Shown here in pieces: positions 1 to 64,000 of a stretch of DNA of 64,000 nucleotides. Position numbers and translations under genes: made by a program. The DNA comes from Telmatobacter sp. DSM 110680 (GTDB taxonomy: Bacteria; Acidobacteriota; Terriglobia; Terriglobales; Acidobacteriaceae). The first letter of the stretch is position 1; each line of letters begins with the position of its first letter. The notes below the pieces were generated by a model. It saw only the letters and a list, made by a program, of their open reading frames with translations, was not told the origin of the DNA and did no database searches. Where the stretch lies: contig NZ_CP121196.1 of the NCBI RefSeq assembly GCF_039994875.1, positions 4,960,001-5,024,000 of the forward strand, read 5' to 3'.

Positions 1-63
1 CTACGCACTACTCAGGAAGTAGAAGAATTTGTCCCTGAGGTTTCCGCCGGCCAGGGATCGTAG
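1..63 (+). CDS. C-terminal end of an upstream protein (partial)
   Basis: Frame 1 is open from the window edge and ends at TAG 61-63, giving a 20-residue tail ending EVSAGQGS. It lies 23 bases before a response regulator gene, so it could be the end of a signalling protein from the same operon, but nothing in the 20 residues identifies it. The only support is the open frame and the position. Confidence 0.35.
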   Translation, partial: LRTTQEVEEFVPEVSAGQGS

Positions 64-86
64 GGCCGATTCTGGAGAAGTATTTG

Positions 87-458
87 ATGCATCGCATTCT
101 TATCATTGATGACGAAGATGACATTCGTGAGGTAGCAGCTCTTAGCCTGGAAACTGTCGCAGGCTGGGAAGTAATGGTGGCAAGTTCCGGTGCGCAGGGT
201 CTGGCCCGCGCTTCAACGTATCAGCCGGACGCCATTCTGCTAGACGTAATGATGCCGGGCATGGACGGTCCGGCAACGTTCCGAGAATTGCAGAAAAACC
301 CTGCGACCCGCCACATTCCGGTGATGCTTCTGACTGCCAAAGTTCAGGCAACAGACCGCTCCCGCTTCGCGGATCTTGGGGTGAAGGCTGTGCTCGTTAA
401 GCCTTTCGATCCAATGACGCTATCGCAACAGGTTGCCGGCATCCTGGGTTGGAGCTGA
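87..458 (+). CDS. Single-domain response regulator (CheY-like receiver)
   Basis: A stand-alone receiver domain of about 123 residues with no output domain. The acidic pocket is visible near the N-terminus (IIDDEDD). The phosphoacceptor Asp is in ILLDVMMPGMDG, and the conserved Thr and Lys are in LLTAKV and VLVKPFDP. It should be phosphorylated by a histidine kinase or an Hpt protein and act by protein-protein contact. ATG 87 is preferred because GGAGAAG lies 7 bases upstream; a TTG directly before it (84) is the alternative. The next gene, 9 bases downstream, is an Hpt protein, so the pair looks like part of a phosphorelay whose kinase may be outside the window. Confidence 0.9.
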   Translation: MHRILIIDDEDDIREVAALSLETVAGWEVMVASSGAQGLARASTYQPDAILLDVMMPGMDGPATFRELQKNPATRHIPVMLLTAKVQATDRSRFADLGVKAVLVKPFDPMTLSQQVAGILGWS

Positions 459-467
459 GGCTCATAC

Positions 468-800
468 GTGAGCGGCCCTCAGGATCCCGTGGTTGCCGAA
501 GCGATGAATCGACTGTGGCAGAAATATCTTCCTCAGATCGAAGAGCGCGTCGCGACTCTGCAACGAGCCGCTGACAGTCTTGCCAGCGGCGACCTCTCGC
601 CAATTGAACAAAAGAAAGCTGCCAGCGACGCGCACAAGCTGGCTGGTGTGCTGGGCACCTTCGGCTTGACCGATGGCACCGATCTCGCTCGAGAAGCCGA
701 AGGCCTCTATGAGGGTTCAGAGGAGGAGATGCGGCGACTAGCCGCGCGGCTAGCGACGATCGCGGAGGGGTTGCAAGCAATGATTGCGAATCGAAAATAG
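468..800 (+). CDS. Histidine phosphotransfer (Hpt) domain protein
   Basis: A 110-residue, mostly helical protein consisting of one Hpt domain. The likely phosphoacceptor is His56 in the motif DAHKLAGVLGTFGL, which fits the Hpt consensus (AHxLKGxxxxxG). Hpt domains shuttle phosphate between receiver domains of hybrid kinases and response regulators. The start is GTG 468, 9 bases after the receiver gene's stop, so the two are almost certainly cotranscribed. The xseA gene follows after about 50 bases. Confidence 0.8.
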   Translation: MSGPQDPVVAEAMNRLWQKYLPQIEERVATLQRAADSLASGDLSPIEQKKAASDAHKLAGVLGTFGLTDGTDLAREAEGLYEGSEEEMRRLAARLATIAEGLQAMIANRK

Positions 801-854
801 TCGCCATCTTTCGTTGCAGTCCGCAATGTACCCCATCCAATTACACTCGTATTG

Positions 855-2261
855 GTGATCCGACAAGACCCGACTTTGAAGCAACTCGACTTGAGCTTTG
901 AGGAGCCGCAGAAAGTGCGCCGGATCTGGCCGGTGCGCAAGCTGGTGGAACATGTCTGCGAACAGGTCGAGCAGGAATTCGCGGATATTTGGGTTGAAGG
1001 CGAAGTCTCAAATTGCCGTCCAGCCCCTTCAGGGCATTTGTACTTCACTTTGAAGGACGCTGACGCCCAGCTGCCTGTCGTGTTGTTCCGCCGCCAGGCA
1101 CTTTTGCTGCGCTTCAAACCCCAAGACGGGCTCCATGTACTGGTTCGCGGACGCGTGAGCGTATATGCTCAGCGTGGGCAGTTGCAGCTGGTGGGCGAAA
1201 CAATTGAACCTGTCGGTGCAGGTTCGCTGCAGTTGGCCTTCGAACAATTGAAGGAACGGCTCAAGGCGGAAGGTCTTTTTGATGCTTCGCGAAAGAGACC
1301 ATTACCGACATTTCCGCGATCAGTAGGAATCATTACTTCGCCGACTGGCGCCGTTATACGCGACTTCCTCAACATCGTGGGAAGGCGCCATGCTGGGCTG
1401 ACTGTCATCGTGTGCGCGGCTGCAGTGCAGGGCGAATCCGCAGCTGGGGAAGTCGAATCGGCACTTGCACAATTGAATGCAAGTGGCTTGGTGGACCTGA
1501 TCGTTATCGCACGCGGCGGAGGATCGCTCGAAGATCTGAACGCCTTCAACAGTGAACTGGTAGCAAGGGCGATTCTTGCATCAAAGTTGCCGGTGGTATC
1601 CGCGATCGGCCATGAAACGGATTTTACGATTGCAGATTTTGTTGCGGATCTTAGAGCACCTACGCCCTCGGCCGCTGCAGAATTGATTACCGAGGCACAA
1701 TATCGGGTTGCGGAACGCCTTGAATTGCAAACGAATCGACTGGAACGCGCGACGCGATTTCAACTTTTACACGCCCGACAGAGGCTCGAAATCATTCCTT
1801 TAGGTCGCTCAGAGCGGCGGACCACCGCCATGCTTCACAGACTCGGCCAGCAACTGGACGATTTTGGCTTCCGCATCGAAGCAAGCGTCAGCGGATTGGT
1901 GCGCGACCGACAACGCGCAGTGGATGAACTTGCCGCCGATGTCTTGCATCATGAACCGCGACAGATGCTGGGACGGATGAGAGAGCGGCTTGGAGTTGGC
2001 GAAACGCGCTTGGAACGTTCGCTGGAGCGAACGATGAGAAGATGGACGGCACGTATCGAGGCGTTGGATGGCCGCTTGCGATCGCTGTCGCCACTGGCGG
2101 TGCTAGAACGTGGATACGCACTCGTGCTTGCAGAAGATGGTGCAGTGATTCGTTCGACGACACAGGTGGCACAAGGCGATCGCATGAGAACCCGCTTGAG
2201 TGATGGCGAGTTCAGCAGCACAGTTGACGGTGTCGTTAGGAAGATGAAACGCAAAGAGTGA
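855..2261 (+). CDS. xseA: Exodeoxyribonuclease VII large subunit
   Basis: A 468-residue protein of normal length for XseA, the catalytic subunit of exonuclease VII, which degrades single-stranded DNA into oligonucleotides with XseB. The N-terminal OB-fold DNA-binding domain is visible (about residues 25-120, FADIWVEGEVSNC). The central catalytic region contains RSVGIITSPTGAVIRDFLN, IVIARGGGSLEDL and AIGHETDFTIADFVADLRA, all typical of the family. The C-terminal part is a long charged helical region, as expected. GTG 855 gives a plausible start; TTG 852 is in the same frame. No xseB gene is seen next to it. glmM begins 4 bases after the stop, suggesting translational linkage. Confidence 0.95.
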   Translation: MIRQDPTLKQLDLSFEEPQKVRRIWPVRKLVEHVCEQVEQEFADIWVEGEVSNCRPAPSGHLYFTLKDADAQLPVVLFRRQALLLRFKPQDGLHVLVRGRVSVYAQRGQLQLVGETIEPVGAGSLQLAFEQLKERLKAEGLFDASRKRPLPTFPRSVGIITSPTGAVIRDFLNIVGRRHAGLTVIVCAAAVQGESAAGEVESALAQLNASGLVDLIVIARGGGSLEDLNAFNSELVARAILASKLPVVSAIGHETDFTIADFVADLRAPTPSAAAELITEAQYRVAERLELQTNRLERATRFQLLHARQRLEIIPLGRSERRTTAMLHRLGQQLDDFGFRIEASVSGLVRDRQRAVDELAADVLHHEPRQMLGRMRERLGVGETRLERSLERTMRRWTARIEALDGRLRSLSPLAVLERGYALVLAEDGAVIRSTTQVAQGDRMRTRLSDGEFSSTVDGVVRKMKRKE

Positions 2262-2265
2262 GGCT

Positions 2266-3639
2266 ATGAGCAAGGGATTAGCACGAAAGCTATTTGGGAC
2301 TGATGGAATTCGCGGGATTGCGGGTGAGCCTCCGCTGGATGCGCGAACAATTTACGCAACTGGGCTAGCGCTTGGACATTCGCTGCGCGACCATGCCGAA
2401 CCCAAGGTGATTCTTGGTCGGGACACACGCGAATCCAGCAACTGGATCGCAGCCACCGTGGCTGCAGCATTGCGTGAGACAGGCGTGCGTGTCGAGAGTG
2501 CAGGCGTTGTTCCCACTCCCGCTGTGGCTTTTCTCGCGCAGAATCGTGGATTCGATGCGGGCGTTGTCATTTCTGCTTCCCACAATCCCTGGCGCGACAA
2601 TGGCATCAAGCTGTTTGGCAGAGACGGATTCAAACTGCCGGACGCTGTAGAAGCTTCGATTGAAGACGAGATTCTGCGCCACGCCGAAGAAGCATCAATG
2701 CCGGAACTTTCGGCACTTCCAAGCGTTGAAGACAACGCGGCTCTCCCTGAACAGTACATTCATTTCCTGATTGAAAGCGTGCCGGGGCTTGACTTGAAGG
2801 GCCTGCGAACAGTCGCCGATTGCGCCAACGGTGCCGCCGCCGCGGTTGCGCCCGAGCTTTTCGCGCGTCTGGGTGCACAAATTCCAGACAACTTTACGCT
2901 GCTGAATGTTTCTCCCAATGGGCGCAATATCAACGACGGCTGCGGAGCGATGCACCCGCAATGGGTTGCAGCGGAAGTGCAAAAACATAGAGCTGCAATC
3001 GGGCTGACTTTTGACGGAGATGCCGACCGATGCCTGCTGGCGGGAGTTCGCGGCAATGTGATCAATGGAGACGCGATTCTCCTGATGGCTGCTCGAGATT
3101 TGCAGGCGCGAGGAATGCTGACCGGCGACGTGGTTGTGGCCACGACCATGTCAAACATGGGCCTCGAGGCAGCACTGAAGCGATCGGGCATTCGCATGCT
3201 GCGTGCTCCCGTTGGCGATCGCTACGTGCTGGAACAAATGCAGCAAAACAACGCCGCATTGGGCGGCGAACAGTCAGGCCACATTCTCTTTCCGCACCTG
3301 GCGACGACCGGCGACGGACTTCTGACAGCATTGGTTGTGCTTGACCTCGTTGCTCGCACCGGCAAAAGTGTCGACGAATTGACAGCGGATCTGAAGGTGT
3401 TCCCGCAGGTAATCGTGAATGTAAAAGTGCGCGAGAAGCGGCCGCTTGATTCAATTCCTGCCATCGCAGAGCGAATCCGCGCTGCGGAAGAAGAATTGAA
3501 AGATAGTGGCCGTGTTGTAATTCGATACTCCGGAACAGAGGCTCTCGCGCGTGTCATGATCGAAGCCGAGAGTGAAGAAGCAATGCGTCGTCACGCAGAT
3601 TCAATTGCCGAAGCGATTCGATCTGAACTTGGTGTGTAA
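2266..3639 (+). CDS. glmM: Phosphoglucosamine mutase
   Basis: A 457-residue protein that interconverts glucosamine-6-phosphate and glucosamine-1-phosphate on the route to UDP-GlcNAc for peptidoglycan and other surface polymers. The N-terminal signature KLFGTDGIRG is present. The active-site phosphoserine loop is ISASHNPW (Ser105), the metal-binding loop is FDGDADR, the sugar-binding loop is GGEQSGH, and the C-terminal phosphate-binding loop is RYSGTE. Length and domain order are normal. ATG 2266 starts 4 bases after xseA. After the stop there is only a weak short hairpin near 3655 and no convincing terminator. Confidence 0.97.
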   Translation: MSKGLARKLFGTDGIRGIAGEPPLDARTIYATGLALGHSLRDHAEPKVILGRDTRESSNWIAATVAAALRETGVRVESAGVVPTPAVAFLAQNRGFDAGVVISASHNPWRDNGIKLFGRDGFKLPDAVEASIEDEILRHAEEASMPELSALPSVEDNAALPEQYIHFLIESVPGLDLKGLRTVADCANGAAAAVAPELFARLGAQIPDNFTLLNVSPNGRNINDGCGAMHPQWVAAEVQKHRAAIGLTFDGDADRCLLAGVRGNVINGDAILLMAARDLQARGMLTGDVVVATTMSNMGLEAALKRSGIRMLRAPVGDRYVLEQMQQNNAALGGEQSGHILFPHLATTGDGLLTALVVLDLVARTGKSVDELTADLKVFPQVIVNVKVREKRPLDSIPAIAERIRAAEEELKDSGRVVIRYSGTEALARVMIEAESEEAMRRHADSIAEAIRSELGV

Positions 3640-3712
3640 CCCCAAAATAGTCACTCGCTTCTGCGAATGCTCTTTCTTAGTTCTTCAATTGGCGAAGGCG
3701 TTCGATCCAGTT

Positions 3713-5281
3713 CTACTGCGATTGATCGTTTCCTGACTCATAAATGAACACGTCCTCATTGCCCCAGGCCCAACTATGGGGCGACGTGTAAGCGAGCCGC
3801 AATCCAAGTTGATGAAGACTGGCGTCATCAATTTGCCACTGAGAGATCACTATCGGGGCTGAATTGAACTGGCGACGCAAAGCTTGCAGTTCATCCGAGG
3901 AAATTTGCCGTTTGTCATCCCAGCACCTGCTGAACATGAGAAACGATCCGCGAGAGTAGCAACTGGGATAGTACGCAGAGGCGACCCCGACATAACCGAG
4001 AATCGCTGGGCCTGGCACGTCCGATTGAAAGACTAATGGCCGGGTAGCGAGGTCCGAACGTTCCAGCCAGGTTGCGGCGGCCTTCGCGCCCGAAAATGGG
4101 TACTGCCACTCTTCAAAGCAATAAAAAAAGCAGAGAGATATCTGCATGCCGAGAAGCAGAAATAGAAATGGCTGCGAAAAGTCTTCGGGCAGCCAAGGAC
4201 GGTCGCTATTGTCAGTTGGACCGATCATCAATGCCACGATGTAACTTGTCGCGAGGAATGTGCAGTGGGATTGGAGAGGAAGGTGGACTGTTGGCCATAC
4301 TGCCGCCATCCACAGCAAAGACGCTGTGATCATGAAACATCGACTGCGCCGCCCGGGCAGAACTGACAGCGCAAGCAGCCAAAGGGAGATGGTCAGGAAG
4401 GCATCTAGTATTTCCACTCCAGTCAATGGAGCCGTCTGATACTCATTTGGCTTTGAGAGTGCCTCCAGGTTGAAAGGCACGAAATAATTCCATATTTTGC
4501 CGACACCGAGAACTAGATAATCGATGCTCTTTGCATGGGCGATATGGTACTCAGGGGCATACACATCCGGCGCCGGTCTTAATGTAAAAAAGCAAGTCAA
4601 TAAAGCCAGCCCGAGAATGCCTACTGATGCCCACATCGTTCGATCTTTCAATCGATCGATTGGGTCCTTCATGCTTGTAGAGTTGCCGATCCAATAGAGC
4701 CATACGAAGATTCCGGTCGCGATTGGAATCGCGAAGAAGTGTGTGTTTATCGCCAGTGCGAGCAGGAAAACTGCTGTCCAGCGTCTTGGCCGTTCTGCCA
4801 ACAAGCAGCGTGCTGCACCTATCAGAAGAAAACTCGACAGCATATAATTTCGTGCCATTATTGCCATGAAAAAGAACAGCACGCCGTAGAGAAGCAGGTT
4901 GCGTATGAGCAGCGGCAAGCGACGATAGGACAGGATCATCCACGCAGTCGCCAGTGACAGCGCGTAATTGATGAACTCCATCGACACCATCGGCAAGTGC
5001 AGGTGAGCTGGGATGTAAAGTAGGAGATACCAGAGGGCTGGATGGACTTCGTAACGCAGATGGTGAATCAGATCAAAGATGTTGCGATGATCGCGAGCGA
5101 CCAGCCAAGCCTGCGCTTCATCGAGGTACATTTCGTGCTTGTGGGTCATGACGGCAAGAAGCACTGCAAACAATGCCATCGATCCAAACATGGCGAGGCG
5201 ATCGCCTGACGAATTTTCCTTATCGATCCGCGGAGTTTGATCAAAAGTGACGGGCGGCTGGGGACTTGACTCGCTCTGCAT
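3713..5281 (-). CDS. Polytopic membrane protein, GT-C glycosyltransferase-like
   Basis: A 522-residue protein with roughly ten hydrophobic segments. After a first membrane helix comes an acidic loop, EMYLDEAQAWLVARD, followed by HPALWYLLLY. An acidic pair in the first periplasmic loop is typical of GT-C fold glycosyltransferases (the GT39/ArnT/PMT-like group), which transfer sugars from polyprenyl-phosphate donors. The C-terminal 120 residues are less hydrophobic and probably periplasmic. It ends about 70 bases from the convergent glmM gene and lies downstream of polA on the same strand. The fold assignment is from pattern only; substrate unknown. Confidence 0.6.
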   Translation of the reverse strand: MQSESSPQPPVTFDQTPRIDKENSSGDRLAMFGSMALFAVLLAVMTHKHEMYLDEAQAWLVARDHRNIFDLIHHLRYEVHPALWYLLLYIPAHLHLPMVSMEFINYALSLATAWMILSYRRLPLLIRNLLLYGVLFFFMAIMARNYMLSSFLLIGAARCLLAERPRRWTAVFLLALAINTHFFAIPIATGIFVWLYWIGNSTSMKDPIDRLKDRTMWASVGILGLALLTCFFTLRPAPDVYAPEYHIAHAKSIDYLVLGVGKIWNYFVPFNLEALSKPNEYQTAPLTGVEILDAFLTISLWLLALSVLPGRRSRCFMITASLLWMAAVWPTVHLPLQSHCTFLATSYIVALMIGPTDNSDRPWLPEDFSQPFLFLLLGMQISLCFFYCFEEWQYPFSGAKAAATWLERSDLATRPLVFQSDVPGPAILGYVGVASAYYPSCYSRGSFLMFSRCWDDKRQISSDELQALRRQFNSAPIVISQWQIDDASLHQLGLRLAYTSPHSWAWGNEDVFIYESGNDQSQ

Positions 5282-5423
5282 GCAATGGCCTCTCGCCCGA
5301 GTCTAGCAGTCTGTCAAAGTGCCCCATCCTATCATTGAGGGTCGAGGTAATTCCGAAGTTACTGATCGAAATAGTGCTCGCAGAACTAGGACAGAATTTT
5401 GGCCGAGCCTGGATCGAGGGTTT

Positions 5424-8261
5424 CTAAAGATCGCGCCAATTGGCCCCGAAGCCGAGATCTGCAACAAGCGGCACATTGAGTTTGATCACACCCTCCATCT
5501 CGGTGCGTACCAGTTCTTCCACGTGCGTCGTCTCATCGGTGGGCACCTCGAAAAGCAGTTCGTCGTGGACCTGCAGAACCATGCGAGTCTTCAGTTTTCG
5601 CTCGTTCAATTTGCGATCGATGGAGATCATTGCCAGCTTGATGAGGTCTGCGGCCGTACCTTGCAGAGGGGTATTGACTGCAGTGCGCTCGGCGAATCCG
5701 CGCGAATTTGGATTGCGACTTGAGATATCGGGAATCGGCCGTATCCGTCCGAACAGCGTGCGCACTGCACCGTCCCGTCGAGTCTCTTCAAGGGTCCTTT
5801 CGATGAACGCCTTGACTCCTTGATAGCGCGCGAAGTAGCGATCGATGTAGGCCTTGGCCTCAGCTTGCGGAATGCCCAACTGTGCAGCTAGCCCAAACGG
5901 CGAAATTCCATAGACGATTCCAAAGTTAACGGCCTTGGCGCGGTTACGGGTTTCCTTGTCCATCGTTTCTGCGGGAACGCCGAAAACTTCGCTCGCGGTG
6001 ATTGTGTGGATGTCTTCGTTTTGCTGATAGGCGCGGACGAGAAGAGGGTCGCCGCTATAGTGGGCAAGAAGCCGCAATTCAATTTGCGAGTAATCCGCCG
6101 AGAGCAACTGCGTTCCTGCGGCGCAAACAAACGCGGCACGGATTTCACGACCTAATTCAGTTTTGATTGGGATGTTCTGCAAATTCGGATTGACGGATGA
6201 GAGTCGTCCCGTAGCGGTCGCGGCGGCTTGAAATGTCGTATGAACGCGCGATTCAGAGTCTGCCAGCAGCGGTAGCGAGTCGATGTAATTCGACTTTAGC
6301 TTGGAAAGGTGCCGAAATTCGAGAACCAGCCGCGGAACCTCGTTGATCTCAGCGAGCCCCTCCAGCACGTCCTGCGCCGTCGAAATCGTTTTGCCCTTGC
6401 CGTATTTGACCGGCACTGGCAATCCCATATCTTTGAAAAGCACTTCGCCGAGTTGCTTGGGCGAATTGACGTTGAACCGGCGTCCGGCGATGGAGTATAT
6501 CCGCTCGCCAACACGCTCTAGTTCCTGCCCAAATCTCGCGGATAGACCGTCGAGAACGCCAACGTCGATGCGAACTCCGTTTTTCTCCATTCGATACAGC
6601 ACTGGGGCGAGGGGCAGGTCGATGGTCTCGTAGATACTCGTGACATTGCTGTGTTTCGCCTCGACTCGAAGATCTGTCACCAGTGCATGCGTCGTAGCGG
6701 CTGCAGCGGGAAGCGACTTGGGCGCAGCCTGATTGTGACGCGCGGCAACATCGGCCAGAGTCTGTGTCGTATTGGTTGGATTGAGCGCGTACGACAGCAG
6801 CATGGAGTCATCCACTTTGCCGCGCAGATCGACATTAAGCCCGCAGAGTACGTGCATGGCCAGTTTGAGGTCGTGCACAAACTTCGGCACTTCCGAATCT
6901 TCAAACAGCGATTTCAATTCCGCGGTCAGCCGCAAGCAAAGTCCACGGCCCGGGTCGGTACTAACACCAATACTCGACTCAGTCTTCTTTTCAGCCTCTT
7001 CGACAATATCGAGAAGCGACATGGTTTGTGGAACAACGGGCTCCTCCGAATCTGATTCCGCTTCGGTAGGCTCGACAGCCGCAAGAGCAAAGGCAAAGCC
7101 GTTTTTGCGCGCAGCAGCATAGAACGCCGCTGCCTGTTCGTCGGAAGCCTGATCGATCAGCTCGACAACAGGAGCTGTCGTAGATGGCGCCAGTTCGCGA
7201 AGCATCGAGGTGAATTCGAGCTCGCTGAAAAGCGTTCGGCAAGCTTCAAGGTCTGGTTCCTGCGTTTCCATTGCCTTCAGGTCGAGCGGAAGCGGAACAT
7301 GGCAATCAATGGTGACCAGCTCCTTTGAGAGCAATACCGCTTCGCGATTTTGCTCGAGCGATTCACGATAGCTCTTGCGTTTCACCTCGGCGGCGCGATC
7401 GAGGACAGCCTCGACGCTACCGAATTCCACGATCAGATCGACACTTCCCTTGTCACCAATACCCGGTGCTCCCGGAATGTTGTCGATGTTGTCACCGCGA
7501 AGAGCCATCACGTCGACGACCTTTTCTGGCGGCACTCCCAGAACCTCTGTCACCTTGGCGGCGTCAAGAATCAGATTGTCTTTCTGTGGATTAAGGACTC
7601 TTACGTGTGCCGTAACGAGCTGCATCATGTCTTTGTCGCCGGAGACGATGAAGACTTCATGACCCGCTTCGGCGGCTTCTCGAGCCAGGGTGCCGATGAC
7701 ATCGTCGGCCTCAAACCCTTGCACTTCAAGAATGGGAATGTGCAGCGCCTCCAGTGAACGCCGAATGTATGGGACCTGGCGGCGAAGATCCTCAGGCATC
7801 GACTCGCGCTTCGCCTTGTAGCCCTCGTAGCTGACGTCTTCGAAGCTCTGTGATTTGGAGTTCCATTTGCGCAGGGTGCCGATCGCCTGGGCGCGCTCGT
7901 CCCGAAAGACAGCTCCGCTGGGGTCAAAAACAGCAGCAAAATAACGCGGAGAGAAGTCCTGGCGCAGCTTCTTGATCATGTTGACAAAGACATAAGTAGC
8001 AGCAGTCGGCAGCCCGGACCGCGTAGACATAGGGCGGCTACGCTGCATGGCATGGTAGGCGCGGAAGATAAACGACATCGCGTCAAGAAGAAAAACGGGC
8101 GGCTTTTCCTGGTCAGGCACGGTAACGAGTTTATCAGCGAGGGTGGACAGGCGAGTTGTGGCTGGCCAAAGTCCGAAGAACGCCGAGTTACTCGTATCGG
8201 ACATCTTCGTTGGCGGTTGCTGCGTCGCGTCACATCCTTGGGATACGGCAGCGTCGTGCAT
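5424..8261 (-). CDS. polA: DNA polymerase I
   Basis: A 945-residue family A polymerase for primer removal and repair synthesis. The 5' nuclease domain comes first (VFLLDAMSFIFRAYHAM, GFEADDVIGT, GDNIDNIPGAPGIGDKG). The C-terminal polymerase domain has motif A DYSQIELRLLAH, the O-helix motif RNRAKAVNFGIVYG and motif C QVHDELLFEV. The middle 3'-5' exonuclease region is degenerate: the position of the DxE metal ligands reads FAFALAAVEP and the second motif reads FVHDLKLAMHVL, so proofreading is probably absent. Start: ATG 8261 has a good Shine-Dalgarno AGAGGA 7 bases upstream. ATG 8204 is an alternative, because the similarity to a decayed polA copy at 16.3 kb begins there. Confidence 0.96.
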   Translation of the reverse strand: MHDAAVSQGCDATQQPPTKMSDTSNSAFFGLWPATTRLSTLADKLVTVPDQEKPPVFLLDAMSFIFRAYHAMQRSRPMSTRSGLPTAATYVFVNMIKKLRQDFSPRYFAAVFDPSGAVFRDERAQAIGTLRKWNSKSQSFEDVSYEGYKAKRESMPEDLRRQVPYIRRSLEALHIPILEVQGFEADDVIGTLAREAAEAGHEVFIVSGDKDMMQLVTAHVRVLNPQKDNLILDAAKVTEVLGVPPEKVVDVMALRGDNIDNIPGAPGIGDKGSVDLIVEFGSVEAVLDRAAEVKRKSYRESLEQNREAVLLSKELVTIDCHVPLPLDLKAMETQEPDLEACRTLFSELEFTSMLRELAPSTTAPVVELIDQASDEQAAAFYAAARKNGFAFALAAVEPTEAESDSEEPVVPQTMSLLDIVEEAEKKTESSIGVSTDPGRGLCLRLTAELKSLFEDSEVPKFVHDLKLAMHVLCGLNVDLRGKVDDSMLLSYALNPTNTTQTLADVAARHNQAAPKSLPAAAATTHALVTDLRVEAKHSNVTSIYETIDLPLAPVLYRMEKNGVRIDVGVLDGLSARFGQELERVGERIYSIAGRRFNVNSPKQLGEVLFKDMGLPVPVKYGKGKTISTAQDVLEGLAEINEVPRLVLEFRHLSKLKSNYIDSLPLLADSESRVHTTFQAAATATGRLSSVNPNLQNIPIKTELGREIRAAFVCAAGTQLLSADYSQIELRLLAHYSGDPLLVRAYQQNEDIHTITASEVFGVPAETMDKETRNRAKAVNFGIVYGISPFGLAAQLGIPQAEAKAYIDRYFARYQGVKAFIERTLEETRRDGAVRTLFGRIRPIPDISSRNPNSRGFAERTAVNTPLQGTAADLIKLAMISIDRKLNERKLKTRMVLQVHDELLFEVPTDETTHVEELVRTEMEGVIKLNVPLVADLGFGANWRDL

Positions 8262-8550
8262 TTCTGCGTCCTCTTAAAGCTCGCAGCGATCCCCCGCTGC
8301 AGTCGAGAATGATGGAATGGGCCTGGTGCGCCACTGAACCTTGTCACCAGCCAAGATCATTGCGACTCGAATGTCGGCTGGTCTCATAATTCGGGAATCG
8401 CCATCAGAGGAGTTTCTTGAGCTTGAAACTACACAGCTTTTCGGTCCGCCAGATAGAACCTAAATATGCAAGTCGGCGATGTGACAATGGAGTGCTTTCT
8501 ATCAAATGAACTATTTACGTCGTGATCGAAATGTGTCACCTTTATTTCGA

Positions 8551-9612
8551 ATGAATAAAAAGGCTTTAGTTACCGGCTCCTGTGGTCTGATCGGATCCGA
8601 AGTCGCTTTCCATTTCTCGCTTGCTGGCTACGACGTAATTGGCGTCGACAATAATCAGCGCGCGATATTCTTCGGGCCGGAGGGAGACACATCATGGTCC
8701 CTCAAGCGACTTCGCGACAATATTCCAGGGTATCAACACCATAATCTCGACATACGTAACCGTGACGGGGTCCTGAGGCTTCTGCAGGACACCCGGCCCA
8801 ATGTGATCCTGCACACAGCTGCACAGCCGTCGCATGACCGAGCAGCCCAAATTGTTTTCGATGACTTTGACACGAATGCCGGCGGCACACTGAATCTCCT
8901 TGAAGCCACTCGGCAGCATGCACCTGAGTGTGTTTTCATTCATATGTCCACCAACAAGGTATATGGCGACGGACCCAATAAACTCAATCTAGTGGAGAAG
9001 GAAACACGCTGGGACTTCGCGGATCCAGAGTTTCGAGACGGCATTCCAGAAACATTTTCTATCGACCAATCCCTGCATTCGGTATTCGGAGCTTCGAAGG
9101 TGGCTGCCGATGTGATGGTGCAAGAATATGGGCGATATTTTGGCATGCCTTCCTGCGTGCTTAGAGGCGGTTGCCTCACCGGCCCGAATCATTCTGGGGT
9201 GGAATTGCACGGATTTCTGAGTTACCTGATTCGCTGCAACCTGGTTGGCAAGGAATACAAAGTGTTTGGCTATAAAGGCAAGCAGGTACGCGATAATCTT
9301 CACTCAGAAGACGTCGCCCGATTCATGCTGGCTTTCGCGCAGAATCCTCGTTGCGGAGAGGTCTATAACCTGGGCGGCGGCCTTGAGAACTCATGCTCGA
9401 TCCTTGAAGCCTTTGCCTTAGCAGAACGATTCACCGGTCGCAAGCAAGTTTGGACTTACGTTGAAGGTAATCGTATCGGTGACCACGTTTGTTACTACAG
9501 CGATCTCAGAAAAATGAAAGCACATTATCCGGGTTGGGGGATCACCAAAAATCTGGATGAAACTTTCGCGGAGATCGCCAAGGCCTGGTCATCGCGACTG
9601 GTGAACGCGTGA
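8551..9612 (+). CDS. CDP-paratose 2-epimerase-like NAD-dependent epimerase
   Basis: A 353-residue extended short-chain dehydrogenase. The Rossmann glycine motif is [10 protein letters not shown] at residues 8-17. [10 protein letters not shown] and ETRWDFADP resemble the CDP-paratose/tyvelose epimerase group (RfbE), which inverts C2 of a CDP-dideoxyhexose. The usual YxxxK catalytic pair reads FGASK, with Phe179 in place of Tyr and Lys183 kept. ATG 8551 is chosen because family proteins start just before the Rossmann strand; ATG 8506 would add 15 residues. It heads a plus-strand operon with a second epimerase 4 bases downstream. The nucleotide-sugar substrate is inferred, not shown. Confidence 0.8.
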
Positions 9613-9616
9613 ACGC

Positions 9617-10678
9617 ATGAAGGTGTTGATCTCAGGAGTATGCGGTTTTGCCGGGAGTCATCTGGCGCGCTTTCTGCTAGAGTCGCACGAAGGTCTCTCC
9701 ATCGTCGGAATTGACAATTTATCGCGCTTCGGAAGTGAGACAAATCGACTCGCACTAAAGCAAGCGGGTGTCGAACTTTTTCATGGCGATGTTCGCGTCG
9801 CGAGCGATCTGGAAGCCCTGCCGCGAGCCGATTGGGTAATTGATGCAGCAGCACAACCAAGCGTTCTGGCTGGCCGCGATGGAAAAACGAGTACCCGCCA
9901 ATTACTGGAACACAATCTGCTCGGCACGGTAAATCTACTTGAATATTGCCGCAGCTCGAACGCAGGCTTCGTCCTTCTCAGCACCAGCCGGGTTTACTCC
10001 ATTCGAGCCTTGACACAGTTGCCCTTGCGGGTCGAGTCTCATGCTTTCACACTCGAAGCCTCGGGAGTGTTGCCCGACGGAGTTTCGTCGACCGGAGTAA
10101 GTGAGCGATTCAGCGAAGAGGCGCCTATCTCCATCTATGGGGCGACCAAGCTTGCTTCGGAACGTTTAGCGCAAGAATTCGCCTGGGCCTTCCAGTTCCC
10201 TGTTTGGATCAACCGCTGTGGAGTACTCGCCGGCGCGGGGCAGTTTGGAACTGCCGAGCAAGGAATTTTTTCCTATTGGCTCCATGCTCACGCGGCCAGA
10301 AGGACGCTAAAGTACCTTGGTTTTGGGGGCCAGGGATTCCAGGTTCGAGACGCTTTGCATCCGCGCGACCTCGCGAGGCTGGTCGATTTGCAGTTGCACA
10401 GTCCAGGCACGGGTCAGCTCCTGAATGTCTCGGGAGGGCTCGTTAATTCGATGTCTCTGGCACAGTTAACAGCATGGTGTGATGAACGGTTTGGTACACA
10501 TAAACCGATCCCGGACGGTAGTGAGCGTCCATACGACGTGCCATGGTTGATTCTCGATTCAACTCGAGTTCGAGCCTCGACGGCCTGGGAGCCCAAGATA
10601 AAGCTGGCTGAGATTCTAGATGAGATCGCAGATCATGCTACCGCTAATCCGGAGTGGCTCACGCGGTGCGGCCTATGA
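9617..10678 (+). CDS. NAD-dependent epimerase/dehydratase (CDP-paratose epimerase-like)
   Basis: A 353-residue extended SDR protein, distantly similar to its upstream neighbour (AAQPS motif after the second half-Rossmann, LLSTSRVY, VRDALHPRDLARL). The Rossmann motif SGVCGFAGSH starts at residue 6. Here the catalytic YxxxK is intact as YGATK. It probably works on the same nucleotide-sugar pathway as the preceding gene, for example as a dehydratase or epimerase in dideoxysugar synthesis. It starts 4 bases after the first epimerase and its TGA overlaps the ATG of the next gene, so the three genes are one operon. Confidence 0.8.
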   Translation: MKVLISGVCGFAGSHLARFLLESHEGLSIVGIDNLSRFGSETNRLALKQAGVELFHGDVRVASDLEALPRADWVIDAAAQPSVLAGRDGKTSTRQLLEHNLLGTVNLLEYCRSSNAGFVLLSTSRVYSIRALTQLPLRVESHAFTLEASGVLPDGVSSTGVSERFSEEAPISIYGATKLASERLAQEFAWAFQFPVWINRCGVLAGAGQFGTAEQGIFSYWLHAHAARRTLKYLGFGGQGFQVRDALHPRDLARLVDLQLHSPGTGQLLNVSGGLVNSMSLAQLTAWCDERFGTHKPIPDGSERPYDVPWLILDSTRVRASTAWEPKIKLAEILDEIADHATANPEWLTRCGL

Positions 10679-11448
10679 CTGCCCCTGACTCGGCGGAAGT
10701 TCCATTGACTCTGCTCTCGGTTGTGATCCCCGCCCGCGATGAAGAAGGCTGTATCGCATCGACGATTGAACATCTACATGTAGAGTTGCGCCTTCATCGG
10801 ATTCCGCACGAAATCATTGTTGTTGACGATGGAAGCACCGACCGGACCGCCCAGATTGTGACCGAACTGGCGGCGCGCATTCCCGAAGCGCGGCTCGTTC
10901 AAAATGGGCCTTCTCACGGATTCGGACGAGCAATCAATTGCGGCCTGCAAAGCATGCGCGGCGATGCGGTGGTCATCATGATGGCGGATGAATCCGATGA
11001 TTGCCGCGACGTTGTGCGCTATTGGAACGCTCTCAACGAAGGCTGGGATGCTGTCTTCGGCTCGCGATTCATGAAGGGCGGCGGGGTGATTGATTACCCA
11101 TGGCTCAAGCTTCGCATTAATCGTATGGCGAATCTTTTCATCCGATTGCTCTTCGGCATCTCGTTGAACGACACGACCAATGCATTCAAAGGCTATCGCC
11201 GCAGGGTGATTGAGGGTTGCCAGCCCCTGCTATCTGCACATTTCAATATGACGGTGGAGATCCCGCTCAAGGCGATCGTTCGCGGCTATTCCTGGACCAC
11301 GATGCCAATCACATGGCGCAATCGACGAACGGGTGAGGCGAAACTGAAGATTCAAGAGATGGGCAGCCGATACCTGTTCATATGCCTTTATCTATGGCTC
11401 GAGAAGTATCTGAGCCGAGGGGACTACACGAAACAACCAAGTGCGTGA
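10675..11448 (+). CDS. GT2 glycosyltransferase, dolichol-phosphate mannosyltransferase-like
   Basis: A 257-residue family 2 glycosyltransferase. It has the N-terminal SVVIPARDEEGCIAS, the nucleotide-binding VVDDGSTDRT and an acidic motif MMADESDD at the DxD position. LNDTTNAFKGYRR is typical of polyprenyl-phosphate sugar synthases (DPM1-like). No C-terminal membrane helices are evident. It should load a sugar from a nucleotide donor onto a polyprenyl phosphate or a lipid-linked glycan at the cytoplasmic face. ATG 10675 overlaps the upstream stop (ATGA); GTG 10654 is a less likely start. Confidence 0.85.
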   Translation: MTAPDSAEVPLTLLSVVIPARDEEGCIASTIEHLHVELRLHRIPHEIIVVDDGSTDRTAQIVTELAARIPEARLVQNGPSHGFGRAINCGLQSMRGDAVVIMMADESDDCRDVVRYWNALNEGWDAVFGSRFMKGGGVIDYPWLKLRINRMANLFIRLLFGISLNDTTNAFKGYRRRVIEGCQPLLSAHFNMTVEIPLKAIVRGYSWTTMPITWRNRRTGEAKLKIQEMGSRYLFICLYLWLEKYLSRGDYTKQPSA

Positions 11449-11549
11449 ATGAATCTCAAAGTTTGCCTTCATTGATACGCATTGCCTAAATCTTAGCGTT
11501 GTTGATGGTGTCTCAGTTTCGTTTCGGATTTCATTTCGGGTACACATAA

Positions 11550-13565
11550 TTGCGATACAAGGCCGACTCATTACGGAAATGGCTGTTGCCAGAACATCTG
11601 CTATGGTGCCTTGTTCTTGTCCTGTTCTTTAATGCATTCGGGATGTTTACTCCGACGATGCCCGTTGGGGGGCGTAGTCCCTTGGAATCGCTGACTCCTT
11701 CCTGGGAATATGGCCTCAATGAAGCGGTCGCCCAAAGGCTTGTATTCGGAAAAGATTTAGTATTTACTTTCGGGCCATACGCATCGGTATATACCCATCT
11801 TTACCATCCGAATTGCGTATGGATTATGACCTTGGGAATCACCCTCGTTGATAGCCTCTTCTTGCTCTGCTTTGGATGGCTCGTAAAAAATGCTCGCTGG
11901 CAATGGCCTTGGATCTTAGCTTGCGGGCTAGCAATACCAGTGACAAGTCCAGACGCGTTTCTCTTCTCCTTACCCTTGCTCGTGGGTCTCATCATCTTCA
12001 AGTTGGGTCTTTCATCCAAGGGATGGGCCTTTGAAGACAAGTCCATCGTGGCACTGATCTCGCTTGCTTTCGCGTGCCTTGGATTGCTGCCATTGATCAA
12101 AGGCTCGCTCCTCCTCTTAACAGTGGGGATTTGTATAGCCTGTTTCGCATTCCTTTCCGGTCAGCGAAGGTGGACAACAGGGCTGATATGCCTGATCGCG
12201 CCAGCAATCTCAATGGCATTTTTCTGGGTTGCTTCGGGGCAGCCATTAATCGCCCTACCGGGATACCTCTCGAGCATGACCCTCATCATATCCGGCTATA
12301 CGGAGGCTATGGCCGTCGCTGGCTCTCAGCAGATTTTGCTTCTTTTCATGGTCGGTGCTGGCGTGATGATGCTTAGTATCGCTATACAAAAGGGCATTTC
12401 GATTAGTCAGAAAGGGTTCCTCGTTTTTATCTTCGCTCTCTTCTTGTTTGTCGGATTCAAGGCTGGATTTGTCCGTCAAGACCTCCATTTTTCGGAGGCG
12501 ATGAATTGCCTGGCGCTTGGCAGTCTGTTCTTGGCGACATTTCACTCGGATGTCAAATTTTCATTCGGTTCCAAGAGGCTGCTGGCAATAACTCTTTGCG
12601 CAACCTTCTTAGCTTTTCTCCCCTTGTTGTTGTCTGGTGCTGCAATTGAAGAATCACTGGTCAATCAGACATCGGCCGGCGGCCAATCGACAGTGGGGCT
12701 CAAAGGCCTGATCAATAATGGCCCGAAATTGATTCACCTCGTCTCATTGCAAGAGTCCTGGCGATTGCATCCATGGGATTTTAGGGTGTGGGCTTGGCGG
12801 GAGGAATTCGAGCAAGCGAATCGAGAGATCAATAAAACGTCGGGATTGAACTTTGCAATCCGGGGAACAGCAGATATTTATTCATATGAACAATCGAGCT
12901 TGTTGGCTAGAGGTCTCCCGTGGGATCCAAGGCCGGTTCTCCAGAGCTACAGCGCCTATACTCCTGAACTTATTCGACGCGACGAACAGCACCTGCGGGA
13001 CGGTGAAGCTCCGGATAATCTGATATTCCGACTGGAGACGATTGATAATCGCCTGCCCTCTTTGGACGACGGCCAGAGTTGGCCGGCTATGCTGGACAAC
13101 TATTCAGTGTCCGATTCTGCTAATGAGTGGGTTCTCCTCGCGAAGAGGCCAGGAGCAATCAGGCGGGAGAGCAAATACACTGCTCTCGGAACGGTCTCGG
13201 CTGAGCTTGAGGATGATGTGGCCGTACCCGCCGCCACTGGTCCGATCTTTGTGGAAATCAGCCAAAGACTAAGTACTGTCGGGAAAGTTATCTCGCTGGT
13301 CTACAAGGTACCGTCGCTGAGTTTGAAAGTAACCATGCGCAATGGAGAAGCATCGGTATACCGAGTTAGTGCAAACACGATGGAAACTGGATTCCTTCTC
13401 TCGCCGCTTGTAATCAGCAATGCTGACTTCGTGAGGCTCTTTGATTCCAATGCAGCGACGCGCGGAGATGATGCAGTCAAGAGCATTGCTCTCGAGGTCC
13501 CCGGGGAGCGATCAGTCTGCTGGAACAAGAAGTACACGGTCACTTTTAAGCAATATGAGTATTGA
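11550..13565 (+). CDS. Large polytopic membrane protein of unknown function
   Basis: A 671-residue protein with an N-terminal membrane segment (LLWCLVLVLFFNAF) and about ten more hydrophobic segments up to residue 370. A soluble C-terminal half follows (about 370-671), probably extracytoplasmic. An in-frame TAA ends directly before TTG 11550, so translation must begin at this TTG or later (ATG 11643). I do not recognise a family motif. The position after the epimerase-epimerase-GT2 operon suggests a role in exporting or modifying a lipid-linked glycan, which is inference. Confidence 0.6.
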   Translation: MRYKADSLRKWLLPEHLLWCLVLVLFFNAFGMFTPTMPVGGRSPLESLTPSWEYGLNEAVAQRLVFGKDLVFTFGPYASVYTHLYHPNCVWIMTLGITLVDSLFLLCFGWLVKNARWQWPWILACGLAIPVTSPDAFLFSLPLLVGLIIFKLGLSSKGWAFEDKSIVALISLAFACLGLLPLIKGSLLLLTVGICIACFAFLSGQRRWTTGLICLIAPAISMAFFWVASGQPLIALPGYLSSMTLIISGYTEAMAVAGSQQILLLFMVGAGVMMLSIAIQKGISISQKGFLVFIFALFLFVGFKAGFVRQDLHFSEAMNCLALGSLFLATFHSDVKFSFGSKRLLAITLCATFLAFLPLLLSGAAIEESLVNQTSAGGQSTVGLKGLINNGPKLIHLVSLQESWRLHPWDFRVWAWREEFEQANREINKTSGLNFAIRGTADIYSYEQSSLLARGLPWDPRPVLQSYSAYTPELIRRDEQHLRDGEAPDNLIFRLETIDNRLPSLDDGQSWPAMLDNYSVSDSANEWVLLAKRPGAIRRESKYTALGTVSAELEDDVAVPAATGPIFVEISQRLSTVGKVISLVYKVPSLSLKVTMRNGEASVYRVSANTMETGFLLSPLVISNADFVRLFDSNAATRGDDAVKSIALEVPGERSVCWNKKYTVTFKQYEY

Positions 13566-13690
13566 TCTATTTATTCGAGTCGGTTCGTTCCGCGAGAAGT
13601 GAAAGTTCAAACTAAAGTGCCGGACCTTGGACGAGCAAGATCTTTGTGGCTCACTCAATCGGAGTCAAAACTCTTGCGATTGGTTAGTGG

Positions 13691-14668
13691 TTAATTCGTG
13701 AGTTTATCTAGCCGACCGGAACCAAAGGCTGCGACAGCTGCAAGCAGCGCGCCGGCAAAGACATCGGAGATGTAATGCTCGCCGGTAGTCACGGTAGAGA
13801 AGATGATGAGTCCGGACAAGATTGAAGCCGGGATTCGCAGAGAAGGGAACACCCACAGCGCTTGCGCGCAGAGGATGGCCCAGAAAACATGGAATGACGG
13901 AAAGCAGACTATACCGGTCGGAAGGTGATACTCGCACGGGCCAGGATGGCGCAGAAGAAATAGAGTGGCTTGGGAGGCAATTTGGTCCGGCCTTGCGGCG
14001 ACGTGATACCCATACCATGGCCCCACCGCCGGAATTAGCGCAAAGCAAGGAAGGCCGACAGCGAATCCAATCACGTTTGCTAGCAGGAACTGTTTCGCTG
14101 CTTGTGCTTTGCCGGCGAGCGCCGTCACCAGAATCGCCGCACGCATGTAAGGGAAGAGTAGAAAGTAACTACCACTCGCAAGGATGCCCAGCGGGTTGCG
14201 TAACGACCACGCCACGATTACCGGGATTCGAACGCCAGCATACTGATCCAAGCGAACAAGAAGGGCGTCCCTGAGTTCAAAGCCAAGGCCAAGTCGGGCC
14301 GCAATTGCTACGGGAAAATTAAGTGTGTAAGTAAAGAAAATCGCCCAAAAGATGACGGCAATAAGATCCTTCCAATACAGTTTCCCCTTCTCCTCCAAAT
14401 ACAAAGTAGCGGATAGTACTGCGACTCCCACACAGACAAGAGCAAAGAACATCGTGCCGACATTGGGCACATGAATCTGTGTCGCCTTACACCCGACAAA
14501 GGACACAACCAAAATTGCCGTGCCTGCATAAGCCATCTTGATATTGAAGCTGGGATGGCGAAGGGCATGTCTCCAGGATACGAAAATAGGGCTTGAGCTT
14601 AATTCGCGAAACCAAGTTCGATGGAGTTCCCCCGGAGCCGACTTGCGCTGAACTTCGGTTTCTGCCAT
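13691..14668 (-). CDS. PAP2-superfamily membrane phosphatase (inositol phosphotransferase-like)
   Basis: A 325-residue protein with about six to eight membrane helices. The C-terminal third has the PAP2 histidine motifs in the arrangement CFPSFHVFWAIL and TTGEHYISDVFAG, as in the Aur1/Ipt1-like branch of the superfamily, with an upstream LIPAVGPW. PAP2 proteins act on lipid phosphates or pyrophosphates, for instance recycling undecaprenyl pyrophosphate, or transfer phospho-head groups. A paralogue with the same motifs is at 33886-34848. It is convergent with the gene at 11550-13565. Confidence 0.75.
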   Translation of the reverse strand: MAETEVQRKSAPGELHRTWFRELSSSPIFVSWRHALRHPSFNIKMAYAGTAILVVSFVGCKATQIHVPNVGTMFFALVCVGVAVLSATLYLEEKGKLYWKDLIAVIFWAIFFTYTLNFPVAIAARLGLGFELRDALLVRLDQYAGVRIPVIVAWSLRNPLGILASGSYFLLFPYMRAAILVTALAGKAQAAKQFLLANVIGFAVGLPCFALIPAVGPWYGYHVAARPDQIASQATLFLLRHPGPCEYHLPTGIVCFPSFHVFWAILCAQALWVFPSLRIPASILSGLIIFSTVTTGEHYISDVFAGALLAAVAAFGSGRLDKLTN

Positions 14669-15052
14669 CCCCAGTCTCCACGATGTTTAAGGTTAGTGCC
14701 ACTCAATAAAAACTCTTACGATTGGATCTCTTTCTGCAATTATTCGACCAAGGGTCGTAACCAGCAATTCTGGCGTTTCGCTGGGAAAATGGCCTACTTG
14801 CGGGTAACGCCGGCCACTTCACCCATTATTGATTTTAGCTCCGACCAGCGTGACTGGGTGAGAAGTCGGTGGATCAAAGCTAGTGGCCCCGGAAATTGTG
14901 GGGCGCGGGGATCATGTCAATCAAGTTGATAGCTCGTTATCTTGCACTTCGGTAATTTGCGGCTCTCAACGACAGCCAAGCCGATAGATTTCAGGTCTCG
15001 AAGAATACCGGCGTCGCGTCGCATCTTCATTGCGGGGCCAGAATTGCGTTGC
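14669..15052. other. Intergenic stretch without a supported gene
   Basis: This 384-base gap separates a PAP2 gene and an acyltransferase gene, both on the minus strand, so it may carry the promoter for the PAP2 gene. I see no convincing coding frame, RNA gene, terminator or repeat. A plus-strand open frame running through the PAP2 start (14621-14929) has no recognisable features. Confidence 0.4.
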
Positions 15053-16066
15053 TTAGGCTAGTTCAGTTTGCGCAGGATTAGGACGTCCGGCAATGCTGGT
15101 CAAGCGATGGCCTAGGCGAGTAGCTGGCCGCTCGATGACATAGTAGCTCGCAAGCGCGAAACAGAACATGAGGCACATCATCACGATTTCGGAGAGAACT
15201 GAGCCACTGATCAGAAAAAAGAACAGGTTCCAGACGTAAAGGCTATAGGAGATGGTCCCTAGCCACGCAAGTGGACGAAACGAGAGGGGACGGGCCATGA
15301 GCGAATTCGGATGAACTACCGAAGCAACGATCAGTACAGCGATTGCGACGGACTCAGTCAGAGGAGGCAAGTACGGGAATCGGGTAACACAGAAAAGAAC
15401 GATCGCACCCGCCGGCAAGGCCAAAACCTTCGACCATCGGCAGGCCAAAGGGCGAAAGCTAGGTTCATTGAGCAGCAGTGACACCAAACATCCAATTAAC
15501 AATGCATCTGCGCGCACTTCGGTACGAAATGAAAGATAGAGATGGTTGTAGAAGTCCCAGTTCAATAACCGGTACCCGGAGCAAAGGAGTGCGCCTGCTA
15601 ATGCGAACCATCTGGCTCGTCGGCCGCCTGCCAATAGCAACAGGCATGGCCAAACAAGATAGAACTGTTCTTCAATGGAAAGCGACCAGAAGGAGGCAGT
15701 AAGTCCCTGCCCCAAATGTCCAAGAAAGTTGCGGAAAATAAACAGGCAGGAGACCACTTCCGTCGAAGTGAGAGTCTGTATCCCGATAGCCTTTCCAAAC
15801 AACCAAATCACGATCAAATAGACCCAAACCACCGGCAGCAGTCGAAAAAAACGGCGTAGATAAAACCGCTTAAGATCAATCGGCCCTTCCAGTAGTTTGG
15901 TGGTAATCAAAAAGCCGCTCAACACGAAGAAGATGGTGACACCGTGTTGTCCGGTATTTGTCCACGGCCCCGGAATCGATCGGTGCATCGTTCCCTGAAT
16001 GTGCTCGAGCAAGACCAGCGTGATCGCAACGCCGCGCCAGCCGTCCAACGAAGGGATCCGATTCAT
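15053..16066 (-). CDS. Acyltransferase 3 family membrane protein (OafA/YrhL-like)
   Basis: A 337-residue integral membrane protein. The N-terminal SLDGWRGVAITLVLLEH carries the family His, and FFVLSGFLITTKLL and FYLRRFFRLLP follow. About ten hydrophobic segments follow, including SLSIEEQFYLVWP. Members transfer acetyl or other acyl groups from the cytoplasm onto surface polysaccharides or lipids (O-antigen acetylation). Length is close to the membrane core of the family, with no SGNH domain. Its place in the glycan cluster fits polysaccharide decoration. Confidence 0.88.
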   Translation of the reverse strand: MNRIPSLDGWRGVAITLVLLEHIQGTMHRSIPGPWTNTGQHGVTIFFVLSGFLITTKLLEGPIDLKRFYLRRFFRLLPVVWVYLIVIWLFGKAIGIQTLTSTEVVSCLFIFRNFLGHLGQGLTASFWSLSIEEQFYLVWPCLLLLAGGRRARWFALAGALLCSGYRLLNWDFYNHLYLSFRTEVRADALLIGCLVSLLLNEPSFRPLACRWSKVLALPAGAIVLFCVTRFPYLPPLTESVAIAVLIVASVVHPNSLMARPLSFRPLAWLGTISYSLYVWNLFFFLISGSVLSEIVMMCLMFCFALASYYVIERPATRLGHRLTSIAGRPNPAQTELA

Positions 16067-16234
16067 CGCGCTAGCTCACGTTTCCGGGCATAAAACTCCT
16101 CATTCGGAGAACTTCGGCTCGAAAATCCTCATCGGCTTTGCCCGACCAGCCGAGTCGAGGTAGATGTTCACGATGAGTTTGGGCAGCCTTCAACGGGCAG
16201 GCCCCAGGACGCAGTCATCGCCTCCTGCGACCCA

Positions 16235-16381
16235 TCGCAAATGGTGCGCGCGGAATATAAACGACGTGGGTCGAGAAGAGAGGAATGACGTTTTTCTGGA
16301 TGGCACGGTAACGAGTTTATCAGGGGGGCGCATGCCGTAAACAGAATCAGGCCGAGGTCCGGCTAGATTGGAGTTGCTCAT
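16235..16381 (-). pseudogene. Decayed copy of the 5' end of polA
   Basis: Read on the minus strand from ATG 16379-16381, this stretch encodes MSNSNLAG, then DKLVTVP and SFIFRAHH. These match the polA N-terminus (MSDTSNSAF, DKLVTVP, SFIFRAYH). At DNA level a 22-base block at 16302-16323 is identical to 8116-8137 inside polA. The neighbouring 16243-16265 matches 8053-8075 at about 20 of 23 positions. Indels between the blocks break the frame and the similarity fades below about 16235, so it is a non-functional fragment. It has the same orientation as polA, 8.2 kb away. A large gene set lies between the two copies. Confidence 0.85.
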
Positions 16382-16640
16382 ACTGAATGATCTGGGTGCG
16401 GGTCTCAGCGGCCATGTCGGCGCCAGATTGCCATTGGCGATACCACTGCATCGTCCATTCCACTTGCGAATCGTGTCCATGGGCTGCGAGAAACCGTCAT
16501 GGAAATAAGCGTGTACCTCGCCTTTAGAGGTGAGCTTCTGGGTCGGGCCGCCCTCAAACGCCGTGCTTTCGTCTGGGATCTCGCTGATGACCGAGGGTGA
16601 AAGAACAAGAAGGCGCTGTTAATATTGCCACCTTCGATCG
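16382..16640 (-). pseudogene. Possible degenerate coding remnant upstream of the polA fragment
   Basis: On the minus strand a frame from about 16617 to 16441 reads as a plausible protein piece (SVISEIPDESTAFEGG, then GEVHAYFHDGFSQPMDT). Protein-like reading then continues in another frame (VEWTMQWYRQWQSGAD). This looks like a frameshifted gene relic, but I do not recognise the family. It may be what once stood next to polA, or part of whatever carried the polA fragment here. The evidence is only the look of the translation. Confidence 0.3.
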
Positions 16641-16752
16641 CCAGCGGAGTTGGCTTTTTCTCTCTCGTGCTCAGCATTTCGATCCCGGGTACGGGGAGAC
16701 AGACTATTTTATCTACCGCGTGCCACCAATGCTACTATCTGAGGCGGCGACT

Positions 16753-17547
16753 ATGACTCACGAATTGCTCATCCGAGCCAAGCAAAGGCTTCTCCAGATG
16801 CACTATGAAAGCGGCGTCGGCCACATTGGGGGTAACCTGTCCTGCCTCGACATGTTGATGACGCTCTACCACGAGGTTCTGGATGATAACGATGAGTTTG
16901 TTTTGTCGAAAGGCCATGCAGCCGGCGCCATGTACGTCACGTTGTGGTCATTAGGAGTCCTAACCGACGACGATCTCCGATCGTTTCACAAGGACGGAAC
17001 GCGTCTGAGCGGACATCCCCCGTTGCAAGGAATTCCAGAGATTCCATTTGCCACTGGCAGTCTGGGCCATGGACTCAGTCTGTCTTGCGGCTTGGCGCTC
17101 GGCAGGAAACTGAAGCAGGAACCGGGCCGCGTCTTCTGCCTCATGTCGGATGGCGAATGGAACGAAGGATCGAATTGGGAGGCACTCATTTTTCTCAAGC
17201 ATCATCACCTCGACAATCTCACCTTGATCGTTGACCTTAATGGTCTGCAAGGCATGGGACCTACTCGCGACATCGCCGACCTCTCGCCGCTGGCTAACAA
17301 GTTTCGAGCCTTCGGTTTATCTACGGTGGAGGTTAACGGCCACGATTGTGAATCCTTAGTTACTGTTCTGCAGCAACGGGAATCCGAGCCCATCGCCGTC
17401 GTGGCGAATACCACCAAAGGAATGGGAGTATCGTTTATGGAGAATCGATTCGAATGGCATTACTTGCCTATCCGTGAGGAACAGTACCGGCAAGCGATCC
17501 TGGAACTGAGCAAAGAATGCGCCAAGAATTCCGTCGAACCCTCCTAG
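16753..17547 (+). CDS. Transketolase N-terminal (TPP-binding) subunit
   Basis: A 264-residue protein equal to the N-terminal, thiamine-diphosphate-binding half of transketolase. Visible motifs are GVGHIGGNLSCLDML, FVLSKGHAAGAMYVTLW, ATGSLGHGLS and the TPP/Mg motif SDGEWNEGSNWEA with downstream DLNGLQG (Ser replaces the usual first Gly of GDG). It should pair with the next gene product to move two-carbon ketol units. ATG 16753 is chosen because similarity starts there. The downstream gene overlaps by 31 bases. Split transketolases inside polysaccharide clusters often serve special sugar synthesis rather than the pentose phosphate pathway; that role is inferred. Confidence 0.9.
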   Translation: MTHELLIRAKQRLLQMHYESGVGHIGGNLSCLDMLMTLYHEVLDDNDEFVLSKGHAAGAMYVTLWSLGVLTDDDLRSFHKDGTRLSGHPPLQGIPEIPFATGSLGHGLSLSCGLALGRKLKQEPGRVFCLMSDGEWNEGSNWEALIFLKHHHLDNLTLIVDLNGLQGMGPTRDIADLSPLANKFRAFGLSTVEVNGHDCESLVTVLQQRESEPIAVVANTTKGMGVSFMENRFEWHYLPIREEQYRQAILELSKECAKNSVEPS

Positions 17548-18422
17548 AGTTCTCGGCTTGCCCTGAATTCGTATTCTTAACTGGCGATCTGGGTTTTATG
17601 GCGCTCGAACCACTACGCGAGGCCATGGAACAGCGGTTTATCAATGCGGGCGTTGCAGAGCAAAACATGGTGGGGGTAGCGGCAGGCTTGGCAAAAAGCG
17701 GACTCCGACCATGGGCTTACAGCATTGCTCCATTTCTGTATGCCCGCCCCTTCGAACAGATTCGAAATGATGTGTGTCTGCACAATCTTCCGGTCGTGTT
17801 GGTTGGTAATGGCGGCGGATATGGATATGGCGTCATGGGCACTACGCATCACGCACTGGAAGATTATGGTACGCTCCTGACACTGCCCAACATGCGTGCA
17901 TACATACCAGCATTCGATTCTGACTTGCGCTGCATGATCCAACATCTCATGACGGTGAAGCACCCGGCTTATCTTCGGCTGGGTGTTTCCGAACAGCCTT
18001 CTTGGTTAGTACCGGACCCTTACGCTGCGTGGCGGCGAATCCTGCCGGGCGAGGGTCCTACAGTTGCGTTTGTCGGACCTCTAGTGGGTTCCGCTCTGGA
18101 CGCAATACGTGTGTCTGGGGTAAACGCGGACTGCTGGCTTGTGAGTGAATTGCCGATTCATCGGCCGCCGCCCGAGTTTCTATCGAGTGTCAGGGATTCT
18201 GGATACCTCTTAGTCGTGGAGGAGCACGTGTCCGTAGGTAGTTTTGGGCAAATGTTGGCATGCGAACTGCTTGCAGCGGGTGTGTGTCCGACCCGCTTTG
18301 TGCATCGGGCGGCGTTAGGCTACGTCACCGGCCTATATGGCTCGCAGGGATTTCATCGTAAAGAATGTGGACTCGACTCCGCCAGTATAGTGTCAGAGCT
18401 GAACCAAGCTGCGCACTCATGA
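17517..18422 (+). CDS. Transketolase C-terminal subunit
   Basis: A 301-residue partner of the preceding gene, with the pyrimidine-binding and C-terminal transketolase domains. The Glu-containing motif that activates TPP is in FINAGVAEQNMVGVAAGLA. YSIAPFLYARPFEQIRND and GGGYGYGVMGTTHHALED follow. The last 120 residues match the C-terminal domain. The start at 17517 lies inside the end of the upstream gene, and its stop overlaps the ATG of the epimerase-glycosyltransferase fusion, so the three are translationally coupled. Confidence 0.9.
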   Translation: MRQEFRRTLLEFSACPEFVFLTGDLGFMALEPLREAMEQRFINAGVAEQNMVGVAAGLAKSGLRPWAYSIAPFLYARPFEQIRNDVCLHNLPVVLVGNGGGYGYGVMGTTHHALEDYGTLLTLPNMRAYIPAFDSDLRCMIQHLMTVKHPAYLRLGVSEQPSWLVPDPYAAWRRILPGEGPTVAFVGPLVGSALDAIRVSGVNADCWLVSELPIHRPPPEFLSSVRDSGYLLVVEEHVSVGSFGQMLACELLAAGVCPTRFVHRAALGYVTGLYGSQGFHRKECGLDSASIVSELNQAAHS

Positions 18423-20401
18423 GAGATTCGTTATCCCTTCAGGAGAAAATAGAACGCCTCCAAGGGCCGATACTGGTCCTGGGTGGCAGCGGCTTCGTGG
18501 GCGCCAACGTGCTGCGCACGCTTTGCAAACACCGAGATGACGCTTACGGAACCGCCTCACGTTTGCCTGCTTGGCGCCTAGAGGGTTTGCCTGCACAACA
18601 CGTAAAGGTGACTGACCTGCTGATTGATTCCAATCTGGATCAGTTGCTGGGAGCCGTTCAACCTCGCACAATTATCGATTGTGTGGCCTACGGCGGGTAT
18701 TCGTTTGAGACCGATAGCCAGCTTATCTACCAGACAAATTTCAATCTTGTGTCCCGGCTGCTAGCCCGACTGGCAGACCGAAGAATCGCGGCGTATGTGC
18801 ACGCTGGCAGTTCTTCGGAGTATGGATTCAACGCTTCCGGCCCAAGCGAAGACTCAGTGCTCTCGCCCAACAGCCATTACGCGGTTTCAAAGGCGGCGGC
18901 CTCGCAGCTGATTTACTTCTACGGGAAGAGAATCGGGCTACCTTGTGTGAACCTGCGCTTGTATTCCGTTTACGGCCCGCTAGAGGATGCTTCGCGTCTC
19001 ATTCCAAACCTAGTGCAGTGTGGCATCGATGGGCGGTACCCCGACTTCGTGAACCCGGCCATCTCGCGGGATTTCATTTTTACCGACGACGCGGTTGAAG
19101 CCTTTGTCGACGTCGCTCTGAATCTGACTGAAGCTGACTACGGCGAGTCGTTCAACATCGGAACCGGCCAGAAGACGACCATTGGCGAGTGCGCCGAACT
19201 GGCGAAACAATTGTTCTCCATTTCCGCCGAGCCGGTGTTCACGATGCCCAACCGACAATGGGACTTGCCCGATTGGTACGCGAATACTGAAAAAGTGCGC
19301 ACAAGGATTGGCTGGCAATCTCGGACTGCCTTTCAGGATGGCCTGATGATGACAGCGGAGTGGTTCCGATCTCTGCCTGACCGCGCCATCTATTTTCAAT
19401 CGTCCAAGCGTTTCGGCCTCGACACCAAGCACAGTGTCTCTGCAATCATTGCTTGCTACCGCGACAACCGCGCCATCCCGGTCATGTATGAGCGCCTGAA
19501 GGCGACCTTCACCAAGCTGAACGTCGATCACGAGATCATTTTTGTGAACGACGGCAGCCCTGATGACTCGGAGGAGGTTATCCGGCAGATTTCACAAAAC
19601 GACCGCCGCGTTCGCGGCATTTCGCATTCACGGAATTTCGGATCGCAGGCCGCATTCCGCAGTGGTATGGAAATCGCAACCAAGAATTGCTGCGTGCTGC
19701 TGGATGGAGATTTACAGGACCCTCCCGAGCTGATTGAAGCGATGGTGGCCAAATGGCGCGAAGGGTACGACGTGGTATATGGGCGCCGGGTTAAGAGGGA
19801 AGGGCCGGTCCTGATGCGGTTTGCGTATAAGGCCTTCTACCGGCTATTCGACTACTTCTCCTATGTAAGGATTCCACACGATGCGGGCGATTTTTCATTG
19901 ATGGACAAGCGCGTGACGCAGGCTGTGCTGACTTTTCCGGAACGGGACCTGTTTCTGCGTGGCGTGCGGGCCTATGCGGGTTTCAAACAAACAGGGATCG
20001 ACTACCTTCGTCCGGAGCGAATGTTCGGCGTGACAACGAACAGCCTGTTCAAGAACATTGGCTGGGCCAAGAAAGGCATCCTCTCATTCAGTTATGTGCC
20101 GCTAACCATGTTGAGTGTGTCTGGTCTCATTCTTCTGGGCCTGACGGGTCTGGCAATGTTTCTGCAAATCGTATCGCGGCTGGTGTTTCCACAATCAGCG
20201 CCTCATGGCGTGACCACCCTGATTATCTGCATCCTTTTCTTCGGTTCCTTGAATCTGTTTGCCGTCAGCCTTGTTGGGGAGTATTTAGCAAAAATCTTCG
20301 AAGAGGTAAAGCGCCGGCCGCACTTCATCCGGCGGAGCATTATTGCGCAAGGCGAGGTTCGATTCGCTGCGACGGATCACCCCCCCACGGCCGAACTGTA
20401 A
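18419..20401 (+). CDS. Fused NAD-dependent epimerase/dehydratase and GT2 glycosyltransferase
   Basis: A 660-residue two-domain protein. Residues about 15-325 form an extended SDR with Rossmann motif GGSGFVGAN (22-30), SSSEYG and the catalytic pair Tyr154/Lys158 (HYAVSKAAAS). Residues about 338-570 form a family 2 glycosyltransferase (SAIIACYRD, FVNDGSPDDS, DGDLQDPPE), followed by two C-terminal membrane helices and a basic tail, as in GtrB-type polyprenyl-phosphate glycosyltransferases. One chain could make a nucleotide sugar and load it onto the lipid carrier. ATG 18419 overlaps the transketolase stop (ATGA). I see no frameshift or stop at the junction, so the fusion looks real. Confidence 0.88.
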   Translation: MRDSLSLQEKIERLQGPILVLGGSGFVGANVLRTLCKHRDDAYGTASRLPAWRLEGLPAQHVKVTDLLIDSNLDQLLGAVQPRTIIDCVAYGGYSFETDSQLIYQTNFNLVSRLLARLADRRIAAYVHAGSSSEYGFNASGPSEDSVLSPNSHYAVSKAAASQLIYFYGKRIGLPCVNLRLYSVYGPLEDASRLIPNLVQCGIDGRYPDFVNPAISRDFIFTDDAVEAFVDVALNLTEADYGESFNIGTGQKTTIGECAELAKQLFSISAEPVFTMPNRQWDLPDWYANTEKVRTRIGWQSRTAFQDGLMMTAEWFRSLPDRAIYFQSSKRFGLDTKHSVSAIIACYRDNRAIPVMYERLKATFTKLNVDHEIIFVNDGSPDDSEEVIRQISQNDRRVRGISHSRNFGSQAAFRSGMEIATKNCCVLLDGDLQDPPELIEAMVAKWREGYDVVYGRRVKREGPVLMRFAYKAFYRLFDYFSYVRIPHDAGDFSLMDKRVTQAVLTFPERDLFLRGVRAYAGFKQTGIDYLRPERMFGVTTNSLFKNIGWAKKGILSFSYVPLTMLSVSGLILLGLTGLAMFLQIVSRLVFPQSAPHGVTTLIICILFFGSLNLFAVSLVGEYLAKIFEEVKRRPHFIRRSIIAQGEVRFAATDHPPTAEL

Positions 20402-20410
20402 CGGGGACAA

Positions 20411-21040
20411 TCAGGATTTCGTGCACTTGGAAATGAACAGGTCAAGTGGAACTCTAACCAGATTGTGGCTAAACGGGATGGTTATCAGATCGTGACGGAC
20501 GTGAAATTCTGTCTTGTCAAAGGAGCGCTCAAGGAGGTTGCGATAACTCTGCTCCTGACGCACGAATTTTCCCCGATCATTGTCTAAAAGCCACTTCCCG
20601 ATGGCGTTCTGGTCAGGGACATAAACCCCATCGAACGTGAATAAAAACCCACCCGGCCGCAATGCACTGCGAATTGCCGACGCCGTCTCCGTAAACGACT
20701 TGTCGTCGAGGTGGTGTAATACCCCATTCATCATTACGCCATCCGCTGGTCCGAATTCCTTTGCGGCAGCCGCATCGAAAACCCGGCAATGAAATGTTCC
20801 TAAGTGTCCAAAATGACGATTTGCGAAGCGAATGTATCTCTCATCCGTGTCGAAACCATCGTAAAACACTCCTCGCGGCAACTTCGGAAGGATATGGCCG
20901 GGGCCGCACCCTATATCAATCAGGCGCTGGCCGGGCCGGAGCTCGAGGTATTGTTTGATCGCCTTGACGCGCGCAGAGAAGAATCCACCACAAAACTGAA
21001 ACAGATGGTAGATCGATGGGGCGTTCAGTATGTCCTTCAT
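20411..21040 (-). CDS. Class I SAM-dependent methyltransferase
   Basis: A 209-residue methyltransferase. Motif I is RLIDIGCGPGHILPKL, an acidic residue follows the second strand (GFDTDERYI), and the motif IV/post-motif region is MMNGVLHHLDD, then LRPGGFLFTFDG. It fits small-molecule or sugar methylases of the Methyltransf_11/12 type. The start ATG 21040 is preferred; the open frame allows 11 more residues. It converges on the epimerase-GT fusion gene, with stops 9 bases apart. Substrate unknown. Confidence 0.82.
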   Translation of the reverse strand: MKDILNAPSIYHLFQFCGGFFSARVKAIKQYLELRPGQRLIDIGCGPGHILPKLPRGVFYDGFDTDERYIRFANRHFGHLGTFHCRVFDAAAAKEFGPADGVMMNGVLHHLDDKSFTETASAIRSALRPGGFLFTFDGVYVPDQNAIGKWLLDNDRGKFVRQEQSYRNLLERSFDKTEFHVRHDLITIPFSHNLVRVPLDLFISKCTKS

Positions 21041-21258
21041 GACTCCGCGTTGCGGCACGTGCCGCGACTCCACTTGAAGTAGGCTATCATGCGGAATTTA
21101 TTGCTTCGATCGGCTCTACAGCACGAACTCGAAACTGACAGAGTGAGAACAGCTCGCGAGGAGCGACTCAGAACCTTAACGGCTTTGAACTCTGAATTTC
21201 TGCTGCTAACCTGAGAGGGCCGCCCAAGTGAACTCCGAGGCGCGCCCCGGGGTGCAAA

Positions 21259-22917
21259 TTGCCACGACAGGTAGAACCGCCAGTCTCGACCGTATGCGGG
21301 ACGGCCAAGCCGATATCAACGGTTGCTGTGCTTTCCTGCGCGTGGCCCGCGTTGCTCCTCGCTACTGTCTGTCTCGTCCCTTATTTGAACAAGGCTTTCG
21401 TAGTAGACGATCCCTATTTCCTAACCTTGGCGCGACAAATCGTGAAGCACCCCGCCCATCCCATGGATTTCGAAATCTGCTGGAACAACATGCTTGGATG
21501 CACGAACATGAATCAATACGCGTCCGGGAATGTCCTGATGGGACAAGTGGCGCAAGGTTATCTACTGGTGCCGACTGTTCTGGGAGGCGCTCACGAATGG
21601 ATCGCCCACCTGACACAACTGGTGATCGCATGGATAGCAGTAGTGGCAATGACTTCACTGACCTTTCGGTTCGGATGGGACCGGTGGCACGCGACCGTCG
21701 GCGCACTGCTCCTGGTGGCCATCCCCCCCTTTCTCCCCATGGCCAGCACTGCAATGCCCGATATTCTTGCGACCGCGCTCACTTTGGTGGCGATGGAACG
21801 GCTTGCAGCGTGGAGGGCAGAGCAGAAGTGGGGCCAGGGCGCGGCAGCCTCTATTGCGCTGGGGCTCGCTGCTCTTGCGCGTCCACACCTCATTCTTCTT
21901 TTAGGCCTTGGGGCGTTCTTTCTACTGGATGGCGTCAAGCCCAGAGAGGTTCTGGTGCAGTTCCGGCGGAAGTTCTGGCTCTGGACTCCGATCGTCGCAG
22001 GCTGTGGACTATTGTTGGCAGTCATTTTGGCAGTTCGTGAGGACATTCGGGCCATTAGCGCTCCTCCCGTAGCCTCTGGGGCTCGATACATTCGGGACAA
22101 TCTTTTCACCTATCTGCTGTACTTTGCGTTTCCTCTGCCGCTCGCCGCATGCTGGGTAGCGAATCGGTTGAACGCGAGGCGGTGGCTTTTCGTTTCTATC
22201 CTGTTTGCGGTAGCGGTGATCCCGAAGCTGTTGGGCTTGCGATGGGATCTTTCCTTGATGCTGTTCCTGGCCGTCGTTAGCTTCGGCGCTTTGGCCGATC
22301 TATTCTTCGAAGCGGCAAAGGGATGCGACCTTACTGGTCTCTTTCTCATGCTCTGGATACTGATTCCACTCCCGGTCGTCTACTATGTTCATCTTCCGAT
22401 AAAGTACGTTCTTCCCTGCATGCCCGCCGTCATTCTGCTCTGCTTCCGATTGCTGGATGATGTTTCGAAACGTTTTGCTCGATTCGCAGTTGTCATAGTT
22501 ATCGTTGCCTGCACAAGCTATTCCTTTTTGATCCTTCGTTCGGATGCAGAATATGCCAATTTTGGTCGCGAGGCGCTGAATGAGTTAATTACGCCACATG
22601 TTGCAGCAGGCGAGAGTGTGTGGTATCCAGAGCAGTGCTGCAGCTATTGGTATGCAGCCTTGGATGGGGCAAGACTTACTTACCCGGGTGGCCCCCAGCC
22701 AATGCCTGGAGATCTGTTGGTTATGGACCGATTAATATTGGAAGACGATCCGCGGCTAGAGCGCTTCCCGCATCGAACATTAGTTGGAACGACATTTCAC
22801 ACGTATCGATTCGGAAGGACCGTGGGACTCCGATTGGGAGGCCTCTACACTGGTTTTTGGCTGTGGGGATTTGGTGACGCCGAAAATGACCGATTTGAAC
22901 TTTGGAGAATAGATTGA
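21259..22917 (+). CDS. Polytopic membrane protein, GT39/GT-C glycosyltransferase-like
   Basis: A protein of up to 552 residues with about ten to twelve hydrophobic segments. After the first helix comes FVVDDPYFLTLARQI, an acidic pair in the position of the GT-C catalytic motif. The last 120 residues are soluble and probably periplasmic. The open frame begins at TTG 21259 and no ATG precedes the first helix, so the exact start is unsure (GTG 21328 is possible). An overlapping longer open frame at 21228-22040 has biased composition and no family signs and was rejected. Likely acts on lipid-linked sugars; substrate unknown. Confidence 0.65.
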   Translation: MPRQVEPPVSTVCGTAKPISTVAVLSCAWPALLLATVCLVPYLNKAFVVDDPYFLTLARQIVKHPAHPMDFEICWNNMLGCTNMNQYASGNVLMGQVAQGYLLVPTVLGGAHEWIAHLTQLVIAWIAVVAMTSLTFRFGWDRWHATVGALLLVAIPPFLPMASTAMPDILATALTLVAMERLAAWRAEQKWGQGAAASIALGLAALARPHLILLLGLGAFFLLDGVKPREVLVQFRRKFWLWTPIVAGCGLLLAVILAVREDIRAISAPPVASGARYIRDNLFTYLLYFAFPLPLAACWVANRLNARRWLFVSILFAVAVIPKLLGLRWDLSLMLFLAVVSFGALADLFFEAAKGCDLTGLFLMLWILIPLPVVYYVHLPIKYVLPCMPAVILLCFRLLDDVSKRFARFAVVIVIVACTSYSFLILRSDAEYANFGREALNELITPHVAAGESVWYPEQCCSYWYAALDGARLTYPGGPQPMPGDLLVMDRLILEDDPRLERFPHRTLVGTTFHTYRFGRTVGLRLGGLYTGFWLWGFGDAENDRFELWRID

Positions 22918-23165
22918 GCCAACCGCTGTGCCCGTCGCTAGACGCACGATGGCGAGGTGTGGGGCTTTGGCAGAGGTAGAAGTCCCGCCTGATTCAGCCG
23001 CCAGCGGAGACATCGTGTGCCGCGCGTAGATCCAGAGATAGAAGATTGCCATCCCATTAGAAACCAGAGAACCAGCAGCGCAGGATGGTCAACAATTCGC
23101 ATTAACCGCATTTCTCCCGTTCAGCGCCCAATGTCCGCTGCTAATAGGATACTTTTCACGGCAGT

Positions 23166-24428
23166 TCAGTGTTTGATTAGAACCATCGGCCAATTGAAAG
23201 GAGTAGGAATCAGAACCTGACTTCCTGAAGGTGCCGAGGCTAGTTGAGCAGCATAGATGTTGAACTTCATATCGGGCAACGGGCGGTATCTAAAGTCGCG
23301 CATGAATCCGATCATCATGAGGCATATCAATGCGCCGCATGCTATCCGTAGAGTCTGGCGCCGACTGCTATACCCATAGAGAATGCACCATGCGAATGCC
23401 AGGCAAGGGAAAAGCCAATATCGGAGTCCATAAGCCACAGCCAGCATATGCCATTCCGTCACGCCTGGTGGTGGCATTTCGTTCGTGAGAAACACTGAGA
23501 CCGTGAATAGAGTAATGGACCAAATCAGGAATGACCTCATCTCAGTTGTTGACACAATAAAACTGCCAACCAGAATGCTGAGGCCCAGCAGGGAAAACAT
23601 CGTCAATACTGATACAGGCAAGATGACCCCGAAGCTGTTGTGGCCGATTGTTGAACCCATGAATACCTGTCCAGTCAGTATCCGAAAGAAGGCCCCGAAT
23701 CCTATCCCCAGTGGCGGGTGCTCTCGAGAGTTTCCAGCAATTAAGAGCGTTGCCGCCTGGATCAGGCATCCGGAAAACAGAATGATGAGAAGTATTTTCG
23801 GAACCCTGCGGGAACGGAATTGATATAAAGCAATGGGAAACAAAAAGATGCAAAAAGGGCCCGTGAGACCACAAAGCGAAATAATTAAGATGTCGAATAT
23901 GTGCTGCGATTTAGAGTGCGCAGGTCGAGCGGTCAGGACGAGGAAGGCGACGATCGCTAGAAACCATTGCGACTCGGTAATGGTTGACATCATGTCTTGT
24001 GTATTCGGCAGGAGTAAATACGTCGCAGCCATCGAGAAGCGAAAGCTCAAGCTGCCCCAGCGCGAAGACCGAGATGAAAGTAACACGCTCACTGGAGCCG
24101 CCTGAATACAGATGGCAAAAAGATTCTGGATCAGCGGCGCAAGCGAAAACGGGAACAGGATCGCTAAAGCGGCCCCCAGCCGCGGAATGGTCTCGAAATA
24201 ACCCTGATGGGTAATGAACAATGCGCGCCACCACCCGTGGTTATATGCATCTGCATACCAGATTTGCCCGTCTTCATAGAGAAACTGAGCATGAAGAATC
24301 GCATCAGGTCGACGCAGAACGATAACTAAACAGGTACATAGAAATGCAGAGACTTGCCAATAACTGGTAAGGCCCTGAGGCGGCCGCTCTCTAAGCGCTG
24401 CAATTTGGGTGTCCTGATCGGCCTTCAC
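23166..24428 (-). CDS. Polytopic membrane protein of unknown function
   Basis: A 420-residue protein with about ten hydrophobic helices, starting at GTG 24428. The first periplasmic loop has AQFLYEDGQIWYADAYNHG, with an acidic pair where GT-C enzymes carry theirs. The strongly hydrophobic body ends in a short soluble tail. I do not recognise a specific family. It is transcribed in the same direction as the DUF2142 gene upstream (155-base gap) and convergent with the gene ending at 22917. Confidence 0.55.
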   Translation of the reverse strand: MKADQDTQIAALRERPPQGLTSYWQVSAFLCTCLVIVLRRPDAILHAQFLYEDGQIWYADAYNHGWWRALFITHQGYFETIPRLGAALAILFPFSLAPLIQNLFAICIQAAPVSVLLSSRSSRWGSLSFRFSMAATYLLLPNTQDMMSTITESQWFLAIVAFLVLTARPAHSKSQHIFDILIISLCGLTGPFCIFLFPIALYQFRSRRVPKILLIILFSGCLIQAATLLIAGNSREHPPLGIGFGAFFRILTGQVFMGSTIGHNSFGVILPVSVLTMFSLLGLSILVGSFIVSTTEMRSFLIWSITLFTVSVFLTNEMPPPGVTEWHMLAVAYGLRYWLFPCLAFAWCILYGYSSRRQTLRIACGALICLMMIGFMRDFRYRPLPDMKFNIYAAQLASAPSGSQVLIPTPFNWPMVLIKH

Positions 24429-24583
24429 GGGGCTATTTTAAACGAAAGAAAAAGAAGCATCTATTGCATTTTCAAGTAATTCGATCGAGGTCACATCATA
24501 GGATGCAGTCTGAACGATGGTTGGCGTTGATCGAGCCTGACGTTGGTGGTACACGGGACCGTCCGCGCCCTCCGCAGTGGCCA

Positions 24584-26023
24584 TCAGAACACTTGGAAAG
24601 CATGGATGATAGTTCTATCCGTGGCGACGATCTGCAGGACAATGATGGCCGCGGTAATGGCGACGCTGCTCCATCGAGCGGAGGGCCGACGATGCGGGGA
24701 TAGCTCGACCGCAGCCATACCTGCCAAGATAAGGATGGGGATGAAGTATCGTCCCTGCAGTCCGGTAATCTCATTTTGTCCGACGTGCGCGCTCATGAGA
24801 TACATGGCTGTCATAGCCAAGACAACACTAGCGAAGGCGAGTGCGAGATACCAGAGCGCGCGTAAGACGGATCGTTTCGCACCCTCTCGGGGACCGAGGC
24901 TCCAGATAACGACAAAGTTGACCAACGGCAGGAAATAGGCAAGGACAGGCCGGAGCAGCACAGAAAGCCATCCAAACATACCTACAGTCGAGAAGTAATA
25001 GAACAGCGCATTGATTCCCCAATCTCCAATTGTATGAATGAGTACGCGCATGAAAAACGCCGGATTGTGCAGAATGAAGGACATTTGGAGGGACGGGTGC
25101 CCTCCTCCAAGGGGCGACGTCATCGCGGGTTTTACGAAGAGCAGCCAACCAGCGGCGGCTCCCATTGCGACCGCAACCAAGATTACATGTGAACGAATAA
25201 CACTGGCTGCTCTACCCCGCACAATTAGTCCTGGGACAACACCAGCCAGGAGCATGGGAGCGTAGACGGGTTTCACCGAGCACAGCACCGCGCCGAGCGC
25301 GGCAGCCATCACCAGTTCCCATGTCTTCCAGCTTCCGCTCGTGTTGGCCGCAAGCGAGAGTGCAAAGAACAGCAGCGCGCACGCAATCACGGCCGCATCA
25401 GGAGAAAGCGAAGCGTACAGAAAGAGGGACATCGGCAACAATCCGATTAAGATGACGAGTTCCCCCGCTATAGGTATCAGATAGACGGCAAAGCCTATCA
25501 TTGCGAGAGCCGTCAGACAATTAAACAAACGTCCCAGAAAAACGAGATAGAGCGGCCCCAAACCGAATAAGCGTCCCACGGATATGCCGACTACCTGCGG
25601 GAGGTAAGGCAGAGGGGAATAAAATGCCGATCCGGGAAACGCGATGAATCGTCTCGTCGATTTTTCCAGGGGGATGGATGCCAGTTTCAACGTTTTTGCT
25701 AATGGCGCAGGTGTGACGGAATAAAAGACTCCATCTCGCGTATACACGACCGATTTGACCAGTTCTGGAAGTGAAACTGGCAGTGTGCCGCCTGAGACAC
25801 CATTCTGGACCTCTGCACGAAATCGAAAATCGCTAAGCTGATATGCCCGGTAGAAATGCTGGACCTCGTCCGGCACCTGAAATGGCGGGGTAAGAACCAC
25901 CAATGGGATCGAGCCTATTGCGCCCAGGATGATCATCAGGGACACGCGCATGAGCCTCACATTGTCGAGAGATCTTGATATTCGCTGCCATCTTGTGACC
26001 CGATCATCAATGTATTTTTGCAT
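24584..26023 (-). CDS. DUF2142 family membrane protein
   Basis: A 479-residue polytopic membrane protein. The N-terminal segment after the first helix reads TPPFQVPDEVQHFYRAYQLS, the hallmark of DUF2142 proteins. FIAFPGSAFYSPLPYLPQ and SLSPDAAVIACALLFFAL follow. DUF2142 proteins are commonly found in polysaccharide and teichoic-acid-like clusters and are thought to have a GT-C fold, but their reaction is unproven. ATG 26023 has a GGAG about 10 bases upstream. It is divergent from the GT2 gene at 26265. Confidence 0.82.
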   Translation of the reverse strand: MQKYIDDRVTRWQRISRSLDNVRLMRVSLMIILGAIGSIPLVVLTPPFQVPDEVQHFYRAYQLSDFRFRAEVQNGVSGGTLPVSLPELVKSVVYTRDGVFYSVTPAPLAKTLKLASIPLEKSTRRFIAFPGSAFYSPLPYLPQVVGISVGRLFGLGPLYLVFLGRLFNCLTALAMIGFAVYLIPIAGELVILIGLLPMSLFLYASLSPDAAVIACALLFFALSLAANTSGSWKTWELVMAAALGAVLCSVKPVYAPMLLAGVVPGLIVRGRAASVIRSHVILVAVAMGAAAGWLLFVKPAMTSPLGGGHPSLQMSFILHNPAFFMRVLIHTIGDWGINALFYYFSTVGMFGWLSVLLRPVLAYFLPLVNFVVIWSLGPREGAKRSVLRALWYLALAFASVVLAMTAMYLMSAHVGQNEITGLQGRYFIPILILAGMAAVELSPHRRPSARWSSVAITAAIIVLQIVATDRTIIHAFQVF

Positions 26024-26264
26024 GTCCCGTGAACTCCAATTTCCAAGCCTGTTACCGGAGTCTAGTTTGGCGGACTTTTGGGGATGCCATTTCCCTACAC
26101 TGGCGTGTATTTATGTATTTAGGTTAACTGAGCGAGACCGTCTACTTATGTTTTTGTCTTGCCTGTGTGCCCGCGCTGGCATGATGAATAACGGGGCGGG
26201 ATGACGCCGGAGTCTAGCATTTCAGAAGTAGGCCGCTTTCGATAATCCCGGCAGGAGCGCTGCA

Positions 26265-27488
26265 ATGAGTGTGGACGGTGGAATACTGGCAGGGACAGGT
26301 ATAGAAAGAGTGGTTGCGGAAAGCACTGAATACCCGATTGAGTTGTCAGTGGTTATTCCCTGTCTGAACGAGGGGCACACCATTGCGAAGCGGGTACGGC
26401 AGGCGCTGGACGTTCTGCACGGGGCGGGCGTAGTTGGGGAAGTGATTGTCGCTGACAACGGTTCCACGGACGGCTCGGCGGAGATTGCCGAAGCAGAAGG
26501 AGCGCTGGTGGCGCGTGTCGCCGAGAAGGGATACGGCAGCGCCATAATGGGTGGAATTGCGATAGCGCGGGGTGAGTATGTATTGATGGCCGATGCAGAT
26601 GAGAGCCACGATCTAACGCACATCCCACGTTTCCTCGCAGAGTTACGAATGGGACATGACCTGGTGATGGGAAACCGGTTTCACGGGGGGATCGCGGACG
26701 GAGCGATGCCGTTTCTGCACCGCTACTTGGGGAATCCGGTGCTGACTGGCTTGGGCAAGTTGTTTTTCAAGTCGAATTGCGGGGATTTTCACTGTGGGAT
26801 GAGGGGATTTACACGGGAAAGCTACCAGCGAATGGATGTGCGGTCTACGGGCATGGAGTTTGCCAGCGAGATGGTCGTAAAGGCAACACTGCTGCGAATG
26901 AAGGTTAGCGAGATACCGACATCGCAGTTACCGGATGGGCGGGATCATCCACCACATCTGCGAACGTGGCGGGACGGATGGCGGCATCTGCGGTTCTTGC
27001 TGATGTACAGCCCGCGATGGCTGTTTTTGTATCCGGGGATCGCGTTAGTTTCGCTGGGCGCTGTGGGTTGCGCATGGCTGCTACAACAGCCGCGAGTGAT
27101 TGACGGCCTCGTATTCGATGTCCGGTCGCTGGTCTATGCGTTTTCGGCCGTTCTTCTTGGGTTTCAGTTTGTCGCATTTGCGGTGTTTGTGAAGGTCTTT
27201 GCAATATCGGAAGGTTTACTGCCGGATGACCCACGTCTGACGCGAGCGTTTCGGTACATCACGCTGGAAGTTGGATTGGCTGTTGGCGGGTTGCTGCTAG
27301 CGCTTGGGATTTTGGGAACTGTCTTCACTTTTGCGAGTTGGGCGAAGGTAGGGCTGGGGACTGTGAACTTTGACCGGGCGTTGCGGTCTGCACTGTCGTC
27401 CGTGTTTTCACTAACGCTGGGGGTACAGGTGATTTGCAGCAGCTTCTTTCTTAGTATTCTGGGTCTGCGCCGCCGTTCTGTTAGCTAA
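26265..27488 (+). CDS. GT2 glycosyltransferase with C-terminal membrane domain
   Basis: A 407-residue polyprenyl-phosphate glycosyltransferase-like protein. The catalytic domain covers about residues 25-245: SVVIPCLNEGHTI, VADNGSTDGS, the DxD motif LMADADESHD, and GDFHCGMRGFTR. Four hydrophobic helices follow (about 255-400), as in membrane-anchored DPM1/GtrB-like enzymes. ATG 26265 is supported by AGGAG 7-8 bases upstream. The start codon, length and motifs are all normal. It likely moves a hexose to a polyprenyl phosphate for the membrane glycosyltransferases nearby. Confidence 0.88.
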   Translation: MSVDGGILAGTGIERVVAESTEYPIELSVVIPCLNEGHTIAKRVRQALDVLHGAGVVGEVIVADNGSTDGSAEIAEAEGALVARVAEKGYGSAIMGGIAIARGEYVLMADADESHDLTHIPRFLAELRMGHDLVMGNRFHGGIADGAMPFLHRYLGNPVLTGLGKLFFKSNCGDFHCGMRGFTRESYQRMDVRSTGMEFASEMVVKATLLRMKVSEIPTSQLPDGRDHPPHLRTWRDGWRHLRFLLMYSPRWLFLYPGIALVSLGAVGCAWLLQQPRVIDGLVFDVRSLVYAFSAVLLGFQFVAFAVFVKVFAISEGLLPDDPRLTRAFRYITLEVGLAVGGLLLALGILGTVFTFASWAKVGLGTVNFDRALRSALSSVFSLTLGVQVICSSFFLSILGLRRRSVS

Positions 27489-27559
27489 TTGATAACAAAC
27501 ATTCAGCCATCACCAAAGCAAACGTGAAGAAATTACCAAGGTTGGAGGGTAATTGGCAT

Positions 27560-28282
27560 ATGGCTCTTGATTCTGGAAGCCTCGAAAGAATTATTCCAGC
27601 ATTGCTGGAGCACGAAGGGGCGACAGGGGCACCGACTCTCGAACTGCATTTGATGCGATACAAATTCGCTGCCGAACATATTCAACCCGGCAGGGTTCTT
27701 GATATCGCTTGCGGTGTGGGCTATGGCACGAAGGTACTATCTGCTTCCCGTTTCATTAAAGAGGCGATTGGTGTCGACATTTCTGCCGATGCAACAGAGT
27801 ACGCTCAATCTCAATACGGCAATGACGGCATCAAATTTGTTACGGCGGATGCACTCGAGTTTACGGATTCATTTGGCTTCGAGAACATTGTTAGCCTCGA
27901 GACGATAGAGCACGTACCAGATCCACGCGCTCTTCTAGGCCATTTAACAAGTTTGCTCAAATCCGGTGGGATTCTAATAGGTTCTGTGCCAATCACGCCA
28001 TCTGTGGATGCAAATCCGCACCATCGTACAGACTTCACGGCCTACTCGTTTCGGAAGATAGCGTGCGCATTCGGCCTCGTAGAATTAGACTCGCTCTGTC
28101 AGGATCAGAGCTATGATCCTGTGGCAATTCTGAGAGGGAAAGAAAAAAGGAGCAGCGGAATTCGACGGAATATTCCCGCGTATTACTTGGCAAACCCCGA
28201 TCGGTTGTGGGCGAGAATCTATTCCACACTTCAATATGGGTTCAGGAACCGATACCTCACAATCGTTTGGAGAAAGCATTAA
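27560..28282 (+). CDS. Class I SAM-dependent methyltransferase
   Basis: A 240-residue methyltransferase with motif I RVLDIACGVGYGTKVL, the acidic GVDISADATEYA, and a motif IV region IVSLETIEHVPDP. SGGILIGSVPITP follows, resembling Ubie/Coq5-like and sugar O-methylase families. ATG 27560 is chosen because GGAGGG lies 10 bases upstream; GTG 27524 would add 12 residues. It follows the GT2 gene after about 70 bases. The C-terminus (about 195-240) is basic. Substrate unknown; glycan methylation is an inference from context. Confidence 0.82.
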   Translation: MALDSGSLERIIPALLEHEGATGAPTLELHLMRYKFAAEHIQPGRVLDIACGVGYGTKVLSASRFIKEAIGVDISADATEYAQSQYGNDGIKFVTADALEFTDSFGFENIVSLETIEHVPDPRALLGHLTSLLKSGGILIGSVPITPSVDANPHHRTDFTAYSFRKIACAFGLVELDSLCQDQSYDPVAILRGKEKRSSGIRRNIPAYYLANPDRLWARIYSTLQYGFRNRYLTIVWRKH

Positions 28283-28376
28283 TGGGAGTTGCTAAGTCAT
28301 AGTTGACCTGTTGTGTGTTCGTGGCCACGGACGAGGATTATCCTCGGACGCTTCTGGATCTTAAGAGGAGCCGCTG

Positions 28377-28530
28377 TTGAGAACCACCAGGGATCGGTCG
28401 AGGTGAAAATATTAAGGATTATCTAAAAGAATTCGCGTTCCGGTTCAAACGCCGCAAATTCGCAGTCTAGACCAACTTTTCTACCGCGTGGCGCAGTTCG
28501 CCGCGCTCCAGAACCCACAACTCACAGACG
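28377..28530 (+). mobile_element. Decayed C-terminal end of an IS1595/ISXO2-type transposase
   Basis: Three frames read in sequence give the usual end of this transposase group. ENHQGSV (near 28380-28400) is followed after a frame change by DYLKEFAFRFKRR (28417-28455). After another change comes LDQLFYRVAQ (about 28471-28500). The order and spacing match the xHQGxV, YLxEFxFRFNRR and LFYRLxQ pattern I know from IS1595-family enzymes. No N-terminal part, intact frame or inverted repeats could be identified, so this is a relic. The rest of the 403-base gap (28283-28685) shows nothing else I can name. Confidence 0.55.
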
Positions 28531-28685
28531 CAATTGTGGATTCGGCCTCAACGGAAATTGAGGAAATAGCGCAAGCCACATCTGTTGGAGGCTACCTGAG
28601 GCAAATGGATATCCGATCGAAGCTTTCTACGCTAGGTGGTTTTTTTTGTGGCAGTTACGCGCCAGCACGTACATTATAGAAGAAC

Positions 28686-30440
28686 TTACCAGCGCGGTGT
28701 AGACGCCCTTTTGTCCTGCATGACGTATGGAACAATCTCCAGAGGACTCTGATCCGGCTGTATGAGCCAGACTTTGCGGCTGTTGTAGTACCGAATCAGC
28801 TGCAGATTGCTGGCAGGGTCGAGTTCCCGCGCCCAGATTATCTTTGATGCGTCGATGTCCGCGCAGTTGTAAACCCACTCATCGTCAGGCTCGTGATCGC
28901 CAGAATAACGAACAACGGCCAGCTGTTTTCCAGGGAGATGCTCCAATGCGCGCTCGACATCTGCCCGCGGCTTACCAAAGTTTTCGACTCCGAGCCATTC
29001 CCAAGCCACTGATCCCCTGTCGCTGAGCTTGAAGTGAAGATCTTCTGCGAAAGGCCGCAAGCACACAAGGAGCAGAGACGCCAATATGGCGAAGCGGACC
29101 AGCGTTCGACCGATTGGCCTATCCCCAGGCTTCCATTGACGGAAATGGCGTGCGCACTGCAAGCCGACGGCATAGAATGCTGCTGTGAAAGGCGCCAGAT
29201 AGTGAGGCACAAAAAAGATTTGGATTGCGTTGGCTCCCAACGCAATGATCAGGAACAGTGCCAGAAAGCGAAGTCGACGATCACGAAAGACATGTGAAAG
29301 CATCGCAAGCAGCGGAAGCAATGTAAGTCCGGCGTAAAACTCGGACACCACAAATGTTCTGTAGACGAAGACGACCGGATAGAGGCGCAGCGAATGAACC
29401 TTATTGTAATAAGACATTTCCTCTGAACTGTATAACTGCCTCATCTGCTCGTTGTGATAAATGGGCACGGGGCGGGGAGACTGCCAGATAAAATACGGGG
29501 CGACACCGTACGTGGCGCGATTGATGGTATACGGCAGGGTGTATGGACTTCCGAAGACGCGGAAATTGTAATAGCCCATTCCCAGGGTAGCCACGATCAG
29601 GAGCACGAGGGCGGCCGCGCTACGAAGCAGAAGCCGGGATTTCGTGAGTTTGCATCCGCTCGAGAAGTACCACCGGCAAATGAAGGCTGAGACAGCCACA
29701 AAAAGAAGCAGGCCTTCGAATGGACGTGTATTGGCTAGGAGTACTACGCCCAGAGCCATGAGCAGAGCGTGATGTACTCGTTGGTTCCGCGTGAAACGAG
29801 GGAGTCCCCCCAATACGAGCGCCCCTCCGAGCGCGGCAAGCGAACCTGCGCCGGTGTATGTATCAATCCAATAGCTGAACAAGGCTAAGTGAACGACTGC
29901 AAACATGCCACCTAGGAATGCCCAGGAAGCGGGAAGCCAAGCTTGCAGCATCCAGCAGATCGCTGCGCACATAAGCGATGTCGCAATGAGCAGCCCAAAC
30001 CAAGGATTCCCAAAGAGAACTTTCCCGGCGGCCAGCACAAATCCCTGGGCGGGGAAATACATAGACATATAAGTTGGCTTCATATCGATGTGGAACGATT
30101 CGAAATGGGGCCACATTACGGGTGTGGGGTTTGTGAGGCGTCCATGCGCAAACGTGTCTGCCGCAAGAAGAAAGCTGAAGTCATCATGAACAAACGGGAG
30201 TGGTATCGGCAACCGGGGGAGCAGTAGAAGTCGCAGCAGAATAACCGAGATGCCAACTATGAACACCGCTAGCCTTTTTCTACTCGCAAGGCAAGCCAAC
30301 GAACTCTCGATGCGAGAAAACCATGTGGAACACAGCTCTGGCCACGCAAAGGCGGCCCCAACAGAGATTAGCGTAATGCCAATCTCAAGCGCGATGATTG
30401 GCGCGGGCCCGTTGGCGGATAAGGAAACAGGCACAGACAT
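28686..30440 (-). CDS. Membrane glycosyltransferase-like protein (GT-C), paralogue A
   Basis: A 584-residue protein with about eleven hydrophobic segments. The first periplasmic loop has PFVHDDFSFLLAADTF, an Asp-Asp pair as in GT-C enzymes, then HIDMKPTYMSMYFPAQG. The C-terminal 90 residues form a soluble domain with VRYSGDHEPDDEWVYN and KIIWARELDPASN. The protein at 31366-33123 is closely similar along the whole length, so the two arose by duplication. A GT2 gene lies between them. Probably moves a sugar from polyprenyl phosphate onto a lipid or glycan outside the membrane; substrate unknown. Confidence 0.7.
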   Translation of the reverse strand: MSVPVSLSANGPAPIIALEIGITLISVGAAFAWPELCSTWFSRIESSLACLASRKRLAVFIVGISVILLRLLLLPRLPIPLPFVHDDFSFLLAADTFAHGRLTNPTPVMWPHFESFHIDMKPTYMSMYFPAQGFVLAAGKVLFGNPWFGLLIATSLMCAAICWMLQAWLPASWAFLGGMFAVVHLALFSYWIDTYTGAGSLAALGGALVLGGLPRFTRNQRVHHALLMALGVVLLANTRPFEGLLLFVAVSAFICRWYFSSGCKLTKSRLLLRSAAALVLLIVATLGMGYYNFRVFGSPYTLPYTINRATYGVAPYFIWQSPRPVPIYHNEQMRQLYSSEEMSYYNKVHSLRLYPVVFVYRTFVVSEFYAGLTLLPLLAMLSHVFRDRRLRFLALFLIIALGANAIQIFFVPHYLAPFTAAFYAVGLQCARHFRQWKPGDRPIGRTLVRFAILASLLLVCLRPFAEDLHFKLSDRGSVAWEWLGVENFGKPRADVERALEHLPGKQLAVVRYSGDHEPDDEWVYNCADIDASKIIWARELDPASNLQLIRYYNSRKVWLIQPDQSPLEIVPYVMQDKRASTPRW

Positions 30441-30525
30441 TCAGGCGTTATCTCGTGAACCTGTTGGGCATGGGATCGGTAATGCTCGAAATGACAGCAG
30501 ACTTGACATGATTTCTCTTTATGCA

Positions 30526-31314
30526 TTAAATCCGGCGAGCATATTCGGAATAGAACTCTTGGTCTACTTTTCTTCCGTTGGCATCGAATCGCGCCAAGTG
30601 TATGACACCCATCTTGTGCGCTACATAGCTCATCGTCGTACCAAGAACGCCGATACCGTACTCGACACTACGTTTGAAGTTGATCGAGGAAGCTTCCTCG
30701 AAATACTTCGTCGGACACGATATCTCTCCAATATGAAAGCCAAACATCACGGCCTGGGCAATCATCTGGTTGTCGAATACGAAGTCATCCGAGTTTTCAA
30801 GGATGGGTAGCGTCTCAAGCAGTTGGCGCGAGAAGGCGCGGAATCCTGTGTGATATTCCGATAGCTTGACGCCGAGAAACAGATTTTGGAATGCGGTCAG
30901 GCAGCGATTGAAGACATACTTGTAGAAAGGCATCCCTCCCCGCAGCGCGCCGCCACCCAAAATGCGGGAAGCCAGCACCATATCGTAAACACCGCTGGCG
31001 ATCATGCCTGCCATGGCGGGGACCAAAAGGGGAGTGTATTGATAATCCGGATGAACCATGACAACTATGTCAGCCCCGGCTGCAAGCGCTTCCCGGTAAC
31101 AGGTTTGTTGGTTGCGTCCATATCCGTAATTTGAATCGTGTACGAAAGTGTGCACGCCAAGTTGCTTTGACATGGCCGCTGTCTGGTCCTTGCTCGAGTC
31201 GTCGACAAGGATCTTGATATCAACTAGGTCTGACAGTTCGCGCACGGTCATTTCCAGCGTCTTTTCCGCGTTGTATGCCGGCATGACCACAGCAATGCGC
31301 TTTCCGTTGATCAT
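30526..31314 (-). CDS. GT2 family glycosyltransferase
   Basis: A 262-residue family 2 glycosyltransferase: [54 protein letters not shown] at the DxD position, and [14 protein letters not shown]. The layout matches DPM1-like polyprenyl-phosphate glycosyltransferases without membrane helices. It sits between two paralogous GT-C-like genes on the same strand, which suggests that it makes the lipid-linked donor they use. A plus-strand open frame across the same bases (30250-30810) is antisense and was rejected. Confidence 0.85.
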
Positions 31315-31365
31315 CTACTCTCCATCGTTATCAATTCATTCTCAAGCATAAAAGGAGGAAACGCA

Positions 31366-33123
31366 CTAGCGCACCGTTGAAGTTATCTGCCCAGGTAACA
31401 GGTATGGGGAGACGGCGACAGGCTGCGCGTCGGGTTGTACGAGCCAGACCTTGCGATTCCTATAATATTGGAACAATTCGAGATTGCTGGCGGGGTCCAT
31501 TTCGCGTGCCCAGATTACTTTGGAATGTTCGATATCGGCAGCATTGTAGACCCACTCATCCTGGGGGTTGTGGTCAGAAGAGTAGCGTACAACTGCGAGT
31601 TGCTCACCGGGAAGCTTCTCGAGCTCCTGCGACACACCTGCGCGGTCTTTGCCAAAGATCTCGGGCCCGTACCAGCTGAAATTCCATGTGGATGATGGCC
31701 ATTCAGGAAACGAAAGATTAAGAGGCTTAGAGAAGAGACGCACCCCGGACATCACGATAATAACAACCACACTGAACCGAACCAAGGCCAAGCCCACAGG
31801 TTGGTCGCCCGGTTTGAAATGCCGCATGTGGCGCATGGCCTGTAAGCCAACGGCGTAGATGGCTGCGGTGAAAGGCGCCATGTAATGGGGAATCAGAAAA
31901 ATCTCAACAATCATTCCGGCTGACAAGAACACCAGGCAAATCAATAGAAACTTGACACGTTGGTCTCGGCACACTCGCCGCGACATGAAGGCGAATGGTA
32001 ACAGCGCGAAGCCCGTGAAAAAAAGCGTTCCGATAATTGCTTTGATTAAAGTCATTTTGAAGAAGCCCTTCACCGAACGAGCCTTCGCGTAATCGTCGAA
32101 TTCATCCTCGTGATAAAAGCGACGCATTTCAGCGTGATGATAGGAGGGTTCGGGTCGTGGTTTCTGCCATGCGAAATATGGCGCGATGGCATAAGTTGCG
32201 CGATTAACGGTGTAAGGCAGAGTCAACGGATTGCCAAAGACCCTGTAATCGTAGTATCCCAGCCACGCGGCAGCGCCGACGACGACCGCCAGCGGAATGA
32301 TTAGACGGCGCAAGAGCACCGCTGGATGTGGACGGTTTTGGGCTACGAGATACCAGTGAATGAGTGATGCTGCGACCGGAAGAAATAACAGCATGCTCTC
32401 AAATGGTCGGGTCGTGAACATCAGCGCCATGCCGATTGCCATTAGCAACGCATAACGAAATAGCGGTCGGCGTTTGAATCGCGGCAACCCACCGAGAATT
32501 AACGCCCCCCCAAGGGCGGCTATCGACCCAGCCGCATGAAACGTATTTGTCCAGTAGCTGAAGAGGCCCAGGTGAATGACTGCCAGCATGCCTCCCATAA
32601 AGGCCCAAGTGGCGGGTAGCCATGCCTGAAGCATCCAGCAAATACCTGCACACATCAGCGCGCTCATAATGAGGATCCCAAACCACGGGTTTCCAAACAG
32701 CAGCTTCCCTGCCGCCATTACAAGGCCCTGAGGGGGGAAGTACATCGACATGTACGTCGGCAGCATGTCGATGTGGATTGATTCAAAATGGACCCACATG
32801 GCAGGGGTGGGATTGGTGAGGTGTCCATGCGAGAAGGTGTCTGAAGCAAGCAGGAAACTGAAGTCATCGGGTACAAACGGAAGTGGGATGGGGCACCAGG
32901 GAAGAATCGCAAGGCGAAGGAGAAGCCCTGCTGCCCCAACGATCATGACTGCAATGCCCTGTTTCCGAGCGAGGCGCCCGAACCAACGCTCAACGCGCAA
33001 GAACCATGAGGAACACAGTCGAGGCCAAGCAAAAGAGGCCGCAACAAAAATCGCAGTAAGACCGCCCTCAATGAACGTCAGCGTGATGTTCTGTTCATGG
33101 GGCGCGGTCATTAGGATGGACAT
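31366..33123 (-). CDS. Membrane glycosyltransferase-like protein (GT-C), paralogue B
   Basis: A 585-residue polytopic protein, closely similar to the one at 28686-30440. Shared blocks include FAWPRLCSSWF, PDDFSFLLASDTFSHG, HLTNPTP, MSMYFPPQG, KLLFGNPWFG and ICWMLQAWLP. The start ATG 33123 is chosen because the paralogue aligns from that residue; the open frame reaches a TTG at 33201 that would add 26 residues. The C-terminal soluble part again has VRYSSDHNPQDEWVYN. The two copies flank a GT2 gene, so the arrangement looks like a tandem duplication that has since diverged. Confidence 0.7.
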   Translation of the reverse strand: MSILMTAPHEQNITLTFIEGGLTAIFVAASFAWPRLCSSWFLRVERWFGRLARKQGIAVMIVGAAGLLLRLAILPWCPIPLPFVPDDFSFLLASDTFSHGHLTNPTPAMWVHFESIHIDMLPTYMSMYFPPQGLVMAAGKLLFGNPWFGILIMSALMCAGICWMLQAWLPATWAFMGGMLAVIHLGLFSYWTNTFHAAGSIAALGGALILGGLPRFKRRPLFRYALLMAIGMALMFTTRPFESMLLFLPVAASLIHWYLVAQNRPHPAVLLRRLIIPLAVVVGAAAWLGYYDYRVFGNPLTLPYTVNRATYAIAPYFAWQKPRPEPSYHHAEMRRFYHEDEFDDYAKARSVKGFFKMTLIKAIIGTLFFTGFALLPFAFMSRRVCRDQRVKFLLICLVFLSAGMIVEIFLIPHYMAPFTAAIYAVGLQAMRHMRHFKPGDQPVGLALVRFSVVVIIVMSGVRLFSKPLNLSFPEWPSSTWNFSWYGPEIFGKDRAGVSQELEKLPGEQLAVVRYSSDHNPQDEWVYNAADIEHSKVIWAREMDPASNLELFQYYRNRKVWLVQPDAQPVAVSPYLLPGQITSTVR

Positions 33124-33360
33124 ATAGTAAATTTGCCACAGCCGGAAGGGTGCGTCGCGTCCTCGTTCGGAGATTGTGAGAGAGTGATCAGAGTTGATCA
33201 ATCCTCATGCACTAGTGGTCGAAGAGAACTCTGTGCGCCGCTGGCACTTTCACACAGCTTCAAGGCTGCAGCGGCTCTAGCATGGCTAGAGACTGTGATG
33301 GCTTGGCACGTTTTGGAGCTGGAGTAATCTCGTTTCCCAACTCGATAAATTTCTTCTAGA

Positions 33361-33400
33361 AACAAAGCAGCCTGGAAGTGGAACTCCAGGCTGCTTTGTT
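33361..33400 (-). terminator. Strong intrinsic terminator after flp
   Basis: A perfect 16-bp inverted repeat, 33361-33376 pairing with 33385-33400 (AACAAAGCAGCCTGGA and its complement), with an 8-base loop. On the minus strand it lies 33 bases after the flp stop and is followed by a T-rich stretch (GTTTCTAGAAG). It should end the flp transcript and isolate the pilin gene from the glycosyltransferase gene downstream. It may also work in the other direction. Confidence 0.85.
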
Positions 33401-33433
33401 TGTAGCTTGATTCCGGCGAAGCCGGATTTCGGA

Positions 33434-33631
33434 CTACGTGATCTGAGTGGTGAGGGTGGTCGAGATGTTCGAGAAGGCGTGGTTCAGGCCGGTCGCGAGA
33501 TATCCCATGCCGGTGATCGCGCCGAACGCAATCAAGGCAACAACGAGGGCGTACTCAACGAGATCCTGACCTTCTTCGCGCTCAATCAGGTTCTTCGCTG
33601 CGAGGTACATCTTGTTCATCAGAACGGTCAT
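33434..33631 (-). CDS. flp: Flp/Fap-type pilin
   Basis: A 65-residue prepilin for Tad pili. The leader ends in REEG and the mature protein starts QDLVEYALVVALIAFGA. This gives the Flp signature G/XXXXEY, with Glu+5 and Tyr+6, followed by one hydrophobic helix. The mature pilin would be about 44 residues. ATG 33631 is supported by GGAGA about 7 bases upstream. The prepilin peptidase at 49880-50407 should cleave it. The gene is monocistronic, with an upstream promoter-like region and a strong terminator, as expected for an abundant pilin made at higher levels than its assembly machinery. Confidence 0.93.
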   Translation of the reverse strand: MTVLMNKMYLAAKNLIEREEGQDLVEYALVVALIAFGAITGMGYLATGLNHAFSNISTTLTTQIT

Positions 33632-33662
33632 CTGTAATTCTCCATTTCCTGGGTTGGGGTTC

Positions 33663-33677
33663 CAGTCAGTGACTGGT
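33663..33677. promoter_or_regulatory. Perfect palindrome in the flp leader
   Basis: CCAGTCAGTGACTGG is a perfect inverted repeat with 7-bp arms around one base. It lies between the proposed flp promoter and the flp start codon (about 32 bases upstream of ATG). It could be an operator or a small RNA hairpin affecting pilin translation. The function is inferred from symmetry and position. Confidence 0.4.
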
Positions 33678-33710
33678 GGTGCATGGGTTGAAGCAAGTGT
33701 TGTGCATTAG

Positions 33711-33739
33711 GTTTAGCACTTGGATTTATTAGAAGTCAA
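33711..33739 (-). promoter_or_regulatory. Possible sigma-70-type promoter of flp
   Basis: On the minus strand TTGACT (33739-33734) is followed after 17 bases by TAAACC (33716-33711), preceded by TG in the extended -10 position. Transcription would start near 33704, giving a leader of about 70 bases. The -35 box is good; the -10 box is poor, so this is a weak or activated promoter at best. Confidence 0.4.
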
Positions 33740-33755
33740 TAACGGAGGAATGGGC

Positions 33756-33828
33756 ATAGCACAAAAGATGTAACCAAGGTGTCTTGCGAGGGGGTTGACA
33801 TACACCTCGGAGTTAGATAGCACAAAAG
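33756..33828 (-). repeat. Direct repeat ATAGCACAAAAG upstream of flp
   Basis: The 12-base sequence ATAGCACAAAAG occurs exactly at 33756-33767 and at 33817-33828, 61 bases apart, upstream of the proposed flp promoter. A near match (ATAGCGCAAAAA, 10 of 12) lies at 41754-41765, about 60 bases upstream of the Tad gene rcpC/cpaB in the same orientation. This suggests a binding site shared by the pilin and pilus-machinery promoters. Confidence 0.45.
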
Positions 33829-33885
33829 TGTTATTCCCTTCTCTGTCGGAATAGTCTACCGCAAGCGATCCCAGCTACCTTCCTT

Positions 33886-34848
33886 TCAGGCATTTAACCC
33901 TGCCAGGCCAGATTTCGCTGTGGAGTCATCAACCCTCAAGACTGCATCTGCAAGACCCGTGCAAACCGCGGCAAGAAATAGCCCCGCAATTACGTCAACT
34001 CCGTAGTGCCAGCCGGTTGACATCGTAGACAACGTGATCAATCCCGCAACAAGAATCGCTGGATAGCGAAGGAAGCGAAACTGCTGCAATGCGTGAGCGG
34101 AAATGACCGCCCAAAACACGTGGAAGGATGGAAAGCAGATAATGCCTCCGAACGAGTCTCTGCTTGAAATGACTCCAAGGCGCAGGGAGTGGATGCTCGA
34201 TTCGCATGCGAGTTGCACGGGATTTGGCGCAAAATGCCACGCCACCCAAGGGCCAATGGCTGGAAGCAAAAGCATAAAGGGAAGAGCTAGAACGAAAGCA
34301 AATGCATTTGCCAGGACAAATTGTTGTGCAGCACGGCGCTTGCCCGTGCAAGCCGGCAAAAAAATTGCACTAAGCAAAAGGGGGTGCAGCATCCAGTAGT
34401 AACTAAACGTAAGCAGGGACAGTAAAAGTGGATGGCTTCCAGTGAATGCCATGATCGCAGGAATATTGATCCACAGATGTTCATCGAGTTGCCGCCAGAG
34501 CATATCCCTGAGCGGAAATGCGTGGGCAATCGTCGTTGGGGCGACCTGAGTCACCAATGCGGCGACGACAAGAGTCCAGGGAAGCATCAGAGCAGCATCG
34601 CGCCGTTCCCAGGATTTTCGCTCATGGAAATACGCCGGAACCACAAGGAGAGGCGGGAGCAGCAGAACCGTCGCTTCAAGTAAGGGTAGCCCGATGCTCA
34701 TTGCCCCAAGGGGTGGCAAGATCACGCAGACTGCGAGAAGGACTGCGCAGCAGCCTGCCAATGCTAGATGAACAACGAGTGGAGGCGAGGGCTTCACCAC
34801 CTCATTCGAGCCAGCAGAGTCAGGTTTCGCAATCGCAATCAAGGACAT
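33886..34848 (-). CDS. PAP2-superfamily membrane phosphatase (inositol phosphotransferase-like)
   Basis: A 320-residue protein with about seven membrane helices. The PAP2 motifs are ICFPSFHVFWAVIS and STGWHYGVDVIAG, with LLPAIGPWVAWHF before them. It has the same organisation as the protein at 13691-14668 and is its paralogue. Expected to dephosphorylate or transphosphorylate a lipid phosphate at the outer face of the membrane, perhaps the polyprenyl carrier used by neighbouring glycosyltransferases. It lies between flp and a GT87 gene; the relation to pili is probably positional only. Confidence 0.75.
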   Translation of the reverse strand: MSLIAIAKPDSAGSNEVVKPSPPLVVHLALAGCCAVLLAVCVILPPLGAMSIGLPLLEATVLLLPPLLVVPAYFHERKSWERRDAALMLPWTLVVAALVTQVAPTTIAHAFPLRDMLWRQLDEHLWINIPAIMAFTGSHPLLLSLLTFSYYWMLHPLLLSAIFLPACTGKRRAAQQFVLANAFAFVLALPFMLLLPAIGPWVAWHFAPNPVQLACESSIHSLRLGVISSRDSFGGIICFPSFHVFWAVISAHALQQFRFLRYPAILVAGLITLSTMSTGWHYGVDVIAGLFLAAVCTGLADAVLRVDDSTAKSGLAGLNA

Positions 34849-34971
34849 GACTTTCCCAATGTAAACCAGTTTTCATGGTTTACCGGGGCGCCGCCGGAAA
34901 TGCAGATTACGGCTGAGTGGAAGTCGTTCCCAATCGAACCGGATCTTCCAACAATTCGGCAGACCCCCAGT

Positions 34972-36336
34972 TCAACCGGGCACAGTTTGGCTGCTCTTCC
35001 GAAGATTCGAGTCGTCTCGTGAAACCCCTAAATCTGAGGGGCTCAGGCAGCGGCGTCTGTACAACCACAAATAGAAGGCACCTAAGACCAGCAGGATGAT
35101 GGGAATCGGACGAGCAAGAATGATCGTAAGCATCTTCGACGGCATACCCGCGGTTGAGAGGCTCAAATCCTTAGTCAGGAGGGCAAGCATCGCCAAGGGA
35201 AGATCTGAGGTAATCAAGATCGCCATGGAATTGAGCAGGATTGCGACCTTTCCCAATCGGCCGCCCTCCGCCAACAGCATCGCGCATGCGGGAAGCGTCA
35301 GCAAAAGCAGCTTTGCGTCATACGGGCGGTGATAGACAGGGAGCATGGAAAGAGCCGCAATCGCAGCGAGTCCAAGGTAGTCTTTCGATCGAGACGGCTT
35401 GGCCCTGAGAGTGACGACCATCCACGCGATCATGAGCCCCCCGCATGTCAAATAAGTGATTGAGTTATAGACACGCGGGTCATCGCGAAAGACACTGATA
35501 ACGGTTTGCAGATCGATGATCGAGCCGCCGCCAGTTCCAATCGCGGCAGGCCCTGGGTCGGTGATCCCGCCGCGGACAGACGTAGCGGACAGATTGGCAG
35601 ATAGTTCATGGAACCAATGGGGCGAGACAGAAGAGACCCACATTGTCGCCGTCAGCCCAATTACGACCGTCAGGGCCAGTGCCTGCAATGCGCGCTTTCG
35701 ATATGCTCCCCCGGCCAGGAGGAAGTAGAGCCAGACCGGCCCTGTGTCGTGGGGCTTTAGAGCGAGGCTCACGGCTAAACAGACAACAGCCGCGAACGTG
35801 TATTTGTCTTCGAGAATGCACCAGGCAGCCACCACGCAGAGACCGATAGCCAGGCCAGCGGCGTTTCCGCCCGCAAAGAGGATTCCGCAATTAGCAAGCA
35901 GAAAGCAGCTCAGATAAAAGGAGGCGCCTGGAGCGTGCTCTTGTGCAAGTGCCCACATCAGAAACGCCGCAAGTGTGAACGCCGCCACCGTGAGGGCCGT
36001 CCACAGCATATGGGCTACCCCCCACGACAGCATTGCAAAGGGAGCGATGCATAAAAATGCAGTGGGAACGTACACCTGCAGAGCGACTACTTGCCGAACC
36101 CTCTCCAGTTCCGCAGGGTTCGAAGGGCGCTCCCCTCCCTCCGCAAGGTAGACGCTCATCAATTCGTTCTCGTTATACGGATCGCGATGCTGAAGGAGAC
36201 ACCGAGCACCGTAGTAGACCACTTTGAAATCGACGATGATGCCCCGAGCAGAACTCTCCAGCGCAAAGCCCCATAAGACTGAGAATCCGCTGATTGCCGT
36301 CAGCAAAACAAGAATGGCTGCTCGCGCTTTTGTCAT
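34972..36336 (-). CDS. GT87/DUF2029 family membrane glycosyltransferase
   Basis: A 454-residue polytopic protein of the DUF2029 (GT87) type, relatives of polyprenyl-phosphate-mannose-dependent mannosyltransferases. The catalytic-type Asp is in IIVDFKVVYYGARCLLQ after the first helix, followed by HRDPYNENEL. VYVPTAFLCIAPFAMLSW is also family-like. About ten hydrophobic segments follow. ATG 36336 starts just before the signal-anchor helix. A second family member is at 37458-38588, with a GT2 gene in between on the other strand. Confidence 0.8.
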   Translation of the reverse strand: MTKARAAILVLLTAISGFSVLWGFALESSARGIIVDFKVVYYGARCLLQHRDPYNENELMSVYLAEGGERPSNPAELERVRQVVALQVYVPTAFLCIAPFAMLSWGVAHMLWTALTVAAFTLAAFLMWALAQEHAPGASFYLSCFLLANCGILFAGGNAAGLAIGLCVVAAWCILEDKYTFAAVVCLAVSLALKPHDTGPVWLYFLLAGGAYRKRALQALALTVVIGLTATMWVSSVSPHWFHELSANLSATSVRGGITDPGPAAIGTGGGSIIDLQTVISVFRDDPRVYNSITYLTCGGLMIAWMVVTLRAKPSRSKDYLGLAAIAALSMLPVYHRPYDAKLLLLTLPACAMLLAEGGRLGKVAILLNSMAILITSDLPLAMLALLTKDLSLSTAGMPSKMLTIILARPIPIILLVLGAFYLWLYRRRCLSPSDLGVSRDDSNLRKSSQTVPG

Positions 36337-36573
36337 GCTCTATGCTCCGTTCCGCCCCGTCCGTCACCCAGCAGCGAACGGGATCGGAGTTTGGTCAGAT
36401 CTCTATCCTACTTACACCCAAAGTCATTCCTAAAAGCGTGGTTCCAGCTGGAAGCATAAGAACCGATAGTTACGATCGCATTGGGCTAGCGAAAGCTAGC
36501 TCCATTGGGATTCAGAGGTTTAGGTTATATTAAGCCAACGCTCATGAACACTCTAAGCAGCTGAGACTCTCTT

Positions 36574-37302
36574 ATGTCGAAAATACAGACCAACGATGAT
36601 GTATCGCCGTGTGTGACCGTTGTGATGCCGGTGTATAACGAAGCCGCAACTGTATCGAAGGTCATCCAAGAGGTGCTCGCGCAGCGGCCCTTGCTGGAAC
36701 TGGTCATTGTCGATGACTGCTCGACTGACGGCACTTTCGCCCAACTGCAAGAGCTCGCCCAGATGGACCGCCGGATTGCTCTCACACGGCACGATGTCAA
36801 TCAAGGGAAAGGAGCTGCCTTGCGCACGGGCATCGCGCAGGCAACATCAGAAATTGTGATCATTCAGGACGCGGATCTGGAATACGATCCCGGAGAATAC
36901 TATCGCTTGCTCGCCCCAATTCTCTCCGGAAAAGCTGACGTAGTTTTTGGTTCGCGGTTTCAGGGAGGCGAGAGTGCTCATCGCGTTCTGTACTTTTGGC
37001 ATTCGGTTGGAAACAAATTCCTCACGATGTGCTCCAACATGGCTACCGACTTGAACCTGACGGATATGGAAACGTGCTACAAGACATTTCGCCGGGAGGT
37101 CATTCAGAAAATTCAAATCCAGGAGAACCGATTCGGAGTTGAACCAGAGATCACAGCCAAAGTTGCAAAAGCCAACCTTCGCATATATGAAGTTGGGATA
37201 TCGTATAGCGGCCGTACTTATGCTGAGGGAAAGAAGATCGGCTGGCGGGACGGGCTCAAAGCATTTTGGTGCATTTGGAAATATAATTTCTGGGACAATT
37301 GA
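36574..37302 (+). CDS. GT2 glycosyltransferase, polyprenyl-phosphate type
   Basis: A 242-residue family 2 enzyme: [36 protein letters not shown], the DxD motif [17 protein letters not shown], and [12 protein letters not shown], all typical of dolichol/polyprenyl-phosphate mannose or glucose synthases. There are no membrane helices at the C-terminus. It lies between two GT87 genes transcribed the other way, so it may supply their lipid-linked donor. A TATATT hexamer lies about 45 bases upstream but no good -35 box pairs with it. Confidence 0.88.
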
Positions 37303-37457
37303 GCACCTCGCCCTTAGCCTGTCACCAAAATATCGTCTTCTTGAAACATAGCAAGTCGCAGACAACTCTTTCGCTGAAATTCAAAGTAAAAGAAGATGAA
37401 TTCCTAACAAAGAGATGCTGGTTACTGTCTGATTACGATTGCAAAAGTAAGACCGCT

Positions 37458-38588
37458 TCAGTCGCTAAACGAAGGTTCTGCACCCACCCGCCGCAGTGCC
37501 AGGCAACAAGCGAACAGCCAACCCGTCGCGGTCCACCAGAGGAACATGTAACCGAAGCCAAAGTGCCCGGTTACGTTCGAAATGTAAAGGCCATAGCCAA
37601 GATTCGTTAGTGCAAAGACTGCAAGAAACACGCGGCGTTCACCCTTCGCAAATGCAAAGATCAAAGCTGGAAGTGCCAGGATCTCGTCGTAGGGGTAGCT
37701 GTAATAGCTGCAGGCTACAGAACAGAGCAACACAATCGCACCATGCTTCTCCCAATCCCATGTGGACCGGTTCTTCAGCCAATAGAAGGCGAGCCAGATC
37801 AGGCCCGCCAATTGGGGGAGCAGGGCAAGAGCATGCATGCCCGAGACTGCGTAGAGCATCCCGCCGAAATTGGGATAGGACTCAGTCTCGTTTACAACCA
37901 AAATTGTCCGCCTCCAGAATTGTGCAAAGATATGGGGATTTATGATTATTGCGGCAATGCTTGCACTCGTCAGCGCCAGAGTTCCAGATATGAGCACGAT
38001 CCATCGCCTGTAAAACAAGGTCCAGAGAGCCGCAGCAATAAGAAACAGTAGCGCGATATGTGGCTTTCCTAGCACCAGAAGAAGAGAAGCGCCAGCCAGC
38101 CAGTCTCTCCTCTTCCGCAACAAGGCGCAAAAGAGTACAGCACCAAGCAACACCAGCACCGTGAATTGACCCAGCATCAGCAGTACGATCGTAGGTCCAA
38201 AAACCATCGAGAGAAGCGCGGGTGCAAGCGACGGTCCAGAACCAATTTGATTCCACACCGCCTTCGAACATGCGGCAACAATACAAACGCTTATCACAGT
38301 CCATATCGCAAATGCCGAATGATAGCCAAGCGCTCCTAAGGGCAGCATGAGCACGATTGCCCACGGAGGGTTCTTCACGACTAGTGGTGCCGCGACAAGT
38401 CCGGACGCTTTCTCAAGCGCCTGCGTTTGCGGAACGGAATATGGGTCATGTGTAAAGAGACGTGCGGCCGCCCAATATTGCGCAAAATCCTGAACCGGCA
38501 GCGCATAAGCCGCCATGAGGGCCGCAGCAAACAGAATCAGACAAACAAAAGCGACGAGCAGAACGGTTAGAGTCTTTCGGAATTGCAT
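37458..38588 (-). CDS. GT87/DUF2029 family membrane glycosyltransferase
   Basis: A 376-residue polytopic protein with about nine to ten helices. The first loop has LPVQDFAQYWAAARLF and HDPYSVPQTQAL, the DUF2029 signature with Asp in the GT-C position. VVKNPPWAIVLMLPLGAL follows, also typical. Members transfer mannose or arabinose from polyprenyl-phosphate donors to glycolipids or glycans. It lies downstream of the DUF192 gene in the same direction, with a 90-base gap, at the boundary with the Tad region. Confidence 0.8.
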   Translation of the reverse strand: MQFRKTLTVLLVAFVCLILFAAALMAAYALPVQDFAQYWAAARLFTHDPYSVPQTQALEKASGLVAAPLVVKNPPWAIVLMLPLGALGYHSAFAIWTVISVCIVAACSKAVWNQIGSGPSLAPALLSMVFGPTIVLLMLGQFTVLVLLGAVLFCALLRKRRDWLAGASLLLVLGKPHIALLFLIAAALWTLFYRRWIVLISGTLALTSASIAAIIINPHIFAQFWRRTILVVNETESYPNFGGMLYAVSGMHALALLPQLAGLIWLAFYWLKNRSTWDWEKHGAIVLLCSVACSYYSYPYDEILALPALIFAFAKGERRVFLAVFALTNLGYGLYISNVTGHFGFGYMFLWWTATGWLFACCLALRRVGAEPSFSD

Positions 38589-38678
38589 CTAAGTGCTTTC
38601 TACCCTTGAGATTTGATTTTCTGGATCTGCATTTCATTTCGCTCGAGAACAGACTGCTTCGATATCTCTTCGTCCGAT

Positions 38679-39119
38679 TCAAAGAGAACAAGGTTCTGCG
38701 ACTAGTTCAGAATCTACGATTTCCAGAATGTCTCCGACCTGCGTCTGCGAATCTTGAATTGTTCCGGCAGGAAGTTCCAGCACGGAATGTGCTGAAAGAC
38801 AGGCGGAAAATCTCCAGGCCGGCACGATGGCGCATATCTTCTTCACACGGTACTTGCGATCGAGGTAGACCAGGTCGATCGGAAATTGCATAAAGAATGT
38901 GTGAACTGCCTCGCAGGGAATGATCCATAATCCCTCTCCGGGTCCGAGATTTTTTCTCCCAAGTAAACCTTTGGAGCGTTTTGGCCCGCTACCGGCCACC
39001 TCCAGTTTGTCAGCGAGTTTCGTATCTCTTTTCTGGTTTCGGACCGTCTTACGGATGTTGCAATCATTCCTTTTGGACTTGTCGTCGCCCGCGGATTTCG
39101 TTTCCTGAGATTGATTCAT
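38679..39119 (-). CDS. DUF192 domain protein
   Basis: A 146-residue protein. The first 35 residues are charged, and the DUF192 domain covers about residues 38-140. Its features are RSKGLLGRKNLGPGEGLWI, then AVHTFFMQFPIDLVYLD and LELPAGTIQD. DUF192 proteins are usually small and secreted or cytoplasmic, with no settled function. No signal peptide is obvious here. It is the last gene of the minus-strand rcpC-rcpA group, separated from rcpA by a hairpin. A second DUF192 domain occurs fused to PilZ at 43929-44897, which suggests a link to the Tad system. Confidence 0.85.
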   Translation of the reverse strand: MNQSQETKSAGDDKSKRNDCNIRKTVRNQKRDTKLADKLEVAGSGPKRSKGLLGRKNLGPGEGLWIIPCEAVHTFFMQFPIDLVYLDRKYRVKKICAIVPAWRFSACLSAHSVLELPAGTIQDSQTQVGDILEIVDSELVAEPCSL

Positions 39120-39221
39120 ATCTCTGCTACCTGTTTGATGGAATTCGCGTTCGCCCCAGTTATTTCAGCCTCAATAATGTCTCGGCATCTAGCAAACGGG
39201 TCTGTGATGCCACGCAATGAA

Positions 39222-39254
39222 TGAGCCCCAGCAAGCGATTCTTACTGGGGCTCA
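39222..39254 (-). terminator. Stem-loop between rcpA and the DUF192 gene
   Basis: TGAGCCCCAG (39222-39231) pairs with CTGGGGCTCA (39245-39254), and the stem extends inward by 3 bp after one mismatch, around a 5-base loop. On the minus strand it begins 33 bases after the rcpA stop. There is no T-run after it, so it may be a partial terminator or an mRNA-stabilising hairpin rather than a full intrinsic terminator. Confidence 0.5.
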
Positions 39255-39287
39255 GGGATCAGATAGCAATGTCAGATCTGAACATCG

Positions 39288-40832
39288 CTACTGCGGAGCA
39301 GGTTGAGATGAGACCGCGCCGCCACCGCCGCCGCCCACCGACATTCCTCCGTCGATTGTAAGCGGCGTTTCCGGTTTCATGCTTTCGATGAGTTTTTCCA
39401 CCGGGATTGTTGCGGGCGGAGGCGGAGCTGTTGCCCCAGCGATCTTCGTATCCGGTGTGTGCATCGGAATCGCAGAATTTGGCGGTAGAAACCCTTCCGG
39501 GAACTTCAACTCCGGAACCGGCGTGCCTGCGTCGATGGGATTCACGATCTCGGGAGTCACAATAACGATCAACTCCGTATTGCTTTTCTTCCTATCCATA
39601 GACTGAAAGAATTTACCCAGAATCGGAATGTCACCCAGAAAAGGAATTTTCTGGAAATTGGCATTTTCACGATTATCGAGCAACCCACCGATTACGAAAC
39701 TCTGTCCATCGGCTAGTTCAACTTCTGTTTTGACGCGACGGATGGTAAGTGCCGGAACTGTCGCGCCACCAATATTCACGGCATTACCATAGTCCAGGGC
39801 GCTGACTTCAGGAGCGACCTGCAGTCGAATCGTGCCGCGGTTCGTTATGGTCGGCAGAAATGCAATCAAGACGCCGTACTGCTTGTACTGAATCGTAATA
39901 GGAGCTGAGGCGCCACCAGTAGATCCAGATTGAGCCACCGGATATGGATATTCTCCGCCTGCCAGAAAGCTGGCCTGGTGCCCATTCTTGGCGAGCACAT
40001 TGGGCTCGGCCAAAACTTCAGCCAGCCCCTTCGTCTCTAAGGCCTGAATCGTGGCCCCCAAGTTGATGCCAGGATAAAAAGCAAAAAGGTTCAGAGGATT
40101 AACCGCGCTAAGGGTGGCACCCGATCCGCTGGGTGTGGGCGACGGACCTGGAAATTGGCCAGTCGAAACAGCACCAATCGTATTTCCTAAGCCGGTACTG
40201 AAGATATTGATGCCAAGCTGCTTCTCCTTGGTACGGTCGATACTGGCAAAACGCACCTTGAGGAGAATCTGGGGCTCTGGAGCAGGGACATTAACATTGA
40301 GAAGGTTAATGACCTTCCCGGCCGTAGAAGCGATCATGACAGCGCGGTCGGAGCTGTTCAAATTGGTTACTGTACCGCGCAGGAAAATCACACCACTATC
40401 TTGGGAAACTCTCACGTTCTGGCCAGGCAGCTCGGCTCGAAGTTCCCTGCGAAGTCCGTCAAGCACGTCAGTTGAAGCGAACGTGCTCGGTCGGACTGTG
40501 ACGTTGAAGAACTGCCGCCCGCCGCTCTGATCCCAAATGATCAGGCTCGTCTCTCCCGCGGCCTTGCCGCTAAGCAGAATCTGCGTGGGGCTGACTGCTT
40601 GTGCCTGCGCAAAATCGCCTAGTCCCACCACGATCCTTGTGACTGGTCTCGCCAGATCGAGTACGACCGATTTACCCACGGATAACGACAGGTCGTTGGT
40701 TGAATCCTGGTTCGTTGTTGCCGCCGGCTGGGTACCCGGCGGGGGTGCCTGGGCCAACACGGCCAGACCGGCACAAAATACAAGCGTCAGCGTACTGACA
40801 CTGGCAATGGCAATCCCAGTTTTCGGTTTCAC
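39288..40832 (-). CDS. rcpA: Tad pilus outer-membrane secretin (RcpA/CpaC)
   Basis: A 514-residue protein with an N-terminal signal sequence (about residues 1-28). Domains in order: a pilus-assembly N-terminal domain (LSLSVGKSVVLDLARPVTRI), a BON-like segment (GVIFLRGTVTNLNSSDRA), and the secretin domain of the type II/III secretion family (AEPNVLAKNGHQASFLAGGE, ADGQSFVIGGLLDN, LGDIPILGKFF, ELIVIVTPEIVNP). The C-terminal tail is proline- and glycine-rich. It forms the outer-membrane channel for Flp pili. Its ATG lies inside the end of rcpC (4-base overlap), so the two are coupled. Confidence 0.93.
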   Translation of the reverse strand: MKPKTGIAIASVSTLTLVFCAGLAVLAQAPPPGTQPAATTNQDSTNDLSLSVGKSVVLDLARPVTRIVVGLGDFAQAQAVSPTQILLSGKAAGETSLIIWDQSGGRQFFNVTVRPSTFASTDVLDGLRRELRAELPGQNVRVSQDSGVIFLRGTVTNLNSSDRAVMIASTAGKVINLLNVNVPAPEPQILLKVRFASIDRTKEKQLGINIFSTGLGNTIGAVSTGQFPGPSPTPSGSGATLSAVNPLNLFAFYPGINLGATIQALETKGLAEVLAEPNVLAKNGHQASFLAGGEYPYPVAQSGSTGGASAPITIQYKQYGVLIAFLPTITNRGTIRLQVAPEVSALDYGNAVNIGGATVPALTIRRVKTEVELADGQSFVIGGLLDNRENANFQKIPFLGDIPILGKFFQSMDRKKSNTELIVIVTPEIVNPIDAGTPVPELKFPEGFLPPNSAIPMHTPDTKIAGATAPPPPATIPVEKLIESMKPETPLTIDGGMSVGGGGGGAVSSQPAPQ

Positions 40833-41692
40833 TGTTTCCCCCCGGGCGCTGCAAATTGACTTTCAGTTTTAGTGCTCCCGTTAATCACGGTAACGGTGAA
40901 CGTTTCAGGCTTCGGCTTTGCGGGCGCTACGCGACCGGTCAGTTTGGGCTTGCTCGCCGGGGCATTCTGATCCAGGAACAGGTTGGTCATTGCGGTTCCC
41001 TGCACCGACGCAACCTTGGTGTCGAGCGGATTGCGGAGTACGAGCTGGATGCGTGTCTCGTTGCTGGCCAATGCCATGACCTGTGCCTGCTCGGGTGTTA
41101 CGAGCAAGTTGACGACCTGCACCTGTAGAGGTTTGCCTTCGGCGTCCTTTTGAATATCAGTACCAGCCGAAAGAACCTCGATATTCTGAAGGACGGTTCT
41201 GACCTGGGTATTGTTGTTTCCTCCGCCACCTCCACCGCCGTTGGTGGGAGGCACGCCGGAGATGAGGACGTCGACGTGCATGCCGGGAGTTACGAATCCG
41301 GCTACGCCGACAACCTGGTCGACGCGAACGGCAATGGCACGCATGCCGTCCTTGATGGTCGCGGCCAAACCGCCGCCTGACCCGACGGGAGCCAGTCGAT
41401 CTTCCAGGATTGGTTCACCGGCATACAGCGACGAGGTAACTCCGCGGCCAATCGCGTTCTTGGCATCGAGAATCGCGGTCTTCGGCACCGTTCCCATGAT
41501 CTGTACCGTGGTCAGATCCGGCGCGCTGAGCACTGTGCCAATTTTGATATCGGTCGCGGCGGCAACTACGCGCGTTGAAGGTTGCGGTTTCACTGCAGCA
41601 ATGCGCATGCCGACCAACCGGTAGACGAGCACGGAGCACAGTGCCGCTACAACAAATGCAGCAAGGAGGATGGTTACCAGTCTTCGGTTCAT
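40829..41692 (-). CDS. cpaB: Tad pilus assembly protein RcpC/CpaB
   Basis: A 287-residue protein with one N-terminal membrane helix (TILLAAFVVAALCSVLVYRL) and a SAF domain (AAATDIKIGTVLSAPDLTTV, IGRGVTSSLYAGEPILEDRL). The RcpC/CpaB domain follows (GMRAIAVRVDQVVGVAGFV and TVLQNIEVLSAGTDIQKDA). It is a periplasmic partner of the secretin RcpA and may contact peptidoglycan. A low-complexity insert with glycine and asparagine runs lies near residues 150-165. It overlaps rcpA by 4 bases. A motif resembling the flp upstream repeats lies about 60 bases before its start. Confidence 0.92.
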   Translation of the reverse strand: MNRRLVTILLAAFVVAALCSVLVYRLVGMRIAAVKPQPSTRVVAAATDIKIGTVLSAPDLTTVQIMGTVPKTAILDAKNAIGRGVTSSLYAGEPILEDRLAPVGSGGGLAATIKDGMRAIAVRVDQVVGVAGFVTPGMHVDVLISGVPPTNGGGGGGGNNNTQVRTVLQNIEVLSAGTDIQKDAEGKPLQVQVVNLLVTPEQAQVMALASNETRIQLVLRNPLDTKVASVQGTAMTNLFLDQNAPASKPKLTGRVAPAKPKPETFTVTVINGSTKTESQFAAPGGKQ

Positions 41693-42311
41693 CAGAATCC
41701 TGTCTTCGCGAGGTGAAAAATGCTGATTTCAACTTCCTAGGCCACCGAGTGCAATAGCGCAAAAAGAACCGGCCTCTTCACACAGAGTTAGTGGTCGAAA
41801 TGGTGAATTGCCTGCACGGGTGAATGCCGCTAGAGTATAGCATTATGTGACATTTCGAGTGCATTGAATTTGGTTCCTCCAAACCGAAGTACCTAGAAAG
41901 CCAAGTAACGAAAAGACATTTCAAGGACTCGGTTCCCGGCGTCGTTTTCATAACACTTTGTGAAGGTATCTCCTCATGGCTTGCGTGCCCTGTCAACGGT
42001 ACCAAAGCGTTTAAATTGTGAAATGAATTTCGCTAGCTCTAAGCGTTTAAGTCGGTCGAAAACACTACCTGACCAAAGTTATGGCTACTGCCGAAATCAT
42101 CTTGTAGAGTTATCGTTCTACGCGCATACTTGAGAGCACGTTTGCCTTAGAGTCGAGGGAGCACGCGACCTTGCAATTGTGACTGTTTCCGGGTGTAACT
42201 CTGGCATCTCCGAAGTTAGGGTGAGGATGAGTAACACTCAACGAGAGACAACACCTGTTCCCCGCGCACGAACGAGCAGGCTGCCTAACCAAAGAAGGGA
42301 TTACCTAGCGA
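41693..42311. promoter_or_regulatory. Long divergent intergenic region between cpaB and the TonB-like gene
   Basis: This 619-base region separates minus-strand rcpC/cpaB from the plus-strand TonB-like gene and should hold promoters for both. It contains a TATACT hexamer on the minus strand near 41835-41840, without a good -35 box. It also has the flp-like element ATAGCGCAAAAA (41754-41765), and an exact direct repeat AAGCGTTTAA at 42005-42014 and 42041-42050. I see no convincing gene in it. Confidence 0.45.
42005..42050 (+). repeat. Direct repeat AAGCGTTTAA upstream of the TonB-like gene
   Basis: The 10-base sequence AAGCGTTTAA occurs exactly twice, at 42005-42014 and 42041-42050 (36 bases start to start), in the middle of the divergent intergenic region. 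A pair of identical AT-rich-tailed sites suggests regulator binding. There is no further support. Confidence 0.35.
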
Positions 42312-43823
42312 ATGAGGTCAGCGCGCACCATCAGCCTTTTTACCGTACAGCCGGAGCCGCCTCGCGGGCGTTCGGCGCTGGTAGCTTCGGTTGTTCTGCA
42401 CAGCTCGGCCATCGTGCTCGTGTTGTCAGCCTTTGTGTACTCTCCGCAGTTCCGTTTGAATACGCCGGATATGTACATGATGCAGCATGTCGATCTCAAC
42501 ATGCCGTACCCTACGCTTCCCAAATCCGGCGGAAGCGGAAGCATGTATCCTAAGTCCTCATCCTCGGCCGCTGAATCTTCAGCGCATGAACAAATCGCCG
42601 CCCCAGCTTCCAGCCGAATTCACTTCATGCACAGAAAACTTGCTGCCCAAACGCTCATCGACCCGGAGGTTGATCCGGAGAAGATGTTGCCGAAGGAAAC
42701 ACCCCTTCCGCAAATGTTGCTTTGGTCCGGCCACCGGCCGAAGGTGCAGGTTCTCACGCCGCCCAAACCCCAGCCCCCTTCGATCACCCTGGATAAACCA
42801 AAGCTCAATTTTCCCAACAAAGAAGTCCAGATTGCCGACTTGAACATCTCAGCGACACGTTTCTCGTCAAAGCTTCCGATGCCCATGCCGAGCAACACTT
42901 CCCCGGTAATCCTGAAGCGCGACCTTGACGTTCAGCGCATCCCGGAGACCGGTTCAGTTTCGACCTTGGAAGCCACACCAGCCGCAATTCTCTCTGCATC
43001 TGACCTTCAAATGGCCCAGGGGCGTGTCACGATGCCCGGTGCAAATCAGTCTGCTGAGGGCACAGAACAGGGAGGGCTCGGAACCGGCAAGGCTCCGAAT
43101 TCTTTAACCCATGGGGTTGGAGACTCTGGTAGCACAGGTTCAGAAAAAGGCTCGGGCAAAGGACAGAATTCGACCGGCGGACAGTCCGCGGGCCCCGGAA
43201 ACGGCGGTGGAGCCCAAAAGGGTCCTGGAACGGGTACGGCCGGAAATGGCTCACAAGCAGGAACAGGGGGCGGCAAAGGTGCCGGGCATAACGACGGCGC
43301 GGGATCGGGGTCGTCAAGTGGGCATGGCTCTGGCGACGGTGACAACGGGGCCGTCACGCGCATCAGCCTGTCCAAAAATGGCACCTTTGGCGTCGTTGTA
43401 GTGGGATCCTCGCTCGATGAGCAGTATCCCGAGACTTCCGAGGTTTGGAAGGGGCGCCTGGCCTACTCGGTTTACCTGCACGTCGGACTGGAAAAGAGCT
43501 GGGTTCTTCAATACTCGCTTCCGCGCGCCGCTGATTCAGCAAACGCAGGCAGCGCACGGCTCGAAGCTCCGTGGCCGTATTACATTGTTCGACCCAATCT
43601 GAACCCCGACGATGCCGACTCCGATGCCGTAATGGTGCACGGTTTTGTCGACGAGGCGGGTCACTTTGAAAAGCTCTCTGTCGTCTTTCCTACGGATCTT
43701 GGATATGCGCGTGAGCAACTCGTCCTTGGCGCCTTGCAGCAGTGGCAGTTCCGCGCCGGTACCCATGACGGTCAGATTGCCAAGCTCGAAGTGCTCTTGA
43801 TCATCCCGGAGACGAGCCAATAG
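42312..43823 (+). CDS. TonB-like protein with a glycine-rich linker
   Basis: A 503-residue protein with TonB-like layout. It has a short cytoplasmic N-terminus, one membrane helix (about residues 22-45, ALVASVVLHSSAIVLVL) and a proline-rich stretch (150-170). A long Gly/Ser/Thr-rich spacer covers about residues 245-350. The C-terminal domain of about 110 residues contains VMVHGFVDEAGHFEKL and LGALQQWQFRAGTHDG, typical of TonB C-terminal domains. It may transmit force or connect inner and outer membranes. It is on the plus strand between two halves of the minus-strand Tad cluster. No ExbB/ExbD genes are seen, so energy coupling is unproven. Confidence 0.72.
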   Translation: MRSARTISLFTVQPEPPRGRSALVASVVLHSSAIVLVLSAFVYSPQFRLNTPDMYMMQHVDLNMPYPTLPKSGGSGSMYPKSSSSAAESSAHEQIAAPASSRIHFMHRKLAAQTLIDPEVDPEKMLPKETPLPQMLLWSGHRPKVQVLTPPKPQPPSITLDKPKLNFPNKEVQIADLNISATRFSSKLPMPMPSNTSPVILKRDLDVQRIPETGSVSTLEATPAAILSASDLQMAQGRVTMPGANQSAEGTEQGGLGTGKAPNSLTHGVGDSGSTGSEKGSGKGQNSTGGQSAGPGNGGGAQKGPGTGTAGNGSQAGTGGGKGAGHNDGAGSGSSSGHGSGDGDNGAVTRISLSKNGTFGVVVVGSSLDEQYPETSEVWKGRLAYSVYLHVGLEKSWVLQYSLPRAADSANAGSARLEAPWPYYIVRPNLNPDDADSDAVMVHGFVDEAGHFEKLSVVFPTDLGYAREQLVLGALQQWQFRAGTHDGQIAKLEVLLIIPETSQ

Positions 43824-43928
43824 CAAGGTCCCATTCGGCATTAACCGGATGTCCACTGATCGACTCGCGGGTTCCGCAACAATGGGCCGTTCCTTGCTAT
43901 CCCAAAGAACTTATCATGAGCCTAAAAT

Positions 43929-44897
43929 CTAGGAAGGCTGCTGTACCCGTTGGATAAAGCGTTGCAATGCCTTCTTGCCTACGCCTGTTTCAGGCAGCGT
44001 CTCTCCGGTAGTCAAATCGACAGTATTGGATGGAACAAAGGACAGACCGACGCCATCTGTGCCCCACCGAATCACCTTGGTCAGAACAGAAATGAAGTCG
44101 TCGGGATCATCGCCGTCGGTATTCGTACGCTGCAGCGTCATCAGGATCATGGTTCCCGGGAACCAGCGTTCATCGGTTAGCAAATAAAGACCGTTGGTGC
44201 TGATGTCAGCGATGTGAAAAGCCTGCGGAGCTCCGCCTGTCCAGTAATAGGCGACCAAGCCTGGCAGCGGATGGCGCTTCGATCCTCGCCTATCAGTCGA
44301 AAGCCAGCGAAGAAAGCGAATAAACCATGATGCATTACGGATTGGATCAGATTCCATGCTGTCCTTCTCCGCAAGGCGCTTATGAGCGCTCTGTAATTCC
44401 GCGGCCTGATCGACCTCGAAGGATGACTCGACTACTGCAGCCGATCCGGACTTCCGTGTTGCTACCCGGTCCCCAGATGCCACAGAAGCCGTTGCAGATT
44501 TGTTCGAAAGGCGAGCCAGACGCTCTTCCATCTCATCTGCAACGCAGATTAAGAGCATATCTTCGGGTTGTGTATGACTCGACAGAATCGTGTGTTCGGC
44601 CAGTACCAGCGCGCTCGCTGGCTGATCCCTGGTCGGCTCTATGGCGTGATTAGGAAAAGACTCGATTGCTTGTATGACCCGATTGTCGTCGTCGAGGTAG
44701 ATCAAATCCACGGGGCTAAGACCTTTTGTCGCCGGCACCCCCCGAAAGGGTGTCAACCACAAACCCGAATCAGCTTTGATCGAGAGATCCTCCATGAGCA
44801 CTTTAAGTTGCTTGGCAGCCGTATCAGCAACCGCAACTCCCAGGCTTAGAAAACTCTCTCGTGTTTGGTTGTACACACAATACTTGCGGGTTTCCAT
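43929..44897 (-). CDS. DUF192-PilZ fusion protein, likely c-di-GMP binding
   Basis: A 322-residue two-domain protein. Residues about 15-120 match DUF192 (LKVLMEDLSIKADSGLWLTP, then LSPVDLIYLDDDNRV). A variable linker (about 121-200) follows, then a PilZ domain (about 201-290). The c-di-GMP-binding motifs are intact: RxxxR at Arg204 and Arg208 (RGSKR), and DxSxxG at Asp231-Gly236 (DISTNG). The protein is downstream of tadC and the 31-residue membrane peptide on the same strand. A PilZ receptor in a Tad cluster could tie pilus assembly to c-di-GMP levels. The combination with DUF192 is unusual. Confidence 0.8.
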   Translation of the reverse strand: METRKYCVYNQTRESFLSLGVAVADTAAKQLKVLMEDLSIKADSGLWLTPFRGVPATKGLSPVDLIYLDDDNRVIQAIESFPNHAIEPTRDQPASALVLAEHTILSSHTQPEDMLLICVADEMEERLARLSNKSATASVASGDRVATRKSGSAAVVESSFEVDQAAELQSAHKRLAEKDSMESDPIRNASWFIRFLRWLSTDRRGSKRHPLPGLVAYYWTGGAPQAFHIADISTNGLYLLTDERWFPGTMILMTLQRTNTDGDDPDDFISVLTKVIRWGTDGVGLSFVPSNTVDLTTGETLPETGVGKKALQRFIQRVQQPS

Positions 44898-45213
44898 GGA
44901 TTCTGCGCCTCTTCAGAAAGCTGCCCGGAATGAAGGCCCGAATGAGAAGGGGTTTCACTCAGACCTAGAAATCTACCAGGTCACGCAGAAGCTGCTCTGC
45001 GTCAGTGTAACCCCGAATGAAAACCGCTCACATCGACAAACAGCATTACGAAGAGGGAACCTGCTCCAGTCTGTCAGTAAGATTACAACAATGCACACTG
45101 GACAAAAGTAGTTTCACCGCCGCGAGACGGTGGTCGGTGAGGCTGGGGTGCCAATGGAAGTACGGAAAGTCTAGACCCATACATTCCACCGGCCCCTTTT
45201 GAACCAGCGAAGG
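44898..45213. other. Intergenic stretch without a supported gene
   Basis: This 316-base gap lies on the minus strand between the 31-residue membrane peptide gene and the DUF192-PilZ gene. No open frame with coding character, hairpin terminator or clear promoter was seen. The gap leaves open whether the PilZ gene is in the tad operon or has its own promoter. Confidence 0.35.
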
Positions 45214-45309
45214 TTACTTAACCCGTGTGCGGCGCCGCTGAATCAGAATAACCAGCACGATGACAAAGAGCACCCCGGATACGATCCGGATAATTGTGGT
45301 TTGGTCCAT
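45214..45309 (-). CDS. 31-residue single-span membrane peptide in the tad operon
   Basis: ATG 45309 is preceded by a strong Shine-Dalgarno (GGGAGAG, about 7 bases upstream). It encodes 31 residues: MDQTTIIRIVSG, a hydrophobic span of about 16 residues, and a basic tail QRRRTRVK. This gives one membrane helix with a positive C-terminus. It starts 34 bases after tadC in the same direction. The ribosome site, the helix and the operon position support a real small gene. Function unknown; it might modulate the TadB/TadC platform. A longer reading of the same frame (from 45486) overlaps tadC and lacks a site. Confidence 0.65.
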   Translation of the reverse strand: MDQTTIIRIVSGVLFVIVLVILIQRRRTRVK

Positions 45310-45343
45310 GTCGATTCTCTCCCTTCGTAAAATGCTTGAAATG

Positions 45344-46258
45344 TTAGTTGTTGCCAAAAAGCGATTTGAATGAGTCCGCCATGACCAGTACTGCGGGGCC
45401 AAGGACGACCAGAAAGAGCGATGGAAAAATAAACAACACGAGGGGGAACAACAGCTTGACGGAAAGCTTTGCCGCCTTCTCTTCAATTTCCTGAACGCGT
45501 TTTGTTCTCAAGGTATCAGAGTGAACACGCAGTGTCTTGCCGATACTGGTTCCAAATTGTTCGGCCTGAACCAGCATGGAAACAAGGTTGCGTATAACGT
45601 CGACATCGGTGCGCTCTGCCAGGTGCTTCCATGCATCTGAACGCGCACGTCCCGCGCGCTGCTCCAGAGCCACGATTCCGAGCTCATCGCTCAGCGCCGG
45701 TTGCGCCCTAACCAATTCCTGGGCAGTGCGGGCGGTGGCCTGATCGAGACTCAATCCGGCTTCGACACAGATTACGAGAAGATCAAGAACGTCTGGAAGA
45801 CCTTTCTTCATCTCAGCCTGGCGATTGGCGATCTTTCTTCCCAGCCAGAAATCGGGACCCAAAAATCCAACGCCGCCAGCCAGGAGGAAAATGAAAAGCG
45901 GACCAATATGATATGCACCTGTAACCCATGCAAGCAGCATGAGTACGATCGGCGTAATCACCTTGGCACTGTAAAACGTCTTGACTGCGGTATCTGAGCG
46001 AAATCCAGCACGAATCAGCCTTTGCTGAACCACTGAAGTTTCAGCCTGGCTGCGCGGCAGAATCTTTTCAAACTGCTCCACCACACCGCCGATCACGTGG
46101 CGGGTTTCTTCGATTGTGGTAGAGATCGTCTTCTTATTGGCGCGCGGATAAAGCGCGGATGAAATACGATCCTGGATCTTGTCGCGGTAGAAAATCAACA
46201 CGCCACCGCTACCGATAAGCAAGAACGCAACTAGAAACGAAATGACTGCAAATGCCAT
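45344..46258 (-). CDS. tadC: Tad pilus inner-membrane platform protein TadC
   Basis: A 304-residue type II secretion F-domain protein with an N-terminal helix (VISFLVAFLLIGSGGVLIFY), two middle helices and a C-terminal helix pair. The F-domain features are KKGLPDVLDLLVICVEAGLS, EQFGTSIGKTLRVHSDTLR and KLLFPLVLFIFPSLFLVVLG. With TadB it forms the inner-membrane platform driven by TadA. It starts 9 bases after tadB, with GAGGA about 6 bases before ATG. Confidence 0.93.
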   Translation of the reverse strand: MAFAVISFLVAFLLIGSGGVLIFYRDKIQDRISSALYPRANKKTISTTIEETRHVIGGVVEQFEKILPRSQAETSVVQQRLIRAGFRSDTAVKTFYSAKVITPIVLMLLAWVTGAYHIGPLFIFLLAGGVGFLGPDFWLGRKIANRQAEMKKGLPDVLDLLVICVEAGLSLDQATARTAQELVRAQPALSDELGIVALEQRAGRARSDAWKHLAERTDVDVIRNLVSMLVQAEQFGTSIGKTLRVHSDTLRTKRVQEIEEKAAKLSVKLLFPLVLFIFPSLFLVVLGPAVLVMADSFKSLFGNN

Positions 46259-46267
46259 AGGTCCTCG

Positions 46268-47239
46268 CTAGACGTCCATGTTCACAATTTTGCGGATAAT
46301 CAAACCACCAATGACGATCATGGTACCTGCTGCATACAGCAACTTGATGCCAAGGTCCTTCTTCCACAACATACTCATAAGGTCTGGGTTGACGAAATAC
46401 AGCAACATTCCTAGTACAACGGGAAGAAGAGTCAGAATCCATCCAGTCAAACGTCCCTGCGCCGTGTGCGTAAGAACCTGGCGTTTCAAGCGGAAGCGTT
46501 CGCGAATTACCTGAGATGTCTTCTCCAGAACTTCTGCAAGGTTGCCGCCGCTCTCGCGTTGAATCAAGATCGCCGTGCAGACAATCTTGACGTCCTGCAA
46601 TGGGACACGAACAACTAGATTATCGAGAGCCGACTTCAATTCAAGTCCGTAGTTCATTTCGTCAAAGGTCAGGCGAAACTCTCCGCCGACAGGATCGGAA
46701 CATTCGCGGGATACAAGACCCATTGCGGCATTCAAACTGTGGCCCACGCGAAGAGCGCTCACAATTAGTTCGAGTGCCTCTGGAATGCCCTCTTCGAATT
46801 TGTTCATGCGCCTTTTGCGCTTTTGGAATACCCAAAACACTGGCGCCGCTCCGGTCACGAATCCTACCAGGATGGCGGCAAAGATTGCGCCGGTCCGCCA
46901 ATACGCGAGGTAGGCCGGCACGACGAAGCACACACCGCAGAGCAGGCTCAGGCCGCCCACCGTCCACTTCACATTGGCCTGATACAGGAACCGACGAATA
47001 CGAGGGGCAAGCTCGAGCTTTGAGAGAAACCTGTCAAGCCAGGGAATCGAACTCATTAGTTCGCTCTTGCGAACGTCTACGATGAGATCGGCCATCTCAG
47101 GTTTACCCACGGCGATCGCGGATTCAAGCCTGGTCATGATCGCACGGGTTTGTTCCGTCGCTCCCGAGCCACTGGCCGCGGCGATTAGAACGACAACTCC
47201 GAAAACACCCAAGAACACGAGTCCGACAATGACTGCCAT
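46268..47239 (-). CDS. tadB: Tad pilus inner-membrane platform protein TadB
   Basis: A 323-residue F-domain protein with an N-terminal helix, a hydrophobic pair near residues 95-135, the F-domain EEGIPEALELIVSALRVGHS, and RESGGNLAEVLEKTSQVIRE. Helices at the C-terminus follow. It forms the platform with TadC. ATG 47239 is preceded by a near-perfect Shine-Dalgarno GGGAGGT. The order tadA-tadB-tadC with small gaps (26 and 9 bases) is the classic Tad operon core. Confidence 0.93.
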   Translation of the reverse strand: MAVIVGLVFLGVFGVVVLIAAASGSGATEQTRAIMTRLESAIAVGKPEMADLIVDVRKSELMSSIPWLDRFLSKLELAPRIRRFLYQANVKWTVGGLSLLCGVCFVVPAYLAYWRTGAIFAAILVGFVTGAAPVFWVFQKRKRRMNKFEEGIPEALELIVSALRVGHSLNAAMGLVSRECSDPVGGEFRLTFDEMNYGLELKSALDNLVVRVPLQDVKIVCTAILIQRESGGNLAEVLEKTSQVIRERFRLKRQVLTHTAQGRLTGWILTLLPVVLGMLLYFVNPDLMSMLWKKDLGIKLLYAAGTMIVIGGLIIRKIVNMDV

Positions 47240-47265
47240 GCTTACCTCCCGAAACGCCTGACTAC

Positions 47266-48537
<1,272 letters not shown>

Positions 48538-48586
48538 TGATTCCACGATGCGCCGTCCTCAATTACAAATTCCGTCACCTAACGGG

Positions 48587-49786
48587 TTATTTGAAAAGGC
48601 TGAATCCTTTTCGCTTCTCCGGCTTGGCGGGCATCCCGCAAGCCGCTCGTGCCATGTCCTGGAGTACCTTTGCAATGCTTGAATCATCCAATGCCAGGGG
48701 AACTGCCTCGTTCTGCATCCGACGAACGTTATAGTAGTCGCTTGGAATCTTCCATGCGATGGGCTTCGTGAGGGCCTTCTCGATATGCTCCTCATCCACT
48801 CCCATCGAGCTCTTCACATAGCGATTCAGCACAATCTCCAGTTGCGGAGTTCCTGATTTGAAAAACTCTGAAATCAGCCGGTGAGAATTCCGAAGTTCAG
48901 GAATACCCGCCTGCATGACCAGGAAAGCCGTGTCGGCCTGTGCGAACCATGAAGCATCGGTCAAATCGAATCGCGATCCCGCATCGATCACCACGTATGC
49001 GAAATCCTGTCGCGCCACTGTGAGCATCTTTTCAATCTGATCGTTACTCGCCTGCACCTGAGGAAATCTTCCCGGCGCAGCCAACACAGGCAGACCGGAA
49101 CTATGAGTCGTGAGCAGTTTCGAAAAAAAGTTCGAATCCATGCGATCCGCATTTTGCAATGCATCGGCAGTGGAAAACTGCGTGGTAAGTCCAAGGCTTA
49201 ATGCAGCATCGCCCAGTGGAAGATCAAGATCGATCAGAACCGCAGTCTGCTGGCACTCCTGCACCAAAGCGACCGCGAAGTTACAAGCCACCGTAGTTAC
49301 ACCCGACCCGCCTTTACTTCCCAGAAAAACCAGAATCTTACCGCCGGCCTTTTTGGCGGACTTTCCTCCCTGACGTCGCGACGAGGCGCGAACCATTGCG
49401 TCGGAGAGATTTCCTGGATCAATCGGATCCGACAAGAACTCGCGTGCACCTGCCCGCATCGAGCGAGCCATTAAATTCGGATCAAGCCGCGACGCGTATA
49501 CCATCACCGTCGTCGAGCTTCCCGAGGCAACGAACTCTACCAGTTCCAAGGCGTATTCGACGTCGGATTCTAGGTCGATGATGACGGCGTCGAAAGCTTT
49601 TTCACCCAGCATTCTGGGCATTTCTTTTAAAGTCGGAGGATAAGACGAGTACTCCCGCACAATCGCAGCATGTGCGCTATTGAGTGCACTCGCAATCGTC
49701 CTCCTGCGCTGCTCGCTCGGGCAGATCAGAGCAATCGATAGTACATTGCCACCTAGGGGATCAAGGTCGTGCGTGTTATCAGTCAC
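48587..49786 (-). CDS. tadZ: Tad pilus localisation protein TadZ/CpaE
   Basis: A 399-residue protein. Residues about 15-135 form an atypical receiver-like domain (AVIIDLESD keeps an Asp at the phosphoacceptor position). Residues about 148-399 form a ParA/MinD-type ATPase with the deviant Walker A GSKGGSGVTT (156-165) and VLIDLDLPLGDAALSLG. TadZ/CpaE places the pilus machinery at the cell pole or another site. It follows tadV after 93 bases and precedes tadA by 49 bases. Confidence 0.93.
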   Translation of the reverse strand: MTDNTHDLDPLGGNVLSIALICPSEQRRRTIASALNSAHAAIVREYSSYPPTLKEMPRMLGEKAFDAVIIDLESDVEYALELVEFVASGSSTTVMVYASRLDPNLMARSMRAGAREFLSDPIDPGNLSDAMVRASSRRQGGKSAKKAGGKILVFLGSKGGSGVTTVACNFAVALVQECQQTAVLIDLDLPLGDAALSLGLTTQFSTADALQNADRMDSNFFSKLLTTHSSGLPVLAAPGRFPQVQASNDQIEKMLTVARQDFAYVVIDAGSRFDLTDASWFAQADTAFLVMQAGIPELRNSHRLISEFFKSGTPQLEIVLNRYVKSSMGVDEEHIEKALTKPIAWKIPSDYYNVRRMQNEAVPLALDDSSIAKVLQDMARAACGMPAKPEKRKGFSLFK

Positions 49787-49879
49787 AGAATCAAAGCTCC
49801 CGAGTTGTAGCGCCTGCGCTGCGGTGTCACCTAATTCAGTGCATCGTCAGCATACTTTAGTCGTTTTCCAAGCCCCTTC

Positions 49880-50407
49880 TCAATGAGAAAAGAAGGAAAT
49901 GAGAGTACCAATAGCGATTGCCGGAGCATAAGGCATCTTGCGCGCTTTCGGGTTGGAAAGCTTAAGCTCTTCGGGCGCGTGCATTCCTCGCTCCTTCCAA
50001 CCAAATACCAGGTCACCGGCTCCTGAAAACATCTCTCCTAGAAATCCTCCGAAGATAGCCCAGGCAATGGCCATCACGCCGCCAACTACCGCAATCAATA
50101 CCAGGGCCATTACAAGCTGCTGCCACCATATCCATGCTCCGATGGCGGCGCAAAGCTTTACATCACCCATCCCCATGCCGCCCATCATCGCCAGCAGTCC
50201 ATAAATGAGACCGCCAAGTAGCATGCCGCCAAGGCTCTCACCCAGGCCATGCCACCCCCCAACAAACGTCGACACCACGAGTCCCGCCAACAAAAACGGA
50301 AAAACCAGCCAGTTCGGAATGCGCCGGCTGCGAAGGTCTGTAATGGTCGCCACAATTAGTACCGCGAGCGTCGGCCACCAGGCATAAGCGTGTTGCAAAT
50401 GCTGCAA
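49880..50407 (-). CDS. tadV: Prepilin peptidase TadV/CpaA
   Basis: A 175-residue type IV (A24 family) prepilin peptidase without the extra methylase domain. The two catalytic Asp residues are visible in ATITDLRSRRIPN and GMGDVKL. About five hydrophobic segments are present. It cleaves the Flp prepilin leader (after Gly in REEG). The start is TTG 50407, supported by GGAGGA 6 bases upstream. It is the first gene of the tadV-tadZ-tadA-tadB-tadC operon. Confidence 0.93.
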   Translation of the reverse strand: MQHLQHAYAWWPTLAVLIVATITDLRSRRIPNWLVFPFLLAGLVVSTFVGGWHGLGESLGGMLLGGLIYGLLAMMGGMGMGDVKLCAAIGAWIWWQQLVMALVLIAVVGGVMAIAWAIFGGFLGEMFSGAGDLVFGWKERGMHAPEELKLSNPKARKMPYAPAIAIGTLISFFSH

Positions 50408-50846
50408 ACTTGATCCTCCAGCGCCCCCTATACGAGTGGCAGAGATACAGCCATTCTGCCCTGAATCGCGCGCATGTCAACTCTCGCTGGATTCAATGCG
50501 TTACGTTAGGGGTATCGAAGCCAAGTGTACACGGAAGTGCACATAGGGAGCACCCTTGTGCCATAGAGGGTATACACCGGAGTAATGCCTCTCTTCGGCT
50601 ATACCGTTCAATGAAAATCTGATTAACTTCATTGTTTCATCCCCGATTCGATACTGGAAGCAAAATCCCGCCGCAGAGTCGCCATTCCCTATCCCCCGCC
50701 CTTAAACCTGTACGTCATTCTTTCGCCACATATCTGCCAAATGTATCGTCCTCCCTGTTCGTTCCTCGGTCGAGAGTTACCTAGAGTTACACCGAGTTAC
50801 CACGACTTTAGGGTTATGGGCATCGTGGCGTTGTATTCTTCTTTTA
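50408..50846. promoter_or_regulatory. Divergent intergenic region between tadV and the gene at 50847
   Basis: This 439-base gap should hold the promoter for the main tad operon (minus strand) and for the plus-strand gene at 50847. On the minus strand TTGACA occurs at 50480-50475 but nothing like a -10 box lies 16-18 bases beyond, so I do not call a promoter. Three phased GAGTTAC boxes lie near the right end (separate entry). No other gene is seen. Confidence 0.4.
50774..50800 (+). repeat. Three GAGTTAC boxes at exact 10-bp spacing
   Basis: GAGTTAC occurs at 50774-50780, 50784-50790 and 50794-50800, a strict 10-base period that puts all three on one face of the helix. They end 46 bases before the start codon at 50847, so they would sit near the -35 region of that gene's promoter. 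Direct repeats of this kind are typical of binding sites for OmpR-type or similar regulators; the regulator is unknown. Confidence 0.6.
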
Positions 50847-51770
50847 ATGTTCAGGCGACTTGCCCCTTTTGCAATGATCCTCGCCGTCGGTCTGTTGCCT
50901 GCTTTCGGCCGCGCCGACAACGACTTCCAAGTGCCGGCATCGTCAGCTCCGGTCACCCCCAGAACCACTTTGACCGGACAAAAGTTAGTTCCAAGTACTT
51001 CCCGGCCCGCTCCTGCTGTGCCTGGTTCTGCAAGGGACCTCGACCCCATCCAGTCGGCGCCAGCCGCGCAACCCCAACAGATAGTCGTCACCCCTTCGGC
51101 GCCCCAGCCGGCTCCCTGGACCTGGCACGATCAGGTCTTGTGGGGTGCCCTTCTGGTTCTGGTAGTTCTTGGTTATATCGGCGTTCTTCTGTCGCTGCGG
51201 ATTCTGAAGAACATCCAACGGCAAACGGAATTCGGCGTCTCCGCCGCTCAGGCCGCCCTGCAATGTGCCAACGCAGCCCTCGAAAGCTCGCAGGCAATCG
51301 TTGACTCGGGACGTCCTTGGATCGTCATTACCGTCGAACCCTTCCTTACCGTCGAGCATGGCTTCAAAGTTATGGCCACTAACCGTGGTCGAACTCCCGC
51401 CCGCATCCTGGCCAAGGCCGACTGCGTCAAGGTGGCCGCGGATGAGACCAAACTCCCGTCCACTCCTGATTTCGACAGCGGAAAATCCGCTACTCCTTTT
51501 GAGCCCATCATCCTTCTTCCGGGCGAATCAGCCGGGATCCGGCCTTTCCGTCGCGCCGACGTTCGCTCATATTGTGCGTCCGACGAACAGCTCAAGCGAC
51601 TTGAGAAATGGGAGGAGAAGCTCTTCATCTATGGCCGCGTGATTTACCGCGATCTCATTTCGCCGATGGATCAGCCGAACCATGAAACGGATTGGTGCTG
51701 CTGGTACGTGTACGGTGACAAGGACGCGTTGGTGATCGCCGGACCGCCCGAATACAACAAGCACAATTAA
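50847..51770 (+). CDS. Conserved-looking membrane protein with signal peptide, unknown function
   Basis: A 307-residue protein: signal peptide (about 1-23, ending FGRADN), a low-complexity Pro/Ala-rich stretch to about residue 90, one membrane helix (VLWGALLVLVVLGYIGVLL), then a cytoplasmic or periplasmic domain of about 180 residues. That domain begins with an Ala/Glu helix (SAAQAALQCANAALESSQ) and continues with SGRPWIVITVEPFL and VMATNRGRTPARIL. I do not recognise a named family. No Shine-Dalgarno is evident, and three phased GAGTTAC boxes lie just upstream. A longer overlapping frame at 50741-51304 was rejected. Confidence 0.7.
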   Translation: MFRRLAPFAMILAVGLLPAFGRADNDFQVPASSAPVTPRTTLTGQKLVPSTSRPAPAVPGSARDLDPIQSAPAAQPQQIVVTPSAPQPAPWTWHDQVLWGALLVLVVLGYIGVLLSLRILKNIQRQTEFGVSAAQAALQCANAALESSQAIVDSGRPWIVITVEPFLTVEHGFKVMATNRGRTPARILAKADCVKVAADETKLPSTPDFDSGKSATPFEPIILLPGESAGIRPFRRADVRSYCASDEQLKRLEKWEEKLFIYGRVIYRDLISPMDQPNHETDWCCWYVYGDKDALVIAGPPEYNKHN

Positions 51771-51894
51771 AACTAGCTCTGCTGAACCAAAAACCGCTGC
51801 AATCCGTATAGTCGATTGGGTACAGTGTTTGCGACAGTTTTACCTATCCGACTCCTCCCAGGAGTTCGGCCAGCCAAAACCCCCAGGAGCATGA

Positions 51895-52797
51895 ATGCCT
51901 GTCGTTGAACTCGCAGGGGTAACAAAAGCCTACGAGAGCAAGGTCGCGGTCCGTGATCTCAGCCTCTCAATCGATGCTGGACAGATGTTTGGCCTGTTGG
52001 GCCCGAATGGAGCCGGAAAGACCAGCTCCATCCGCATGATGATGGGCATCACGATGCCCGATTCCGGCACCATCAATCTCTTTGGCAAGCCCTTCGACCG
52101 GACCAGCCTCGAACGCGTTGGTTATTTGCCCGAAGAGCGCGGTCTTTACAAAAAGATGAAAGTGATCGAGCAGCTTGTTTTCTTCGGCGAACTCCACGGG
52201 CTTGCCGCCGCTGAAGCACGCAAGCGCGCGACCGACTGGGCCAAGCGGATGGATATTGACGAGGCCCTTCCCAAAAAGACTGAAGAGTTGTCCAAGGGCA
52301 TGCAGCAGAAAATCCAGTTCATTGGCTCACTGCTCCACGATCCCGGCTTGATCGTGATGGACGAACCCTTCAGCGGTCTTGATCCCGTCAACGCCCAACT
52401 CTTGGAAAAGACCCTTCTTGAACTGAAGGACGAGGGTAGAGCTATCGTCTTCTCCACCCACCGCATGGATCAGGTAGAGAAACTCTGCGACTCCATCTGC
52501 CTTATCAATAAGGGTGAAGCAGTTCTAACCGGCCGCGTGCGCGAAATCAAATCGCGCTATGAGCGCAATCGCATCATTATCGAATTCGAAGGCAACGCTG
52601 ATTTTCTGAAAAGCTCCGAGATTGCCGAGGCGAAGAATTTCTCCGGTCATGCGGAGGTCAAGCTCAAGGAACATGGCGACGCGCAGAAACTCCTGCACGA
52701 AGCTTCGGCGGGCGCGCGGATCTATCGCTTCGAGATGGTCGAGCCCTCGCTTGAAGAGATCTTTATCCAGACGGTCGGAGGCAAAGTCGATGCGTAA
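51895..52797 (+). CDS. ABC transporter ATP-binding protein (NatA-like)
   Basis: A 300-residue ABC ATPase with Walker A GPNGAGKTSSIRMMMG, Q-loop region YLPEERGLYKKM, signature LSKGMQQKIQF, Walker B LIVMDEPFSGLDPVN and the switch His in FSTHRMDQVE. A C-terminal DUF4162-like extension (about 215-300) is typical of NatA/DrrA exporters. ATG 51895 has AGGAG 5 bases upstream. The stop overlaps the start of the permease gene by 8 bases. Likely exports a drug, ion or lipid; the substrate cannot be told. Confidence 0.93.
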   Translation: MPVVELAGVTKAYESKVAVRDLSLSIDAGQMFGLLGPNGAGKTSSIRMMMGITMPDSGTINLFGKPFDRTSLERVGYLPEERGLYKKMKVIEQLVFFGELHGLAAAEARKRATDWAKRMDIDEALPKKTEELSKGMQQKIQFIGSLLHDPGLIVMDEPFSGLDPVNAQLLEKTLLELKDEGRAIVFSTHRMDQVEKLCDSICLINKGEAVLTGRVREIKSRYERNRIIIEFEGNADFLKSSEIAEAKNFSGHAEVKLKEHGDAQKLLHEASAGARIYRFEMVEPSLEEIFIQTVGGKVDA

Positions 52798-54037
52798 TAT
52801 CTGGCTCGTAGCAAGACGCGAATACCTGGAACAAGTGCGCGGGCGTGCCTTCAAAATGACCACCTTTGGCGTCCCTGCACTCTTTGCCGCAATCTTTGGG
52901 ATCGGTTATCTATCCAGTCTCGGCCTTGGTTCAGGCAAGCATCTTGCCGTCGTCTCGAGCGATCCTCTACTTGCCAGCGAAATCAAAGGACAGATCCTTG
53001 GCGATAAAGATGCCAAGGCAAAGGTTGACGTGATTACGCCGGGAACCCCTGCTGACCGAGAGGCCCTCATCGATGAGGTGCGCAGCAAGCAGATCGACGG
53101 CTTCTTGTGGGTCGATACGCCCCAAGGCCAACTGCCTACAGCCACGTACACTTCGCAATCTTCCGGGGACTTCATGACCGGCGGGCGACTTCATGATGCT
53201 GTGAATCACGCCCTGCTCAATGCCAGGCTCACCACTGGCGGGATGCAGCATGACGCCGCGAACAAGCTGGTCGACGGTGTGCACATCGAGACCTTCCAGG
53301 TGAAGAAAGACCGCAGCGTCGTGAAGAGCAATGCGGCTGCTTCGTTCTACAAGGGCTACATCATGGCCATCCTGCTCTCCATGACGACCATGATTTACGG
53401 CATGAACGTGGCGCGCTCCATCATTCAGGAGAAGACCTCGCGCATCTTTGAAGTCATGCTCGCAATCGCGAAACCCACAGATATGCTTGCCGGCAAACTG
53501 ATCGGGGTTGGGGCAGTAGGTCTCACACAGATCGGGATTTGGCTTGTCGCGGGGGCAGTCATGATTGGCACTCCCATTGCGGCGAGTGTCCTTTCCGGTG
53601 AATACGCCGTGCACGTGTCGGCGACTGAAGCGATCTTGTTTCCCGTCTACTTCATTCTTGGCTACCTGCTCTACAGCTCACTCTTCGCCGGCCTCGCAGC
53701 CTCATGCGAAACCGAACAGGAACTGCAGATGTACATGCCCCTGGCCGCCGCACCCACCTGGATCAGTTTTGCGCTCATCATGCTGGTCATCAACGACTCG
53801 AACTCATTCTGGTCGGTGGCCGCTTCGTTTTTCCCGCCCACCGCGCCAATCATCATGTTCCTGCGGATGTCTTCGCAGATTCCGCCGTGGTGGCAGTTCG
53901 CCGTCTCCATCGGGCTTCTGATGATCAGTATCGTGGTAGTTCTATGGGTCTCGGCGAAGCTCTACCGCGTAGGCATCCTGATGTACGGCAAGCGCGCAAC
54001 CCTGCCCGAACTCGTCCGCTGGATGCGCTATAGCTGA
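52790..54037 (+). CDS. ABC-2 type transporter permease (NatB-like)
   Basis: A 415-residue permease partner of the preceding ATPase. The N-terminal MRNIWLVARREYLEQVRGR with the first helix is typical of ABC-2/NatB proteins. A large extracytoplasmic domain (about residues 45-190) follows, then five to six helices (AILLSMTTMIYGMNVARSII, LIGVGAVGLTQIGIWLVAG, VYFILGYLLYSSLFAGLAA). IIQEKTSRIFEVMLAI is also typical. ATG 52790 overlaps the upstream stop (ATGCGTAA), so the pair is translationally coupled. An open frame extends upstream in this frame but lies inside the ATPase gene. Confidence 0.9.
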   Translation: MRNIWLVARREYLEQVRGRAFKMTTFGVPALFAAIFGIGYLSSLGLGSGKHLAVVSSDPLLASEIKGQILGDKDAKAKVDVITPGTPADREALIDEVRSKQIDGFLWVDTPQGQLPTATYTSQSSGDFMTGGRLHDAVNHALLNARLTTGGMQHDAANKLVDGVHIETFQVKKDRSVVKSNAAASFYKGYIMAILLSMTTMIYGMNVARSIIQEKTSRIFEVMLAIAKPTDMLAGKLIGVGAVGLTQIGIWLVAGAVMIGTPIAASVLSGEYAVHVSATEAILFPVYFILGYLLYSSLFAGLAASCETEQELQMYMPLAAAPTWISFALIMLVINDSNSFWSVAASFFPPTAPIIMFLRMSSQIPPWWQFAVSIGLLMISIVVVLWVSAKLYRVGILMYGKRATLPELVRWMRYS

Positions 54038-54073
54038 GAGACAATCACATTCAGTGATCGCGTCGCTGAGCGT

Positions 54074-54952
54074 TTAATTCGCGTTAGAAGAGAAGCAGGT
54101 AATCCGGTCTGCGTGCGGAGTTCTCCGTGCCGTCAGCCATGTTTCTCGGGCAATCACTTCAGCGCACGGTCCCAGCGTACAGATTCGAATCTCTCGTTTT
54201 TTTGCTTCACTTTTTAATCGATCAAGAACCGCGCTGAATATAGTTCCTGTAAATGGTGTGTAGAGGCAGAACACGTTCCCGCGGGAAAGATCCGCATCCC
54301 TCGCATCCTGCTGCACGAAGACCACTCGGTCCAGAGCCAGTCTTTCCGCGCAATCCCGCGCACTATTAATATAGGCAGACTCCAGTTCAATCCCTATCCC
54401 CCGGCTCCCGGTCAGCATGGAAGTGATTATGGGCACATGCCCCAGGCCGGAGCCCAAGTCGATGAGAACATCCTCTTCTGATAGTTCTCCGACCTCGATC
54501 ACATCAAGGATGTGACGGGCCGGAGTGGGCTGATAAAACACCATTTCAGGCCCGTGAAGACTCGCTCTTGCCGGTTCCCGCAACTCAAGAACGCCGCTCA
54601 TCAGTTCGTCCAGATCGTCATACCCCAACCCGGGAAGCGGCAGGCCCGGTTCATACCCGTACATCCGCATCCACCGGCGCAATCTGGCTGGCTGAACACC
54701 TTGTCGAATCTTGCTGCGAATGGCTCGGTACACCGCTGAATTCAGAGTTTCGATTCGGTGTTGAAGCGCGCGGGCAGGCTCAAAGATCGTCTTCTCATGC
54801 GCATTGGCAATCGAGCCCTCCGAATAGCTGTCGCCTAAATGAGCGTCCAGTTCATCAAGGAACTGAATGCGCATCCTTAGCTGACTAGCCTTCAGCAGGC
54901 ATAAATCTCCTTCCCACCGAATAACGAGGCGATGCAGATCACTTATATCCAT
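54074..54952 (-). CDS. SAM-dependent methyltransferase, DOT1-like
   Basis: A 292-residue protein. The N-terminal 120 residues are charged and helical. A Rossmann methyltransferase core then starts near residue 140: FYQPTPARHILDVIEVGELS, motif I DVLIDLGSGLGHVPIITSM, and acidic IGIELESAYINSARDCAERL. FVQQDARDADL and FCLYTPF follow. DLGSGxG together with an aromatic-Pro-Phe motif resembles DOT1-type lysine methyltransferases, though bacterial relatives act on unknown substrates. It stands alone, convergent with the ABC permease gene. Confident as a methyltransferase, unsure of the subgroup. Confidence 0.7.
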   Translation of the reverse strand: MDISDLHRLVIRWEGDLCLLKASQLRMRIQFLDELDAHLGDSYSEGSIANAHEKTIFEPARALQHRIETLNSAVYRAIRSKIRQGVQPARLRRWMRMYGYEPGLPLPGLGYDDLDELMSGVLELREPARASLHGPEMVFYQPTPARHILDVIEVGELSEEDVLIDLGSGLGHVPIITSMLTGSRGIGIELESAYINSARDCAERLALDRVVFVQQDARDADLSRGNVFCLYTPFTGTIFSAVLDRLKSEAKKREIRICTLGPCAEVIARETWLTARRTPHADRITCFSSNAN

Positions 54953-55389
54953 TGCTAGACGAGCCTACGACGCGCGACCACGTCAGAATATTTACACGAT
55001 TCTTTCTGCATGCCATTCAAAACGGTAACTCTTTCGTGTGATTGAATCTCACGGTAGATTCCCTAAGATTGCCATGACTTAAGTAATTGATTTCCGCCAT
55101 CACGTAATCCTCCGATCGGCGAAGAAGATCCGAAACCACTGCCATTAGCTGCCAGGGCCAGAATTCTCGGCAGCTGATCCTACGGGTTGCGTCAACTCCT
55201 CCAGAGGGCCGCAACCTGTAGTGAATTCTGACATGCCTTCCGCCTCCGCACACGACCGCCGCTAAATTCAAATGATTGGAGACCGATCATAAGGTTCTCC
55301 TGCAGGCTCAATACCCTGCTTCATCTCCGGGTTTCGTGCTGCCATCTCGACCCTATTGCGCAGTAAACGCGACTTGTAAAATCAGGAGA
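54953..55389. other. Intergenic stretch, possible small gene
   Basis: This gap of about 437 bases separates the divergent methyltransferase and DUF374 genes. A minus-strand open frame at 55017-55271 (84 residues from TTG, ending in NHTKELPF) is the only candidate, with no recognised domain and no clear ribosome site. I would not call it a gene without homologues. No terminator or repeat was seen. Confidence 0.25.
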
Positions 55390-56082
55390 GTGACCGACAA
55401 TACCCATAGATTCACCATGGGCCAACGGCTTGTGCTGGCGCTTGTGCCGCGCATGGTGTGGGCACTCCTTTGGATTGTGGGGCTTACATGGCGATTTGAA
55501 GTGATAGCCGAAGAAGGTGTGACGCCGGTTGTATTCGGGCAGAAAGCAGGACCGGAAATCTACTGCTTCTGGCACCAGTGCGTCTTGCCCTGCACTCTGT
55601 ATTTCCGCCGCTCCGGAGCGGTCATCCTTATTAGCCGCAGTTTTGATGGCGAGCTCATCACACGAATCCTCCGCATGTTCGGCTTCGACGCCGTGCGCGG
55701 ATCGAGTTCCCGTGGCGCTCGCGAAGGTTTGCTTGGCTTGAAGAACGTAATCGAGACCGGCCGGACTGCAATTTTTACCGCCGACGGTCCGCGCGGGCCG
55801 ATCTACGAAACCAAGATGGGTCCCATCAAGCTGGCCCAGGCCACTGGCGCGCCCATCGGCGCTTTTCATCTCCAGCCAGAGGGGGCATGGACGATGAAAT
55901 CCTGGGACCGTTTTCTCATTCCCAAGCCCTTCACGAGGATCATCGTCAGCTGGGCACAGTGGACGCACGTACCCGCCAACACACCCACGGATCAGTTCGA
56001 AACCTTGCGCCAGCAGTTAAATGAAGCAATCGAGCGCGCCCGCCTCCGAGCATTAGCCCATCTGGGACAGCTTGCTTCATGA
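55390..56082 (+). CDS. DUF374 lysophospholipid acyltransferase-like protein
   Basis: A 230-residue protein of the DUF374 family, related to lysophospholipid and lipid A acyltransferases. After a hydrophobic N-terminal segment ([19 protein letters not shown]) come [43 protein letters not shown] and [15 protein letters not shown]. The last three are the DUF374 hallmark motifs. It probably acylates a membrane lipid at the inner leaflet. The start is uncertain: GTG 55390 gives the usual short lead, ATG 55417 is nearer the domain, and ATG 55276 would add an unlikely extension. queA overlaps its stop by 4 bases. Confidence 0.85.
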
Positions 56083-57149
56083 GCGACTTGCTTGTTTCTG
56101 ATTTCGATTACGATCTGCCCGAAGAGTTGATCGCGCAGCATCCACCTGCTGAACGCGGGCTGAGCCGCATGCTGGTGATGGATCGCGCAAATGGCACTCT
56201 TCGCGACAGCCAAGTCAGCGAGTTCCCTTCCCTTCTCCGACAAGACGATCTACTGGTGCTCAATGACACGCGCGTGATCCCGGCACGCTTGTACGCCCGT
56301 CGAACGCTGCGCCGCGAAAAAGAGAAACCGACCGGACGCATCGAGGTCATGCTGACCGAGCCCGCAGGCGACAACCGATGGCATGCGCTGGTGCGCCCGG
56401 GCCGCAAAGTTGCAATTGGTGAGCGGTTGGTATTCCCCGCCCCCGACGGCGCAAGCGTGCTTGAGGCCGAGGTGCTCGAGCGTGGACAATTCGGCGATCG
56501 CCTGCTTGAATTTGCGCCCGTGAATGACTTCTTCGGCGTCCTCGATCGCATCGGCCATGTGCCGCTGCCACCGTACATTCATCGCGACGATGCGGCAAGC
56601 GACCGCGAACGCTATCAGACCGTATTCTCCCGCGACCCTGGGTCGGTCGCAGCCCCCACAGCGGGATTGCATTTCACTCCGCAGATGTTGGACCTCATCG
56701 CAACTCGAGGCGTTGAAGTTGCGCGCGTGACGTTGCACGTTGGCCTCGGCACATTTGCACCGTTGCGCGTCGAGCGTGTGAACGAAGTCCAGTTGCATCG
56801 CGAGCGCTACACCATTTCCGCAGAAGCTGCCGATGCTTTGAATTGTGCCCGCAGCGAAGGTCGGCGCATCGTCGCCGTCGGCACCACCGTCGTGCGCACT
56901 CTCGAATCCGCTGCGCTGCTGGCGGGACACTTCGCAGCTCACACCGGCGAAACTCAGATCTTTATCTCGCCGGGATTTGAATTCAAGGTGGTCGGTGCCC
57001 TTCTGACCAACTTCCACCTGCCGCAGTCGAGTCTCTTGATGCTGGTAAGCGCATTTGCAGGGCGGGAGCATGTGCTTGCGGCCTATCGGCACGCCGTCGC
57101 GGCACGCTACCGTTTTTTCAGTTATGGCGACTGCATGTTTCTGGCCTAG
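56079..57149 (+). CDS. queA: S-adenosylmethionine:tRNA ribosyltransferase-isomerase
   Basis: A 356-residue QueA, which transfers the ribosyl part of SAM to preQ1 in tRNA to form epoxyqueuosine. Typical stretches are [61 protein letters not shown] and [18 protein letters not shown]. Length is normal. ATG 56079 overlaps the stop of the DUF374 gene (ATGA). No other queuosine gene is in the window. Confidence 0.97.
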
Positions 57150-57349
57150 GCCGCATCAAAACTTATGCACGGCTGTCTTCGTGTCGACGAAACCGACTTT
57201 TCGGAAGAAATCGAAGTTCATGCTGTTGAAATACAATACACTTAGTGCCGACCATTCGGGCCTGGATCAATAACGACGGGACACTAGGATCTCCATATCG
57301 TCCCCTTGAATCTGCTGATTTCCCCCAACATAAAGGAAGATGTTCGTTC

Positions 57350-58438
57350 ATGACCGATTCGAAAAACACAATCCTTGTAACCGGCGGCGCCGGATTCATT
57401 GGTTCAAATTTTGTGCTGCGCTGGATCGAGACCGTTGGCACCCCTGTCGTTAATCTCGACCTGCTGACCTACGCCGGAAACCCTGAGAACCTGGCAGCGC
57501 TCGATGATGACAAGCGCTACCAACTCGTGCGCGCCGACATTTGCGATGCGGAAGCTGTCGCAGCCGCGCTCAACGAGCATCGTCCGCGTGCCATCGTTCA
57601 CTTCGCAGCAGAAAGCCACGTCGATCGCTCCATTGTCGATCCCGGCGCATTCATTCATACCAATGTCCAGGGCACCTATACATTGCTCGAACAGGCTCGC
57701 CGCTACTGGTCGGCACTCGATGACGCCGCAAAGGAATCTTTCCGCTTCCTGCACGTTTCCACGGATGAAGTTTACGGCACGCTGAGCCCCGAAGATCCCG
57801 CGTTCTCCGAGACAACGCCCTATGCGCCCAACAGCCCTTATGCTGCTTCGAAGGCTGCTTCCGATCATCTGGCGCGTGCATACTTCCATACGTTCAAGCT
57901 GCCGGTCCTCACTACCAATTGCTCCAACAACTACGGACCGTTTCAGTTTCCTGAGAAGCTGATTCCCTTGATGATCATGAATGCGCTCGAGGGCAAAGCG
58001 CTTCCCGTTTATGGCGATGGACAGAACGTCCGCGACTGGCTATTTGTTGACGATCACTGCTCCGCCATACGCACCGTGCTCGAAAAGGGCAAGCTCGGCG
58101 AAACGTACAATGTCGGCGGCAACAGCGAGCGTAATAATCTGCATGTCGTCAATACAATCTGCGACCTCGTTGACGAGTTGCGGCCCGACCCGGTCATTGG
58201 CTCTCGCCGCAAGCTGATCAAATACGTCGCCGACCGTCCCGGTCATGATCGCCGTTACGCGATTGACGCGCGCAAGATTGCAAACGAACTTGGCTGGACG
58301 CCCTCAGTCGATTTCGAACACGGCCTGCGTAACACCGTAGAGTGGTATCTCAATCACGCATCCTGGATCGAGAATGTGCGCAGCGGCGCCTATCTCACGT
58401 GGATCAAGCAAAACTACGAGGAGAGGATCGCGCAATGA
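57350..58438 (+). CDS. rmlB: dTDP-glucose 4,6-dehydratase
   Basis: A 362-residue extended SDR, second step of dTDP-L-rhamnose synthesis. The Rossmann motif is [15 protein letters not shown], the catalytic STDEVYGTL carries the Asp-Glu pair, and [10 protein letters not shown] holds the Tyr and Lys. [31 protein letters not shown] and [20 protein letters not shown] are all RmlB-specific. ATG 57350 has AAGGAAG about 10 bases upstream; the open frame extends further upstream without family similarity. It starts the rmlBACD operon. Confidence 0.97.
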
Positions 58439-59331
58439 AGGGGATCATTCTTGCCGGTGGCTCGGGAACGCGCCTTTATCCAGTCACACATGTCGTTTCA
58501 AAACAGCTTTTGCCTGTCTACGACAAGCCCATGATCTACTACCCGCTGAGCACGCTGATGCTCGCTGGCCTGCGCGACATCCTGATCATCTCCACACCGG
58601 AAGACACACAGCGATTTGCGGATCTGCTGGGCGACGGCAAGCGCTGGGGTATCAACCTCACCTATGCCATCCAGCCCAGTCCCGACGGACTTGCGCAGGC
58701 GTTCACCATTGGCCGCGATTTCATCGGCAACGATACTTGTTCGCTCATCCTCGGCGACAACATCTTCTACGGCCAGTCGTTTTCGCGCGACTTGCAGCAC
58801 GCGGCAAACTTGACCAGCGGTGCTCTCGTCTTTGCGTATCCGGTGCACGATCCAGAACGCTATGGCGTAGTGGAGTTCGATAGCGCCGGTAAGGCGATCA
58901 GCATTGAAGAAAAGCCCAAGCAGCCAAAGTCTCGCTACGCCGTAACCGGCCTTTATTTCTACGACAACGACGTGGTGAAACTGGCGACCGATCTGAAGCC
59001 TTCAGCACGCGGCGAACTGGAAATCACAGATCTGAACCGGCTGTATCTTGAAGCCGGCAAACTGCGGGTCCAGGTCATGAGCCGCGGCATGGCGTGGCTT
59101 GATACCGGTACACACGATTCGCTCTTTGAAGCCGGAATGTACATCCAGACGATCGAAAAGCGACAGGGATTGATGATTGCCTGCCCTGAAGAAATTGCTT
59201 ATCACTTCGGATATATCAATGCCGAACAGCTTGAGGCGTTGGCAAAGCCCGTGGCTAAAAGCGGCTACGGACAATACCTGCTGGCTCTGCGCAATGAGCG
59301 GCATATCCCCGCAGGATCAGGCGAGCTATGA
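58435..59331 (+). CDS. rmlA: Glucose-1-phosphate thymidylyltransferase
   Basis: A 298-residue nucleotidyltransferase that makes dTDP-glucose from dTTP and glucose-1-phosphate, the first rhamnose-pathway step. Motifs: [62 protein letters not shown] and [14 protein letters not shown] 58435 overlaps the rmlB stop (ATGA). The stop in turn overlaps rmlC by 4 bases. Confidence 0.97.
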
Positions 59332-59873
59332 ACATTCAAGAGACATCCCTGCCCGGTGTAATGCTGATTACGCCCAAGATTCACAGTGATAATCGCGGCG
59401 CTTTCTGGGAGACCTGGAATCATCAGGCATTCGAATCTGAAGGATTGCCCTGCACCTGGGTCCAGGACAATTTCTCCATATCAAAGAAGAATGTAGTCCG
59501 CGGCATCCATTATCAGATCCTTAATCCCCAGGGAAAGCTCGTGCGCGCAACGCACGGCGCCGTACTCGATGTTGCCGTCGATCTGCGGAAGAGTTCTCCT
59601 TGCTTCGGAGAACATGTTGCCGTGGAGCTTAGCGGCGAGAACGGGCGAATGCTCTGGATCCCGGAAGGGTTTGGTCACGCATTTCTGGTGTTGACTGAGG
59701 TCGCTGGGTTTGCCTACAAAGTCACCGATTCTTACAATCCCAACGGTGAGCGCACCATTGTATGGAATGACCCTGATCTTGCGATTGCATGGCCAGTCGT
59801 GCCCGAAGAAGCTATCGTCTCCGACAAAGATGCGAACGGAGCAACGCTCGAGACCGCCGAGGTATTCGCGTGA
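59328..59873 (+). CDS. rmlC: dTDP-4-dehydrorhamnose 3,5-epimerase
   Basis: A 181-residue cupin epimerase, third step of dTDP-L-rhamnose synthesis. The catalytic His region is VVRGIHYQ, followed by [32 protein letters not shown] and [13 protein letters not shown]. Length is normal. ATG 59328 overlaps the rmlA stop, and its own stop overlaps the GTG start of rmlD, so all four genes are coupled. Confidence 0.96.
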
Positions 59874-60823
59874 GTGAGTGGCCGCGAATCCTGGTGACTG
59901 GTGCAGATGGACAGGTGGGGCGCGCAATACTCGCCGAATTTGCAGGATCCGCTGAAGTGATTCCGTGCAATCGAAATACTCTTGATCTTTCGAATCCTGA
60001 CCAAATTCGCGCGACGGTCCGTGAAGTTGCCCCAGACATCATCATCAACGCCGGAGCCTACACGGCAGTCGATCGTGCCGAGAGCGAGCGGGACCTCGCC
60101 TTCGCCATCAACGGCAACGCGCCTGGAGTGCTTGCAGAGGAAGCACAGCGCGCCAGTTCCCTGCTGATTCATTACTCCACCGACTACGTCTTCAATGGTT
60201 CAAAGAAGGGACCATGGGGCGAAGAGGATGCCACCGACCCCTTGAGCGTGTATGGCGCCAGCAAGCTTGCCGGCGAAGAGGCAATACGCAAGGCAGGAGG
60301 CCGTTACCTCATCTTCCGCACCAGCTGGGTATACGCGCCCGAAGGCAAGAATTTTGTGCTCACCATGCTGCGGCTCGGCCGCGAACGCGACTCGCTGAAC
60401 GTAGTTGACGATCAGTTTGGCGCGCCGACAACAGCTGCTGAGCTGGCCCGGGCCACACACGCCATTGCCACAGGAATCGTTACAGAAAAATTTACTATCG
60501 CGAACGCATGCGCAGGCACATACCACATGACCTGCGCCGGCAGCACTTCATGGTGTGGGTTTGCGCGCGCGATTTTTGAACGCGCCCCGCAACTGCTCGA
60601 TGGGAAAATGCCTGCGGTCAATCCAATTGCGGCCAGTGAATATCCAACCCCTGCCAAGCGGCCGCAGAACTCCGTGCTCTCCAACGAAAAACTGCAGCGC
60701 ACCTTCGGCGTGCATCTAGCCCCTTGGGAGGCAGCACTCGACGAAGTCCTCGCGGCCATCGCCTCGAAACGGAGAGACAATGAACCGTCACATACCCTGC
60801 AACACAGACCGGTCGAGAATTAA
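59870..60823 (+). CDS. rmlD: dTDP-4-dehydrorhamnose reductase
   Basis: A 317-residue reductase, the last step of dTDP-L-rhamnose synthesis. Motifs: ILVTGADGQVGRAIL, INAGAYTAVDRAE, YSTDYVFNGSKKGPWGEED, the catalytic YGASKLAGEE, FRTSWVYAPEGKNFV and DDQFGAPTTAAELA. GTG 59870 is taken as start because it overlaps the rmlC stop (GTGA) and the Rossmann strand begins 5 codons later. A longer reading from 59789 lies inside rmlC. Confidence 0.95.
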   Translation: MSEWPRILVTGADGQVGRAILAEFAGSAEVIPCNRNTLDLSNPDQIRATVREVAPDIIINAGAYTAVDRAESERDLAFAINGNAPGVLAEEAQRASSLLIHYSTDYVFNGSKKGPWGEEDATDPLSVYGASKLAGEEAIRKAGGRYLIFRTSWVYAPEGKNFVLTMLRLGRERDSLNVVDDQFGAPTTAAELARATHAIATGIVTEKFTIANACAGTYHMTCAGSTSWCGFARAIFERAPQLLDGKMPAVNPIAASEYPTPAKRPQNSVLSNEKLQRTFGVHLAPWEAALDEVLAAIASKRRDNEPSHTLQHRPVEN

Positions 60824-60881
60824 CCTGGAACAACGCGACGTTTCCGCATAACATCTTTCAAGCTGCCCGTCGGGAGATCGC

Positions 60882-61463
60882 ATGCGTTCGTTTTACGCTT
60901 TTCTGCTGCCTGCACTCTGGACGGCTTTTGTCGTGTACTGGCGGTTGATGTCGGCCAACGTCAAGGGCACCCGGCGGTTCGAAGCTGCCCCGTCTCGGAT
61001 TACTCGCCTGATTCTCTTCCTCGTTGCTATAGCCTTGCTCTTCCTTCCCGAGTCGACATTCCCTTGGCTTACGTGGCTATACGAGTCGCCCCTCGTTCCA
61101 AGCGAGTGGACATTTTTCGGGGGAGTCGTACTCACCGTAGCGGGCCTGCTCTTCTCCATCTGGGCGAGGCATCAACTGGGCCGTAACTGGAGCCTCACCG
61201 TCACGCTCAAGGACGATCACGAACTGATCGTGACCGGCCCATACGCCTTGGTGCGCCATCCCATCTATACGGGGCTTCTTGTCGGATTTTTGGGGACCGC
61301 CATCGCGATCATGCAGGTCCGCAGCATCCTTGCCTTAATCCTTATTCTGATCGCCCTTTGGACGAAGATACGAATGGAGGAGCGCCTGATGCGCGACCAT
61401 TTTGGCGCGCAGTACGACGTCTACTCGCAGCGCGTCTCCGCGCTGATACCGTATGTTTTTTGA
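60882..61463 (+). CDS. Isoprenylcysteine methyltransferase (ICMT)-like membrane protein
   Basis: A 193-residue membrane protein with about five helices. The C-terminal part has the phospholipid/isoprenylcysteine methyltransferase signature: HELIVTGPYALVRHPIYTG, then KIRMEERLMRDHFGAQYDVY. WARHQLGRNWSL is also typical. Bacterial members methylate unknown membrane substrates using SAM. GGGAG lies about 6 bases before ATG 60882. It follows rmlD by about 60 bases and may be cotranscribed. Confidence 0.88.
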   Translation: MRSFYAFLLPALWTAFVVYWRLMSANVKGTRRFEAAPSRITRLILFLVAIALLFLPESTFPWLTWLYESPLVPSEWTFFGGVVLTVAGLLFSIWARHQLGRNWSLTVTLKDDHELIVTGPYALVRHPIYTGLLVGFLGTAIAIMQVRSILALILILIALWTKIRMEERLMRDHFGAQYDVYSQRVSALIPYVF

Positions 61464-61600
61464 CGTAGATATTCGAATTGCACGACCGCCACTCAGCCGC
61501 GGATAACTTCATCCCGCTGAGGCTGAAACAGTACCAGCGTGTATTCGTCCCCCTGCGGTTGTGCTTCCCCGCCTCATCGTGCGACAGGTAACGTAGAACC

Positions 61601-63172
61601 ATGGATTCCCCCTCGGCCATCGAGAGCCCCGCCACCGCCGGAACCGCCCCGGCTTCGGCGACCAGCCCCCTGAAGCGCGCCTTCGAGCGCATCTTCACGC
61701 GCCACCTGATGAACATCGCGATCCTCATGGCGCTGCCCGTTATCTTTACGGTCTCTCTGAATCCTGCGCGCGAGTCGATGCGCGACCCCGACATCTGGTG
61801 GCACCTGGCCGACGCGCGCCAGTTGATGACGACCCATCACTTCATTTGGACTGAGCCCAACTCGTTTACAGTCGGCGGCCAGCCGTGGGTTAACCCGGAG
61901 TGGCTCGCCGAATTGCCCTACTGGTTCAGCTACCAGGCACTGCATCTGCGCGGGATCTACTTTGCTGAATGGGTCATTATCTGTGCCAACCTGATCTTTC
62001 TCTACTGGCGTGGGTTTCGCAGGTCCGGTCACGCCGGAGCAGCGTGGTGGGCCGCAGCGCTCGCATTCCTGTTGATATCCGTAAACTCAGGACCACGGAC
62101 GATTTCGATTGCGTATCTCGCGATGTCATCAGAGCTTGCAATTCTCGAAGCTTACAAAGGGGGAAAGACACGGGCGCTCTGGCTGCTTCCGCCGCTCTTC
62201 TGCATATGGATAAATCTGCATGGCAGCTGGCTCATCGGCCTGGCACTATTCGTGCTTTATATTCTGTGCGGCTCGTTTGAATTCAAGATGGGTGCCATCG
62301 AGCAGGAGCCCTTCGCCCCTGCCGATCGCAATCGCCTTCTCACCGTGCTCGCGGTAAGTGTAGCCGTACTTCTAATCAATCCCTACGGCTGGCACTTGAT
62401 GTGGAACCCCATCGACATGATGTCAAATCAGAAATTGAACATCGCCAATGTCATGGAGTGGAAGCCGCTCAATCTCAGCACCGCCGCCGGCGTTTCAGCT
62501 TTTGCGGCGATGTGCCTCATGGTTGTCGCCAACGCATTCAAAGGACGCAAGTGGCGAATCTACGAGTTGGCTTTCATCTTTTTCGCATGGTACGCCGCGC
62601 TGGATCACATGCGCTTTGCATTCCTGGCCGCCGTCATCACGACTCCGTTTCTTGCTGTCGACATTCGACGTGGCTTCAATCTCAGTTCTGACGAAAAGAC
62701 GATTCCTGCGGCAAATGCCTTCATGGTTGCCGCCGCTGCGCTTGTCATCTTGTTTATCTTTCCCACCGAAAAAAACCTCAAGGAAAAGCTCGGCACATTT
62801 TTCCCGATGCAGTCGCTTGAGCAGATACAGCCATCCTGGCGCACTTTCGACTCGGACACCGTCGGCGGGATGATGGCCTTTCTAGCCAAACCCGATTTCA
62901 TTGACTCCCGCTTCGACATCTTTGAGCACCGTGGAGTTTTGGGCGACTACCTCAAGGCCATGTACCTGGTGTCACCTCTCGAAGTCTTCGATCATTACCG
63001 CATTGACCATGTTCTGGTCACGGATACGATGCCGGTCGCTTACCTCCTGAAACACACCGAGGGCTGGACAATCGTGAAGAGCGAAAAGACCGGTGAAGAC
63101 GTATATGTGACCTTTGCTCGAACGCCCGGAGCCCGGGCAGGTTCTTCCATCGTTGGGCCCACCAATAAATAG
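61601..63172 (+). CDS. Large polytopic membrane protein, GT-C-like, unknown function
   Basis: A 523-residue protein: a soluble N-terminus of about 40 residues, about ten hydrophobic segments (40-410), and a soluble C-terminal part of about 110 residues. The first loop has RDPDIWWHLADARQL and NPEWLAELPYWFSY, an acidic/Trp/His pattern common in bacterial GT-C-like proteins of undefined specificity. INLHGSWLIGLALF follows. The C-terminal domain contains FDSRFDIFEHRG-like sequence (DSRFDIFEHRGVLGDY). It comes after the rhamnose and ICMT genes; a role in surface glycosylation is inferred. Confidence 0.6.
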   Translation: MDSPSAIESPATAGTAPASATSPLKRAFERIFTRHLMNIAILMALPVIFTVSLNPARESMRDPDIWWHLADARQLMTTHHFIWTEPNSFTVGGQPWVNPEWLAELPYWFSYQALHLRGIYFAEWVIICANLIFLYWRGFRRSGHAGAAWWAAALAFLLISVNSGPRTISIAYLAMSSELAILEAYKGGKTRALWLLPPLFCIWINLHGSWLIGLALFVLYILCGSFEFKMGAIEQEPFAPADRNRLLTVLAVSVAVLLINPYGWHLMWNPIDMMSNQKLNIANVMEWKPLNLSTAAGVSAFAAMCLMVVANAFKGRKWRIYELAFIFFAWYAALDHMRFAFLAAVITTPFLAVDIRRGFNLSSDEKTIPAANAFMVAAAALVILFIFPTEKNLKEKLGTFFPMQSLEQIQPSWRTFDSDTVGGMMAFLAKPDFIDSRFDIFEHRGVLGDYLKAMYLVSPLEVFDHYRIDHVLVTDTMPVAYLLKHTEGWTIVKSEKTGEDVYVTFARTPGARAGSSIVGPTNK

Positions 63173-63341
63173 CTGATTACTGTTGATCCAGTGAATGCAT
63201 CTTGAGGTGAGGTTGACCAAGGTAGAATCGCCAGCCAGCGGAGCAACTCCCATTTTTACAGACGGTTACATCTCTTATAATCTCCGTTGTTGCTAATAGT
63301 TTCGACGGTCTCAAAAGCCTTTCGCTATTCAACCTTCCGGA

Positions 63342-63357
63342 TGTGACCCGTGTCACA
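63342..63357 (+). promoter_or_regulatory. Perfect CRP-type palindrome TGTGA-N6-TCACA
   Basis: TGTGACCCGTGTCACA at 63342-63357 is an exact match to the classical CRP consensus half-sites with a 6-base spacer. It ends 27 bases before the ATG of a cyclic-nucleotide-binding protein. At this distance binding would probably repress, or overlap, the promoter of that gene. Which Crp/Fnr protein binds it is unknown. Confidence 0.65.
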
Positions 63358-63384
63358 AGTCGAGGAATATATTCATGAAATTAT

Positions 63385-63855
63385 ATGTCGATAGGAATTA
63401 ATTTGACCGCAATGGCCACACGGACGGTTTGGAGTGCTTCGGTGAATTTTGACTCATCATCTTTCATCGCCGAGAAGGAGCTAATTGACGCTCTGGAAAG
63501 GCGCTCTTCCACTTTGATCTGCACGGAGTCCCGCCGCCTGTTCAACCAGGGAGGCAAACCAGCCGGTCTTTACATTCTGCGCAAAGGCACCGCATCCCTG
63601 ACTATGGAATCGCCCACGGGCGGGGACTTGATGTCTATCAAGTTACATCCCGGTTCCCTGTTGGGCCTCCCGGCGCTTATCGGCAATGAGCCTTACACGC
63701 TGACTGCCAGCGCCGATAAAGACGCTGAACTTGGATTTGTCACTCGCGAGGATTTCAACAGTCTCATGATGACCGATCCTTCGATTGCGGTCCGGGTATT
63801 GCGCGTCCTTGCGGCTGAAGTGCGAACCGCCCGCCACGCTATTTCAGAATTCTAA
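63385..63855 (+). CDS. Cyclic-nucleotide-binding (Crp/Fnr-type sensor) protein without HTH
   Basis: A 156-residue protein with a single cNMP-binding domain (about residues 40-130): RLFNQGGKPAGLYILRKGTA, then LHPGSLLGLPALIGNEPYTL and FVTREDFNSLMM. It ends with a long helix (VRVLRVLAAEVRTARHAI) corresponding to the Crp dimer helix and stops before any helix-turn-helix. It therefore cannot bind DNA itself. It may dimerise with a full Crp protein or act as a sensor for another partner. Start uncertain: ATG 63385 or ATG 63412. The phosphate-cassette Arg of cAMP binders is not evident, so the ligand may differ. Confidence 0.8.
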   Translation: MSIGINLTAMATRTVWSASVNFDSSSFIAEKELIDALERRSSTLICTESRRLFNQGGKPAGLYILRKGTASLTMESPTGGDLMSIKLHPGSLLGLPALIGNEPYTLTASADKDAELGFVTREDFNSLMMTDPSIAVRVLRVLAAEVRTARHAISEF

Positions 63856-63878
63856 AAACAACTGAAAAACCGGGACAC

Positions 63879-64000
63879 TCAACAGCGCAACGTCTTGCGT
63901 TTTTTTCCGATCTTTCCCGCCTTCTCATTCTTCTCGATATACGCAGTTGCCAACGGAACCTTGCACGCCGTGTCGCCCACATCCACCTTGACCGCGCCGA
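63879..64000 (-). CDS. C-terminal part of a basic protein (partial)
   Basis: The minus-strand frame ending at TGA 63881-63879 stays open to the window edge (40 codons). It reads GAVKVDVGDTACKVPLA and ends in a basic tail KKRKTLRC. The composition looks like a real protein end and the gene would be convergent with the cNMP-binding protein gene. The family cannot be told from this piece. Confidence 0.4.
   Translation of the reverse strand, partial: GAVKVDVGDTACKVPLATAYIEKNEKAGKIGKKRKTLRC
63886..63906 (+). terminator. Possible short intrinsic terminator
   Basis: CGCAA (63886-63890) pairs with TTGCG (63895-63899) around a 4-base loop, followed by seven T residues. It lies 31 bases after the cNMP-binding protein stop. 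The stem is only 5 bp, and it falls inside the tail of the convergent partial gene, so it may be chance. Confidence 0.35.

Follow-up and report, generated by a model that had tools for sequence, protein, structure and literature searches.

A DUF192::PilZ fusion protein in the Tad pilus locus of Telmatobacter sp. DSM 110680 as candidate c-di-GMP receptor

In a stretch of 64,000 nucleotides from the soil acidobacterium Telmatobacter sp. DSM 110680 (the window), a DUF192::PilZ fusion protein of 322 amino acids is encoded on the minus strand (43929..44897), as an open reading frame with an ATG start located among the genes of a Tad (type IVc) pilus. With roughly even confidence, this protein is proposed to serve the Tad pilus as a dedicated c-di-GMP receptor in the cytoplasm, which would act at the inner-membrane/minor-pilin end of the machine. 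The preliminary description of this DNA had suggested that the fusion renders pilus assembly responsive to c-di-GMP, and such a response appears plausible.

The protein consists of a DUF192 domain (about residues 5-121), a linker (about 125-185) modeled by AlphaFold2 with very low confidence, and a PilZ domain (about 202-291). The latter was recognized by Pfam (PF07238, residues 202-291) with 26.5 bits at a cut-off of 22.5 and features the ligand motifs R204-GSK-R208 (RxxxR) and D231-ISTN-G236 ((D/N)x(S/A)xxG); both binding motifs are thus kept as described before, and the residue numbers given then (Arg204/Arg208, Asp231-Gly236) were exact. The AlphaFold2 model of the fusion, for which 14 relatives served as input, is of moderate confidence (mean pLDDT 62.5), and the PilZ beta-barrel of this moderate-confidence model matched 4rt0, 8u0i and 4xrn in Foldseek with a probability of 1.00, including the c-di-GMP-bound PilZ domains of Alg44 (4rt0) and PA0012 (8u0i). 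The known PilZ receptors Alg44, YcgR and PA0012 (PF07238) feature the same RxxxR and DxSxxG motifs, whereas the partner domain of the protein considered here is DUF192. The DUF192 model (PF02643) reached 20.9 bits over residues 21-83 of the N-terminal half, which is below the cut-off of 27. Despite this sub-threshold match, the earlier assignment of this half to DUF192 is right: profile-profile alignment (hhalign) with the stand-alone DUF192 group yielded a probability of 99.5 and an E value of 5.9e-23 over 116 columns, and Foldseek related it to the solved DUF192 structures 3pjy and 3m7a (target-normalised TM 0.64 and 0.56). A sequence search of the PDB with the fusion profile returned nothing useful. 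Resemblance to DUF192 by chance is ruled out by the alignment, the fold match and the domain tree described below. Likewise, an assembly error or frame artefact is ruled out, since the domains are fused in many independent genomes, with at least two origins on the tree. The nearest named relative found is Occallatibacter savannae, with 75% identity in the fusion. Judged by its residues, the N-terminal half is a derived and not a canonical DUF192 domain, because the signature R..GLLGR and HT..M.FPID has been lost.

The position of the fusion inside a Tad cluster, as previously claimed, was confirmed by Pfam matches to tadV, tadZ, tadA, tadB, tadC, rcpC and rcpA, all of which are encoded on the minus strand, as are the fusion and the stand-alone DUF192 protein. 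In this lineage the operon is divided into two parts. One part comprises the prepilin peptidase gene tadV (A24; 49880..50407), tadZ/cpaE (48587..49786), the motor ATPase gene tadA/cpaF (47266..48546) and the genes of the two T2SSF platform proteins, tadB (46268..47239) and tadC (45344..46258), followed about 35 bp after tadC by an open reading frame for a single-helix microprotein of 31 amino acids (MDQTTIIRIVSGVLFVIVLVILIQRRRTRVK; 45214..45309, minus strand) and, beyond a gap of 316 bp, by the fusion gene; scans for promoters and terminators were at or below shuffle level and lend no support to co-transcription across this gap. The other part consists of rcpC/cpaB (40829..41692), the secretin gene rcpA (39288..40832) and the stand-alone DUF192 gene (38679..39119; Pfam 66.4 bits), which ends the rcpC-rcpA group as noted before and whose product is without evident signal peptide and retains the signature R..GLLGR and HTFFMQFPIDLVYLD. 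Between both parts, a divergent gene on the plus strand (42312..43823) encodes a protein of 503 amino acids without Pfam or NCBIfam match, which most relatives retain at the same place. The Flp/Fap major pilin match (33455..33562, minus strand; 32.8 bits, cut-off 32.2) lies apart from the other Tad genes, at a distance of about 5 kb past the stand-alone DUF192 gene. No TadE/TadG minor pilins adjoin the tad locus of the window; TadE-like genes occur elsewhere in the genome. By the Pfam model, the two DUF192 domains of the window are the only ones in the complete 6-Mb genome. The microprotein, for which no Pfam or NCBIfam match was obtained, directly follows tadC in the majority of relatives (loci L005, L013, L102 and others), where its gene is at times repeated in tandem, with two or three copies. 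A comparison of the window with locus L003 revealed 12 differing codons and 0 residue changes, a pattern by which the microprotein is judged to be under purifying selection.

Among related loci, all PilZ-linked cases observed originate from one bacterial family, which features the order tadC-microprotein-DUF192-PilZ-TadE-TadE with neighboring genes fused either as DUF192::PilZ, as in the window, or as PilZ::TadE. Three arrangements follow tadC: fused DUF192::PilZ, to which TadE genes are appended in some loci and not in others; separate DUF192 and PilZ genes, about -3 to 36 bp apart and mostly succeeded by separate TadE genes; and DUF192 followed by PilZ joined in frame to TadE. The PilZ gene immediately precedes a TadE minor-pilin gene in many genera of this family, and PilZ::TadE occurs in genera other than that of the window. 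The same orders (DUF192::PilZ; DUF192, PilZ, TadE, TadE; DUF192, PilZ::TadE, TadE) were found in the larger set, where locus counts include the near-duplicates L007/L008, L011/L089 and L019/L053. In the first 19 fusion loci, tadV-Z-A-B-C precede the fusion wherever the contig permits, except in L017, and the position after tadC is conserved while the identity of the fusion falls to about 30%. The PilZ::TadE proteins (L019, 10439-11347; L022, 13827-14756; L026, 14521-15549; L024, 3300-4277) carry the PilZ part ahead of the prepilin cleavage site (G|QALIEY), and both PilZ and TadE exceed the Pfam cut-off in L019, L024 and L026. Since four distinct loci (L019/L053, L022, L094, L099) contain no ATG, GTG or TTG between PilZ and the cleavage site, PilZ there occupies the place of the prepilin leader, and an overlap of two genes, the second beginning at such an internal codon, is ruled out for these loci. 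An internal start is possible in L024, L026, L092, L093 and L095, with the candidate starts in L024 and L026 leaving leaders of 48-65 residues.

The full PilZ motif occurs in 42 of the 46 PilZ domains examined, near-duplicates counted, which agrees with a PilZ half of the c-di-GMP-binding type; degenerate motifs were found in L014, L020, L022 and L099. The DUF192 signature (R..GLIG, HT.G..FP.D) is kept in the split and post-rcpA copies and lost in the fused ones, which instead share a near-invariant N-terminus, KYCVYNQT..E.FLSL. Invariant positions of the fused DUF192 halves comprise YCVYNQT, E14, FLSL and HTI..S.T. In the DUF192-domain tree, the post-tadC copies with PilZ neighbors form one supported clade (41 rows, 100/97), within which fused copies arise among split ones at least twice, while the post-rcpA copies belong to another group.

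The relation of DUF192 to Tad pili extends well beyond this family. DUF192 and RcpC, a component specific to Tad systems, were searched in 247 acidobacterial genomes, in a survey based on family samples in which kinship was partly controlled. DUF192 scores fell into two groups, and 29 of the 37 low-scoring copies listed (under 80 bits) shared contig and strand with rcpC and were 1.9-14.8 kb away from it, in 11 families; two further low-scoring copies adjoin other tad genes (L033, L039). No high-scoring copy was found near rcpC in the 11 genomes that feature rcpC as well, and in the 4 of these holding both DUF192 kinds, only the low-scoring copy lies near rcpC. In the family of the window, DUF192 was present in all 18 genomes with rcpC and in none of the 11 without it (Fisher p 2.9e-8, uncorrected for kinship). 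Of the two points on which the preliminary description had staked its proposal in advance, the statistical association of DUF192 genes with tad loci was tested and held, far beyond chance. The usual acidobacterial order outside the family of the window is tadV-rcpC-rcpA-tadZ-tadA-tadB-tadC-DUF192, with DUF192 placed before tadV in some families. Outside the phylum, where cases were drawn from plasmid records, DUF192 is located between tadC and a TadE gene in Moraxella, at the end of Tad clusters in Streptomyces and after the prepilin peptidase in Alkaliphilus; a Halomonas plasmid copy lies outside any tad locus. The gene orders indicate that one DUF192 subfamily is a Tad accessory gene, which is a wide and real pattern. 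A Tad function of all DUF192 proteins is ruled out by the Halomonas plasmid copy and the high-scoring subfamily, and the statement holds for one subfamily only because this second large subfamily is never found near rcpC.

These data also modify the view that DUF192 has a structural or sensory role in Tad pili, which had been derived from the presence of two DUF192 proteins around one pilus system. The Tad association and the c-di-GMP type of the PilZ domain lend partial support to such a role, but the argument from two proteins is unsupported, since tad operons of most acidobacterial families regularly contain a single DUF192 gene and the operon of the window lineage is split, with one copy in each part. 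Moreover, the fused DUF192 domain cannot simply share the job of the stand-alone copy, because its signature residues are lost.

A search with the fusion profile revealed further members in the genome of the window as well as many matches to the PilZ half. Two full-length paralogues are part of operons with minor pilins, one in the order fusion-TadG-TadE-TadE (L075, about 5159-5163 kb) and one in the order TadE-TadG-fusion (L074, about 5082-5085 kb), and at about 3478-3482 kb (L076) a gene for a PilZ protein precedes those of TadE and TadG. The TadE/TadG cassettes with paralogues contain no tadA, and the genome holds a single rcpC match and 19 GGDEF matches. Many scattered TadE/TadG cassettes were observed, at about 5747-5755, 5160-5163, 5082-5085, 3479-3480, 2367, 2197-2199 and 1208-1211 kb, some of their TadG proteins having VWA-like regions. 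At another site of the genome (about 1718-1721 kb; L077, 8293..10953), a protein of 886 amino acids features a DUF192-like start, a very long middle and a PilZ end and is followed by another PilZ gene, and at about 4932-4936 kb (L081, 6276..10053) three PilZ genes of about 380-410 amino acids stand in a row on one strand. No pilus genes lie beside L077 or beside L017 and L090 of relatives, and the architecture is therefore not confined to tad loci.

According to the proposed mechanism, the PilZ half would bind c-di-GMP, while the DUF192-derived half would serve as the docking part by which the receptor is held at the inner-membrane platform, the candidate partners being TadB/TadC, the 31-amino-acid microprotein or, through its cytoplasmic end, a minor pilin. 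Binding of c-di-GMP to PilZ may alter this docking contact and thereby gate the loading of TadE/TadG minor pilins, which in turn would control the start (or the retraction) of pilus polymerisation. Since the main locus is without minor pilins and two paralogues are found in operons with dispersed TadE/TadG genes, each cassette in the strain of the window may supply a separate adaptor that senses c-di-GMP, all of them serving a common machine. In favor of the receptor reading stand both folds and the ligand motifs, the conserved place after tadC, the two kinds of fusion, the paralogues beside TadE/TadG genes, the GGDEF matches of the genome and the control of Tad pili by c-di-GMP in Caulobacter (PMC6581867). 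Against it must be held that the DUF192 half is without signature residues, so that the docking partner is a guess. Further points against it are the paralogues apart from pilus genes, the four degenerate PilZ motifs, the lack of a TadE gene beside the fusion of the window and the restriction of the PilZ-linked cases observed to a single family. A broader view, which we regard as doubtful, would combine DUF192, PilZ and TadE to a single device that loads the Tad tip under the control of c-di-GMP. The receptor of some genera would then be the prepilin leader cut off by TadV, so that the ligand could decide on processing and release of the tip subunit; in the lineage of the window, the DUF192 docking protein would carry it, and the paralogues would act for tip cassettes that can be exchanged.

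Type II PilZ proteins use the PilZ fold as a protein-binding module, and the fusion could accordingly be a c-di-GMP-independent adaptor, i.e., a structural factor in minor-pilin assembly. Such an adaptor would resemble the founding type IV pilus PilZ, which acts by contacting the proteins PilB and FimX (PMC11656802), and would fit four relatives (L014, L020, L022, L099) that retain the locus despite a degenerate PilZ motif; it is considered rather unlikely, as the full motif persists in the great majority of PilZ domains although the fused DUF192 signature was lost, and as the C-terminal half resembles c-di-GMP-bound structures. The receptor might also act on the motor ATPase TadA instead of minor pilins or platform, the tie to TadE reflecting mere operon economy. 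In type IV pili, known c-di-GMP receptors do target the extension ATPase (PMC11656802, PMC6581867), and tadA belongs to the same gene run as the fusion. Nevertheless, conserved adjacency and fusions among the post-tadC orders involve tadC, DUF192 and TadE and never tadA, and the paralogues accompany cassettes devoid of tadA, which makes this explanation unlikely. By sequence, both of these alternatives and the receptor reading are inseparable.

That the protein is a general c-di-GMP regulator of the lineage, not tied to the pilus and merely inheriting its place after tadC, would fit the paralogues outside tad contexts (L017, L077, L090) and the many PilZ-half matches in the genome. We regard it as quite improbable in view of the place kept throughout the divergence of the fusion and of the Tad parts included in both fusion types. 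Decay of the DUF192 half, in the sense of an ancestral Tad copy which lost its site after duplication and is now idle, would account for the missing R..GLIG and HT.G..FP.D in fused copies; it is highly improbable, as the other invariant positions (YCVYNQT, E14, FLSL, HTI..S.T) would not be preserved by decay and more than 20 relatives have an intact reading frame.

The candidate receptor has counterparts in other pilus systems. The interchangeable Tad tips of Myxococcus Kil pili (PMC12075869) likewise involve several dispersed TadE/TadG-like cassettes in one genome; in the genome of the window, these cassettes accompany a single rcpC match, and one machine may use several of them. To our knowledge, the Kil tips have neither a PilZ nor a DUF192 partner. 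With the control of type IVa and MSHA pili by FimX-PilZ-PilB and MshE, the proposal has the principle of a c-di-GMP receptor dedicated to a pilus machine in common. Those systems target the extension ATPase, whereas tadC, DUF192 and TadE minor pilins are the genetic partners here. The Tad link of DUF192 predates the present work, having been noted once, in a paper of December 2025 that records DUF192 within the tad operon of Bulleidia and its relatives and assigns no function to it (PMC12786226). The Bulleidia extructa protein belongs to the same family (PF02643), takes a place in the tad operon and has the same nearest structures, 3pjy and 3m7a, but is a stand-alone protein of 112 amino acids without described function and with no PilZ partner named in the passage on it (PMC12786226), whereas one copy here is joined to PilZ and lacks the signature residues. 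The PilZ neighbor order and the alternative fusions are new. In the open-licence literature, neither a paper with DUF192 and PilZ together nor a functional study of DUF192 was found.

In Caulobacter, c-di-GMP controls the dynamics of Tad pili, and the authors invoked effector proteins without identifying them (PMC6581867). The fusion locus offers a named and testable candidate for a receptor coupling c-di-GMP to the Tad machine, to which it is linked through conserved adjacency and gene fusions of two types. For DUF192, a functional setting emerges as a Tad accessory protein in several phyla. The use of a PilZ domain as prepilin leader would, if true, represent a new mode of pilus regulation.
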